Of a stretch of DNA of 39,645 nucleotides, positions 1 to 39,645 are shown piece after piece. The DNA lies in the NCBI GenBank assembly GCA_004376295.1, contig SOJZ01000040.1:1-39645 (forward strand), given 5' to 3'. Both the position numbers and the translations under genes were made by a program. The notes under the pieces are model-generated. The model was not told the DNA's origin, ran no database searches, and saw only the letters and a list, made by a program, of their open reading frames with translations. How positions within the stretch are numbered: the first letter of the stretch is position 1; the number at the start of each line of letters is the position of its first letter. This stretch comes from Candidatus Bathyarchaeota archaeon (GTDB lineage: Archaea > Thermoproteota > Bathyarchaeia > Bathyarchaeales > Bathyarchaeaceae).

Positions 1-120
1 GATATTACTGGTCCTGAGGATCCGCCTGCTAGTGGAGAGTATCCGCCTGACGGGGCGGTTGACGGCTGGGACATGACGTTAGCAAGCAAAAACTATGGGA
101 GATCAGTCTCCCTTCCATAG
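1..120 (+). CDS. C-terminal end of a dockerin-type surface protein (partial)
   Basis: The open frame enters from the left edge and ends at a TAG at 118-120. It encodes about 39 residues: DITGPEDPP..., a Pro-rich stretch, then DGAVDGWDMTLASKNYG. This is the last repeat of the expanded-loop dockerin also seen at the ends of the proteins at 1891 and 6832, and its DNA is very similar to both. The rest of the gene lies outside the window, so its catalytic or structural domains are unknown. Dockerins are known to bind cohesin domains. Here the nearby cohesin-like proteins (459-1331 and 7540-9096) are the obvious candidate partners, by inference only. Confidence 0.75.
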   Translation, partial: DITGPEDPPASGEYPPDGAVDGWDMTLASKNYGRSVSLP

Positions 121-458
121 GTTCGGAGTTTGTCTCTGTTGAAGCATGCATGGATTATTCTAATGTTGAATTTGTAGCTTTTAACATTAAAAATCCTTCA
201 AGCAAAGCCTGAAGTTCGGAAATCAAGCAAAAACTAAAACGACAATGCAGGTAATTTCAAGGTATTAAAATGTATGGCTCTTGTGTGATGTAGCTACAGT
301 CTGTGGGATCATAAACGTACTTGTTTCCCGACCACTGGGGCCTGTTCCGTAGAGCAAGCTGGTCCACTGATGCATGCATGGAGTTTTGTAATAGAAGATA
401 ATACAACAAATTATTTAAATGAGAGTTGCGTAACAATGTGGTAGTGAGAGGAGAAAGG
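121..458. other. Intergenic region upstream of the cohesin-like gene
   Basis: These 338 bases hold no convincing gene. Two copies of a GCATGCAT-type palindrome occur (about 144-153 and 370-381). A TATA-box-like TTATTTAAAT lies at 411-420, followed by the ribosome binding site of the next gene. The reading frames on either strand here lack protein-like composition. Confidence 0.5.
411..420 (+). promoter_or_regulatory. TATA-box-like promoter for the 459 gene
   Basis: TTATTTAAAT resembles an archaeal TATA element. A transcript starting about 25 bases downstream (near 442-446) would have a short leader containing GAGGAGAAAGG (447-457) just before the ATG at 459. Inferred from sequence only. Confidence 0.45.
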
Positions 459-1331
459 ATGAGAAAAAGGAGAATTGTATATCTTTCACTTGTCATAGCA
501 ATACTTAGCATAACCCTAATGGCAGCCACAGGTATACGAAATGTTTCAGCAACAGACACACCACGAATCTTCGTTTTCCCTGCAAGCAGAACAGGACCCT
601 ATAATACGGGGCAATTACTTACATGGCAGGTAAGAATCGACAGCACATCGGGTAACGGTGCACCTCACGTAACTACTGAGGCGGCAGCAGACAGTGACAA
701 AACGTGGGCTTGGGAAGTCATAATAACATATGACGAAACCGTGGTAAATGTAACTACTGCGCCGTACAGGCATACCTCAAGAGATTGGTTCAACTCGTTC
801 CATAAGTGGTTCTGGGATGGGGATATGTGGGAGTGGGAAGACCTTGGATCGTATCAAAACTCCTTTGCTGGATCTGTTGATCAGGATACTGGTACAATGA
901 GTGCGTGGTGTGGGCTCATAGAAGATCCGACGGATGATCTGCTTCCATCTGGCGACGAGGACCCGTTTCCAAACGCCGGTTTGCATTCGGGAAGCTACTA
1001 CGACCTACCATACACAGATGGCATAAGCACATCTTCGCTCGTGTTTCCGCCGGGAGGTTGGTCTGGTGACTACTTCATTCTGTTCATGTTTAAGACTACT
1101 CTGTTGGTAGATGTTCCGCCAGGCTACAGTCCGCTTGCCATCGATGAAGCCAGACTTTGGTGTTACGACGGACAGACGCTTTACCCAGCCACAACAGAAG
1201 ATGCCGATCTCGGTACACCACCAAGTCCAGAGTTCCCACTAGGACTAGAAATAATGATGATGGTAACTGCAGCGGTACCCATCGTGTACATTTGGCGACT
1301 GCGCAAACGCGTCCACAAGAAGGTGCTGTAA
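459..1331 (+). CDS. Secreted cohesin-like protein with a PEF-type C-terminal sorting signal
   Basis: 290 residues. The ATG at 459 is preferred over the TTG at 426 because GAGGAGAAAGG sits directly before it and the protein then begins with a clean signal peptide (MRKRRIVYLS..., about 30 residues). The middle region has cohesin-like spacing: a strand near TWQVRIDS, then ITYDETVVNVT, then a late strand FMFKTTLLVDVP. This is a pattern-level match, not proven. The tail has SPEFPLG, a hydrophobic stretch (MMMVTAAVPIVYIW) and a basic end (RLRKRVHKK), which is the tripartite layout of PEF-CTERM sorting signals processed by archaeosortases. An archaeosortase gene lies at 10583. The stop codon directly abuts the ATG of the next gene, implying an operon. 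Likely role: surface-anchored receptor for dockerin proteins. Confidence 0.65.
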   Translation: MRKRRIVYLSLVIAILSITLMAATGIRNVSATDTPRIFVFPASRTGPYNTGQLLTWQVRIDSTSGNGAPHVTTEAAADSDKTWAWEVIITYDETVVNVTTAPYRHTSRDWFNSFHKWFWDGDMWEWEDLGSYQNSFAGSVDQDTGTMSAWCGLIEDPTDDLLPSGDEDPFPNAGLHSGSYYDLPYTDGISTSSLVFPPGGWSGDYFILFMFKTTLLVDVPPGYSPLAIDEARLWCYDGQTLYPATTEDADLGTPPSPEFPLGLEIMMMVTAAVPIVYIWRLRKRVHKKVL

Positions 1332-1790
1332 ATGAAAACACGAAGGCTAACCGTGCTTTCCCTAATCCTACTGGCAGCACTACTGGTAGGCGCAATTGCC
1401 ATCAACGCCACTGCGGCAAAAACATTGAAACTAAAGGTGAAGTGGAAGCCTCCTGACTACTTGTTAGACAGCAATCCACCAGATCCATGGAACGCAGAAA
1501 TGTGGCTTACGGGTGATCACGATTTTACCGAAATAGACCCCACAACCATCTGGCTTGAAGGCATATACTCACCTGAATATGACCCATACCCATCAGAGAA
1601 CAAGCCTAGACTGGTCGTGCCCTTCGACGGCTACGATGTACTGATAGCCCTAATGCTTAAAGTGGGTCACATGGTGCCTGGAGGAGAATACCGCGTCTAT
1701 CTAGAGATCACAGGAGAACTCAACGATGGAACACCCTTCGCAGGTAAAAGCGGCATAAGCCTGCTGATCCCAGAGAACCCTGGGCCATAA
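1332..1790 (+). CDS. Small secreted protein, paralogue of the protein at 36621-37091
   Basis: 152 residues with an N-terminal signal peptide (MKTRRLTVLSLILLAALLVG, then INATAA). There is no C-terminal membrane segment. The mature part is a compact beta-rich domain with EMWLTGDHDFTEIDPTTIWL followed near the end by ITGELNDGTPFAGKSGI. The same two blocks recur in the protein at 36621-37091 (AHIWFSEEDYDVNNIDISSV and GNLNGGNPFEGSDKIRV), so the two are paralogues. This type of domain is common in secreted proteins of archaea and some bacteria, but I know of no assigned function. The ATG follows the upstream TAA with no gap, so translation is probably coupled to the cohesin-like gene and the product probably acts at the cell surface with it. 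Confidence 0.75.
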   Translation: MKTRRLTVLSLILLAALLVGAIAINATAAKTLKLKVKWKPPDYLLDSNPPDPWNAEMWLTGDHDFTEIDPTTIWLEGIYSPEYDPYPSENKPRLVVPFDGYDVLIALMLKVGHMVPGGEYRVYLEITGELNDGTPFAGKSGISLLIPENPGP

Positions 1791-1828
1791 TCTAGAAACC
1801 TCCCCCCTTTTATCAGCCCAACAGTTTA

Positions 1829-1848
1829 CATCGTTTTGTTAGTTTTTA
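1829..1848 (+). terminator. T-rich tract after the two-gene surface operon
   Basis: The sequence CATCGTTTTGTTAGTTTTT about 40-55 bases after the TAA of the small secreted gene resembles an archaeal oligo-T terminator. There is no strong hairpin. It separates this operon from the NosD gene at 1891. Confidence 0.3.
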
Positions 1849-1890
1849 ACAACGGCGGTGCGCGTATCGTGTTTATCAAGGAGATTATGA

Positions 1891-3771
1891 ATGTTGAATT
1901 GCAAAGGAAACATGGTTCACCAAGCTAAAATGCTAAAAGGTGGACTGTCTGCTGAATCGAGCGCACGCGCATTAGTGTTAATTGCATGTTTATTGTCAAT
2001 CGTACTCTCTTTTTATCAGATTAAACCAGCTTACAGTCAAACTATTCATGTTCCGGATGAATTTGATACAATACAAGAGGCAGTAAACAACGCCACTGCT
2101 GGCTACACAATACAAGTAGGTCCAGGAATCTACTACGAGCACGTTGAGGTGACCAAATCCCTAACGATAATTGGGGAAGACCCCCTAACTACAATAGTTG
2201 ACGGAACCGCTAATGGGACGGTGTTCGACCTAGAGGAAGCGAGCAACGTTAACATAGCTGGTTTCACAATACGCAATGCAGGAAACAGCTATAATGCCAT
2301 AGCCTTAACAAAGGCACTACCAGCCAATGATTACCACCAGATTATCAACAATATCATAACAACAAGTCAACACGGCGTTTTCGTGAGCCATTCCAGAAGC
2401 AATACTATTTTCAATAACACGTTCGTCAGCAATGGTCTTGCAGGCATCTGCCTAAATGATGCTGACAACGTCAACATTACAGCAAACACCATAGCGGACA
2501 GCGCCCATGGCATTAAAATGACGTCTACCCTCGACGCCGATATCATAGGCAACACTATCTATCAAACTTCCTACGCGGTTCACATAACCTCATCCTCCAC
2601 AGGAACCACCATAAGACACAATCTTATATCCGGACAGACGGCAGGAGTATATTCAACTTCAGACAGCACCACCATCGACCACAACACAATAGAAGAAGGC
2701 GCATACGGCGTCTACTTCTACAACTGCTACGATGGTGCAGTCTACTACAACACTTTCATGAACAATTCATACGGCATCCGGCTATACATGCCGACATCAT
2801 CAGCCTCAAGCCACAACATCGATAACAACAAAATACTGAACACTGACTGGGCACTTGAGCTGGTAAACGCAGATGGCAACACATTTACAGGCAATTGGAT
2901 ACAACAAAACACATATGGAATATACATGTCAAGCTCCAGCTCCAACACCGTCTACCACAACAACTTTGTCAACAACAACATGCAAACGTATTCGGGGATA
3001 GGAACAGGAAACCAGTGGGACAATGGTTATCCTTCTGGCGGAAACTACTGGAGCGACTATGCTGATGAAGATAACTACAGTGGTCCCGACCAAGACCAGC
3101 CTGGAGGTGATGGCATAGGCGATGCATCATACAGGATATTGCCTATGGGATATGACGACTATCCTCTCATGACTACGTGGAGCGAACACGATGTATCAAT
3201 TCAAAGTGTCACAGTTTCCACGAATGAAATCAATCCATACTTGCAGCCAATAGTAAACATTACAGTCACCGTTATAAACCGAGCAAACATAAGCGTGTCA
3301 GAAACCTTCAACGTGACAGCAAAATATAACCTCAACATCATCGGAACAAAACCAGTCAGCGATCTGGCACAGGGAGCAACCGAAACCTTAGAATTCAACT
3401 GGAACACCTCACTGGTCGCTCCTGGAAACCATGCGATAAGCGCAGAAGCAAGCACAGTACCTGATGAACTCAACACTGACAACAACGTTTTCATTGACGG
3501 TGAAGCCACGGTAATCCTTATGGGCGACATCACGGGTCCGGAGGATCCGCCTGGTGGTGGAGAGTACCCGCCAGACGGAAGAGTTGACGGCTGGGACATG
3601 ACAGCGTTCGGTAAGGCTTACGGGTCTACTCCAGGCGCGTCAAACTGGAATGAGGATGCCGACATCACGGGTCCTGAGGATCCACCTGGTAGTGGACAGT
3701 ACCCGCCTGACGGGGTGGTTGATGGTTGGGACGTGACGGCAGCAAGCAAGAACTACGGAATATCCATCTGA
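1891..3771 (+). CDS. NosD-like beta-helix surface protein with CARDB and double dockerin
   Basis: 626 residues. The ATG at 1891 has AAGGAG at 1878-1883. A signal segment at about 27-48 ends near PAYSQ. Residues 50-410 form a right-handed parallel beta-helix of the NosD/PbH1 type: it opens with IHVPDEFDTIQEAVNNAT and has many repeats such as NTIFNNTF, and the typical closing block GGNYWSDYADEDN...DDYPLM. Residues about 430-540 are a CARDB-like domain (HDVSIQSVTVS, then NVTVTVINR-like strands). The last 81 residues hold two dockerin repeats with an expanded calcium loop: DITGPEDPPGGGEYPPDG at residue 546 and DITGPEDPPGSGQYPPDG at residue 591. Beta-helices of this class often bind or cleave carbohydrate, but no catalytic set is obvious. 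Probably exported and tethered through a cohesin. Confidence 0.85.
   Translation: MLNCKGNMVHQAKMLKGGLSAESSARALVLIACLLSIVLSFYQIKPAYSQTIHVPDEFDTIQEAVNNATAGYTIQVGPGIYYEHVEVTKSLTIIGEDPLTTIVDGTANGTVFDLEEASNVNIAGFTIRNAGNSYNAIALTKALPANDYHQIINNIITTSQHGVFVSHSRSNTIFNNTFVSNGLAGICLNDADNVNITANTIADSAHGIKMTSTLDADIIGNTIYQTSYAVHITSSSTGTTIRHNLISGQTAGVYSTSDSTTIDHNTIEEGAYGVYFYNCYDGAVYYNTFMNNSYGIRLYMPTSSASSHNIDNNKILNTDWALELVNADGNTFTGNWIQQNTYGIYMSSSSSNTVYHNNFVNNNMQTYSGIGTGNQWDNGYPSGGNYWSDYADEDNYSGPDQDQPGGDGIGDASYRILPMGYDDYPLMTTWSEHDVSIQSVTVSTNEINPYLQPIVNITVTVINRANISVSETFNVTAKYNLNIIGTKPVSDLAQGATETLEFNWNTSLVAPGNHAISAEASTVPDELNTDNNVFIDGEATVILMGDITGPEDPPGGGEYPPDGRVDGWDMTAFGKAYGSTPGASNWNEDADITGPEDPPGSGQYPPDGVVDGWDVTAASKNYGISI
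3526..3762 (+). repeat. Two expanded-loop dockerin cassettes
   Basis: Units start at 3526 and 3661, a spacing of 135 bases. Each encodes DITGPEDPP, a short Gly-rich linker, YPPDG, V-D-G-W-D and a following helix. At DNA level they closely resemble the units at 1-107 and, on the other strand, 6847-7080. Shared wording such as GGTCCTGAGGATCC in different genes suggests recent duplication or gene conversion. Confidence 0.75.
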
Positions 3772-3843
3772 TTCTGAAATGCATACATGCAGATGAGAAA
3801 GCGGTGATAAAACATTCTACTTACACTTCTGGGGGGATCATAC

Positions 3844-6639
3844 TTGACTAAGAGAGACGGAGCAAAACTCCTTTACATTCTTCTTCTGTCCGCACTGGTC
3901 TCTTTCTCCATATTGTCCAGCATTCCAACAGCCACTCCCACCGATTTCAAACAAGAAAAAACACGAGACACCACGGAAACAACGCTTCAAGCAGCACCTT
4001 CTGATGCCAAGAATCTGACGTTCACGCCCGCAATGTGGAAACCGTTCTGGGTTGACCAAGACAACAACAGGGTTGCTGACTCACTTGACCAAGAAATCGT
4101 GACTAGAATGGCTAACGACACCCATGAGGACTACACAAACGTTATTGTAGCCCTAAAATCTGAACCAACAGCCTATGATGCAAACACCTTCGCCTTGTTC
4201 GGCGGGTATGTAACCACCTCTCCATGGAAATACGCGATCTATGGATTCGGTGGACAAATACCTTACAACAGAATAGTGGACTTTGCAGAATCTAACCCTA
4301 ATGTTCTTCTAGTTGAGAAGGAAACGGTCTTTCATGCCACAATCGCCTACGCAGCTTCACAGGTAGGTGCGAGAACATACGTCTGGAACACCTTGGGACT
4401 TCAGGGGGACTCAAACTCATCCATAGCCATCGTAGACTCAGGCATAGACGACTCTCACCCAGACTTCTCGCCAGGGTTTGGAGACCAAAACTTCACGAAG
4501 AAGATAGTCGGATGGAACGACCAGATAAACCCTGGCACAACCTCTCCATACGACGATGATGGACACGGCTCACACGTCGCAGGATTAGCTGCTGGAAACG
4601 GTTTCTACAGCACGGACGCCTCGGGAAACGCGATCGCCACTTGGGGAGCAAATCTCGGAGAAATGCCCACAGGGACTTACTACATAAGCGGCATGATGGT
4701 GAACAAGACGGGTCTCATAACGATAAAGGTGAAGTGGAAAAACTCTTGGAAAGGAACGCTGGGCGCTCTTCGCCTGTACTACGGAGACAAGACACTGACA
4801 GGAAGCTGGACTCTGGTGGACTCTGTGAACCCAAGCATCAAAGATCAATGGTATACTCTAACCCACGAGGTAACGTCAACTCCTTCAGGCGGCTACGACA
4901 TGTATCATATATTGATGTCCTTCACAGCAGGAAGCCCCTCTTGGCTCGATAATTTCTATGTAGTCTTTACAATGTCTTGGCCGTACAATCCGCCTGCAGA
5001 CGGCTTTCCAGCTTGGACAGGTATTGCACCTGAAGCTAAGCTTGTAGGAGTCAAAGCGATAGACTACACTGGCAGCGGAACAGACACAGGACTAATCAGT
5101 GCCATCAACTGGATTATTGCGAACAGAGAAGCCTATCACATCGTCATCACAAGCATGAGCTTGGGCTTCTCCGTTGAAGTTGCCACAGTAGATGCTGCCA
5201 TTGTAAACCTGGTAAACAGTGGAGTAACCACGATTGTCTCAGCTGGAAACAGCGGACATGGAGGAAACAATATATACACACCCGGCTCCGTGGACGAGGT
5301 AATCACCGTAGCTGCCACAAACCAGTTTGACAACATAGTCCATTTTAGCAGCCAAGGTGGAACCTCGCGACACACAGGCAATACTATGAAGCCAGATGTA
5401 GCTGCTCCTGGAGGCAGCTTCTTTGCCGTTCCTTTGTTCAGTGCAGATAGCAATGATTGGGACGCAGGAAAGATGTGGTCAGACGTCCTGAATGATGATG
5501 GAGCTCCAATGCAGGGGACCTCCATGTCTACTCCCATAGTGGCGGGTGCTGCAAACATCATAATTCAAGCTATGGGCGGATTTGCTGATTGGCAGTACAC
5601 ACGCGGTCAAGCCTTGCTGCCGAAAATGATCTTGCTGATGACTGCCACAGAAATCTATCCAAACTCAAGAGAATATTATACTTCGTACAGCCCGACTTTA
5701 GAGAGAGGTGGTAAAGATGTTCATGAGGGTTATGGCAGACTGAACCTTGATGCAGCAGTGGATGCTGTATTGAAGACCTATGAGGTTGGGACAACAGTCG
5801 CTGATACGTTAGGTAAGCCTCCAACTCTTTCAGACATCTCGGTGCTCGGCCAAAAGCTTGCATGGGCTAGAAAGATGCAGCTTGTTACGGTTGGGAGGCA
5901 CAACTTCACACTTGAGGTTCCTACGGGAGCAGACTTTGACCTTTACATCTACAACAGCACAGGCACATCTTATGGAGAACCAGCCATAATAGCAGAAAGC
6001 ATAAACGCCACAACTGGAGGATATGAACAGATTATTCTAAACGCACCATACAATGGAACCTACTACCTGGTTGTGAAGCGAGCAACAGCCACTACAGGAG
6101 ACGGTACATTCACTTTGGAAAGCGCATTCACGCCGAACCACGATGTGGCCGTGCGGGAAGTTGAGCCATCTGTCTCCCCAGTCTATGAAGGTAACACGCT
6201 AAACATTACCGTCACCGTGAAAAATAAGGGACTCAACACGGAATCATTCAACGTCACCACCTTCTACAACAACAGCGCCATAGAAACACAAATCGTATCG
6301 AACTTGAACCCAAGCGACGCAACCACGTTAAATTTCACTTGGAACACATCTGGAGTAACCCCTAGCAACTACACAATCAAGACAGAAGCCACCATCGTAG
6401 AGAACGAGTACAACACCACTGACAACACATTCATTAACGGAATAGTCTACGTAAAAATTCCAGGCGACGAAAACGGCGATGGCACAGTAGACAACTCCGA
6501 CTTAGCAGCCCTCGTCAACGCATATGGAAGCACACTAGACGCTCCAAACTGGAATCCAGACAGCGACTTCAACACAGACAACATAATCGACGCTCTGGAC
6601 TTGGCAATATTCAGCAGAAACTACGGAGAAGCAATTTGA
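3844..6639 (+). CDS. Secreted subtilisin-like serine protease with PPC, CARDB and dockerin domains
   Basis: 931 residues. The TTG at 3844 is chosen because GGGGGGATC lies just upstream; a signal peptide follows (residues 9-30). The S8 catalytic set is complete: Asp198 in IVDSGIDDSHPDF, His241 in DDDGHGSHVAG, oxyanion Asn469 in SAGNSGHG and Ser560 in GTSMSTPIVAGA. About 130 residues after the His motif (roughly 260-385) form a jelly-roll-like insertion that interrupts the protease fold. Downstream come a PPC-like domain (VTVGRHNFTLEVPTGADF to about 760), a CARDB-like domain (HDVAVREVEPSVS) and a conventional dockerin (GDENGDGTVDNSDL and DFNTDNIIDALDL, residues 874-931). Expected role: extracellular protein processing or nutrient acquisition, docked to a cohesin. 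The N-terminal region resembles an I9-like propeptide. Confidence 0.92.
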   Translation: MTKRDGAKLLYILLLSALVSFSILSSIPTATPTDFKQEKTRDTTETTLQAAPSDAKNLTFTPAMWKPFWVDQDNNRVADSLDQEIVTRMANDTHEDYTNVIVALKSEPTAYDANTFALFGGYVTTSPWKYAIYGFGGQIPYNRIVDFAESNPNVLLVEKETVFHATIAYAASQVGARTYVWNTLGLQGDSNSSIAIVDSGIDDSHPDFSPGFGDQNFTKKIVGWNDQINPGTTSPYDDDGHGSHVAGLAAGNGFYSTDASGNAIATWGANLGEMPTGTYYISGMMVNKTGLITIKVKWKNSWKGTLGALRLYYGDKTLTGSWTLVDSVNPSIKDQWYTLTHEVTSTPSGGYDMYHILMSFTAGSPSWLDNFYVVFTMSWPYNPPADGFPAWTGIAPEAKLVGVKAIDYTGSGTDTGLISAINWIIANREAYHIVITSMSLGFSVEVATVDAAIVNLVNSGVTTIVSAGNSGHGGNNIYTPGSVDEVITVAATNQFDNIVHFSSQGGTSRHTGNTMKPDVAAPGGSFFAVPLFSADSNDWDAGKMWSDVLNDDGAPMQGTSMSTPIVAGAANIIIQAMGGFADWQYTRGQALLPKMILLMTATEIYPNSREYYTSYSPTLERGGKDVHEGYGRLNLDAAVDAVLKTYEVGTTVADTLGKPPTLSDISVLGQKLAWARKMQLVTVGRHNFTLEVPTGADFDLYIYNSTGTSYGEPAIIAESINATTGGYEQIILNAPYNGTYYLVVKRATATTGDGTFTLESAFTPNHDVAVREVEPSVSPVYEGNTLNITVTVKNKGLNTESFNVTTFYNNSAIETQIVSNLNPSDATTLNFTWNTSGVTPSNYTIKTEATIVENEYNTTDNTFINGIVYVKIPGDENGDGTVDNSDLAALVNAYGSTLDAPNWNPDSDFNTDNIIDALDLAIFSRNYGEAI

Positions 6640-6792
6640 GAGAAATTGGAAGATAGATTTTCAAGAAGGATCTCATGTACTGTTCTCATGTCATGCATGC
6701 ATTGACCCATCAATAGCATTCCCTATTTTACAGAAAGGAAGAGACTATCTAAGGATAGAGCTAAGAGGGAATTCAACCACTATTTTGTCTCA

Positions 6793-6824
6793 TTTGATTT
6801 TCAGAAAATTGTGTAGAAAAAAAG
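6793..6824. terminator. Bidirectional terminator region between convergent genes
   Basis: Convergent genes end at 6639 (+) and 6832 (-). ATTTTC-A-GAAAAT forms an inverted repeat at 6797-6809, and seven adenines at 6817-6823 give a T-tract for transcripts leaving the minus-strand gene. The rest of 6640-6792 holds no gene, only one GCATGCAT palindrome near 6693. Confidence 0.4.
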
Positions 6825-6831
6825 AGGGAGT

Positions 6832-7515
6832 TTAGGGGTCGATTTTTCCGTAGTTTTTGCTTGCCAACGTCATGTCCCAGCCGTCAACCACTCCGTCTGG
6901 CGGGTACTGTCCACTGGCAGGCGGATTTTCAGGGCCGGTCATGTCTGCGTCTTCGTTCCAGTTTGACGAGCCTGAGGTAGACCCGTAAGCCTTACTCAGT
7001 GCTGTCATGTCCCAGCCGTCAACTCTTCCGTCAGGCGGATACTCTCCGCTGGCAGGCGGATTCTCAGGACCCGTGATGTCTCCCATTATTGACAAGATGC
7101 TAGCTTTGCCGGTTACCCAGAGGCGTTCGAAGCTGTAGTAGATTAATTTGCAGGGTTCGGTGAAGGTGTGTGACCAAGATTGGCCTGGCGGGATGGGGGC
7201 TGGTACTAGGTAGGTTGATGTGTTTCCTGCGAATACGAGCCATAGTGTATAGATCACTTGGTCATTGTTGGTCCATGTAACCATGTCGCCTTTTTCAATG
7301 CAGATGCGTGGTGGGGTAAAGGAAAAGTCAAGGATGGCTACGTTCTGAAGGCCTAGTGCTTCGGGTTCGAAGAGTAGATCAGGCATGGTTGTGTCGTGCG
7401 TTGTCGGTGTGTGCGCAATTAGTGGGATCAGTAGATTTGACGTTGCGAGTATCAAGGATATAGCTAAGATTGCCGCCAAGAGCAACAGTTGTTTTTGCGA
7501 CAGTTTCAGAGTCAT
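6832..7515 (-). CDS. Secreted cupredoxin-like protein with double expanded-loop dockerin
   Basis: 227 residues starting at ATG 7515. An N-terminal hydrophobic signal (residues 9-34) is followed by a plastocyanin-like domain (about 55-142): DFSFTPPRICIEKGDMVTWT, NNDQ, PGQSWSHTF and a closing WVTGKAS strand match the fold. The normal type 1 copper ligands look lost. The first His position reads VIYTLW, and the usual Y-C-x-x-H-x-x-M segment reads YYSFERLWVTG. The domain is therefore probably structural or binds something else. Two dockerin repeats begin at residues 146 and 191 with the 12-residue loop insertion (DITGPENPPASGEYPPDG). The cohesin-bearing gene lies 25 bases upstream on the same strand, so the dockerin protein and its likely partner are probably co-transcribed. 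Confidence 0.8.
   Translation of the reverse strand: MTLKLSQKQLLLLAAILAISLILATSNLLIPLIAHTPTTHDTTMPDLLFEPEALGLQNVAILDFSFTPPRICIEKGDMVTWTNNDQVIYTLWLVFAGNTSTYLVPAPIPPGQSWSHTFTEPCKLIYYSFERLWVTGKASILSIMGDITGPENPPASGEYPPDGRVDGWDMTALSKAYGSTSGSSNWNEDADMTGPENPPASGQYPPDGVVDGWDMTLASKNYGKIDP
6847..7080 (-). repeat. Two expanded-loop dockerin cassettes (minus strand)
   Basis: Units start at 7080 and 6945 reading leftwards, again 135 bases apart as at 3526-3762. The encoded motif is D-x-T-G, a 12-residue Pro-rich insert, then DGxVDGWDMT. The second unit is nearly the same as the fragment at 1-107. Confidence 0.75.
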
Positions 7516-7539
7516 TCGATTTGATCTCCTGGTTTGATC

Positions 7540-9096
7540 TTATGGGTCGTAGGGGAAGTAGGTTGACCACCAGTACCAGTGGTTCCAGTAGGTCCAGTGC
7601 CACCACCATCCCCACGTAGGTCGCCAATATGGTATGTCGGTGTATGGATAATAGTAGCTCTTCGTGTAGGTTCGCCACCACCAGTATGGACCCCAGAACC
7701 AGTTAGGATGGCTGTGTGAATTGTACCACCAGTAAGGCCACCTGACGACTTTTCCGATTGGAGTCCAAGCCCACCAGTAGAAATCGACGAAGATGTATGG
7801 TTGTGCGTTGACTATGATGTAGGGATCTACTTCGGGAACTTGTTCGGGTGGAAGTAGATTTGTGACGAAGCCCATTGCCATGCCAGGGTCAGTCAGGTCT
7901 TCCATTTCAAATGATAACATACAGGCACGCGTGCCGTCCTCCAGAGTGTCGTTGGACCACCAAGAGGTCACAGTTCCAATGTACTCTTCGTCCCACATGT
8001 ATACTTCACTAGCAGTTCCATCAGCTTCATCAAATGTGTATCCTTTTGCAAGCAGCTCTGCCATGACTTCAGGGTAACCTTCGGGTGAACCAGGTACGAA
8101 GAACGGTATGTCCACTAGGTAGTATGGGTATGCCCACTCTACGATGTGTTGCAGTTTTACTGGTTCTGTGGTTCCAACTTGTATAACTCTGCCACTCGGG
8201 CCGATTAATCTAGGAATCGTCAGGCCCATAGAGTCGTAGAGAATCACTTGATCTATGTTCAAGGTGCTTTCTCCTGCTCCAGTACAGTGGAACGTGATTG
8301 TTGCAATGGCTCCGCTGCCGTCGGCTCCAGCTGGTTGAGTAGATGTTACACCAAACTGTATTGTGCCTGCTGCATCGTCAATGTTCTTGTGATTTACGAG
8401 TACGGGTGGTGGAATAAAGCCGGCATCCTGGATATCAATACAGTCTACAACCGCGGTATTAGTATAGGACAGGGTCAAATCGTAGGCCCAAAGGTCGACG
8501 ACGTCTTTAACGTTTACGTTGACGGTGAATTGTACGCATATCGGTACTGTATATGTAGGCGGATCTATGGTGACGATAGCAGTTGGTCCTTCGTACTGAT
8601 TGACAACGCCAGGAATCACATTATCGGGGATCCAATGGTCTCCTGCCTGATCTGAGATCTCAATGAACTCCAAAGTTATAGGGGTCGATCCGGCGCCCTC
8701 GCAATGGAACTCAATAGATGCTAAAGTTCCGCTACCTGTAGCTCCACCGGCTGTTGTATCTCCTTGACAGAACACCTGACCTGCCACCGAAAGATCAGAC
8801 CAGAAGGCAACTGGTTCCACGAGGAAGTCACCATCATACGCAATAACCGGACTCATCTCAGCAGCAGGGTAGATTAACAGGAACTCGTAGTCATAAACAG
8901 GCCATTCGAAGAAGTCCTCAATGTTTACGTCAACCACGAAGTTTGTGCAAACTTCCACGTCAACTACAGAAGGCACTACACGTATCGTACACTCTACAGG
9001 GTATGGTTGTGCGAGTGTGGTAAACTGAAGTGCTGCAAACGTTGAGACGACAGTAGTAATGGTAAGCAATATGGCGATTAGTGTTTTTTTGTTCAT
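7540..9096 (-). CDS. Double-cohesin scaffold-like protein with aromatic-rich tail
   Basis: 518 residues from ATG 9096. This start is preferred over upstream ATGs at 9126 and 9105 because GGAGG lies about 10 bases before it and the signal peptide (MNKKTLIAILLTITTVVSTF) then begins cleanly. Two similar cohesin-like domains follow, about 36-165 and 175-305. Each has a starting strand (VVDVEVCTNFVVDVNIEDF; PICVQFTVNVNVKDVVD), a central Tyr-rich strand and a late G-S-G-x-[LI]-A-[ST]-I-x-F-H-C block. Residues about 310-425 are an unassigned alpha/beta region. The final 85 residues contain about 21 Trp and 15 Tyr, with clusters such as GPYWWW and GWWWHW. No membrane anchor is seen. The protein could act as a scaffoldin for the dockerin proteins around it; the tail may bind glycan or pack into the envelope. 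Confidence 0.75.
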   Translation of the reverse strand: MNKKTLIAILLTITTVVSTFAALQFTTLAQPYPVECTIRVVPSVVDVEVCTNFVVDVNIEDFFEWPVYDYEFLLIYPAAEMSPVIAYDGDFLVEPVAFWSDLSVAGQVFCQGDTTAGGATGSGTLASIEFHCEGAGSTPITLEFIEISDQAGDHWIPDNVIPGVVNQYEGPTAIVTIDPPTYTVPICVQFTVNVNVKDVVDLWAYDLTLSYTNTAVVDCIDIQDAGFIPPPVLVNHKNIDDAAGTIQFGVTSTQPAGADGSGAIATITFHCTGAGESTLNIDQVILYDSMGLTIPRLIGPSGRVIQVGTTEPVKLQHIVEWAYPYYLVDIPFFVPGSPEGYPEVMAELLAKGYTFDEADGTASEVYMWDEEYIGTVTSWWSNDTLEDGTRACMLSFEMEDLTDPGMAMGFVTNLLPPEQVPEVDPYIIVNAQPYIFVDFYWWAWTPIGKVVRWPYWWYNSHSHPNWFWGPYWWWRTYTKSYYYPYTDIPYWRPTWGWWWHWTYWNHWYWWSTYFPYDP

Positions 9097-9187
9097 CTCT
9101 CTCATTCCTCCTTTATATTGATACATTTATTTCATCACGCCTCATATGGCGCTCTGAAGGGCAAATCAAAGCAAATTCTGGAAATGC

Positions 9188-9203
9188 TAGAGCAAATGCT
9201 CTA
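9188..9203. promoter_or_regulatory. Perfect 6-bp inverted repeat in the divergent intergenic region
   Basis: TAGAGC-AAAT-GCTCTA lies about 90 bases upstream of the cohesin gene in the 9097-9485 spacer between divergent genes. It could be an operator or hairpin, or chance. Apart from this, the spacer holds only a GCATGCA palindrome (9404-9413) and the TATA element below. Confidence 0.25.
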
Positions 9204-9441
9204 CAAGCTATCGTTTAGCCCTCCTTCTCCCTTCACCAATAATTCACATCGGCGCATATTTATCGTTTATGGAAGACTCCTCTGTAAATGTCACATATCC
9301 GTCATGCACGCGTTAATGCTAATCGGACTCGACAAGAATTTTCTTTTTGACAGCTTGGAACGAAAGAAAGTATGTACGGGGCACACAGAAATGCGTGTGC
9401 CTGTATGCATGCAAACATGTTATAGAACTTAGTTCGACGCG

Positions 9442-9452
9442 TTTTAAATATA
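9442..9452 (+). promoter_or_regulatory. TATA-box-like promoter of the glycan cluster
   Basis: TTTTAAATATA lies about 35 bases before the GTG start of the aminotransferase gene. A start site near 9472 would leave a very short leader with GAGGA at 9475-9479. It would drive at least the aminotransferase and archaeosortase genes. Confidence 0.5.
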
Positions 9453-9485
9453 CGGCTTTGACAATACTTTAGTTGAGGATAAAAC

Positions 9486-10583
9486 GTGAAAATCCCTATA
9501 GCCAAGCCAGATATCGGAAAAGACGAAATCCAAGCAGTCATAGAGACGATGAAAAGCGGCTGGGTTAGCCAAGGCGAGAAAGTTGAAGAGTTCGAGAAAT
9601 CATTCGCCAAATATTGTGGAGTCAAATATGGTGTTGCAGTCAATAATGGAACAGCGGCTCTCCACATGGCTTTGACCGCTCTCGACGTCAAACGTGGAGA
9701 CGAAGTTATTACAACCCCTCTCTCCTGTGTAGCCACCACCAACCCCATTGTCTATCTTGACGCAAAACCTGTGTTTGTGGATGTGGAGGCCACAACCTTG
9801 AACATAAACCCGGCGTTAATCGTGAAAAAAATCACGGATAGAACAAAGGCCATCATTCCCGTGCATCTGTTTGGGCATCCTGTTGATTTAGACCCTTTAA
9901 TGGAGGTTGCTCAAAAACATGATCTACCTGTGATTGAGGATGCAGCTCAAGCCCACGGAGCCAGATACAAAGGGAAAAAGGTGGGCTCATTCGGTTGTGT
10001 TTCTTGTTTCAGCTTTTACGTTGGCAAGCTTATCACTACTGTTGAAGGCGGCATAGCCTTAACTAATGACACGGAACTGGCTGAAAAAATGCGTCTGTTA
10101 AGAAGTTACGGGATGCACAAACGTGAAAAGTTCTATCATCCGATTTTAGGCTACAACTACAAGTTGTCAGACATTCACGCTGCAATAGGCTTGGTGCAAT
10201 TACGAAAACTCAATAACTACATTGAAAGGAAACGCGCCAATATTGAATATCTACGGAGTAAGCTTCATCATCTAAATCTGAAGTTGCCAGTAGAGCTGGA
10301 TTATGCCTTTAACGTGTACTACGCTTGCCATATTCTTGTAGAGAAGGAAAAAGAGAAAATCGTGGAGCATCTAGAGCGGGAAGGAATCGAGACCCGACCA
10401 CTGTTGTCATTTATTCCAGAACAACCACCATACCAAAAATATGGATACAACATAGACGAGTTGCAGGTGGCTAGAAATGCCCATCAGAAAGGATTCTACA
10501 TTTCGAACTCTCCCTTGCTAACTGAAAATGAACTTGACCTTGTGGCATCCACAATAATCAAATCTATTGGTGATATTCAATAG
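9486..10583 (+). CDS. DegT/DnrJ/EryC1/StrS-family sugar aminotransferase
   Basis: 365 residues from GTG. PLP-dependent sugar aminotransferases of this family convert keto-sugar nucleotides to amino sugars. Hallmarks are present: NNGTAALHMAL near residue 55, a VIEDAAQAHGA motif that binds the cofactor, the Schiff-base Lys181 in SFYVGKLITTVEGG, and NYKLSDIHAAIGLVQL downstream. Length is normal for the family. The stop codon TAG overlaps the GTG of the archaeosortase gene by one base, so the two are translationally coupled. The likely product is an amino-sugar precursor for the surface glycan made by the following cluster; the exact sugar cannot be told from sequence. Confidence 0.92.
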   Translation: MKIPIAKPDIGKDEIQAVIETMKSGWVSQGEKVEEFEKSFAKYCGVKYGVAVNNGTAALHMALTALDVKRGDEVITTPLSCVATTNPIVYLDAKPVFVDVEATTLNINPALIVKKITDRTKAIIPVHLFGHPVDLDPLMEVAQKHDLPVIEDAAQAHGARYKGKKVGSFGCVSCFSFYVGKLITTVEGGIALTNDTELAEKMRLLRSYGMHKREKFYHPILGYNYKLSDIHAAIGLVQLRKLNNYIERKRANIEYLRSKLHHLNLKLPVELDYAFNVYYACHILVEKEKEKIVEHLEREGIETRPLLSFIPEQPPYQKYGYNIDELQVARNAHQKGFYISNSPLLTENELDLVASTIIKSIGDIQ

Positions 10584-11491
10584 TGAAACTAAATAAAACA
10601 AGGTTCCCAAGTGTTCTATCTCTACTTGGGGGAAGGGTTAACCTGTTTTGGGTTTTAGCCTTTGCTCCACTTCTGGTGATCTTGTATTATCATTTTTTTG
10701 GTGTAATAATTCCGTTCTATGGTTTCTTGCTTCTCTTCTTGAAGTCTCAAAAACTTCTTGGTGTTAAGGAAGCAAATTTTGTGCAAAAAATTTTGGGTTT
10801 AGTTTTGGTGGTGGGTAGTTTCTTCGTTTATTATGGTGTGGTCTCAGTATATCCTGGAGTAGCCTTTTATACAGCAGCAAACTATGTCGTGTATCTCTTC
10901 GGGCTTTTCTTGATTTTCTTCGAGTTTTCTGTCCTTAAAGAAGCGTTTGCACCTCTGTTTCTTATAGTGGCTGCTACTTCAAGTTCTTTCATATCGGTGT
11001 GGTTGAAGCCCTTTCTTTCACCTTTTGCCAACGATTTTGCGCACATCATTATGAATATTTTGAGAGCAGTGGGCATAGATGCGAACACCTATTTCATAGG
11101 CAACACGCCCATCCTTACCATTTCGTCTCTTTCAGGGGAAATGGTTTCTGGCGCCTTTGTTTACGAGTGCATAGGCGTTTACAGCGCGTTGGTTTTTTCA
11201 ATTATACTTGTCGTTATCTTGTTTGAGGATCCCAGCGACTTGAAAGTGAAAGTAGCATATTCTATTGTTGGCGTTTTCGGCACCTTTGCCCTAAACATAC
11301 TTAGAGTCACTGTAATCTTTTTGACAGACTACTTTTATGGTGCAGAAGTAGGAGGATTTATTCATTACGTAATCGGATACATCCTCTTTACGATTTGGCT
11401 TGTGTTCTTCCTTTATGCTTACTCAAAGAGAAAAACTGTGCAGGCGAAAATTACGTCGTTTTGGCAGAGAATACGCAAGCGTAAGATGTAG
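10583..11491 (+). CDS. Archaeosortase/exosortase-family transpeptidase
   Basis: 302 residues from GTG, with about eight predicted membrane helices. Exosortases and archaeosortases cut C-terminal sorting tails and are thought to join the protein to a membrane anchor. The catalytic triad is visible in the normal order: Cys196 in VYECIGVYSAL, Arg241 in LNILRVTVI and His261 in GGFIHYVIGY. I cannot assign a known subtype (ArtA, ArtC and so on). The PEF-type tail of the 459-1331 protein is the best candidate substrate in the window, and the NosD protein at 34701 has a weaker tripartite tail. It lies in a surface-glycan cluster and overlaps the aminotransferase gene by one base. Confidence 0.88.
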   Translation: MKLNKTRFPSVLSLLGGRVNLFWVLAFAPLLVILYYHFFGVIIPFYGFLLLFLKSQKLLGVKEANFVQKILGLVLVVGSFFVYYGVVSVYPGVAFYTAANYVVYLFGLFLIFFEFSVLKEAFAPLFLIVAATSSSFISVWLKPFLSPFANDFAHIIMNILRAVGIDANTYFIGNTPILTISSLSGEMVSGAFVYECIGVYSALVFSIILVVILFEDPSDLKVKVAYSIVGVFGTFALNILRVTVIFLTDYFYGAEVGGFIHYVIGYILFTIWLVFFLYAYSKRKTVQAKITSFWQRIRKRKM

Positions 11492-11551
11492 TTTGACATG
11501 ACTTTTTATCAAAGATTCCGCGTCCGCACGCTCATTTTTGTATAGAACTAC

Positions 11552-11561
11552 GTTATATAAG
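11552..11561 (+). promoter_or_regulatory. TATA-box-like promoter of the small basic protein/GT2 operon
   Basis: GTTATATAAG is a strong archaeal TATA match. A transcript beginning near 11585 would carry a leader of about 90 bases, long for an archaeon, that includes the hairpin at 11612-11636. Confidence 0.5.
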
Positions 11562-11611
11562 AATATGAAGTAACATTTAATAGACTTCTTTTAGACAATC
11601 ATATTGGTGTT

Positions 11612-11636
11612 CCCGTCTTTCACACATGTGGACGGG
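11612..11636 (+). promoter_or_regulatory. Leader hairpin before the small basic protein gene
   Basis: CCCGTC and GACGGG can pair, and the enclosed segment can add CAC/GTG pairs around an ACAT loop. There is no following T-tract, so a terminator is unlikely. It could be a leader RNA structure or a protein binding site. Confidence 0.35.
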
Positions 11637-11675
11637 AGCCCATAACTGAAAGAGTGAGAGGAGAAGTGACACTGT

Positions 11676-12044
11676 TTGCTGACTAGACAGCGTCTGATGA
11701 GGATCAAAACTAGAGCTCTAAGACGAAGGGTTTGGTTCAAAGTCACATCAAGGTTAGAGAGGGGCATAATTGACTTAACTATACGCTGTGTAGAAAGAGT
11801 TCGAAGCCTTGTTCTCGCGGGGATTCTTTCAGAAATCATTAGAAAGATAGTGAGGACTCTGGAAAACGGGTTTCTAGAGATGGTGAATAGAGTCGGAGGC
11901 ACAATTGCCGAGAAAGTCTGTGGAATCGCCGAAAGGTGGGGCAACGAGAACGCTTCAACCTGGAGGCACGATTCAGGTTTCATCAGGTTTCTAGGCATAA
12001 ATGCTGTAAATTCAAGAAGTTTCGGTGTTTGCGAAGGTGCGTAG
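11676..12044 (+). CDS. Small basic protein of unknown function, coupled to GT2
   Basis: 122 residues from a TTG preceded by GAGAGGAGAAG (about 11655-11665). An ATG seven codons later is an alternative. It is Arg-rich and helical at the N-terminus (QRLMRIKTRALRRRVWFKV), with repeated amphipathic stretches such as ERGIIDLTIRCVERVRS, no signal peptide and no membrane segment. This resembles a small conserved protein of uncultured archaea, but I know no function. It overlaps the start of the GT2 gene by 20 bases, so its translation is linked to that gene. A nucleic-acid-binding or membrane-surface role would fit the charge; this is inference. Confidence 0.7.
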   Translation: MLTRQRLMRIKTRALRRRVWFKVTSRLERGIIDLTIRCVERVRSLVLAGILSEIIRKIVRTLENGFLEMVNRVGGTIAEKVCGIAERWGNENASTWRHDSGFIRFLGINAVNSRSFGVCEGA

Positions 12045-12915
12045 ATTGATTATTGCCGGTATACCTGCCTATAACGAGGAGAAAACCATAGCCAAGGTGG
12101 TTTTGCTAGCGGAGAGGTACGCAGACGTGGTAATTGTGTGTAATGATGGATCAAGCGACTTGACCGCGGACATAGCGGAAAGCTTGGGAGCCAAAGTGTT
12201 GCAACACAGCAAGAACATGGGAAAGGGTGCTGCCATTAAATCTCTATTTAAAGCCTCAAGGGAAATCGGGGCAGATGTACTTGTTACGTTGGATGCTGAT
12301 GGGCAACATGATCCAAATGAGGTTCCCGAACTCATTCGTCCGATTCTTGATAACCAGGCAGATATCGTAATTGGGTCGAGGATCAAACATCGTAGTGAAA
12401 TGCCTATGTATAGACGAATTGGAAATAGGGTGTTAGACTTCTTCACAAACGCTGGGATTAAAAACAAAGTGATTGATACACAGAGTGGGTTCCGGGCGTA
12501 TTCTAAAAAAGCGATCCAAGAAATTGACGTAACCGAGATGGGTTTGGGGGTGGACTCACAGATTCTGTTGGATGCTGAAGAAAGAAAATTGAGAGTGATT
12601 GAAAGGGTGGTCACGTGCTCCTACGAAGCACAAACATCAAAACGCAATCCCTTGATTCATGCGGTCGATGTCATAGTGAGCATTCTTAATGTGATTACAG
12701 AAAGGAGACCGCTTCTATATCTTGGAGTGCCCAGTGCTGCATTGCTTATGCTTGGAGCATTCTTAACGGTATGGCTACTCAACCTGTATGTTGCTGATAG
12801 AGGGTTTAGTGTCACGATGGCGTTATTTGCAATGGGAACCATGCTTATAGGTTTGTTGCTTGCCTTCGCAGCTATTATCTTGAAGGCCATATCACGCTTG
12901 AGAAGGCATTATTGA
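12025..12915 (+). CDS. GT2 glycosyltransferase, dolichyl-phosphate sugar synthase-like
   Basis: 296 residues from GTG 12025 (a second GTG at 12037 is possible). The GT-A fold has AGIPAYNEEKTIAKVV, VCNDGSSDLTADIAE and the metal-binding DxD as Asp90-Ala-Asp92 in LDADGQHDP. Two hydrophobic helices at the C-terminus (about 232-290) anchor it in the membrane. Enzymes of this type move a sugar from a nucleotide donor to dolichyl phosphate or another lipid carrier, supplying GT-C enzymes such as those at 18106 and 30320. The substrate cannot be stated. It overlaps the small basic gene upstream, and the deacetylase gene starts 13 bases after it. Confidence 0.92.
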   Translation: MFAKVRRLIIAGIPAYNEEKTIAKVVLLAERYADVVIVCNDGSSDLTADIAESLGAKVLQHSKNMGKGAAIKSLFKASREIGADVLVTLDADGQHDPNEVPELIRPILDNQADIVIGSRIKHRSEMPMYRRIGNRVLDFFTNAGIKNKVIDTQSGFRAYSKKAIQEIDVTEMGLGVDSQILLDAEERKLRVIERVVTCSYEAQTSKRNPLIHAVDVIVSILNVITERRPLLYLGVPSAALLMLGAFLTVWLLNLYVADRGFSVTMALFAMGTMLIGLLLAFAAIILKAISRLRRHY

Positions 12916-12928
12916 CAGACGTATTACG

Positions 12929-13774
12929 ATGAAGAACATTCTGTCAATAGACACAGAAGAGTACTTCTATTCAGAATATGTTAGGTGCCGTGGCTACCAT
13001 GGCTCCGTAGAATACCGCACACCTTGCAACTTAGAATACGTTCTCGAAATATTGGACGAATTTGGTGTCTCTGCCACGTTTTTCGTCGTTGGAGAGATTG
13101 TGGAGGGGTTCCCAGAGGTTGTAGAGAAAATACATGAAAGAGGGCATGAGCTCGCTTTCCATGGTTGGCGTCATGAACCACTGTGGAGATTGAACGCTGA
13201 AAGTTTACGAATAGAAATAAAGAAGTTTAGCTCGTTTACAAAGGAAAGGTGTCTAGGATTTCGAGCTCCAGATTTTTCATTGAGCAATGAAACGAGGTGG
13301 GCGTTGAAAGTCTTAGAGGATGCTGGCTTTATCTACGATTCAAGCATATTTCCAACAAAGACACCGTTGTATGGAGTCTGGAGAGCTCCCACAAACCCAT
13401 ATAAGCCGTCACACGAAGATGTAACCAAAGAAGACGAGAATGGGAAATTGTGGGAATTTCCGCTTCTCGTTTATTCCTTACTAGGTTTCAAAATTCCTAT
13501 GGCGGGCGGATTCTATTTGCGTTTCTTTCCAATTAATCTGATACGAAAAGCAGTCCAGAGAATGAACAAACATGGATTTCCTGCTGTTATATACATACAC
13601 AATTGGGAGCTTGATTCTGATATGCCAAAAGCAAAAGTTGGATTGCTTGGGTCTTTTATAACGTACTACAATATAGAACAGACTGAGATAAAGTTGAAAC
13701 ATTTGCTGTCTAATTTCCAATTTATGAGCTTTGCAGATTTCATCAAAGAGAGCGGTCTCACCCATTCAACTTGA
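12929..13774 (+). CDS. Polysaccharide deacetylase (NodB-like), exosortase-locus type
   Basis: 281 residues. NodB-fold enzymes remove N-acetyl groups from glycans. Visible motifs are SIDTEEYF (Asp8), the metal pair His78/His82 in HGWRHEPL, FRAPDFS and a late IHNWELD. In the related bacterial exosortase-locus deacetylases the first motif usually reads D-V-E-D; here the last residue is Glu11, a conservative change. The overall layout, including a Tyr-Phe after the first motif and GGFYLRFFP, resembles that subfamily. No signal peptide is present, as in that subfamily. It sits between GT2 and ATP-grasp genes, and its TGA overlaps the next TTG start. Likely role: modification of the surface polysaccharide. 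Confidence 0.88.
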   Translation: MKNILSIDTEEYFYSEYVRCRGYHGSVEYRTPCNLEYVLEILDEFGVSATFFVVGEIVEGFPEVVEKIHERGHELAFHGWRHEPLWRLNAESLRIEIKKFSSFTKERCLGFRAPDFSLSNETRWALKVLEDAGFIYDSSIFPTKTPLYGVWRAPTNPYKPSHEDVTKEDENGKLWEFPLLVYSLLGFKIPMAGGFYLRFFPINLIRKAVQRMNKHGFPAVIYIHNWELDSDMPKAKVGLLGSFITYYNIEQTEIKLKHLLSNFQFMSFADFIKESGLTHST

Positions 13775-15012
13775 GGGTTCAGTTCTTGCCTAAAGTCTTG
13801 GTTACTGACGCATCCAACAGAGCCGCACTTGCAGTAATAAGGTCTTTAGGCATGAAAGGTATCGACGTCACGGCTGGAGATGAAACAGCTTTTAACGCGG
13901 GTTTTCTCTCAAAATACTGTAGACACAAGATTTTATACCCCTCGCCCCAAAGAAATGTGCAAGAATTCTTAGATTACATGTTGAAGTTAGTCAAAAAGGA
14001 AAAATACGATTTATTAATACCTATAACCGACTTTACGACAATACCTCTCTCCAAACACAAGAAAAAATTCGACCCTTATGTGACCTTAGCTGTTCCCTCT
14101 TACGACACTATGGTAAAAACGTCTGATAAGGCCTTAACAATCAAAATAGCAGCCAAACATGACATACCGTATCCCAAAACTATCTTCGTGGAAAGCGTCA
14201 AAGATGTTGAGGCAATAGCTAAAGAGATAGAATACCCAGCTGTAATCAAACCGCGAACTAAAGTGATCTGGGCAAACAACTCGGCTATAATGATGAAAGT
14301 TACACAAAAAAACTATGCGTATAACCCTAATGACCTAATTACAAAATATGAAAATATAGTCTTGCAAAACAAGGTGCTAACTCAAAGAAGCTACCTACCT
14401 ATAATACAAGAGTACGTTCAAGGAACAGGATACGGTGTCGAAGCACTGTTTCACAACTCAGAGCTAAGAGCGATATTCTCACACAAGAGGCTCAGAGAGT
14501 ACCCAATAACCGGAGGGGCAAGCACATTGTGTGTGAGCGTAAATAATAAGAAACTGAATAGCCTCGCGGTCAAGCTGCTTAAAGCGATGAATTGGCAAGG
14601 GGTCGCGATGGTAGAATTCAAACTAAATGGTCAAGGCGAGCCTAAACTAATAGAGGTTAATGGCAGATTCTGGGGCTCCCTACCCTTGGCTATAGCGTCT
14701 GGGGTGGATTTTCCTTTCCTTCTTTACAGATCTATGGTTGAAGGAGGAGATTTTAGCAGTCCGAAGTATAAAGTGGGCGTAAAGCATAGATGGCTAATAC
14801 CTGGAGACATTCTATGGCTTTACTCTTCAATGATCAGTGAGAGAAAGACGCTAGGCTCAATTAGAGACTTTGTGGCAGCGTTCGGAGTTGCCGACGATAT
14901 AATAACACTAGATGATCTTCGCCCACTGTTTGGTCATCTCATGGGGACTTTGAGCTTATTCGGCGATGTTTTGAGAGGCCGTCGTAATCTAGCTGGAGAG
15001 CTTCTTCAATGA
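13771..15012 (+). CDS. ATP-grasp ligase
   Basis: 413 residues from TTG 13771, which overlaps the previous stop. The N-terminal part (VLVTDASNRAALAVIRSLG) is a nucleotide-fold preATP-grasp domain. The ATP-grasp core includes YPAVIKPRTK, IIQEYVQGTGYGVEALF and the metal-binding LIEVNGRFWGSLPLAIASG. Such enzymes couple a carboxylate to an amine or thiol with ATP. Members with the WGSLPLA wording are common in exopolysaccharide clusters, where they may add an amino acid or similar group to a sugar. The substrate is unknown. The ATGA overlap with the GT4 gene downstream implies coupled translation. Confidence 0.85.
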   Translation: MRVQFLPKVLVTDASNRAALAVIRSLGMKGIDVTAGDETAFNAGFLSKYCRHKILYPSPQRNVQEFLDYMLKLVKKEKYDLLIPITDFTTIPLSKHKKKFDPYVTLAVPSYDTMVKTSDKALTIKIAAKHDIPYPKTIFVESVKDVEAIAKEIEYPAVIKPRTKVIWANNSAIMMKVTQKNYAYNPNDLITKYENIVLQNKVLTQRSYLPIIQEYVQGTGYGVEALFHNSELRAIFSHKRLREYPITGGASTLCVSVNNKKLNSLAVKLLKAMNWQGVAMVEFKLNGQGEPKLIEVNGRFWGSLPLAIASGVDFPFLLYRSMVEGGDFSSPKYKVGVKHRWLIPGDILWLYSSMISERKTLGSIRDFVAAFGVADDIITLDDLRPLFGHLMGTLSLFGDVLRGRRNLAGELLQ

Positions 15013-16178
15013 ATTTGTGCTTCATTAATCCATCAGAAATGCAAAGACCGGAGATATACGGATTGGCCAAGCATCTCCCCAAGAAATATAATATAATCAT
15101 ACTGCAACCATCGAACAAAATAGGTGCAAGCCGAGGTTCTCATCTACATGAAAACATCTACGTTAGATATGTCCCGTCTCTCTTCATGTCTTTCTGCAAT
15201 TCAGAAATAACAATACCGCTTTTTCATTCATGGTTAAAGGAGTTGGTTGCCATAGTTAAGGAAAGGAAATGCGATTTGATACATGTATGTGACTACGAAT
15301 ATCTGACATCTATACTGCCTCTATTAGTCAAACAAATCAACGTTCCAACATTAATAGTAAATGATGCTCTAATAGGCATAAAGGGCTATTCTTTTGGGTC
15401 GCCCATAGTAGATGGGTTATCGCGGATTTATACTTCAACCATAGGAAAAAAAGTTCTTAAAAAATATGATAAGGTTGTTGTGTTGTACTCAAAGCTTGCA
15501 GAAGAAGTGCATAAGCTTGGCGTTCCTGATGAAAAAGTTGCCGTGATACCAAACGGTATCGACGTCGATAAAATAGATCGTTACAGCAAGAATGTGAACA
15601 TTAGTCACGTTCGTCGCAAGTACGGTCTGAGAGACGATGAACGAGTGATTTTATATGTGGGGCGTTTGGTTAGAGTCAAACGGGTGCACATAGTTATAGA
15701 AATGATCAATAGGTTGTTAGAGAATGACTATGCGATAAAAGCGCTGATCGTCGGAGATGGCCCTCTGCGTAGTGAACTTGAGAACTTGGCATCTTCAGCA
15801 AGAAGTAACGTCGTCTTCACTGGATTCCTTTACGGGAAAGAAAAATACGACTGTTATGCAATAGCAGATCTATTCATGTTGCCCTCTTTATCTGAGGGTC
15901 TGCCGACGGTATTGCTTGAAGCCGCTGCCATGGGATTACCGTCAATAGCCACAAATGTCAATGGAGTACCTGATATAGTGGTTCGCAATAAAACAGGTTT
16001 TTTAGTTGATGACTCAGATATATCCTCTTTTACTGAGTACGCTACGACCTTATTCGAACAGGAAAAGTTGGCCAAAGAAATGGGCAAAAATGCTAGAGAA
16101 CACGTGGAAAAGAATTTTTCGTGGAGTATCATTACAGAGAAGTATGAGGAAATCTACGAAAGCTTAGCAAACCGGTAG
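15009..16178 (+). CDS. GT4 glycosyltransferase
   Basis: 389 residues, ATG overlapping the upstream TGA by four bases. The GT-B fold ends with the donor-binding half: VIPNGIDVDKIDR, ILYVGRLVRVKRVHI, LIVGDGPLR and the E-x7-E motif in SEGLPTVLLEAAAMGLP. There are no membrane helices, so it probably acts at the cytoplasmic face on a lipid-linked acceptor. GT4 members are retaining transferases, but the sugar cannot be assigned here. Confidence 0.92.
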   Translation: MNLCFINPSEMQRPEIYGLAKHLPKKYNIIILQPSNKIGASRGSHLHENIYVRYVPSLFMSFCNSEITIPLFHSWLKELVAIVKERKCDLIHVCDYEYLTSILPLLVKQINVPTLIVNDALIGIKGYSFGSPIVDGLSRIYTSTIGKKVLKKYDKVVVLYSKLAEEVHKLGVPDEKVAVIPNGIDVDKIDRYSKNVNISHVRRKYGLRDDERVILYVGRLVRVKRVHIVIEMINRLLENDYAIKALIVGDGPLRSELENLASSARSNVVFTGFLYGKEKYDCYAIADLFMLPSLSEGLPTVLLEAAAMGLPSIATNVNGVPDIVVRNKTGFLVDDSDISSFTEYATTLFEQEKLAKEMGKNAREHVEKNFSWSIITEKYEEIYESLANR

Positions 16179-16228
16179 TTTGGGATGCGTGATGACGTCT
16201 TTCTCTTTGCGTTTGATGTGTTTGTCAA

Positions 16229-16879
16229 ATGATTGAAGCTGACTTGCATATTCATTCACGCCATTCTTTTGACTCGCTCCTCAGCCCGCGCACTATCATA
16301 AAAACAGCTTTGAAAAAAGGTTTGTCAGCAATAGCTGTAGCGGACCATAACACTGTGAAGGGAGCTCTAGAAACAATTAGAGAGGCCGCTTCAACGCGTC
16401 TTCTTGTGATTCCGGCCATTGAAGTCGAAACTAATGCAGGTCATATCTTGGGGCTCTTTGTTGAAAATGATTTCAAAACACGAGAAATCGATGAAGTAAT
16501 TGATGAGATCAGAAATCAAGGAGGGATAACCGTTTTGTTGCATCCCGCCAGAATACGCGGAAGCAGAACGAAAAAAGTCGTAGACAAAGTCGATGTCATC
16601 GAGGCATTAAATGGAAGAACTTGCCACTCCGGAAACCTTAAGGCAAAAGATCTCGCCTTACGATTTAACAAACCGATGATAGCAGGAAGCGATGCCCATC
16701 TGAGGTTTGAAATAGGGTGTGTACGGACAATCGTGGAGTGCGACCCTAGCACCCTAGAAGACGTCAAGAAACACATAATCAATGGCAAAAGAGTGCTTGT
16801 TGGCAGAGAATCCTTCTGTTTTGTTCATGTGTTCAGCTTCGGAATACAAATATTCAAATATGCCTTGCGCCGAATCTGA
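16229..16879 (+). CDS. PHP-domain metal-dependent phosphoesterase
   Basis: 216 residues. The PHP metal ligands are complete: H7xH9 in DLHIHSRHS, ADHN near residue 40, the Glu in PAIEVET, the His in LLHPAR and GSDAH. Such domains hydrolyse phosphate esters with two or three metal ions. Length matches small stand-alone PHP proteins. It lies within the glycosyltransferase cluster, so it may dephosphorylate a glycan or lipid intermediate, or be a regulatory phosphatase as in bacterial capsule loci. The gene starts 50 bases after the GT4 stop. Confidence 0.85.
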   Translation: MIEADLHIHSRHSFDSLLSPRTIIKTALKKGLSAIAVADHNTVKGALETIREAASTRLLVIPAIEVETNAGHILGLFVENDFKTREIDEVIDEIRNQGGITVLLHPARIRGSRTKKVVDKVDVIEALNGRTCHSGNLKAKDLALRFNKPMIAGSDAHLRFEIGCVRTIVECDPSTLEDVKKHIINGKRVLVGRESFCFVHVFSFGIQIFKYALRRI

Positions 16880-16976
16880 GGTTTTGTGGCTTGTCAAGGT
16901 CTTCGTCTCCGACACTTCAGAAAAGACGCGTTAGAATAGGTATCACACCTTTACCTTTCATCTAAGGTTCGGCAAC

Positions 16977-18149
16977 ATGGATATAGCATATCTAACTCAT
17001 TATTTCCCGCCCGCTGGATTCGCAGCTGCTATCAATACGTATGAAATAGTAAGTAGGCTGGCGAAAAGAGGTCATAGAATGCTTGTGTTTAGCCAACCAA
17101 CTTTTAGCCGATACACCGCCCCAGCTCCGGTTTCTGAAGTAGAGTGGCCGGAGAACATAGAGGTACACCAATCTTTTCTGACTCCACTCTATCTAAGCAT
17201 TCTGGCCCCTCACATTATTAATACACTTAGAGCATTGAGAAACAAATGCGACATGGTGATAACTCAATTTCATCCTATTCATTTTGCATCTCTTGGGGGT
17301 CTATTTCTGAAGGTTTTTAAAGACATGCCTTGGCTGGTGAAGGTTCATGACATGATTCGTGATTCGTCTCTCCGAAGCGGTTCTTGCGAAAAAATGATTA
17401 CACATTCTTGGTGTAAGCTTTTTCTAGAATATGTGGGAAAAAAGGCAGATCGACTGTTGGTTTTAACCAATGAACTGCGAAGCCTCCTTGAGGAACATGG
17501 CTACCCACAGGACAAAGTTGCCGTGATTCCTAACGGCGTTGACACCAATCTTTTTAGTCCTCAAGCGTCAGAGGATGAATACAACTCCAGCAAAACTATT
17601 TTATACATTGGGAGTATGATGCCTGAAGATGGGATTGACTACTTGATCAGAGCTTTCTCTCTCTTGGATAAAGAGAATCAACTAAACCTTGTAGTGATTG
17701 GAGATGGCCCTGAACGTTTACACCTTTTTGAATTGGTGAAGAGGTTGAAGTTGGGAAAAAAAGTAACTTTTTATAGATACATCCCCCATGATTTGATTCC
17801 AGAATTTATTGGAGATGCATACATCACTGTGGGGCCTCTTCGCCTCTCTCCTATCAACAGTTACACTATACCCACAAAACTTTTAGAGTATTTTGCGTGT
17901 GGAAAACCCGTTGTCTCGGCACCTGTGTCTAAAGATATCCTAATAAATGGATTCAACGGCTTAGTTGTGAAGAAGATAACTCCGGAAGAGATTGCCGAAA
18001 AGTTTTCAATGCTCATCGAGGATGAAAAATCGGCAGCACACATGGGGAAAAATGCCCGACAACTTGTTGTTGAAAAATATGATTGGGAAAAAATCGTAAC
18101 TCAAATTGAAAAGGAAATGCGCGACGTTGGATCGTACAGATTTTATTAA
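16977..18149 (+). CDS. GT4 glycosyltransferase
   Basis: 390 residues. The N-terminal half carries the Rossmann start (IAYLTHYFPPAGFAA) and the C-terminal half has VIPNGVDTNLFSP, TILYIGSMMPEDGIDYLI, VVIGDGPERLHL and a modified E-x7-E around IPTKLLEYFACGKPVVS. No membrane helix. The gene overlaps the start of the large GT-C-like gene by 44 bases, so the pair is probably co-translated. Sugar specificity unknown. Confidence 0.9.
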   Translation: MDIAYLTHYFPPAGFAAAINTYEIVSRLAKRGHRMLVFSQPTFSRYTAPAPVSEVEWPENIEVHQSFLTPLYLSILAPHIINTLRALRNKCDMVITQFHPIHFASLGGLFLKVFKDMPWLVKVHDMIRDSSLRSGSCEKMITHSWCKLFLEYVGKKADRLLVLTNELRSLLEEHGYPQDKVAVIPNGVDTNLFSPQASEDEYNSSKTILYIGSMMPEDGIDYLIRAFSLLDKENQLNLVVIGDGPERLHLFELVKRLKLGKKVTFYRYIPHDLIPEFIGDAYITVGPLRLSPINSYTIPTKLLEYFACGKPVVSAPVSKDILINGFNGLVVKKITPEEIAEKFSMLIEDEKSAAHMGKNARQLVVEKYDWEKIVTQIEKEMRDVGSYRFY

Positions 18150-21100
18150 ACATTTTCTTCTGATGTTAGCGGGACTATTAGTCTTCGCTTGGACAATCTA
18201 TTTTATGATTAGTCCCTTTAAGTTCGCTCTCGGGTTAACACTTTTTGTAATTACCATCGTCGTTGGGAAGTTTCTACTTAGCGAAAATGGAAATCCGCCG
18301 AAGATTGGAGGAAGACAAAAAAGACCAGCAAAGTTTTTTGGTCGGGTTTCAACCGAGTTCTTGGTCACAGTTTCCTTCGTTATTTCGTTGGTCATAATAT
18401 TCTTGGTTCCTCCTATAAAAGGGCAGATTTTTGCCGAATGGTTTGCTCTGCCATTGCCAAATGTTGCCAGATTAATAGCGGCTTTCGGCATCAACTTCTT
18501 TCCTGGTTATATCGTCTTGGCTATTGTGGGCAAACATGAACTTGGCAGGTTACAGAAACTGGTAACGTCGTACCTTCTAAGTCTGTTCATATTGACTATC
18601 ATTGGGTTCTTAAGCGCCCAATTGGTGGGCATTATAGACGACTCACTTGTTGAAGCTATGCTTCTTACGTGTACAGTATTAGTTGTGATCTACTTTTCCA
18701 AGCGTCTCATCCGTCGAAAGTCTACAATCGGAAGCTTGAAATCAGCTATATCCTCAGATGTGGCGGAAAGAAATTTGCTGCCATCATTGCTTGTGGCTCT
18801 CGCCATACTATTTATGGGCATTTGGCTTTGGTGGATGTATGACCGAATAGACTTTTTCATAGGTGGAGCCGGTTCGGATATGTGGCGCCATCATGGTTTT
18901 GCTCAATCTTTTCTCGATTACAAAGCTTTTACTTGGTTGCACATTCCGTGGTGGTTTCATTTATACTTGTCGAGTTTCGTTAGGATGTCCGGTGCCCCAT
19001 CAGCCAACGCCTACCTAACATTGTACCCTTTGATCGCTGTCGCGGTGCTGTCCTTCTATGTCATGGCTTCAGGCTTCTTTAAAGATAAGAGGATTGTTTC
19101 TCTGGCAACTCTTTCCTACGCTATCTTCTCTGGGCCTGCATGGCTTTACGCCTTCTATCTAAGAAACTTCGGTCCAGCAATAGACTATGACGCTTGGATT
19201 TCGATCATCCGTGAGGTTGGAGATAAGTTCCTTTATCAAGGATGGTATCCTCCCTTCATATTGGGTTTCAACGCAGCCATTATTGCCTATACATCTCTTT
19301 GGTGGATGTTACATGCCACGTGGCGGTTGGACCTGCAACGCAAGTTCAACGTGTTTCTAATGAGCGCAATTTTTGCAATGAGCTACTTGTTACATGCCAT
19401 AGATCCAATAATTTTTGTGGTTTACCTAGTCGCGGTCTTGCTTTCCTGCCTAATAACTCAAAACATGGAAGGGAAAAAAAGAGTTAGACGAGCAGCTTTA
19501 TCGGTTCTAATCGGACTTGGAATTGTAGCTGTCATCGACCTTTCTTTGACGTCTCAATACGATCACTTCAACCGGATCAGCTTCACGCCCATAGCGTCAA
19601 ATTATTATTACTTCAGCAGTCCAAGCTTCTACACTCTTTTGCTTACTTCAATGGTGATTGTGGCATTAACTTATGGTAGGCTTATTGAGAACAAGATTAT
19701 AACAGTGCACCACTCGATACGTAGAAAGATAGCAGCCAAATATGTGGTTTCCGTGAAAAGACATCTATCGGAAGTAATGTTTTTTGTATATGGAGTCTCG
19801 CTAATCCTCTTTATCATCTATCTTCCTTCACTTACAGTTAAGACTACAGGCTATGGGTGGGTTCCATGGTATGTTTACCCAGTCATACTCGGGATTCCCT
19901 TTTTAATTGGTTTGTTGGGAATAGCCTTGGTTTTGCTTAAATGGGCTGAAGTTGAGGCGAAGACTAAACAAACTGTTTTTTCTTTCACTCTGGCGATTGT
20001 TCTGCTTTTCATACTTGGAAAAATTACATCGTTTGTGAACGAAAAGTTCTTTTGGACGGGTTTTTGGGAAAGGCGAGCTTTGAGTTACATGTTTCCGATA
20101 GTAAGCATTTTGATGGCATTCGCATTGGTGACTGTTTTTAGTCGTGTAAACATAAAAAGACGTTATGGTGTGAAGGATGCGGCTAGAATCGGTGGAGTAT
20201 CGCTTTTAACATCGCTCATAATACTTGGCAGTGTTTCTTCTACTCTGATGGCTGGAGATTTTGCATCTCAAGTCTTTTATACAGTTAGTTTGACTGGAGA
20301 GGAGTTGGAAGCCTTAAACTACTTGCACTATTCGTTGCCTAACGGCGAAAGAGCTGCATATATGAATCGACGTACAGGCGTAGATTATATTCGTGTCTTT
20401 GCAAGCGACAAATGGACAGATAATCCGAGCCAGTGGTTAGGGCAACTTTATTACTCCCCAAGCAGCATCCTTGCTTCCATCGACCGAACAGACGCTAGGT
20501 TTCTATACATAAACCGTATACGTGATTCGCAAGACTTGGAGAAGAACGTCTTTGTTCAGCAACTAATTAAGGTGCTTCCAATGGAATTTAATAATTCCGA
20601 AGTGGCAATTTATTCGATTCCGTCTTTACGCATGCCTTCACCTTTGTCTTCGTCGGCCGTGATTTCCGCTGAGAATAGAGAAGGTGCTTCCAATGATGCT
20701 TACGTTTTATGGTTCTTTACGCTTATGATGAGCGGACACTCTTATTCGGTGATCGCTAATGTTTCTGATACGCACGTTCTAGATGCAGCGCAGACTATCA
20801 TAGTATCATATGATCCGCTTCCAGTGGAGGAAGAAATAGGGCAATTGCTGAACTGGGTTTCCCAAGGTGGTCATTTAGTAGTTTCGAACACTAATCCCTA
20901 TGGTACGTTTGCTGAATTGTTCGGCTTGACCTCAAAGTTCTCTCTTGTAAATTGTGATTCCATAGATGACTGGGAGACATTATATAAACGTGGTGAAATA
21001 TTTCTTGAAACCGCAATCACGAGGGAAGGCTCTGCAAGTTTGAGGCTGCAAAATAACCAATCCTCATGGGAAGAATGGATCTATACGCCACCGACTCCTT

Positions 21101-21729
21101 GGAATTTAACTCAAAAGGATTACATAGGCATATGGGTTTATGGTACTGGTGGCGGGCCCCAGTGGTACCTATATCTGGCTGATTCATATGGTAATGAGAA
21201 ATACTACCGATATGATCTTTCGGATTTTGATTATGAAACTAGGACCTATTTTCCACGCTTTACTGGATGGAAACTGCATCTTATTCCTATAAAGGAATAT
21301 TTTGGTGGATTAGATTTGTCGGCTATCCAGAAGTTAAGAATAAGAACTGGTGGGCCGAAGGGGTTCGTGCTACCGGTAAACATACTTATCGATGATGTCT
21401 TTGTGTTAGAGAGAGTGCGCGAGAAAAGTAGTGAAGAACAGTTAACCGTTATGGTTAATGGTGTTCAAGGTTTGACAGGCATGGATTTGCCTACTATTGA
21501 AGTTGAGGACCTAGGTCTGAATGTAACTGGAAAGGTTGTTGCAAACTACACTTGGGACGGGGTGCCTGTTGCTCTCTTCGCTGTACAAAAGGAAATCGAT
21601 AGTGGAAAGGTGACGTATCTTAATATTAACTTACTCTATCAGTCTATAACCTCTGAGCGTAGTGGATTCTCTTCTCCACATGAAACGCTAACCAAAATTC
21701 TTGCCACAATAGGCATTGGAGCTAACTAA
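18106..21729 (+). CDS. Giant GT-C-like membrane protein with extracellular GATase-like and jelly-roll domains
   Basis: 1207 residues from TTG 18106; TTG 18127 is an alternative with AAAGGA upstream. About 15 membrane helices cover residues 15-730. A short acidic motif after a helix (GAGSDMWRHHGF, Asp258) matches the first-loop Asp of GT-C transferases that use lipid-phosphate sugars. The C-terminal ~470 residues are extracytoplasmic. A class I amidotransferase-like segment (ISYDP..., NWVSQGGHLVVSNTN, near residues 890-940) seems to be interrupted by a jelly-roll carbohydrate-binding-like domain (about 945-1105) before ending with VALFAVQKEIDSGKVTYLNI. The secreted protein at 24533 has both modules. 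Probable role: glycan transfer or polymerisation outside the membrane. Sequence-level assignment only. Confidence 0.7.
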   Translation: MKRKCATLDRTDFIKHFLLMLAGLLVFAWTIYFMISPFKFALGLTLFVITIVVGKFLLSENGNPPKIGGRQKRPAKFFGRVSTEFLVTVSFVISLVIIFLVPPIKGQIFAEWFALPLPNVARLIAAFGINFFPGYIVLAIVGKHELGRLQKLVTSYLLSLFILTIIGFLSAQLVGIIDDSLVEAMLLTCTVLVVIYFSKRLIRRKSTIGSLKSAISSDVAERNLLPSLLVALAILFMGIWLWWMYDRIDFFIGGAGSDMWRHHGFAQSFLDYKAFTWLHIPWWFHLYLSSFVRMSGAPSANAYLTLYPLIAVAVLSFYVMASGFFKDKRIVSLATLSYAIFSGPAWLYAFYLRNFGPAIDYDAWISIIREVGDKFLYQGWYPPFILGFNAAIIAYTSLWWMLHATWRLDLQRKFNVFLMSAIFAMSYLLHAIDPIIFVVYLVAVLLSCLITQNMEGKKRVRRAALSVLIGLGIVAVIDLSLTSQYDHFNRISFTPIASNYYYFSSPSFYTLLLTSMVIVALTYGRLIENKIITVHHSIRRKIAAKYVVSVKRHLSEVMFFVYGVSLILFIIYLPSLTVKTTGYGWVPWYVYPVILGIPFLIGLLGIALVLLKWAEVEAKTKQTVFSFTLAIVLLFILGKITSFVNEKFFWTGFWERRALSYMFPIVSILMAFALVTVFSRVNIKRRYGVKDAARIGGVSLLTSLIILGSVSSTLMAGDFASQVFYTVSLTGEELEALNYLHYSLPNGERAAYMNRRTGVDYIRVFASDKWTDNPSQWLGQLYYSPSSILASIDRTDARFLYINRIRDSQDLEKNVFVQQLIKVLPMEFNNSEVAIYSIPSLRMPSPLSSSAVISAENREGASNDAYVLWFFTLMMSGHSYSVIANVSDTHVLDAAQTIIVSYDPLPVEEEIGQLLNWVSQGGHLVVSNTNPYGTFAELFGLTSKFSLVNCDSIDDWETLYKRGEIFLETAITREGSASLRLQNNQSSWEEWIYTPPTPWNLTQKDYIGIWVYGTGGGPQWYLYLADSYGNEKYYRYDLSDFDYETRTYFPRFTGWKLHLIPIKEYFGGLDLSAIQKLRIRTGGPKGFVLPVNILIDDVFVLERVREKSSEEQLTVMVNGVQGLTGMDLPTIEVEDLGLNVTGKVVANYTWDGVPVALFAVQKEIDSGKVTYLNINLLYQSITSERSGFSSPHETLTKILATIGIGAN

Positions 21730-21820
21730 GGCAAAAGCAGTTTTACTGGCAACTCATGTTTTAGGAAAATTAGTTAAGTAGCGACAAAAAGGTTGGGGAG
21801 GTCTACATACGCGGATCAAG

Positions 21821-22936
21821 ATGAGGATATTAATAGTAACCCCAGACTATCCAAACACTTTGAACCCTAACACTCATGGGTTTATCCACTCTCGAGCAAA
21901 AATATACAAGAATGTTGGAAACCACGTGAAAGTCTTTGTTCCCTCTGGTCGTCAGACATTATTAACTTACAACTACGAGGATATAAATGTAATAAAAGCA
22001 TCCCTTGGTCAATTAATAAGCGTAGTGAACGACTTCAACCCAGATGTTATAACAGTCCACAAACCAAAAGGCGCATGGTGTTCCAGTTTAATGAAAGTAG
22101 ACAGACCTATTGTTTCTTGGATTCATGGTGCCGAAGCCCTTTTCACGGCTCTACATCATTACCATTTTCCACTCTCTGTTCGTGATTCTGTCTTGAAAGG
22201 TATAAGCTTAATCATTGACCCGATCAAGCTTGGATTGTTAAGGCGATTTTTACTACTGTCGACAGCTGTCGTATATGTCTCCCAATGGATGAAAACAATG
22301 ACCGAAAAATACGCTCTGGTAAAGCATCCATCTAGTTTTGTTATCCCTAATCCTATAGATGTAGACCTTTTTAGACCTCTGAATTTTGACTTACTAGAAA
22401 AACTAAATAGAGGTGTTTCTGTCAGAGGGCTGGGTTGGAAATACGGAATCGACATTGCAATCAGAGCATATTCAAATTTAAAAGAAACTGGTCTTACGAT
22501 TGTGGGAAGTGGCTCCTTGGAAAAATATCTACGGAAACTTGCGGTAATCTGCAAGTCGAATGTCAAGTTTATCGCCAAGGGATTTCCACATGAAAGATTA
22601 CCCACGCTTTATGGCGAATTTGGATATTTTGTTGCGCCTAGTAGAACAGAGGCGCAAGGCGTCGCGATGTGTGAAGGAATGGCTTGCGGGCTTCCAGTGG
22701 TGGCCACAAACGTCGGTGGGATTCCAGAGTTTGTCAAAGATAGATTCAATGGATTGCTTGTGTCGCCTGAGGATCCATTGGAACTAAGAAAAGCGATTAC
22801 ACTTCTAATTTCAGACCGTGAACTCTATGTAAATATGTCTAATAACGCAATACGTTTTGTAAAAGATAACCTATCGCACCCCAAGATATATCAAAAAGAA
22901 TACGAAATTTTCAAACAAGCTCAAGAAATACGCTAA
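21821..22936 (+). CDS. GT4 glycosyltransferase
   Basis: 371 residues, ATG preceded by GGGGAGG at about 21795. The N-terminal half starts ILIVTPDYPNTLNPNTHGF and includes WIHGAEALF; the C-terminal half has VIPNPIDVDLFRP, VSVRGLGWKYGIDIAIRAY, TIVGSGSLEK and E-x7-E in RTEAQGVAMCEGMACGLP. It is one of four GT4 enzymes in the window. It ends near a small, uncertain frame at 22964 and the enolase-family gene. Confidence 0.9.
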   Translation: MRILIVTPDYPNTLNPNTHGFIHSRAKIYKNVGNHVKVFVPSGRQTLLTYNYEDINVIKASLGQLISVVNDFNPDVITVHKPKGAWCSSLMKVDRPIVSWIHGAEALFTALHHYHFPLSVRDSVLKGISLIIDPIKLGLLRRFLLLSTAVVYVSQWMKTMTEKYALVKHPSSFVIPNPIDVDLFRPLNFDLLEKLNRGVSVRGLGWKYGIDIAIRAYSNLKETGLTIVGSGSLEKYLRKLAVICKSNVKFIAKGFPHERLPTLYGEFGYFVAPSRTEAQGVAMCEGMACGLPVVATNVGGIPEFVKDRFNGLLVSPEDPLELRKAITLLISDRELYVNMSNNAIRFVKDNLSHPKIYQKEYEIFKQAQEIR

Positions 22937-22963
22937 TGCATATGAAGGAGAAAGATTGAAAAC

Positions 22964-23122
22964 ATGAAGAAGAAAGTTGTTACTATAAAGGATTACATTG
23001 TGAGCACACAAATTACAGTTTGTTCAAACGGGAATACGTTCGTAGCTGGATGTCGTTGTATCACTTCTCAGCTTTTGTTCCAACAAAGCTTTGGTAGTTT
23101 GTGGATGCTTTTCCATGACTAG
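22964..23122 (+). CDS. Possible 52-residue leader frame, doubtful
   Basis: An ATG frame encodes about 52 residues beginning MKKKVVTIKDYIVS and containing three Cys (VCSNG, GCRC). AAGGAG lies at about 22945, a rather long spacing from the ATG. The stop overlaps the start of the enolase-family gene. It may be a coupling leader or simply chance in a short spacer; no homology can be judged by eye. Confidence 0.2.
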   Translation: MKKKVVTIKDYIVSTQITVCSNGNTFVAGCRCITSQLLFQQSFGSLWMLFHD

Positions 23123-24332
23123 GATAATAAGTATCGCATTAAGCGTTCTCAAGATTCCAGTTGATATCCATCTGAGTACTGGAAGAGTCAGTTCTACTTC
23201 TCACTTGATAGTCCGAATCCAAGCTGGTGGTGTAAAGGGAATTGGAGAAGGAACACCATATCTAACCGAAATTTACAATGTTTACGCACTCGGTGAAATA
23301 ATTGCGGGAGCATTGAAAGGAAAAGACGTAATTGAAGCCCTAGAAATATTGCCGAAAATGCAGCAGAGAATGACTTCAGATGCTCGCTTCGATTATGGCC
23401 CGTTCCTTGCATATGAAACTGCTTTAATGGATATTTTAAGCAAGACCAACTATGTGCCTTTCTCTAAATTGCTAGGAGGAACATTTAGAGACACAATTCC
23501 TGTCTGTGGCACAATTTCTTTATGGGACACTTACAAAATGGCTAAGGTTGCAGAGAAATGGGTTTTTAAGAAAAAAGTTAACCATCTGAAGGTCAAGGTC
23601 TCAGGCGTCGTTGAGAGAGACGCTACAAACCTACGTTGCATTAGAGATGCTATAGGTTATGATGTGCTATTACGTATTGACGCAAACCAAGCATATAAAG
23701 ATGTGAAGAAAGCAGCTGAGTCTATTAAAAAACTTGAGAAGTTTGAGATTGGAATAGTCGAACAACCCATAAAATGGCAGGATTTAGACGGACTACGAAA
23801 TTTAAGGAAACTCGTAGCTCCCAAAATAATGGTCGATGAAAGCTTGAGAAAACCCTCCGATATTGATCTAATCGCTGAAAAAGAAGCAGCTGACATCATA
23901 AATTTCCATCCTTCAAAATTGGGATGCTTGACAGTTACTAAGAGGGCAATAGAAAAAACACTAGACTTGGGACTTGAGTACATGATCGGGTCTGCTCCGC
24001 TGACAGGAGTCGGTGTCGCATCTCTTCTACATCTGGCCGCCTCAATCGAGAAGCTATGCTATCCAAATGAGGAAGTCGGGTTATACGAGGAATTCGGAAG
24101 AGACATAATTTCGAACCCATTGAAAGTACGCGACGGTCACCTGCGCCTTCCTACGGGATGCGGATTAGGAGTCGTTTTAGACGAAAAAAATCTTAGCGAA
24201 TATGAGATGAATTTGAACTCGTTGAAGTTGCCTTTAATGGACTTTGCATACTTCATATATGGTAAGTCTCCTTTGTCTATACAAGAACATATTAAAAAAA
24301 TATACGGGATGCTAATGACGCGGTTCTTATGA
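23115..24332 (+). CDS. Enolase-superfamily enzyme (mandelate racemase/muconate lactonizing type)
   Basis: 405 residues from ATG 23115 (an upstream start at 23091 is less likely, as the first eight residues do not fit the family). The capping domain includes GIGEGTPYLTE. The barrel has the full residue set: K159-V-K161, metal ligands Asp189 (LRIDANQAY), Glu216 (IVEQPI) and Asp241 (MVDESL), and Lys268 in HPSKLGCL. Two opposing Lys point to a racemase, epimerase or cycloisomerase of the MLE subgroup, such as a dipeptide epimerase or N-acylamino acid racemase. It has about 35 extra C-terminal residues. Its place among glycosyltransferases is unusual; it may prepare an amino-acid substituent for the glycan, but that is speculation. 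Confidence 0.85.
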   Translation: MTRIISIALSVLKIPVDIHLSTGRVSSTSHLIVRIQAGGVKGIGEGTPYLTEIYNVYALGEIIAGALKGKDVIEALEILPKMQQRMTSDARFDYGPFLAYETALMDILSKTNYVPFSKLLGGTFRDTIPVCGTISLWDTYKMAKVAEKWVFKKKVNHLKVKVSGVVERDATNLRCIRDAIGYDVLLRIDANQAYKDVKKAAESIKKLEKFEIGIVEQPIKWQDLDGLRNLRKLVAPKIMVDESLRKPSDIDLIAEKEAADIINFHPSKLGCLTVTKRAIEKTLDLGLEYMIGSAPLTGVGVASLLHLAASIEKLCYPNEEVGLYEEFGRDIISNPLKVRDGHLRLPTGCGLGVVLDEKNLSEYEMNLNSLKLPLMDFAYFIYGKSPLSIQEHIKKIYGMLMTRFL

Positions 24333-24458
24333 AGCGTATCTAGAAGTCTTAGACTACACCAACGAAACGCCTAGTTTTTCCTTCACCCCCAAATGTGTAT
24401 TAGAAGTCCACAACGGATAAATGTCATCCTTCCTTGATGCATATGGAATCAAAAACAA

Positions 24459-24466
24459 TTATATTT
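24459..24466 (+). promoter_or_regulatory. TATA-box-like promoter for the secreted protein gene
   Basis: TTATATTT about 70 bases upstream of ATG 24533, with GGTGACGG near 24512 as a possible ribosome binding site. The spacer 24333-24532 holds nothing else recognised. Confidence 0.4.
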
Positions 24467-24532
24467 CGAGGGTCACACGAATCAGGATAGTGAAACGCAA
24501 GGAACAGTTAAGGTGACGGCGGTAACTCACAA

Positions 24533-27139
24533 ATGACTTCAAAAATGACACGCAAAACAATGGCGTTCATCGTTGTTGCAGTGTTGCTCTTCTCTTTGAT
24601 TTTAGCGGTTGTTCTGCACCTGCTTAGCCAATCCTACAATACAGAATTGAAAATTATGGTTGTTACCGGTGAAGGACTACAAGAAACCTACGGCTTCTAT
24701 AATGGAAGCCATACTTCTAACTCTTACAATTACTACAGAGACAAATTCTGGACCGAATCAACGTCAGGATGGTTTCCATCTACGGCTGGGGCAAGCATCT
24801 TAGTAGATCCTTCCAAAAAAGTTCACGGAAATTACAGCATTCTTTTCGACTTTAATGTGAAGCATCTTTCATATTTCTTCTTTCACAGAGTGTCTTATCC
24901 TTATGGATATCTTGCGAAACAAGGTGACAAATGGCTATACTTCAATATGATGTTTAACACAACAATAAATATCAATGATCTAGAAGTTAGAGTTCAAGAT
25001 TTCACAGGGAGCAACTACTTCTCCACTCAATACACTAACGTTTCAAGTTACCCACCGAATGAATGGATCAGATTCAAGATTTACATGAACGATATGATGC
25101 CTTTTGGCGCCCCAAGCTGGGACAACATCCATGGACTACAATTCAACGTTCAACAGTCAACTAGAGCACCTCTCAAAATCTGGATAGACGACATAATGAT
25201 GACATCAACCTACCACTACAATCTGGCGCTGAAAAATCTCAGAAACACATTCAAGGGAATAGACTTAGACACAAGAGACCACGACAAGCTTCCACCCAAC
25301 ATCGACGACTACACAGCTGTCATTTATCTCGACAACAGAATCAACTCAACCGCAGTTTCCATAATTGACCAATACGTCAACCGTGGAGGCGGGCTAGTAC
25401 TCATGGGGCTCTCAACATTATGGCAAAGCGACGGAACCGAAAGAGTTGATTTCCCACTAAGTGCATCTCCCGTAAGTATTTTAAACTCAACAGAAACCTT
25501 CATAGACAACGCTGACAAAGTTGATTCCTTCAAAAATCACCCAGCCTTGAAACCTTGGAACAACTATACAATATTTTCACAAAGAGGTTACGTTGCTTCT
25601 CGTCCCATGCCATATCTGGGAATTGCTGAAATCTACAACGTTTCTCTCAGAGCCGGCGCCACATCTCTCATAACCGAAAGCGGATACATCTACGAAGCAA
25701 CAAGGCAGTATGGGGCTGGAAAAGTTGTGTATTTCGCTGAAAATCTAGCCAAAAGAATAGCCAACGGAATGCTAGAAGCAATAGGCTTACCACATGGTTT
25801 CGGCAGCCGCGGATGGGGAGGCGCAACAGGTGATAGACTACAACTCTTGGAGAGCGCCGTAAACTATGTTTCAAAGCATCCACTCCCTAAGATGCTAATG
25901 GTTCCCTTCGCCAAAAAGGGAGGCTTCGTCTTCACAGTTGACACCTCTGCAAGCATAGACCTCTATTGGTATCTAAACCAGTCTTGCAAAAACATCTTAG
26001 GCTCATACTCAAACGACACAGCCTTCTGGTACACAGTTCAACGAATGAAAAATCAATCCGAAGAAACAGGTGTAACATACACACTTTTGATTGCGACCAC
26101 ACAGCTAACAAATGAGTTTCGAGCTGGGCACGATGAAACAGAGTTTAACCCCAAAAATCTCGAAGCGTTACTCGCTGCATATCAAAGTCCCAACATAGAA
26201 ATCGGACTAAGCTCAAGCAACACCAAAACTTGGCCCATAGATGCAACTTCCTCCGAAAATTCCTACCAAAATATGTGGCAAGGCGTTCTTGACATCCGCA
26301 ACGCACTGAACCTTTCTAACTATGAACTACTCACCTGGCGTTATCCTATCCTTGCAAGACGAGGCGAATCAATGTATGGTACAGCTAAAGCTGGGCTATA
26401 TCTCGATGTAAGTGATGAACGCGGCTCAGTCGTTGTTCCCTACCTTATGGAAGCAAACACATGGAAACTACAGGGCGGAGGAGTATTCTCGCCAATAATT
26501 GAAAGTGGAGAATGGGCTAGAAAACGTGAAGAAACTTTCTTCGACTGGTTCGTCGAAAACGATATGATTTACCATGTCTTCACAAACGATTGGACTATAG
26601 CCGCCGACCCTTCACACATCCATCAAAGGGAACCGGCTGCTCCAGAATACCCTGTACTGTGGAACCAAACGCCTATATTTCTACAATATGTAAGCAGTCA
26701 AAGTGAAAACACGTGGATAGTGGGCGGCGTGACATTGGCGCAATATCTCAAAAACTGGACCGCCGCAGAAGTCTCAACAACCTACGATTCAAAAACCAGA
26801 AACTACACTTTTGCTATCCAAAACGCACCAGACGGTTTGACTGTACGCTTGCCTTTAAACGGCATGCATGTGAGCGCCGTAGAAAGCGATGTCGACTATA
26901 TCCTAAAAGAAGAAGGAGATTACGCTTACTTAGCCCTCAAAAATCCAAAAGCATCGGAAACAGTTAAAGTTACTTTGGGAAGCACAAAACATAGTGAGAT
27001 TTCGCAAAGTATCAGAATCCCGATTACCGCCAGACAGACAACACTTCAAGAAATCATGATGCCACCAGTAACGTTTGGGAAGAGTGTACTCATTACGCGC
27101 CAGTTCGTTCATCGACATCTTAATCCCTCTGAGGGTTAA
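24533..27139 (+). CDS. Large secreted multidomain protein with degenerate NodB-like domain
   Basis: 868 residues with one N-terminal membrane segment (12-33), so mostly outside the cell. Residues about 60-235 look like a jelly-roll carbohydrate-binding domain ending in KIWIDDIMMTS. Residues 240-440 resemble a class I amidotransferase fold without clear catalytic residues (YLDNRINSTAV, YVNRGGGLVLMG). About 455-690 resembles a NodB deacetylase: GGFVFTVDTSAS, TWRYP and KAGLYLDVSDERGS. The metal HxxxH is replaced by IEIGLSSSN, so deacetylase activity is probably lost. A beta domain follows to the end. The gene lies at the 3' end of the glycan cluster, and the product shares its first two modules with the GT-C-like protein at 18106. 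It may bind or guide the polymer. Confidence 0.7.
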   Translation: MTSKMTRKTMAFIVVAVLLFSLILAVVLHLLSQSYNTELKIMVVTGEGLQETYGFYNGSHTSNSYNYYRDKFWTESTSGWFPSTAGASILVDPSKKVHGNYSILFDFNVKHLSYFFFHRVSYPYGYLAKQGDKWLYFNMMFNTTININDLEVRVQDFTGSNYFSTQYTNVSSYPPNEWIRFKIYMNDMMPFGAPSWDNIHGLQFNVQQSTRAPLKIWIDDIMMTSTYHYNLALKNLRNTFKGIDLDTRDHDKLPPNIDDYTAVIYLDNRINSTAVSIIDQYVNRGGGLVLMGLSTLWQSDGTERVDFPLSASPVSILNSTETFIDNADKVDSFKNHPALKPWNNYTIFSQRGYVASRPMPYLGIAEIYNVSLRAGATSLITESGYIYEATRQYGAGKVVYFAENLAKRIANGMLEAIGLPHGFGSRGWGGATGDRLQLLESAVNYVSKHPLPKMLMVPFAKKGGFVFTVDTSASIDLYWYLNQSCKNILGSYSNDTAFWYTVQRMKNQSEETGVTYTLLIATTQLTNEFRAGHDETEFNPKNLEALLAAYQSPNIEIGLSSSNTKTWPIDATSSENSYQNMWQGVLDIRNALNLSNYELLTWRYPILARRGESMYGTAKAGLYLDVSDERGSVVVPYLMEANTWKLQGGGVFSPIIESGEWARKREETFFDWFVENDMIYHVFTNDWTIAADPSHIHQREPAAPEYPVLWNQTPIFLQYVSSQSENTWIVGGVTLAQYLKNWTAAEVSTTYDSKTRNYTFAIQNAPDGLTVRLPLNGMHVSAVESDVDYILKEEGDYAYLALKNPKASETVKVTLGSTKHSEISQSIRIPITARQTTLQEIMMPPVTFGKSVLITRQFVHRHLNPSEG

Positions 27140-27160
27140 ACTCCTCAAATATTTTATGAC

Positions 27161-27180
27161 CCGTGGCCACTACTCCACGG
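27161..27180. terminator. Hairpin between convergent genes
   Basis: CCGTGG and CCACGG pair around an eight-base loop. A second small palindrome, CCCTCTGAGGG, overlaps the gene end at about 27125-27135. They lie between a plus-strand and a minus-strand gene, so they may act as a two-way end signal. There is no clear T-tract. Confidence 0.3.
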
Positions 27181-27298
27181 TGACCCTGTGACACGTTCGT
27201 CGCTTCACTATGGATTGCTCCGTATGTTTCCAGCAAGACCAATTTTCATCTTACAGTTTTAGACGAGGGCGCATGTTTGAGGAGAGTCAGGCTTACAA

Positions 27299-28405
27299 CT
27301 ATAGTTCGAGGCATGCTTTGTAGATTTTTTCAACTTCTGCAACACTTTTTTCCCATGTTGCCTTCTGTTTTATAATCTTGTTGCATCTTTGCCCGTATAG
27401 TTTTCTTTGGGTGGGGTTTTCTATGAGTTGGACTATCTTTTCTGCTAGCGCTGCGAAGTCTTTAGGTGGATAGAGAAGGCCGTTTCTTCCGTTTGTGATC
27501 CATTCTGTGTTTCCCGGTATGTCGGTGACCACTGGTGGCAATCCACATGCCATGGCTTCAAGCAGCGAAACAGAGGTTGAATCTACAAAGCATGTAGAAA
27601 CGTATATGTCAGATGCTTTTAGATATTGGGCCATTTCGTTGTAAGGTACTAAACCAACGAACCGAACGTGCTGTGAAACGTCTAGTTTCTTAACTAGGCT
27701 TTTTAGGTAAGTTTCTAGCGGGCCAGCTCCTTTGAGTATAAACTTTACGTTTGGATGCCTTTCTAGAATTAACGGAATTGCGTTGACCAGACACTCGATA
27801 TTATATTGGTTGTTATAGAATGCTCTATTGCTGATGATTACAATGTCGTCTTCCTTTATTTTGAGCTCGTCTCGGACAATGCTTCCATCAATTTTTGGAT
27901 TGAACAAATGCATGTCTACGCCGAAGGGAACTACTTTTATTTTGCTTTCTGGCACTCCCGTTTGAACCCAAATTTCTTTGAGGCACTTTGCGTCTGCTAT
28001 TATTGTGTGCGCTTTTGTAGCGGCGATTTTTGCCAGCGTCTTGAGGAAAATGTTGGTGTCTGGAAGCGTGAGTACTTCGATTCCCCATGAAGTTAGTATG
28101 AAAGGAAGTTTGTTTAGGATGATTGTTGGGCTGTAATAATGCTGAACGTGAAGGTTTACTATGTCTGGTTTAATTTTTTGCAGAAGTCTCGTTATTGTTA
28201 ACATGTTTGGAAGGAGGCGTTTTAGAAGTGTCCTTTTGGTTAGGGGTGGCAGTACATAGACTGGGATGAAGTGTATTCTTGGTGCGACCCATGTTCTGGA
28301 GTCGGTAATTAGGGTTATCTCGTAATTCTTTTGAGTGAAGGCTTCTACCCATCGGTAGGTATGAATTGAAAGTGGGCTTATGTAGCATATTCTTGCTTCT
28401 GTCAA
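27299..28405 (-). CDS. GT4 glycosyltransferase
   Basis: 368 residues from a TTG at 28405, with only a weak ribosome binding site. GT-B features are ICYISPLSIHTYRWVEAF at the start, VPFGVDMHLFNP, FILKGAGPLE and a late E-x7-E in TSVSLLEAMACGLPPV. The gene is on the opposite strand from the main cluster and follows the UDP-sugar dehydrogenase gene on the same strand, so the two are likely co-transcribed. Confidence 0.9.
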   Translation of the reverse strand: MTEARICYISPLSIHTYRWVEAFTQKNYEITLITDSRTWVAPRIHFIPVYVLPPLTKRTLLKRLLPNMLTITRLLQKIKPDIVNLHVQHYYSPTIILNKLPFILTSWGIEVLTLPDTNIFLKTLAKIAATKAHTIIADAKCLKEIWVQTGVPESKIKVVPFGVDMHLFNPKIDGSIVRDELKIKEDDIVIISNRAFYNNQYNIECLVNAIPLILERHPNVKFILKGAGPLETYLKSLVKKLDVSQHVRFVGLVPYNEMAQYLKASDIYVSTCFVDSTSVSLLEAMACGLPPVVTDIPGNTEWITNGRNGLLYPPKDFAALAEKIVQLIENPTQRKLYGQRCNKIIKQKATWEKSVAEVEKIYKACLEL

Positions 28406-28422
28406 CCTTCTACACCATTGAG

Positions 28423-28437
28423 GCGCGCGCGCGCGCG
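28423..28437. repeat. Alternating GC tract, (GC)7G
   Basis: Fifteen alternating G and C lie in the short spacer between the dehydrogenase and the GT4 gene, just upstream of the latter. Such tracts favour Z-DNA and are rare in a moderate-GC genome. They could affect transcription or simply be a slippage product. Confidence 0.9.
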
Positions 28438-28476
28438 TAATGTCTTGAATAGTAAGCCCTAGATAAATTGTCCAGA

Positions 28477-29811
28477 TTACGAGCCGTAACCTATTCCGTA
28501 GTACGCGAATCCTAGGTTTTTCGTCTGCTCCGGATCAAAGATTCGCTTGCCATCAACAATTATCGGTTTTTCGTTCATTAACGCTTTGATTTCTTCCAAA
28601 TTCAATTCTTTAAATATCCTATGATCTGTGGTCACTAACACACAGTCTGCTCCATCAACTGCTTTTAAAAGGTCTTCTACTCTTTCTGCTCCAAAACTTT
28701 CTTTACAATACGGATCATAGACCACGACTTGTGCACCTAAATCCAGCAACTTACATATTATCTTCTCTGCTGGACTATTTGTCGGATCCCCTACTTCTCC
28801 CTTGTAGGCCGTTCCAAGGACAACGATTTTAGAGCCTTGTACGTTTTTGCCTGCTTTTGTCAAGGCCTCGATGAGCAATTTGACAGTATGATCCGGCATG
28901 TAGTCGTTCAACTCTCTCGAAGGCCGTATTAACCTCGAATCATAGCCCCGTTTCTCGACAGAATGCAGGAGCAAGCAAGGATCCTTAGTAAGACATGGCC
29001 CCCCCACACCACATGCTGGTTTGTGTATGTTAACTCTAGGATGCGTGTTGGCGAGCCTAATTACTTCAGCAACATCTGCTCCCACCTGCTCACATATCAA
29101 GGCCAGCTCATTTGCAAAGGCGATGTTCACATCCCGGAAAGTGTTCTCCGCCAACTTCGCCACCTCTGCGCTCAAGCAATCGGCAATCAAGATTTTTCCT
29201 TTCGTTACCGAATTGAATAGCTCAGCGGCAATCTCAGCGCTTTCCAAGTTGAAACCTCCAATAATCCTAGCGTTTTTCGTAAATTCTTGCATTGTTTTTC
29301 CTGGAAGTATCCTCTCAGGGCAATAGGCGAGCCAAAAGTCGCTGAATTTTAGTCCACTTTCCCTTTTGAGTATGGCTGCTACCAAATTCTTTACTGTGCC
29401 CGGGGGAACTGTGCTTACCACAACCACCAAGTTTCCTTTTGCAAGCCCCTCTGCAACGTCTCGACTTGCCCTTTCCAGATAGCTCAAATCAGGCTCTCCG
29501 CTTTCATTTAAAGGTGTCTGAACACAAATCAGAATAACATCAGCTTGTTTTGTTGCTAAAACGGTGTCAACAATTGCCTTCAATTTACCTGCCCCAACAA
29601 CCCTTCTAATCATTTCGTAAAGTCTAGGTTCTTGAGTATCAAGTTTCAAAGACGAAATGGCGTTGACAACCTCGTTTCTAACATCGGTTCCCGTAACCGA
29701 ATAACCCGCGTCCGCAAAAATTGCCGCAGTAGGCAAACCAACATGCCCAAGACCTAACACGGCTATGTGGGCTTTCTTCATCCTTATTTTCTCAATCAAC
29801 TTTTCGCTCAC
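28477..29811 (-). CDS. UDP-sugar dehydrogenase (UDP-ManNAc dehydrogenase-like)
   Basis: 444 residues from GTG 29811. The ATG at 29817 is an alternative, but GGAGG lies one base before it and seven before the GTG. The Rossmann motif GLGHVGLPTAA, the CVQTPLN loop, STVPPGTV, the YCPERILPG block and the catalytic Cys in GVGGPCLTKDP (about residue 273) are present; the C-terminal domain has GTAYKGEVGDPTNSPAEK. These enzymes oxidise C6 of a UDP sugar to a uronic acid in two NAD-linked steps. The YCPERI wording and the WecB-type epimerase at the right edge favour UDP-ManNAc as substrate, giving UDP-ManNAcA for surface glycan. UDP-glucose dehydrogenase activity cannot be excluded. Confidence 0.92.
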   Translation of the reverse strand: MSEKLIEKIRMKKAHIAVLGLGHVGLPTAAIFADAGYSVTGTDVRNEVVNAISSLKLDTQEPRLYEMIRRVVGAGKLKAIVDTVLATKQADVILICVQTPLNESGEPDLSYLERASRDVAEGLAKGNLVVVVSTVPPGTVKNLVAAILKRESGLKFSDFWLAYCPERILPGKTMQEFTKNARIIGGFNLESAEIAAELFNSVTKGKILIADCLSAEVAKLAENTFRDVNIAFANELALICEQVGADVAEVIRLANTHPRVNIHKPACGVGGPCLTKDPCLLLHSVEKRGYDSRLIRPSRELNDYMPDHTVKLLIEALTKAGKNVQGSKIVVLGTAYKGEVGDPTNSPAEKIICKLLDLGAQVVVYDPYCKESFGAERVEDLLKAVDGADCVLVTTDHRIFKELNLEEIKALMNEKPIIVDGKRIFDPEQTKNLGFAYYGIGYGS

Positions 29812-29884
29812 TTCCATTCCTCCACAAGTTAAGGTTCTTGACCGCACACTTTACAACATGATACAAGGCATACAAGAGACGAAA

Positions 29885-29894
29885 CCTAAATAAC
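29885..29894. promoter_or_regulatory. TATA-like element between divergent genes
   Basis: CCTAAATAAC can be read as a TATA-like element on the plus strand (for the gene at 29944) and as TTATTTAGG on the minus strand (for the dehydrogenase). One site might serve both directions. Confidence 0.35.
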
Positions 29895-29943
29895 CTTTTT
29901 CCCATGTTAACTATGTTAATATGAATAGTTCAGTGATGTAACG

Positions 29944-30330
29944 TTGGAAACCAAATTTGGATTTGACAAAATAGAACAGCGGATAACTCGTGATGAAAAA
30001 CTGCTTTTCACAATGATTTCTTACGTTGTCATTCTCATAATTTTCATAAATCTAAGTCAGTTTGAATCTCTAATACTCGGCCTGCTGGCATCCACAATTT
30101 ACTTTTTAATAAACGGAATTTTTTTGGGAAACACCTTCTTTAAGAAAGAAACCGCCTTCTTCAGGCTAATGTTTGGGCTTCTGCTGCTAATCATGCTATT
30201 AGGCTTCGTGGGTTGGCTCGCCGTAGTCATCTACAACCTTGATGTCATAAAGTTCACTTTGGTTCTCTTTATTGTAGCAACACTTTCTTCACTGTTAAAC
30301 AAAAAGGTGAAAAACAAGTATGGAACCTAG
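29944..30330 (+). CDS. Small membrane protein of unknown function
   Basis: 128 residues from TTG, with weak ribosome binding site. Three or four helices cover most of it, with a short cytoplasmic start (KFGFDKIEQRITRDEK) and a basic end (LLNKKVKNK). It overlaps the ATG of the GT-C-like gene by 11 bases, so it is probably co-translated and may form a complex with that protein. No family assigned. Confidence 0.75.
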   Translation: METKFGFDKIEQRITRDEKLLFTMISYVVILIIFINLSQFESLILGLLASTIYFLINGIFLGNTFFKKETAFFRLMFGLLLLIMLLGFVGWLAVVIYNLDVIKFTLVLFIVATLSSLLNKKVKNKYGT

Positions 30331-32254
30331 CAGGCAAGGATTCACGAAGTTTCTACGCATTGGCGAGATTCTTTACTTTTTTCTAGTTGCCTTCTCATTC
30401 TACTCGCTCCTTTTATCTCGTACTGGAGAAGCTCGCACTGTATGGGAAGTTCTGCATCCTGCCTTCATCCCCACGTTATTTGTTGCCACTTCGCTCCTAC
30501 TGGCAATTCTGTTGACTCCTGAGAAAGTAGCGCACAAATTACTGTTCATAATCATTCACTCTATTCTCATCCATTCCCTTTTCTCCATAGTCTTTCTTGC
30601 AGGTGACCTCAGTGGACAACAAATGTTCTTAGGCAGAATTAGACTCGTTTACGACAACGCAGTCCTTCACGGGTGGCCTCCGTGGCCAGTAGAGACAGTT
30701 CAGTCACTGGTCTATGAATGGTTTAGGGGAATAAATTTTCAGGCCGCGTTAAGCGTGGTTTTCGCCCGAATGTTAAGTATAGACATTCTCTGGATTCACT
30801 TGTTCCTTGTGCCAGTCTTGTGGGGAGTCTTCACACCAATCGCAGTATATTTGACTACTTACACTTTTACTAAAAACAAGAAAGTTGCAGTTCTCGCAAG
30901 TCTGCTTCTCTCCGCTTTCCCGTACGCAACCTATTTTGGAGCAATCTCAGTGCCCAACAGTTTAGGATACATCTTTTTCCTTTACTCATTATACTTCATG
31001 CTCAAAAACTTAGACTCCAATGATTCTAAAACTAGAGTCTTAATGCTGACTTTTTCCTTCTTTTCTCTTCTTTCACATCATTTAACTGGAATCATCTCAT
31101 TCTCTCTTCTTCTCTTATCCCTAACATTCAAGTCGTACAGAGGCGAAAAGTCTCCATCTATAACCGCGAAAATTTCGTTGGTAACTTCCTTCATTCTCTG
31201 CGCCAGTCTCTTACCCTTCTCTCTCATCTACTTGAGATTATTCCGTGCTGGAACCTACACAGCTTTCACTTTAGACAAGTTTTATGAGTTACCTCTTGAA
31301 GAAATCGCAGGACTATTCCTAATTGGAGAACTCACCTATGGTTTCAACCTTGAAACCATACTCCTCAATGTCATCGGACCGGCACTGGCACTTCTGTATA
31401 TGATATATCGTCTATATAGGTTGAAAAAGAATCCAACTGCAGAATTTCGGATACACCTCTTATTCCTTTCCGCCGCGTTTCTAATGATGCTAGTCGACTA
31501 CAGAATCCTGAAACTCTTCATGGAAAGGCTTCCCCTCAACGAAGAAAGACTTTGGGTGTTCCGAGACTTCATAGCCGCACCGTTTGTAGCACTCGCAATC
31601 TACGCAGCGGGTTCATCACTTAAGACTTTTCTAAAAGCAACCTCTCTGCCAACCATATCCCTTTCCAGTCTAAAGGCACTGCCCAAAAGAACTGTTCTTC
31701 ACGTGCTAAGTCTGATATTCACTCTAAATTTTGCCGGTCTAAGAGCGTTGTGCAAAAGAAATTCTCTTCGCATTTTGAGTATGCTATTCACCCTGAACAT
31801 CCTAATCCCTCTTGTTCTAGGAGGATGGATCACTCTTTCTCTCAGCGCTGCTTACCCCCAAGTCGCTCCTTTACAAACAACATGGTACGAGCTAGAAGCA
31901 GTGAAATACATCGAAGAGAACACCAAAGAAAAATACGTAGTGATTGGTGATATGTGGACTATTTTTGCAGGCGAAATGATTGCGGGACTTAATAATCCAA
32001 GAGCCTACTACTTCGGAGAATATAACAAAACCGGATATGACCTATTTGTCAACATGAAGCAGGATCCCTCTCCACAATGGATGCTCTTAGCCATGAACTA
32101 CACTGACACCACAACAGCCTACTTCATCGTCACCGAGCCCAGACTAGGCACAGAAGAATACAACCGCATAGTCACACAAGCTTTACAAAACGGCATCCAA
32201 GTATACGGCGTTTTCGGCGAAGGAAAACTCTACGTCTTTTACTACGAGAAATAA
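30320..32254 (+). CDS. GT-C-like multispanning membrane protein
   Basis: 644 residues with about 13 membrane helices and a soluble extracytoplasmic C-terminal domain from residue 515 on. A loop after the second or third helix reads RLVYDNAVLHGWPPWP, consistent with the first-loop acidic motif of GT-C transferases. The domain order is like that of oligosaccharide transferases and related DUF membrane proteins, but the exact family cannot be fixed by eye. A 23-residue segment is duplicated in tandem (31668-31805). Two decayed copies of parts of this gene lie at 32392 and 37251, which suggests a once larger gene family. Likely role: sugar transfer on the outer face from a lipid-phosphate donor. 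Confidence 0.7.
   Translation: MEPSRQGFTKFLRIGEILYFFLVAFSFYSLLLSRTGEARTVWEVLHPAFIPTLFVATSLLLAILLTPEKVAHKLLFIIIHSILIHSLFSIVFLAGDLSGQQMFLGRIRLVYDNAVLHGWPPWPVETVQSLVYEWFRGINFQAALSVVFARMLSIDILWIHLFLVPVLWGVFTPIAVYLTTYTFTKNKKVAVLASLLLSAFPYATYFGAISVPNSLGYIFFLYSLYFMLKNLDSNDSKTRVLMLTFSFFSLLSHHLTGIISFSLLLLSLTFKSYRGEKSPSITAKISLVTSFILCASLLPFSLIYLRLFRAGTYTAFTLDKFYELPLEEIAGLFLIGELTYGFNLETILLNVIGPALALLYMIYRLYRLKKNPTAEFRIHLLFLSAAFLMMLVDYRILKLFMERLPLNEERLWVFRDFIAAPFVALAIYAAGSSLKTFLKATSLPTISLSSLKALPKRTVLHVLSLIFTLNFAGLRALCKRNSLRILSMLFTLNILIPLVLGGWITLSLSAAYPQVAPLQTTWYELEAVKYIEENTKEKYVVIGDMWTIFAGEMIAGLNNPRAYYFGEYNKTGYDLFVNMKQDPSPQWMLLAMNYTDTTTAYFIVTEPRLGTEEYNRIVTQALQNGIQVYGVFGEGKLYVFYYEK
31668..31805 (+). repeat. 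69-bp in-frame tandem duplication
   Basis: Two 69-base units (31668-31736 and 31737-31805) encode SLKALPKRTVLHVLSLIFTL and GLRALCKRNSLRILSMLFTL, each followed by Asn and two or more residues. Both DNA units start GTCTAA. They lie before the last predicted membrane helix, so the linker and helix have been extended by one unit. Confidence 0.8.
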
Positions 32255-32332
32255 GCCAACGTTTAATAATATAATTTCATGGCCTTCAATACATCCACAG
32301 CATAAACGCGCAGACAAAACCGCAACACCCCC

Positions 32333-32347
32333 TCCCCCTAGGGGGGG
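32333..32347. terminator. CCCCCTAGGGGG palindrome after the GT-C-like gene
   Basis: A perfect G/C palindrome about 80 bases after the GT-C-like stop. It may contribute to transcript ending, and it forms the left end of the repeat at 32339. Confidence 0.3.
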
Positions 32348-32389
32348 TCTAATAAGAGAGAGAAAAACACGAACAACACGACAAAATCA
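32339..32389 (+). repeat. G-tract direct repeat, left copy
   Basis: TAGGGGGGGTCTAATAAGAG, continuing into a purine- and A-rich tail, closely matches 33515-33566, where one A is missing in the TCTAATAA part. The tail also aligns through a shared TCAAA. The copies are in the same orientation and bracket the toxin-antitoxin-like pair and two remnants. Confidence 0.7.
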
Positions 32390-32391
32390 AA

Positions 32392-32481
32392 ATGGGAATT
32401 AACCTACAAACATACCAAACCTTCCATTATCGAGACGAAGAAAAACTCCGCATATTCTACTACAAGAAATCAACCGATTAA
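32392..32481 (+). pseudogene. Remnant of a GT-C-like gene, C-terminal tail
   Basis: An ATG frame of 29 codons ends DEEKLRIFYYKKSTD, which lines up with the end of the GT-C-like protein (GEGKLYVFYYEK) 230 bases upstream. It begins MGINLQTYQTF, like NGIQVYGVF in the same protein. No upstream membrane part remains. Best read as the leftover end of a lost paralogue. Confidence 0.6.
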
Positions 32482-32544
32482 TCACTTCCTAACCATATTT
32501 GAATCCAAGTGGGCGAGGTAGGTTGAAATCTATAGGGGGTTATC

Positions 32545-32728
32545 GAAAAATCTATCTCCAGAATCGCCAAGGTCGTGAAGAAACTTAAGATCGACGCGCA
32601 TCCACGTCTTTAAACAAGCCATTCTCAAACAAATCAGATCAATACCGCAGACTACGTTGGATACCCTGAGAAGTCAACTATTCCTCAAACCGGAAGAAAT
32701 CAAGAAATACTACTCTGGCTTCTCTTAA
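32545..32728 (+). pseudogene. Frameshifted gene remnant, family unassigned
   Basis: One frame reads RIAKVVKKLKIDAHPRL and stops. Moving by one base at about 32612 continues FKQAILKQIRSIPQ... and then ...LKPEEIKKYYSGFS to a stop at 32728. The composition is protein-like in both parts, so a broken gene is likely. The HPRLF wording is loosely reminiscent of archaeal tyrosine recombinases, but too little remains to assign it. It overlaps the end of the DUF2283 gene on the other strand. Confidence 0.35.
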
Positions 32729-32951
32729 GCAGAGCTTCAACAACCTCTCTTTTCTCGTTCGCCAAGTCCGTCAGCGTCTTCAACAGCCCTCTCTTTGAAG
32801 CATCCCACACCTCTAGGGCCACAAGTTCCCCCGCCTCATCAAAGCCTAAAACAACATCACTGTCTAGAAGCCTCTCATCCTTTATAGCACCCTCCCTAAG
32901 CTTCATCGCTAGGATATCCGCCTTTGGATCATATTTGATGACTAAATCCAT
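32700..32951 (-). CDS. DUF2283 protein, likely antitoxin
   Basis: 83 residues from ATG 32951. It has the DUF2283 pattern: IKYDPKADILAMKLREG, then a variable turn, then VVLGFDEAGELVALEVWDAS. The family is small, often next to DUF4258 genes and thought to act as the antitoxin half. The C-terminal helix (KREVVEALLKR) is charged. The start overlaps the upstream DUF4258 stop by 10 bases, supporting coupled expression. Confidence 0.85.
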   Translation of the reverse strand: MDLVIKYDPKADILAMKLREGAIKDERLLDSDVVLGFDEAGELVALEVWDASKRGLLKTLTDLANEKREVVEALLKRSQSSIS

Positions 32952-33214
32952 CTTCCAGTTTTCCTCCTTCTATTCATAATATCTTTAAGAACGCTGCTAT
33001 ATATTACCGTTACGACTATAAGGTCATCATTAACCTTCTCGTAAATCACCGCCACATTATGGCTCCAACTAACAACCACAAACCTGTTCCTCAATGCATC
33101 GTACAACATCTCATCAGGATTCCTCAAGATTTCCATCACCATCTCTTCTGTTATACCCAGCTTCCCAAGCTCCTTCAAGAGCTTATCCTTAGCATGATCT
33201 GTGAACACTATCAC
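32942..33214 (-). CDS. DUF4258 protein, likely toxin
   Basis: 90 residues from ATG 33214. Pattern of DUF4258/RelE-fold toxins: TDHAKDKLLKELGKLGIT, a helix (EEMVMEILRNPDEML), RNRFVVVSWSHNVAVIYE and VVTVIYSS. These proteins are suspected RNases that act with a partner such as DUF2283. The toxin gene comes first and the antitoxin overlaps its end by 10 bases. Activity is inferred from family behaviour only. Confidence 0.8.
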   Translation of the reverse strand: MIVFTDHAKDKLLKELGKLGITEEMVMEILRNPDEMLYDALRNRFVVVSWSHNVAVIYEKVNDDLIVVTVIYSSVLKDIMNRRRKTGRWI

Positions 33215-33350
33215 TCAACTCACCCGTACAATGAATTCCCTCTTCTCCAATTTATGCTTAATATAACTCATCAACAAGCAAACCCTTGCAGGCTTGACTA
33301 ACGATGCCACAGTCGCCTACATCATAGAAAAACCTGCATTCTTCAATACA

Positions 33351-33440
33351 GCCACCATCTTTTTGTATCTTTTTCCACCTTTTCCTATCTTTCCCTATCT
33401 TTTCGTATCTTTCTGTATCTTTTCCCATCTATTCCTATCG
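33351..33440. repeat. Nine-unit 10-bp tandem repeat
   Basis: Nine consecutive 10-base units follow TTTNNNATCT (units end ATCT, ACCT or ATCG). The minus strand reads as purine-rich AGATNNNAAA. The period equals about one DNA helix turn. No protein coding is convincing: the plus frame 33294-33506 is Phe/Pro-rich low complexity. Confidence 0.85.
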
Positions 33441-33514
33441 TGGGATAAACCGTTTTCAAGCTTATTTTCAAAAAACAAACGAAAAACAAGCTCTGTGAAA
33501 AACTAAAAAAATTA

Positions 33515-33566
33515 TAGGGGGGGTCTATAAGAGAGAGACACAGCAAATAACATAACAAACTCAAAC
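33515..33566 (+). repeat. G-tract direct repeat, right copy
   Basis: TAGGGGGGGTCTATAAGAGA with a purine-rich tail matches 32339-32389. Here it is preceded by an A-rich run. It contains TATAAGAG, which could also serve as a promoter element for rightward transcription. Confidence 0.7.
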
Positions 33567-33684
33567 GAAGAATCCTCAACCACCAACCATAAAAACACAA
33601 AAACAACAAAAACACCTAAAAGCCACAATTTCACCCTCAACATACACACACACCACATAAATTCATATATCAATATCCCATTGA

Positions 33685-34707
33685 TTGATTACACGCACAG
33701 CACAAGTATCTGCAAGATCACAGGAGGCCATAAAGACGAACAACAAAGTACTGGTCACCGGCGGAACAGGCTTCATAGGCAGCACACTCGTACGCTCACT
33801 ACTCAACAAAAAATACCAAGTAACAATCCTAGACAACCTAAGCACAGGCCTACGCGACAACCTACCCACAAACAACAAACTAAAACTCGTCACAGGCAAC
33901 ATCAAAGATTATGAAACCGTTTCAACAATTGTACATGGTCATCAAAACATAATCCACCTAGCAGCACAAGCCTTCATACCATTCAGCTATCAACAACCTA
34001 TAGAAGTAGCTCAAGTAAACGCCATCGGAAGCATCAACATCTTCAAAGCCTGCACAAACCATTCCGTTAAACGACTCGTCCACATAAGCAGCAGCGAAGT
34101 CTACGGAACAGCCCAATATCTACCCATGAACGAGAAACACCCCATGCAACCATACAGCACCTACTCAGTAGCCAAAGTAGCCGCCGACCTGTGGGCACAA
34201 ACCTTCTTCTGGGAACACAAACTCCCCGTAGTAATACTACGACCCTTCAACACATTCGGCCCACGAGAAAGCCTACCCTACTTCATCCCAGAGATGATCA
34301 GACAATGTCTAAAAGAGCCAAAAATCCACGTAGGAAACCTTGAAACAAGCCGAGACTTCACCTACGTAGAAGACACCGCAAACGCAATGATAAACGCCCT
34401 TGAAACAAAAAACATCGAAGGCGAAATCATAAACATCGGATCAGGCCAAACCCACAAAATGAAAGATATCCTAACACTCATCAAACAAGAAACAGACGCC
34501 GAAAAAAAACAAATAGTCCTCGACAAAAACAGACTCCGACCAAGAGACGTCGAAACCCTAGTCACAGACAACACCAAAGCAAGAAAAATTCTAGGATGGA
34601 CCCCAACAACAACATTCACAGAAGGAATCCGAAAAACCATCAAATGGTACATCGACAACAAACAAACATGGGGATACGAAAAACACGGATGGAAATGGCG
34701 CTACTGA
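33685..34707 (+). CDS. NAD-dependent sugar epimerase/dehydratase (GalE type)
   Basis: 340 residues if TTG 33685 is used. Extended SDR: VLVTGGTGFIGSTLV, DNLSTG, HLAAQA, SSSEVYGT and YSTYSVAK with Tyr-x3-Lys, then RPFNTFGPRES. Such enzymes epimerise or dehydrate UDP/dTDP-sugars; UDP-glucose 4-epimerase is one option. The start is uncertain. A perfect AGGAGG at 33722-33727 lies inside the frame, just before KTNNKVLV, where only ATA or ACG codons stand. The protein proper begins there, so a non-standard start, a base error or use of the upstream TTG are all possible. The last seven bases overlap the convergent NosD gene. The coding strand is strongly A/C-rich. Confidence 0.9.
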   Translation: MITRTAQVSARSQEAIKTNNKVLVTGGTGFIGSTLVRSLLNKKYQVTILDNLSTGLRDNLPTNNKLKLVTGNIKDYETVSTIVHGHQNIIHLAAQAFIPFSYQQPIEVAQVNAIGSINIFKACTNHSVKRLVHISSSEVYGTAQYLPMNEKHPMQPYSTYSVAKVAADLWAQTFFWEHKLPVVILRPFNTFGPRESLPYFIPEMIRQCLKEPKIHVGNLETSRDFTYVEDTANAMINALETKNIEGEIINIGSGQTHKMKDILTLIKQETDAEKKQIVLDKNRLRPRDVETLVTDNTKARKILGWTPTTTFTEGIRKTIKWYIDNKQTWGYEKHGWKWRY

Positions 34708-36542
34708 AGGTTTCCCGAAACAATTGAAGACTTGTCCCCTCGCTTTCTTCTCAAAAACCAAAAGACAGACACAAATGCGATTAAGAAGACAGAAGCCACG
34801 GCTACAATAAGCCATGGACTAATCACCGTTTTAAAAGCACTATTAACATAAGAAAAATACCAATACGCATATAACTCATCCGTCCATTTCCTCTCCAAAA
34901 CAGGCTGTTCCCCATTAATCAAGACAGTCAAATTGCCACCATACAAGTCCTGAAGCATACTATTTGGAACAGCAATTCTAGCAAAACCCTTAGTCCCATT
35001 CTCTCCAGTAGCCAACAAGCTTATCGTTCCATCCTCAGAGCCAAACTGAAATTGAGAGATAGTAGAATTAGAAATAACGGAAATGCTGTAGGTTTTCCCT
35101 CCTAAAGTCACAGTAAAATCTGAGAACTTCCCCATCAAAGGATAATTATCAACATTGTTTTCTCCAACCACGTAAGGAGTGTCACCCACACCGTCTTGAT
35201 TTGCATCCGGGCCTTGGTAATAACTCCAATAATTACCTTCTAACCCGTTATCCCAACTGTTTCTAGGAGTGAACCGTGTCCCATTCCTAGTTTCAACATA
35301 GAGGAGCCTGTTGACAAACGTGTTATGATATATAACATTGTTGTGAGAATAGTAAACTGCTATGCTGTAACATGTGCTCGCACCAGGTTTGATTAAGGCA
35401 CTGTTTCTTGCAAAAACGGAATTGTTCGTATAAACGATATGCAGATTGTAGGTGTTGAAGTTCGCCTCGTTTCCTTCAACTATTGAGTTATGACTCTTGA
35501 AGACACCAATGCCTGCCCAACCATTGTTGTCCACATTATTGCCTCTAGCTATAGAACCCGATGAATTGAAGAATTTTATGCCGTAATCAAAGTTGTTGTT
35601 TGCATTGTTTCCGCTGACTGAAATGTTTGAAGAATGTGCCACGTAGATACCGTTCCAATTATTCTTTGCGTTCACGTTGCTTACGGTGGAATTTGTTGCG
35701 AAGGCGAAGAGTATTCCCTGCACGTTGTCCTCCACATTCAAATTTTCCACTTTGACGTTAGTAGAGTTCACTAAACCAAGGTATCCAATTTCTTGAAAGG
35801 TCAAAGAATCTATTGTGATGTTGTGTTGATCAATCAAGTAACGGATAGGCTTACCGTTCACATTGTTTGAAACATCAATATCGTTGATGAAGTCCGACAG
35901 TGAGTTACCATTGACTCCGAAGTTGTACCTGTTATCAACCATGCTGTTATCACGTAGAGTGCTGTTTCCCGACGACTTGATTTCAATGCCAAACCACGTA
36001 TACCCCTGTATATTGTTCCCGATAACTTCTGAATTTCTGGAGTAATATAGGCGAATACCATATGAACCATCATGCAACGTGTTGCCAATAATTTTCGAGT
36101 TCTGAGAGTTGTCAAGCCACAGACCAAAGGTTCCATTCTGTATGGTGACATTTCTAACTTCTACATTGTCAGCAGTTACATAAACCACTTTACCCTTTCC
36201 GTTTCCATCAATGATAGTTGTACTTCGGTCTTCACCGATGAGCGACAATGACTTGTTCACAATCACATGTTCATAATAAATTCCAGAAGCAACAGAGATT
36301 TCGTGTCCATCTAACGTTTCTGGAGCATCTATTGCCTCTTGTATTGTTAAATAACTCTTACCCGTGTTAAGATTGCGCACCCGAAGATCGTTCTGTTGGA
36401 TAGCATTGCTCTGTCCATGGTGAGGCCGTTCCAAAGAAAAAGGGAAAACTAACAAAACACTAAAAAGCAGTGGGAGAGCGAGCGTCAACATCAAGGCTTT
36501 CCTTGGCAAAGAATATTCCCCATGCGCTTTTACAGGTAACAC
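34701..36542 (-). CDS. NosD-like beta-helix surface protein with C-terminal anchor
   Basis: 613 residues from GTG 36542; TTG 36509 with GGGGA upstream gives a cleaner signal peptide (PRKALMLTLALPLLF) and may be the true start. After the signal comes NosD/PbH1 beta-helix: NTGKSYLTIQEAIDAPETL, SGIYYEHVIVNKSLSLIGED and many N-rich rungs, ending GNYWSYYQGPDANQDGVGD and DNYPLMG. A short beta domain follows (450-560). The tail is a helix after VISPW (VAVASVFLIAFVSVFWF) with RRKRGDK, a membrane anchor and possibly a weak sorting signal. It resembles the N-terminal half of the dockerin-bearing NosD protein at 1891, but is tethered by membrane instead of dockerin. Probable carbohydrate-active or structural surface protein. 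Confidence 0.88.
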   Translation of the reverse strand: MLPVKAHGEYSLPRKALMLTLALPLLFSVLLVFPFSLERPHHGQSNAIQQNDLRVRNLNTGKSYLTIQEAIDAPETLDGHEISVASGIYYEHVIVNKSLSLIGEDRSTTIIDGNGKGKVVYVTADNVEVRNVTIQNGTFGLWLDNSQNSKIIGNTLHDGSYGIRLYYSRNSEVIGNNIQGYTWFGIEIKSSGNSTLRDNSMVDNRYNFGVNGNSLSDFINDIDVSNNVNGKPIRYLIDQHNITIDSLTFQEIGYLGLVNSTNVKVENLNVEDNVQGILFAFATNSTVSNVNAKNNWNGIYVAHSSNISVSGNNANNNFDYGIKFFNSSGSIARGNNVDNNGWAGIGVFKSHNSIVEGNEANFNTYNLHIVYTNNSVFARNSALIKPGASTCYSIAVYYSHNNVIYHNTFVNRLLYVETRNGTRFTPRNSWDNGLEGNYWSYYQGPDANQDGVGDTPYVVGENNVDNYPLMGKFSDFTVTLGGKTYSISVISNSTISQFQFGSEDGTISLLATGENGTKGFARIAVPNSMLQDLYGGNLTVLINGEQPVLERKWTDELYAYWYFSYVNSAFKTVISPWLIVAVASVFLIAFVSVFWFLRRKRGDKSSIVSGNLQ

Positions 36543-36620
36543 CGCAGTCCGAATTATAAGAATTCAGTCAACATCAACAAACCCGAGACTAGACAACGCG
36601 CAAATAAGGGAAGAACACTT

Positions 36621-37091
36621 TTAAGGGAAGATCATTTCTTCTTGCGTGAAGAACACTCTTATTTTGTCGCTTCCTTCGAAAGGGTTGCCACCATTCAGGT
36701 TGCCAGTCACTTTGAATGTTACCTCACTTTTGACACGCGGGGACATATGTTGAATCATAGACCATAGAAAGCCTATCACCATTCCTCTATCGAACTTAAC
36801 CATTAGTATATTTCCCTCAATGTTATACCTTGACACCGGAACATGACCCCCCATTACCTCCAAAGTAACAGACGATATGTCAATGTTGTTCACATCGTAA
36901 TCTTCTTCACTAAACCAAATGTGGGCGGTTATCCACTTGCCGTGGCCTCCCTCTTTGAGAAGCAATGAGTTCGGTTTAATATCTACATCCGCTATTATGC
37001 CGTTTGCCCTAACTTGAGTGATCACAAGCTGAATTCCAATTATTAAAGAAAACGTAAGAGCCAATGCCGTTAAAATCGTGTGTTTCCGCAC
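36621..37091 (-). CDS. Small secreted protein, paralogue of 1332-1790
   Basis: 156 residues from GTG 37091. Signal peptide of about 28 residues (LTALALTFSLIIGIQLV). The mature part has VDIKPNSLLLKEGGHGKW, AHIWFSEEDYDVNNIDISSV and GNLNGGNPFEGSDKIRV, matching the secreted protein at 1332. No membrane anchor at the end. Function unknown. Transcription probably starts from the TATA-like site at 37163-37172. Confidence 0.75.
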   Translation of the reverse strand: MRKHTILTALALTFSLIIGIQLVITQVRANGIIADVDIKPNSLLLKEGGHGKWITAHIWFSEEDYDVNNIDISSVTLEVMGGHVPVSRYNIEGNILMVKFDRGMVIGFLWSMIQHMSPRVKSEVTFKVTGNLNGGNPFEGSDKIRVFFTQEEMIFP

Positions 37092-37162
37092 TTCACACGC
37101 CTCTTTTTATCTTTTAATCTCCTCTCTCTTAAGGTTTCTTGCTTACGAAGTTTATGTATGCA

Positions 37163-37172
37163 TTTATTATAG
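37163..37172 (-). promoter_or_regulatory. TATA-box-like promoter for the small secreted gene
   Basis: On the minus strand this reads TATAATAAAT, about 75 bases before the GTG at 37091. Confidence 0.4.
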
Positions 37173-37250
37173 GGTCCAAGAATATTTGTGTTACTGGTTG
37201 ATAATTCTAGAAGAAACTTCTATCTGCACCGTAGCTTGTTTGACGAGAGA

Positions 37251-37353
37251 ATGTGCACAGAAATGATTGTAGGACTCGACAATCTCAGGGACTAGTACTT
37301 CGGAGAATATGGCAAAACTGGACATGACCTGTTTTTCAGCGTGAAACAAGAAC
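37251..37353 (+). pseudogene. Remnant of a GT-C-like gene, middle part
   Basis: The frame starting EMIVGLDN, interrupted by TAG at 37293, then YFGEYGKTGHDLF..VKQE matches EMIAGLNN...YYFGEYNKTGYDLF..MKQD of the intact GT-C-like gene (about 31964-32066), with roughly three-quarters of bases identical by eye. It overlaps the last 18 bases of the flippase gene on the other strand. Confidence 0.75.
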
Positions 37354-38859
37354 TTTTTCAACAATATCTGTTATCACGGTCGCCCTCTTTCCGAGTAGAT
37401 TCCGAATAAGCTCAATATCATCCTCGTTTACAGCTCTCAAAAGCCTCAAGCCAATCGCGTACGTAATTCCCCCCACAACAATGTAGAGCAGTAACAGATA
37501 TGGACTAAAATACATATACTGCATAAACCATACAGCTACGAACATAACAATGGCAGCAATCCAGCTTTTCCACATCGCTTCTCTGTCAAATCTTATTGGC
37601 ATACGCCTCTGAACAGCAACAACCGTCAAAACAAAGGATATGACCATAGCAGCCCCTTTGATAACAGCCATACCCAAAACACCAAAAGAAGGCAACAAAA
37701 CAGGCAACATAACTATACTCCCCACAACCGAGGCGATATTTATCAACAGAACAGTTGGAGTCATGTTGTAAACGAGAAGCAAGCCTCCAAAAGAAGCAAC
37801 CAAGCCGGTGAGTCCTCCAAAAAGGCATAGAATCGCAAGGACTACGTCACCACTCGCATAAGTTGACCCCGCAAAAAGCGTGATAGTATGGTTTGCAGTG
37901 GCCATCAACCCCAAGGCAAGCGGCGTATAGAGCAGTGCAATGTAACGCGAGGAACCATATACACCTGCCACTATCTTCTGCTGTTCATCCTTTCCATACT
38001 GTTCACTGTAATAAGGAAGCAACGTATTGCTCAAAGCCATAGGCATAACAGCGAGTACACCGAAGGCTTGAAGGGCAATACTATAAACAGCAACCTCACT
38101 TAGCGGTATATAGGCAAGCAACAAAGCTCGATCAAACCAGCTGTAAAGGAAAAAAACAACGTTAGTGAGGAAAAGCGGCCACGAAAACCTTGCTAACGTC
38201 TTCAAATAAGGGACAACATCTCTAAGTGGATGAACTCTAACATATTCATTCCTCACTACAATCAAGACACCCAGAATGATGGAAGCCAACCCACCCAAAA
38301 TCCAGCCGATGACAAGCCCAACCAACCCAAACCCAAATACTAAAAAACCTACAGCAAACGCTTTCCCTACAAACGCCGATACTACACCTAAAATCGCCAT
38401 CTCCCTTATCCTATTCACCCCTAAAAGAAGATAATTCACCGTAGTACTCAAGCAAACCGTCAGAAGGTTTATGCTGAGCAACTGAAACAGAAAAACGTAC
38501 TCTCCACTTTTTAACAAAAACCCAGACAACCAAGGAGCCATCAAAAAACATAAGACAGCTGCAGAACCAGCCGTCAACACTTTCATCAAAACCGCCCCAA
38601 ACGACATAAACGTGTAATCCACTTCTTTCCCTCTATACTCAGCCACATACTTCGTCAATCCCCCGCTGAATCCAAGATCAGACAAAACTTGAGCCATCCC
38701 TAGAACGAGAGTTAAGGCAACAGTAACACCCATCTCCACCTGCGTTAGAATCCTAGCGATTAAAGCCAAAGCAACCGCGCCTATTACCGTAGTAACAACA
38801 CTTTGAGTAACAAGGTAGACAGAACCCCTAACAAGACGCGTTGCATCCACTTCTGTCAT
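37336..38859 (-). CDS. Polysaccharide flippase (Wzx/MurJ-like, MOP superfamily)
   Basis: 507 residues from ATG 38859. About 12-14 membrane helices. The N-terminal motif RGSVYLVTQSVVTTVIGAVA and ILTQVEMGVTVALTLV, then LGFSGGLTKYVAE, match oligosaccharide flippases that move lipid-linked sugar units across the membrane. Length is typical. It lies next to the WecB-type gene and probably exports the glycan made by the cluster. The 3' end overlaps the GT-C-like remnant, so the last few residues may have been altered by insertion of that segment. Confidence 0.9.
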   Translation of the reverse strand: MTEVDATRLVRGSVYLVTQSVVTTVIGAVALALIARILTQVEMGVTVALTLVLGMAQVLSDLGFSGGLTKYVAEYRGKEVDYTFMSFGAVLMKVLTAGSAAVLCFLMAPWLSGFLLKSGEYVFLFQLLSINLLTVCLSTTVNYLLLGVNRIREMAILGVVSAFVGKAFAVGFLVFGFGLVGLVIGWILGGLASIILGVLIVVRNEYVRVHPLRDVVPYLKTLARFSWPLFLTNVVFFLYSWFDRALLLAYIPLSEVAVYSIALQAFGVLAVMPMALSNTLLPYYSEQYGKDEQQKIVAGVYGSSRYIALLYTPLALGLMATANHTITLFAGSTYASGDVVLAILCLFGGLTGLVASFGGLLLVYNMTPTVLLINIASVVGSIVMLPVLLPSFGVLGMAVIKGAAMVISFVLTVVAVQRRMPIRFDREAMWKSWIAAIVMFVAVWFMQYMYFSPYLLLLYIVVGGITYAIGLRLLRAVNEDDIELIRNLLGKRATVITDIVEKVLVSR

Positions 38860-38910
38860 TTTTCACCAGTTCCAAGACAATACGTTAAAGTTTGAAATAT
38901 TTTAGCTTCT

Positions 38911-38918
38911 TATAAAAT
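38911..38918 (-). promoter_or_regulatory. TATA-box-like promoter of the flippase gene
   Basis: On the minus strand this reads ATTTTATA, about 55 bases before ATG 38859, in the spacer after the WecB-type gene. Confidence 0.4.
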
Positions 38919-38962
38919 ACATGCAACCAAATTACACAACAAACACGCCACACACAAGTTCC

Positions 38963-39645
38963 CTATCTAAACATTTCTTCCATAACAACCCTAACTATCT
39001 CCCGAGCAGCCGTACCATCCCCATAAGGCGAAACAACCGGCAACCTACCTTTTTCCTTCAAAACCTCTTCCATCGCAGCCAAAATACCCTGCTTTTCCAC
39101 GCCTACTACCTTCACAAAACCCGCTTCCACAGCCTCCGGCCTCTCAGTGGAAAGCCTCATCACAAGAACAGGCTTCCGAATAGACGGAGCTGTAGCTTCC
39201 TCTTGTAGACCACCAGAATCTGTCACTATCATCTCACAGTGTTTCATAAGCACAAGAAAATCAAAGTACCCAACTGGCTGCAAAACCTGCACATTCTCCG
39301 CCAAAGACAACTTCTCCCACATTTTCCACCGACGCAACCGTTTCTCAGTCCTCGGATGAACAGGATACACTATTGGAATCGGAGCCTCAGTAAAGGCTTC
39401 AACAAAACCTTCAAGCACATCCCGGTCGTCCACGTTTTCAGCTCGGTGCGCAGTAACAAGCGCAAACCGTTTAAACCTTATTTTATCCAGAATGCTTGAC
39501 TTCCCTTCAGCAATTGGAAGATGCTGCATCACAGCATCAATCACTGTGTTTCCAGTCACGTAGATTTTACCCCAAACACTCTCTCTTTCAAGATTCCCCC
39601 GAGCATTCTCAGTCGGAGCAAAAAGAAACGCAGACATATGATCTA
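38963..39645 (-). CDS. UDP-N-acetylglucosamine 2-epimerase (WecB type), N-terminus outside window
   Basis: About 227 residues, the C-terminal half of a roughly 370-390 residue enzyme; the frame stays open to the window edge (DHMSAFLFAPTEN...). WecB-type enzymes make UDP-ManNAc from UDP-GlcNAc. Recognisable blocks are AFLFAPTENARGNL, VTGNTVIDAV, LVTAHRAENVDDR, PIVYPVHPRTEKR, VTDSGGLQEEA and VLVMRLSTERPEAVEAG. With the WecC-type dehydrogenase at 28477 it would give UDP-ManNAcA. The ATG at 39637 is not the true start, as it falls inside the conserved domain. Confidence 0.93.
   Translation of the reverse strand, partial: DHMSAFLFAPTENARGNLERESVWGKIYVTGNTVIDAVMQHLPIAEGKSSILDKIRFKRFALVTAHRAENVDDRDVLEGFVEAFTEAPIPIVYPVHPRTEKRLRRWKMWEKLSLAENVQVLQPVGYFDFLVLMKHCEMIVTDSGGLQEEATAPSIRKPVLVMRLSTERPEAVEAGFVKVVGVEKQGILAAMEEVLKEKGRLPVVSPYGDGTAAREIVRVVMEEMFR

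Follow-up and report, generated by a model that had tools for sequence, protein, structure and literature searches.

Known cohesin-dockerin systems

In ANME archaea, dockerins are common on substrate-binding proteins (SBPs) of the NikA/OppA type (Chadwick et al. 2022, PMC9012536), and the abundance of cohesins and dockerins in these organisms had been noted earlier (Timmers et al. 2017, PMC5244752). The role of these modules in archaea has been in question since their discovery in Archaeoglobus, and passages in both papers describe what these modules do outside cellulosomes as unknown or unclear. A search of the open literature, with most subscription journals outside its scope, yielded no description of cohesin-dockerin systems in Bathyarchaeia.

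Here we describe such a system from Candidatus Bathyarchaeota archaeon (assembly GCA_004376295.1), a sediment organism that has been little studied. Like the ANME systems, as far as they are set out in the sections of those reports that give domain inventories, it combines dockerins on ABC-transporter SBPs, many cohesins and dockerins, and scaffoldin-like proteins. Unlike those inventories, it comprises a conserved importer cluster in another lineage, with a subtilase passenger, membrane-tailed cohesins, and dockerins and membrane anchors that replace each other. Since dockerin-bearing SBPs are known in ANME, the Bathyarchaeia case is a variant in another lineage; what is new is the conserved locus and the anchor-replacement signal in a lineage other than ANME.

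With the clostridial cellulosome the locus shares the cohesin fold, dockerin modules, proteins that carry both modules, and a predicted surface display. In contrast to the cellulosome, the passengers are a subtilase and a transporter binding protein instead of cellulases, and there is no large multi-cohesin scaffoldin. Proteins of this genome contain at most two cohesins, no carbohydrate-binding module scores over cut-off in the cluster proteins, and none of the dockerin proteins scanned has a glycoside hydrolase match over cut-off, as the original prediction had already observed for positions 1-9096 of the window. A cellulosome is thus rejected.

Extent and gene content of the locus

The window, i.e. 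the whole stretch of DNA analysed (39,645 nucleotides), is the complete contig SOJZ01000040.1 (C40) of a 1.89 Mb genome in 44 contigs. Its cohesin/dockerin cluster forms only the right-hand part of a larger locus, most of which is on contig C2: the 55 bases at the end of C2 are identical to those at the start of C40. This 55-mer is unique in the genome, and its nearest other copy, with one mismatch, lies in the preceding dockerin repeat on C2. Independent support for the join comes from a genome of the same genus, Candidatus Bathyarchaeota archaeon CSMAG_2176 (G026), in which the importer genes, SBP-dockerin, cohesins, BNR-dockerins, S8-dockerin and NosD-dockerin are all on one contig. As a consequence of the join, the dockerin fragment at 1-117 of the window completes a cohesin+dockerin protein that starts at C2:77168. 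Joined in this way, the cluster spans C2:56105 to C40:9126, approximately 31 kb, of which ~22 kb on C2, beside an Opp/Dpp ABC transporter. By profile search nine of the ten cohesins of the genome fall within these ~31 kb, a clustering that is more than chance. The SBP dockerin with the adjacent importer, which is the central feature of the locus, the membrane-anchored cohesins and the C25 peptidase gene lie on C2, outside the window and hence beyond the reach of the original prediction.

Features on contig C2:
C2:44523, C25 peptidase with its own membrane helix, upstream of the cluster
C2, before 56105, minus strand, OppF-, OppD-, OppC- and OppB-type genes, in this order
C2:56105, plus strand, SBP_bac_5 domain and dockerin
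C2:58177, plus strand, cohesin, no membrane tail
C2:59639, plus strand, BNR, CARDB and dockerin
C2:61743, plus strand, cohesin, PKD, CARDB and membrane helix (PF00963 over cut-off)
C2:63202, plus strand, cohesin, PKD/CARDB repeats and membrane helix
C2:66861, plus strand, cohesin and dockerin
C2:68108, plus strand, cohesin, CARDB repeats and dockerin
C2:72600, plus strand, cohesin, PKD and membrane helix
C2:77168 (L025:17169), plus strand, cohesin and dockerin, completed on C40

Features of the window (C40):
1..120, plus strand, C-terminal dockerin part of the C2:77168 protein (55-bp overlap)
459..1331, plus strand, secreted protein with a PEF-like hydrophobic basic C-terminal tail (PSPEFPLG...RLRKRVHKK, read by eye)
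1332..1790, plus strand, small secreted protein (phmmer against G026)
1891..3771, plus strand, NosD-type right-handed beta-helix, CARDB and dockerin (PF05048, 154 bits; PF13229; PF07705)
3526-3768, plus strand, dockerin of the 1891 protein (dockerin profile, 74.5 bits)
3844..6639, plus strand, secreted subtilase (S8), CARDB and type I dockerin (PF00082, 138 bits)
6460-6627, plus strand, dockerin of the 3844 protein (PF00404, 24.4 bits, over cut-off)
6832..7515, minus strand, secreted cupredoxin-like domain and dockerin (weak amicyanin/plastocyanin matches)
6847-7080, minus strand, dockerin of the 6832 protein (85% identical to the 1891 dockerin)
7540..9126, minus strand, secreted double-cohesin protein with C-terminal Trp/Tyr-rich domain and without membrane tail
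8608..8985, minus strand, cohesin 1 of the 7540 protein, residues 48-173 (cohesin profile, 77.7 bits)
8212..8574, minus strand, cohesin 2 of the 7540 protein, residues 185-305 (cohesin profile, 110 bits)
7549..8061, minus strand, Trp/Tyr-rich domain of the 7540 protein, residues 356-526 (composition; homologues)
10583..11491, plus strand, exosortase/archaeosortase (PF09721, 54.7 bits; TIGR04178 over cut-off)

Further along, the window contains an exopolysaccharide-type gene set. Elsewhere in the genome, contig C12 carries a second S8-dockerin and a second SBP-dockerin, the latter 80% identical to the first.

Conservation in Bathyarchaeia

Cohesins are detected by profile in 78 of the 163 genomes of the order, and close relatives of the C2:56105 SBP in 11 of the 163. 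The original prediction had proposed a search for the same cluster in related genomes, which reveals nine loci in seven genomes (the present one, G026, G011 with three loci, G023, G097, G144 and G146) where a DppB-type gene is divergent from an SBP-dockerin gene that is followed by a cohesin gene. The G026 locus has the same passengers (S8, NosD, two BNR and SBP), including the NosD+dockerin and S8+CARDB+dockerin architectures. The S8-dockerin combination is confirmed in only two genomes, twice in the present one (C40 and C12) and once in G026. The 1332 protein is related to two G026 proteins (C8:39130 and 39778; phmmer E 1.5e-14 and 5.9e-11), both of which adjoin the G026 NosD-dockerin gene. 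Genes for C25 peptidases are found near the locus in the present genome and in G011; these proteins have no dockerin. Comparison of an SBP alignment (A3) with public genomes matched only CSMAG_2176.

Cohesins

The assignment of two cohesins to the 7540 protein is confirmed. A local cohesin profile, seeded with eight domains of this genome, recovers 50 domains in its own and related regions. A profile that includes both 7540 domains (A4) matches cohesins in the Protein Data Bank (PDB) down to E 4e-5, with 33 of 35 matches being cohesins or cohesin-like modules, although the 7540 protein searched singly against the PDB gave no cohesin and has no PF00963 match. That Pfam family scores over cut-off on C2:61743 and on C10. 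The AlphaFold model of cohesin 2, obtained from an eight-sequence alignment, shows the nine strands expected of the cohesin jelly-roll (pLDDT 90.5). The 7540 protein thereby withstands the refutation that the original prediction had named, absence of this fold. The best 50 listed PDB matches of this model in Foldseek are all cohesins or cohesin-like modules, with TM-scores of up to 0.81 for a Clostridium cellulolyticum cohesin (1g1k) and 0.76 for the archaeal, non-cellulosomal cohesin of Archaeoglobus fulgidus (2xdh). The C-terminal domain contains 18 Trp in its last 71 residues and shares about 50% identity with free-standing proteins in G014, G015 and G018.

Of the two cohesin proteins originally predicted in the window, the 7540 protein is established by profile, PDB matches and fold, but the 459 protein is not. 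The latter, which has no Pfam match, is a possible, very divergent cohesin; its match to the local profile (E 0.04; hhalign probability 58%) and its single-sequence model (pLDDT 39) do not support a firm assignment.

The proposal that the passengers gather on one scaffold is not supported by the distribution of the cohesins, for which there are about nine carrier proteins, most with a single cohesin. Several of these carriers have a membrane anchor, but 7540, the genome's only protein with two cohesins, has none. The large cohesin proteins contain PKD, CARDB and Ig-like repeats. We considered whether the cohesins might be anchored through PEF-CTERM tails and an archaeosortase: the exosortase/archaeosortase gene is single-copy in the genome, and tails of the 459 protein and of G026 C8:50307 are suggestive. 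Such anchoring is not claimed, because TIGR03024 matched nothing in the window and nowhere in the genome scored over its cut-off.

Dockerins

All four predicted dockerin proteins of the window (1-117, 1891-3771, 3844-6639 and, on the minus strand, 6832-7515) are confirmed, by PF00404 on the 3844 protein, by mutual identity and by a dockerin profile built on relatives. Those of the 1891, 3844 and 6832 proteins are of type I, with two calcium-loop repeats. Three of the four score below the Pfam dockerin cut-off because of a ~12-residue insert in both calcium loops, with the pattern DITG-PEDPPASGEYPP-DGxVDGWD. The insert-bearing dockerins are about 80-85% identical to one another; those of the 1891 and 6832 proteins have both repeats with inserts, and the 39-residue C-terminal fragment at 1-117 is 81% identical to the 1891 dockerin. 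As originally noted, the 6832 gene adjoins the double-cohesin gene 7540 on the same strand.

The importer and its binding protein

The importer has the components of the Opp/Dpp type: an SBP_bac_5 protein, two permeases and two ATPases with oligo_HPY. The gene for the SBP with dockerin (C2:56105) adjoins the OppB/C/D/F-type genes, for which the best NCBIfam matches, all below equivalog cut-offs, are to oligopeptide or dipeptide types. In its best PDB and NCBIfam matches, which are weak and partial, the SBP mostly resembles peptide-binding proteins. Opp/Dpp importers with a membrane-anchored SBP share the OppB/C/D/F-type genes and SBP_bac_5, whereas here the SBP is predicted to be held by a dockerin, the halves of its domain are in swapped order, and OppC has an extra segment of ~200 residues. 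A docking-site role of the OppC segment for the dockerin is not claimed, because the segment accompanies the swapped SBP order and not the presence of a dockerin: OppC genes lack it in two cases where a dockerin SBP has its domain halves in normal order.

Bathyarchaeia might possess a distinct kind of ABC importer. Its SBP, rearranged by what looks like circular permutation, would plug into membrane cohesins through a dockerin and work with an OppC whose first helix and core are separated by the additional segment, and docked proteases would feed the importer. This picture of a modular protein-eating surface complex is put forward tentatively.

Dockerins and C-terminal membrane tails are alternatives

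A dockerin and a C-terminal membrane tail are alternatives on these proteins. The order has 83 SBP_bac_5 proteins that are complete and non-redundant; a C-terminal membrane helix is present in none of the 25 with a dockerin and in 34 of the 58 without (Fisher p=7e-8; p=8e-5 when sequences are clustered at 50% identity). By eye, many of the remaining 24 SBPs start with an apparent uncleaved N-terminal signal anchor, and the ends of two (L182 and L186) look like missed dockerins. The proteins of the loci show the same exclusion, with membrane tails in 20 of 38 cohesin-only, 0 of 37 dockerin-only and 1 of 17 proteins with both modules (p=6e-8). Membrane helices were called by a simple Kyte-Doolittle hydropathy threshold, and the counts are not fully corrected for shared ancestry.

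For a particular putative pair, 7540 with 6832, the best evidence is an anchor swap. Homologues of the Trp-rich and the cupredoxin-like proteins are encoded by neighbouring genes in G014, G015 and G018, where the former lacks cohesins and the latter has apparent PKD and/or CARDB repeats instead of a dockerin. The one complete cupredoxin-like copy, in G015, ends in a C-terminal membrane helix (the G014 copy is cut by a contig end, the G018 copy partly masked). In the present genome the Trp-rich partner has two cohesins and the cupredoxin-like partner a dockerin.

Proposed function

The best reading of these patterns is that dockerins act as exchangeable surface anchors. The product of the locus is probably a nutrient-capture system docked to the archaeal surface, in which dockerins would hold secreted proteins around an oligopeptide importer. 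Cohesin proteins, several with a C-terminal helix as membrane anchor, would present the cohesin modules. Secreted, anchorless proteins that end in dockerins (the importer SBP, the subtilase, the beta-propeller, the NosD-type beta-helix and the cupredoxin-like protein) would be kept at the surface through predicted cohesin-dockerin binding, while proteins with both modules may extend or branch the array. With a protease and a peptide-binding protein kept beside the importer, cut peptides would be captured and taken up instead of being lost by diffusion. The originally predicted surface system with protease, beta-helix and cupredoxin-like passengers is supported. We infer both that the modules bind one another and which pairs do so, as well as the protein or peptide nature of the substrate. 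The case for peptides is based on the subtilases among the passengers, on C25 genes in the vicinity and on the families that the transporter genes match best; the ligand itself is identified by none of the three. Two cohesin proteins without membrane tail, the SBP-adjacent C2:58177 and the double-cohesin 7540, count against docked capture.

The same docking system could serve glycans, taking up oligosaccharides, with the beta-helix and propeller proteins as polysaccharide lyases or sialidase-like enzymes. We consider this unlikely, even though the passengers include NosD/beta-helix and BNR propeller proteins, one G011 BNR protein has a sub-threshold GH43 match, and the exopolysaccharide-type genes are present in the window. 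In addition, archaeal Opp-family SBPs include oligosaccharide binders, which, like the missing dockerins of the C25 proteins and the membrane helix of the one in the present genome, counts against the peptide reading. The subtilase, however, is the only recognisable hydrolase among the passengers, and both the lack of glycoside hydrolases and carbohydrate-binding modules over cut-off in the dockerin proteins scanned and the mostly peptide-type SBP matches described above, though these are weak and partial, speak against glycans.

Still less probable is a role in surface decoration or in cell-cell or cell-particle adhesion, with the importer neighbourhood reflecting co-regulation only. Adhesion has been proposed for ANME (PMC5244752), and would fit the repeats of the large cohesin proteins, but it accounts poorly for a dockerin on the binding protein itself and for an SBP-dockerin/cohesin pair that stays beside the importer in all nine loci. 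That the folds are kept but binding is lost, leaving vestigial modules or generic Ig-like and calcium-binding spacers, is very improbable: several dockerin loops do have inserts or lack calcium-binding residues (e.g. in the first half of the C2:56105 dockerin), yet retention by binding is in keeping with the parallel loss of membrane tails and gain of dockerins and with the exchange of anchors seen for the cupredoxin pair.

Implications

For Bathyarchaeota it has been questioned how protein degradation starts, as extracellular peptidases seemed to be absent (PMC9534799). The locus bears on this question, with subtilases that are predicted to be secreted and that carry dockerins. It also offers concrete candidate cohesin-dockerin pairs and a simple role for them, as exchangeable surface anchors around an importer.

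An apparently permuted binding protein and its neighbouring permease

The dockerin-bearing solute-binding protein (SBP) encoded at C2:56105, on the neighbouring contig C2, contains an SBP_bac_5 domain with its halves in swapped order, and lies near an OppC gene with an extra segment (locus L024, from C2).

L024:16106-18172, SBP_bac_5 with halves in swapped order (C2:56105)
L024:13441-14889, OppC with extra segment

The N-terminal part of the swapped SBP matches profile positions 146-365 as well as the latter half of DppA from E. coli, and its C-terminal part matches the first half of other SBPs. This order, shared with about 20 relatives, looks like a circular permutation. The C2 OppC and its homologues adjoining swapped SBPs carry about 200 or more additional residues after the first helix and ahead of the permease core, a segment absent from OppC genes adjoining normal-order SBPs.

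The cohesin/dockerin cluster and its surroundings

The double-cohesin 7540 protein ends in a Trp/Tyr-rich domain, the final 71 residues of which include 18 Trp and 13 Tyr.

7549-8061, minus strand, Trp/Tyr-rich domain of the 7540 protein (residues 356-526)

A family search with this domain returned no match. Free-standing secreted proteins of three related genomes (G014, G015 and G018) are about 50% identical to it, and in every case a cupredoxin-like gene adjoins. Such a domain could possibly represent a metal- or aromatic-surface protein.

Several dockerins contain an insert of approximately 12 residues, PEDPPASGEYPP, in both calcium loops.

6847-7080, 3526-3768 and 1-55 of the window, insert-bearing dockerins
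C2:77792-77981, insert-bearing dockerin

The near-identical DNA repeat of these dockerins falls at the assembly break between C2 and the window contig, C40.

By eye, the small secreted proteins at 36621-37091 and 1332-1790 of the window have similar C-terminal halves; two copies of the 1332 type adjoin the NosD-dockerin gene of the related genome G026.

The sole exosortase/archaeosortase gene of the genome (window 10583-11491) adjoins the cohesin/dockerin cluster, and an exopolysaccharide-type gene set starts at it.

Possible longer scaffolds in relatives

Relatives from other families contain longer open frames with several cohesins, at loci L110 (G145:C1:1259001-1264193; a 2019-residue frame with at least two cohesins) and L106 (G097). 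Bathyarchaeia may therefore possess scaffold-like proteins of larger size.
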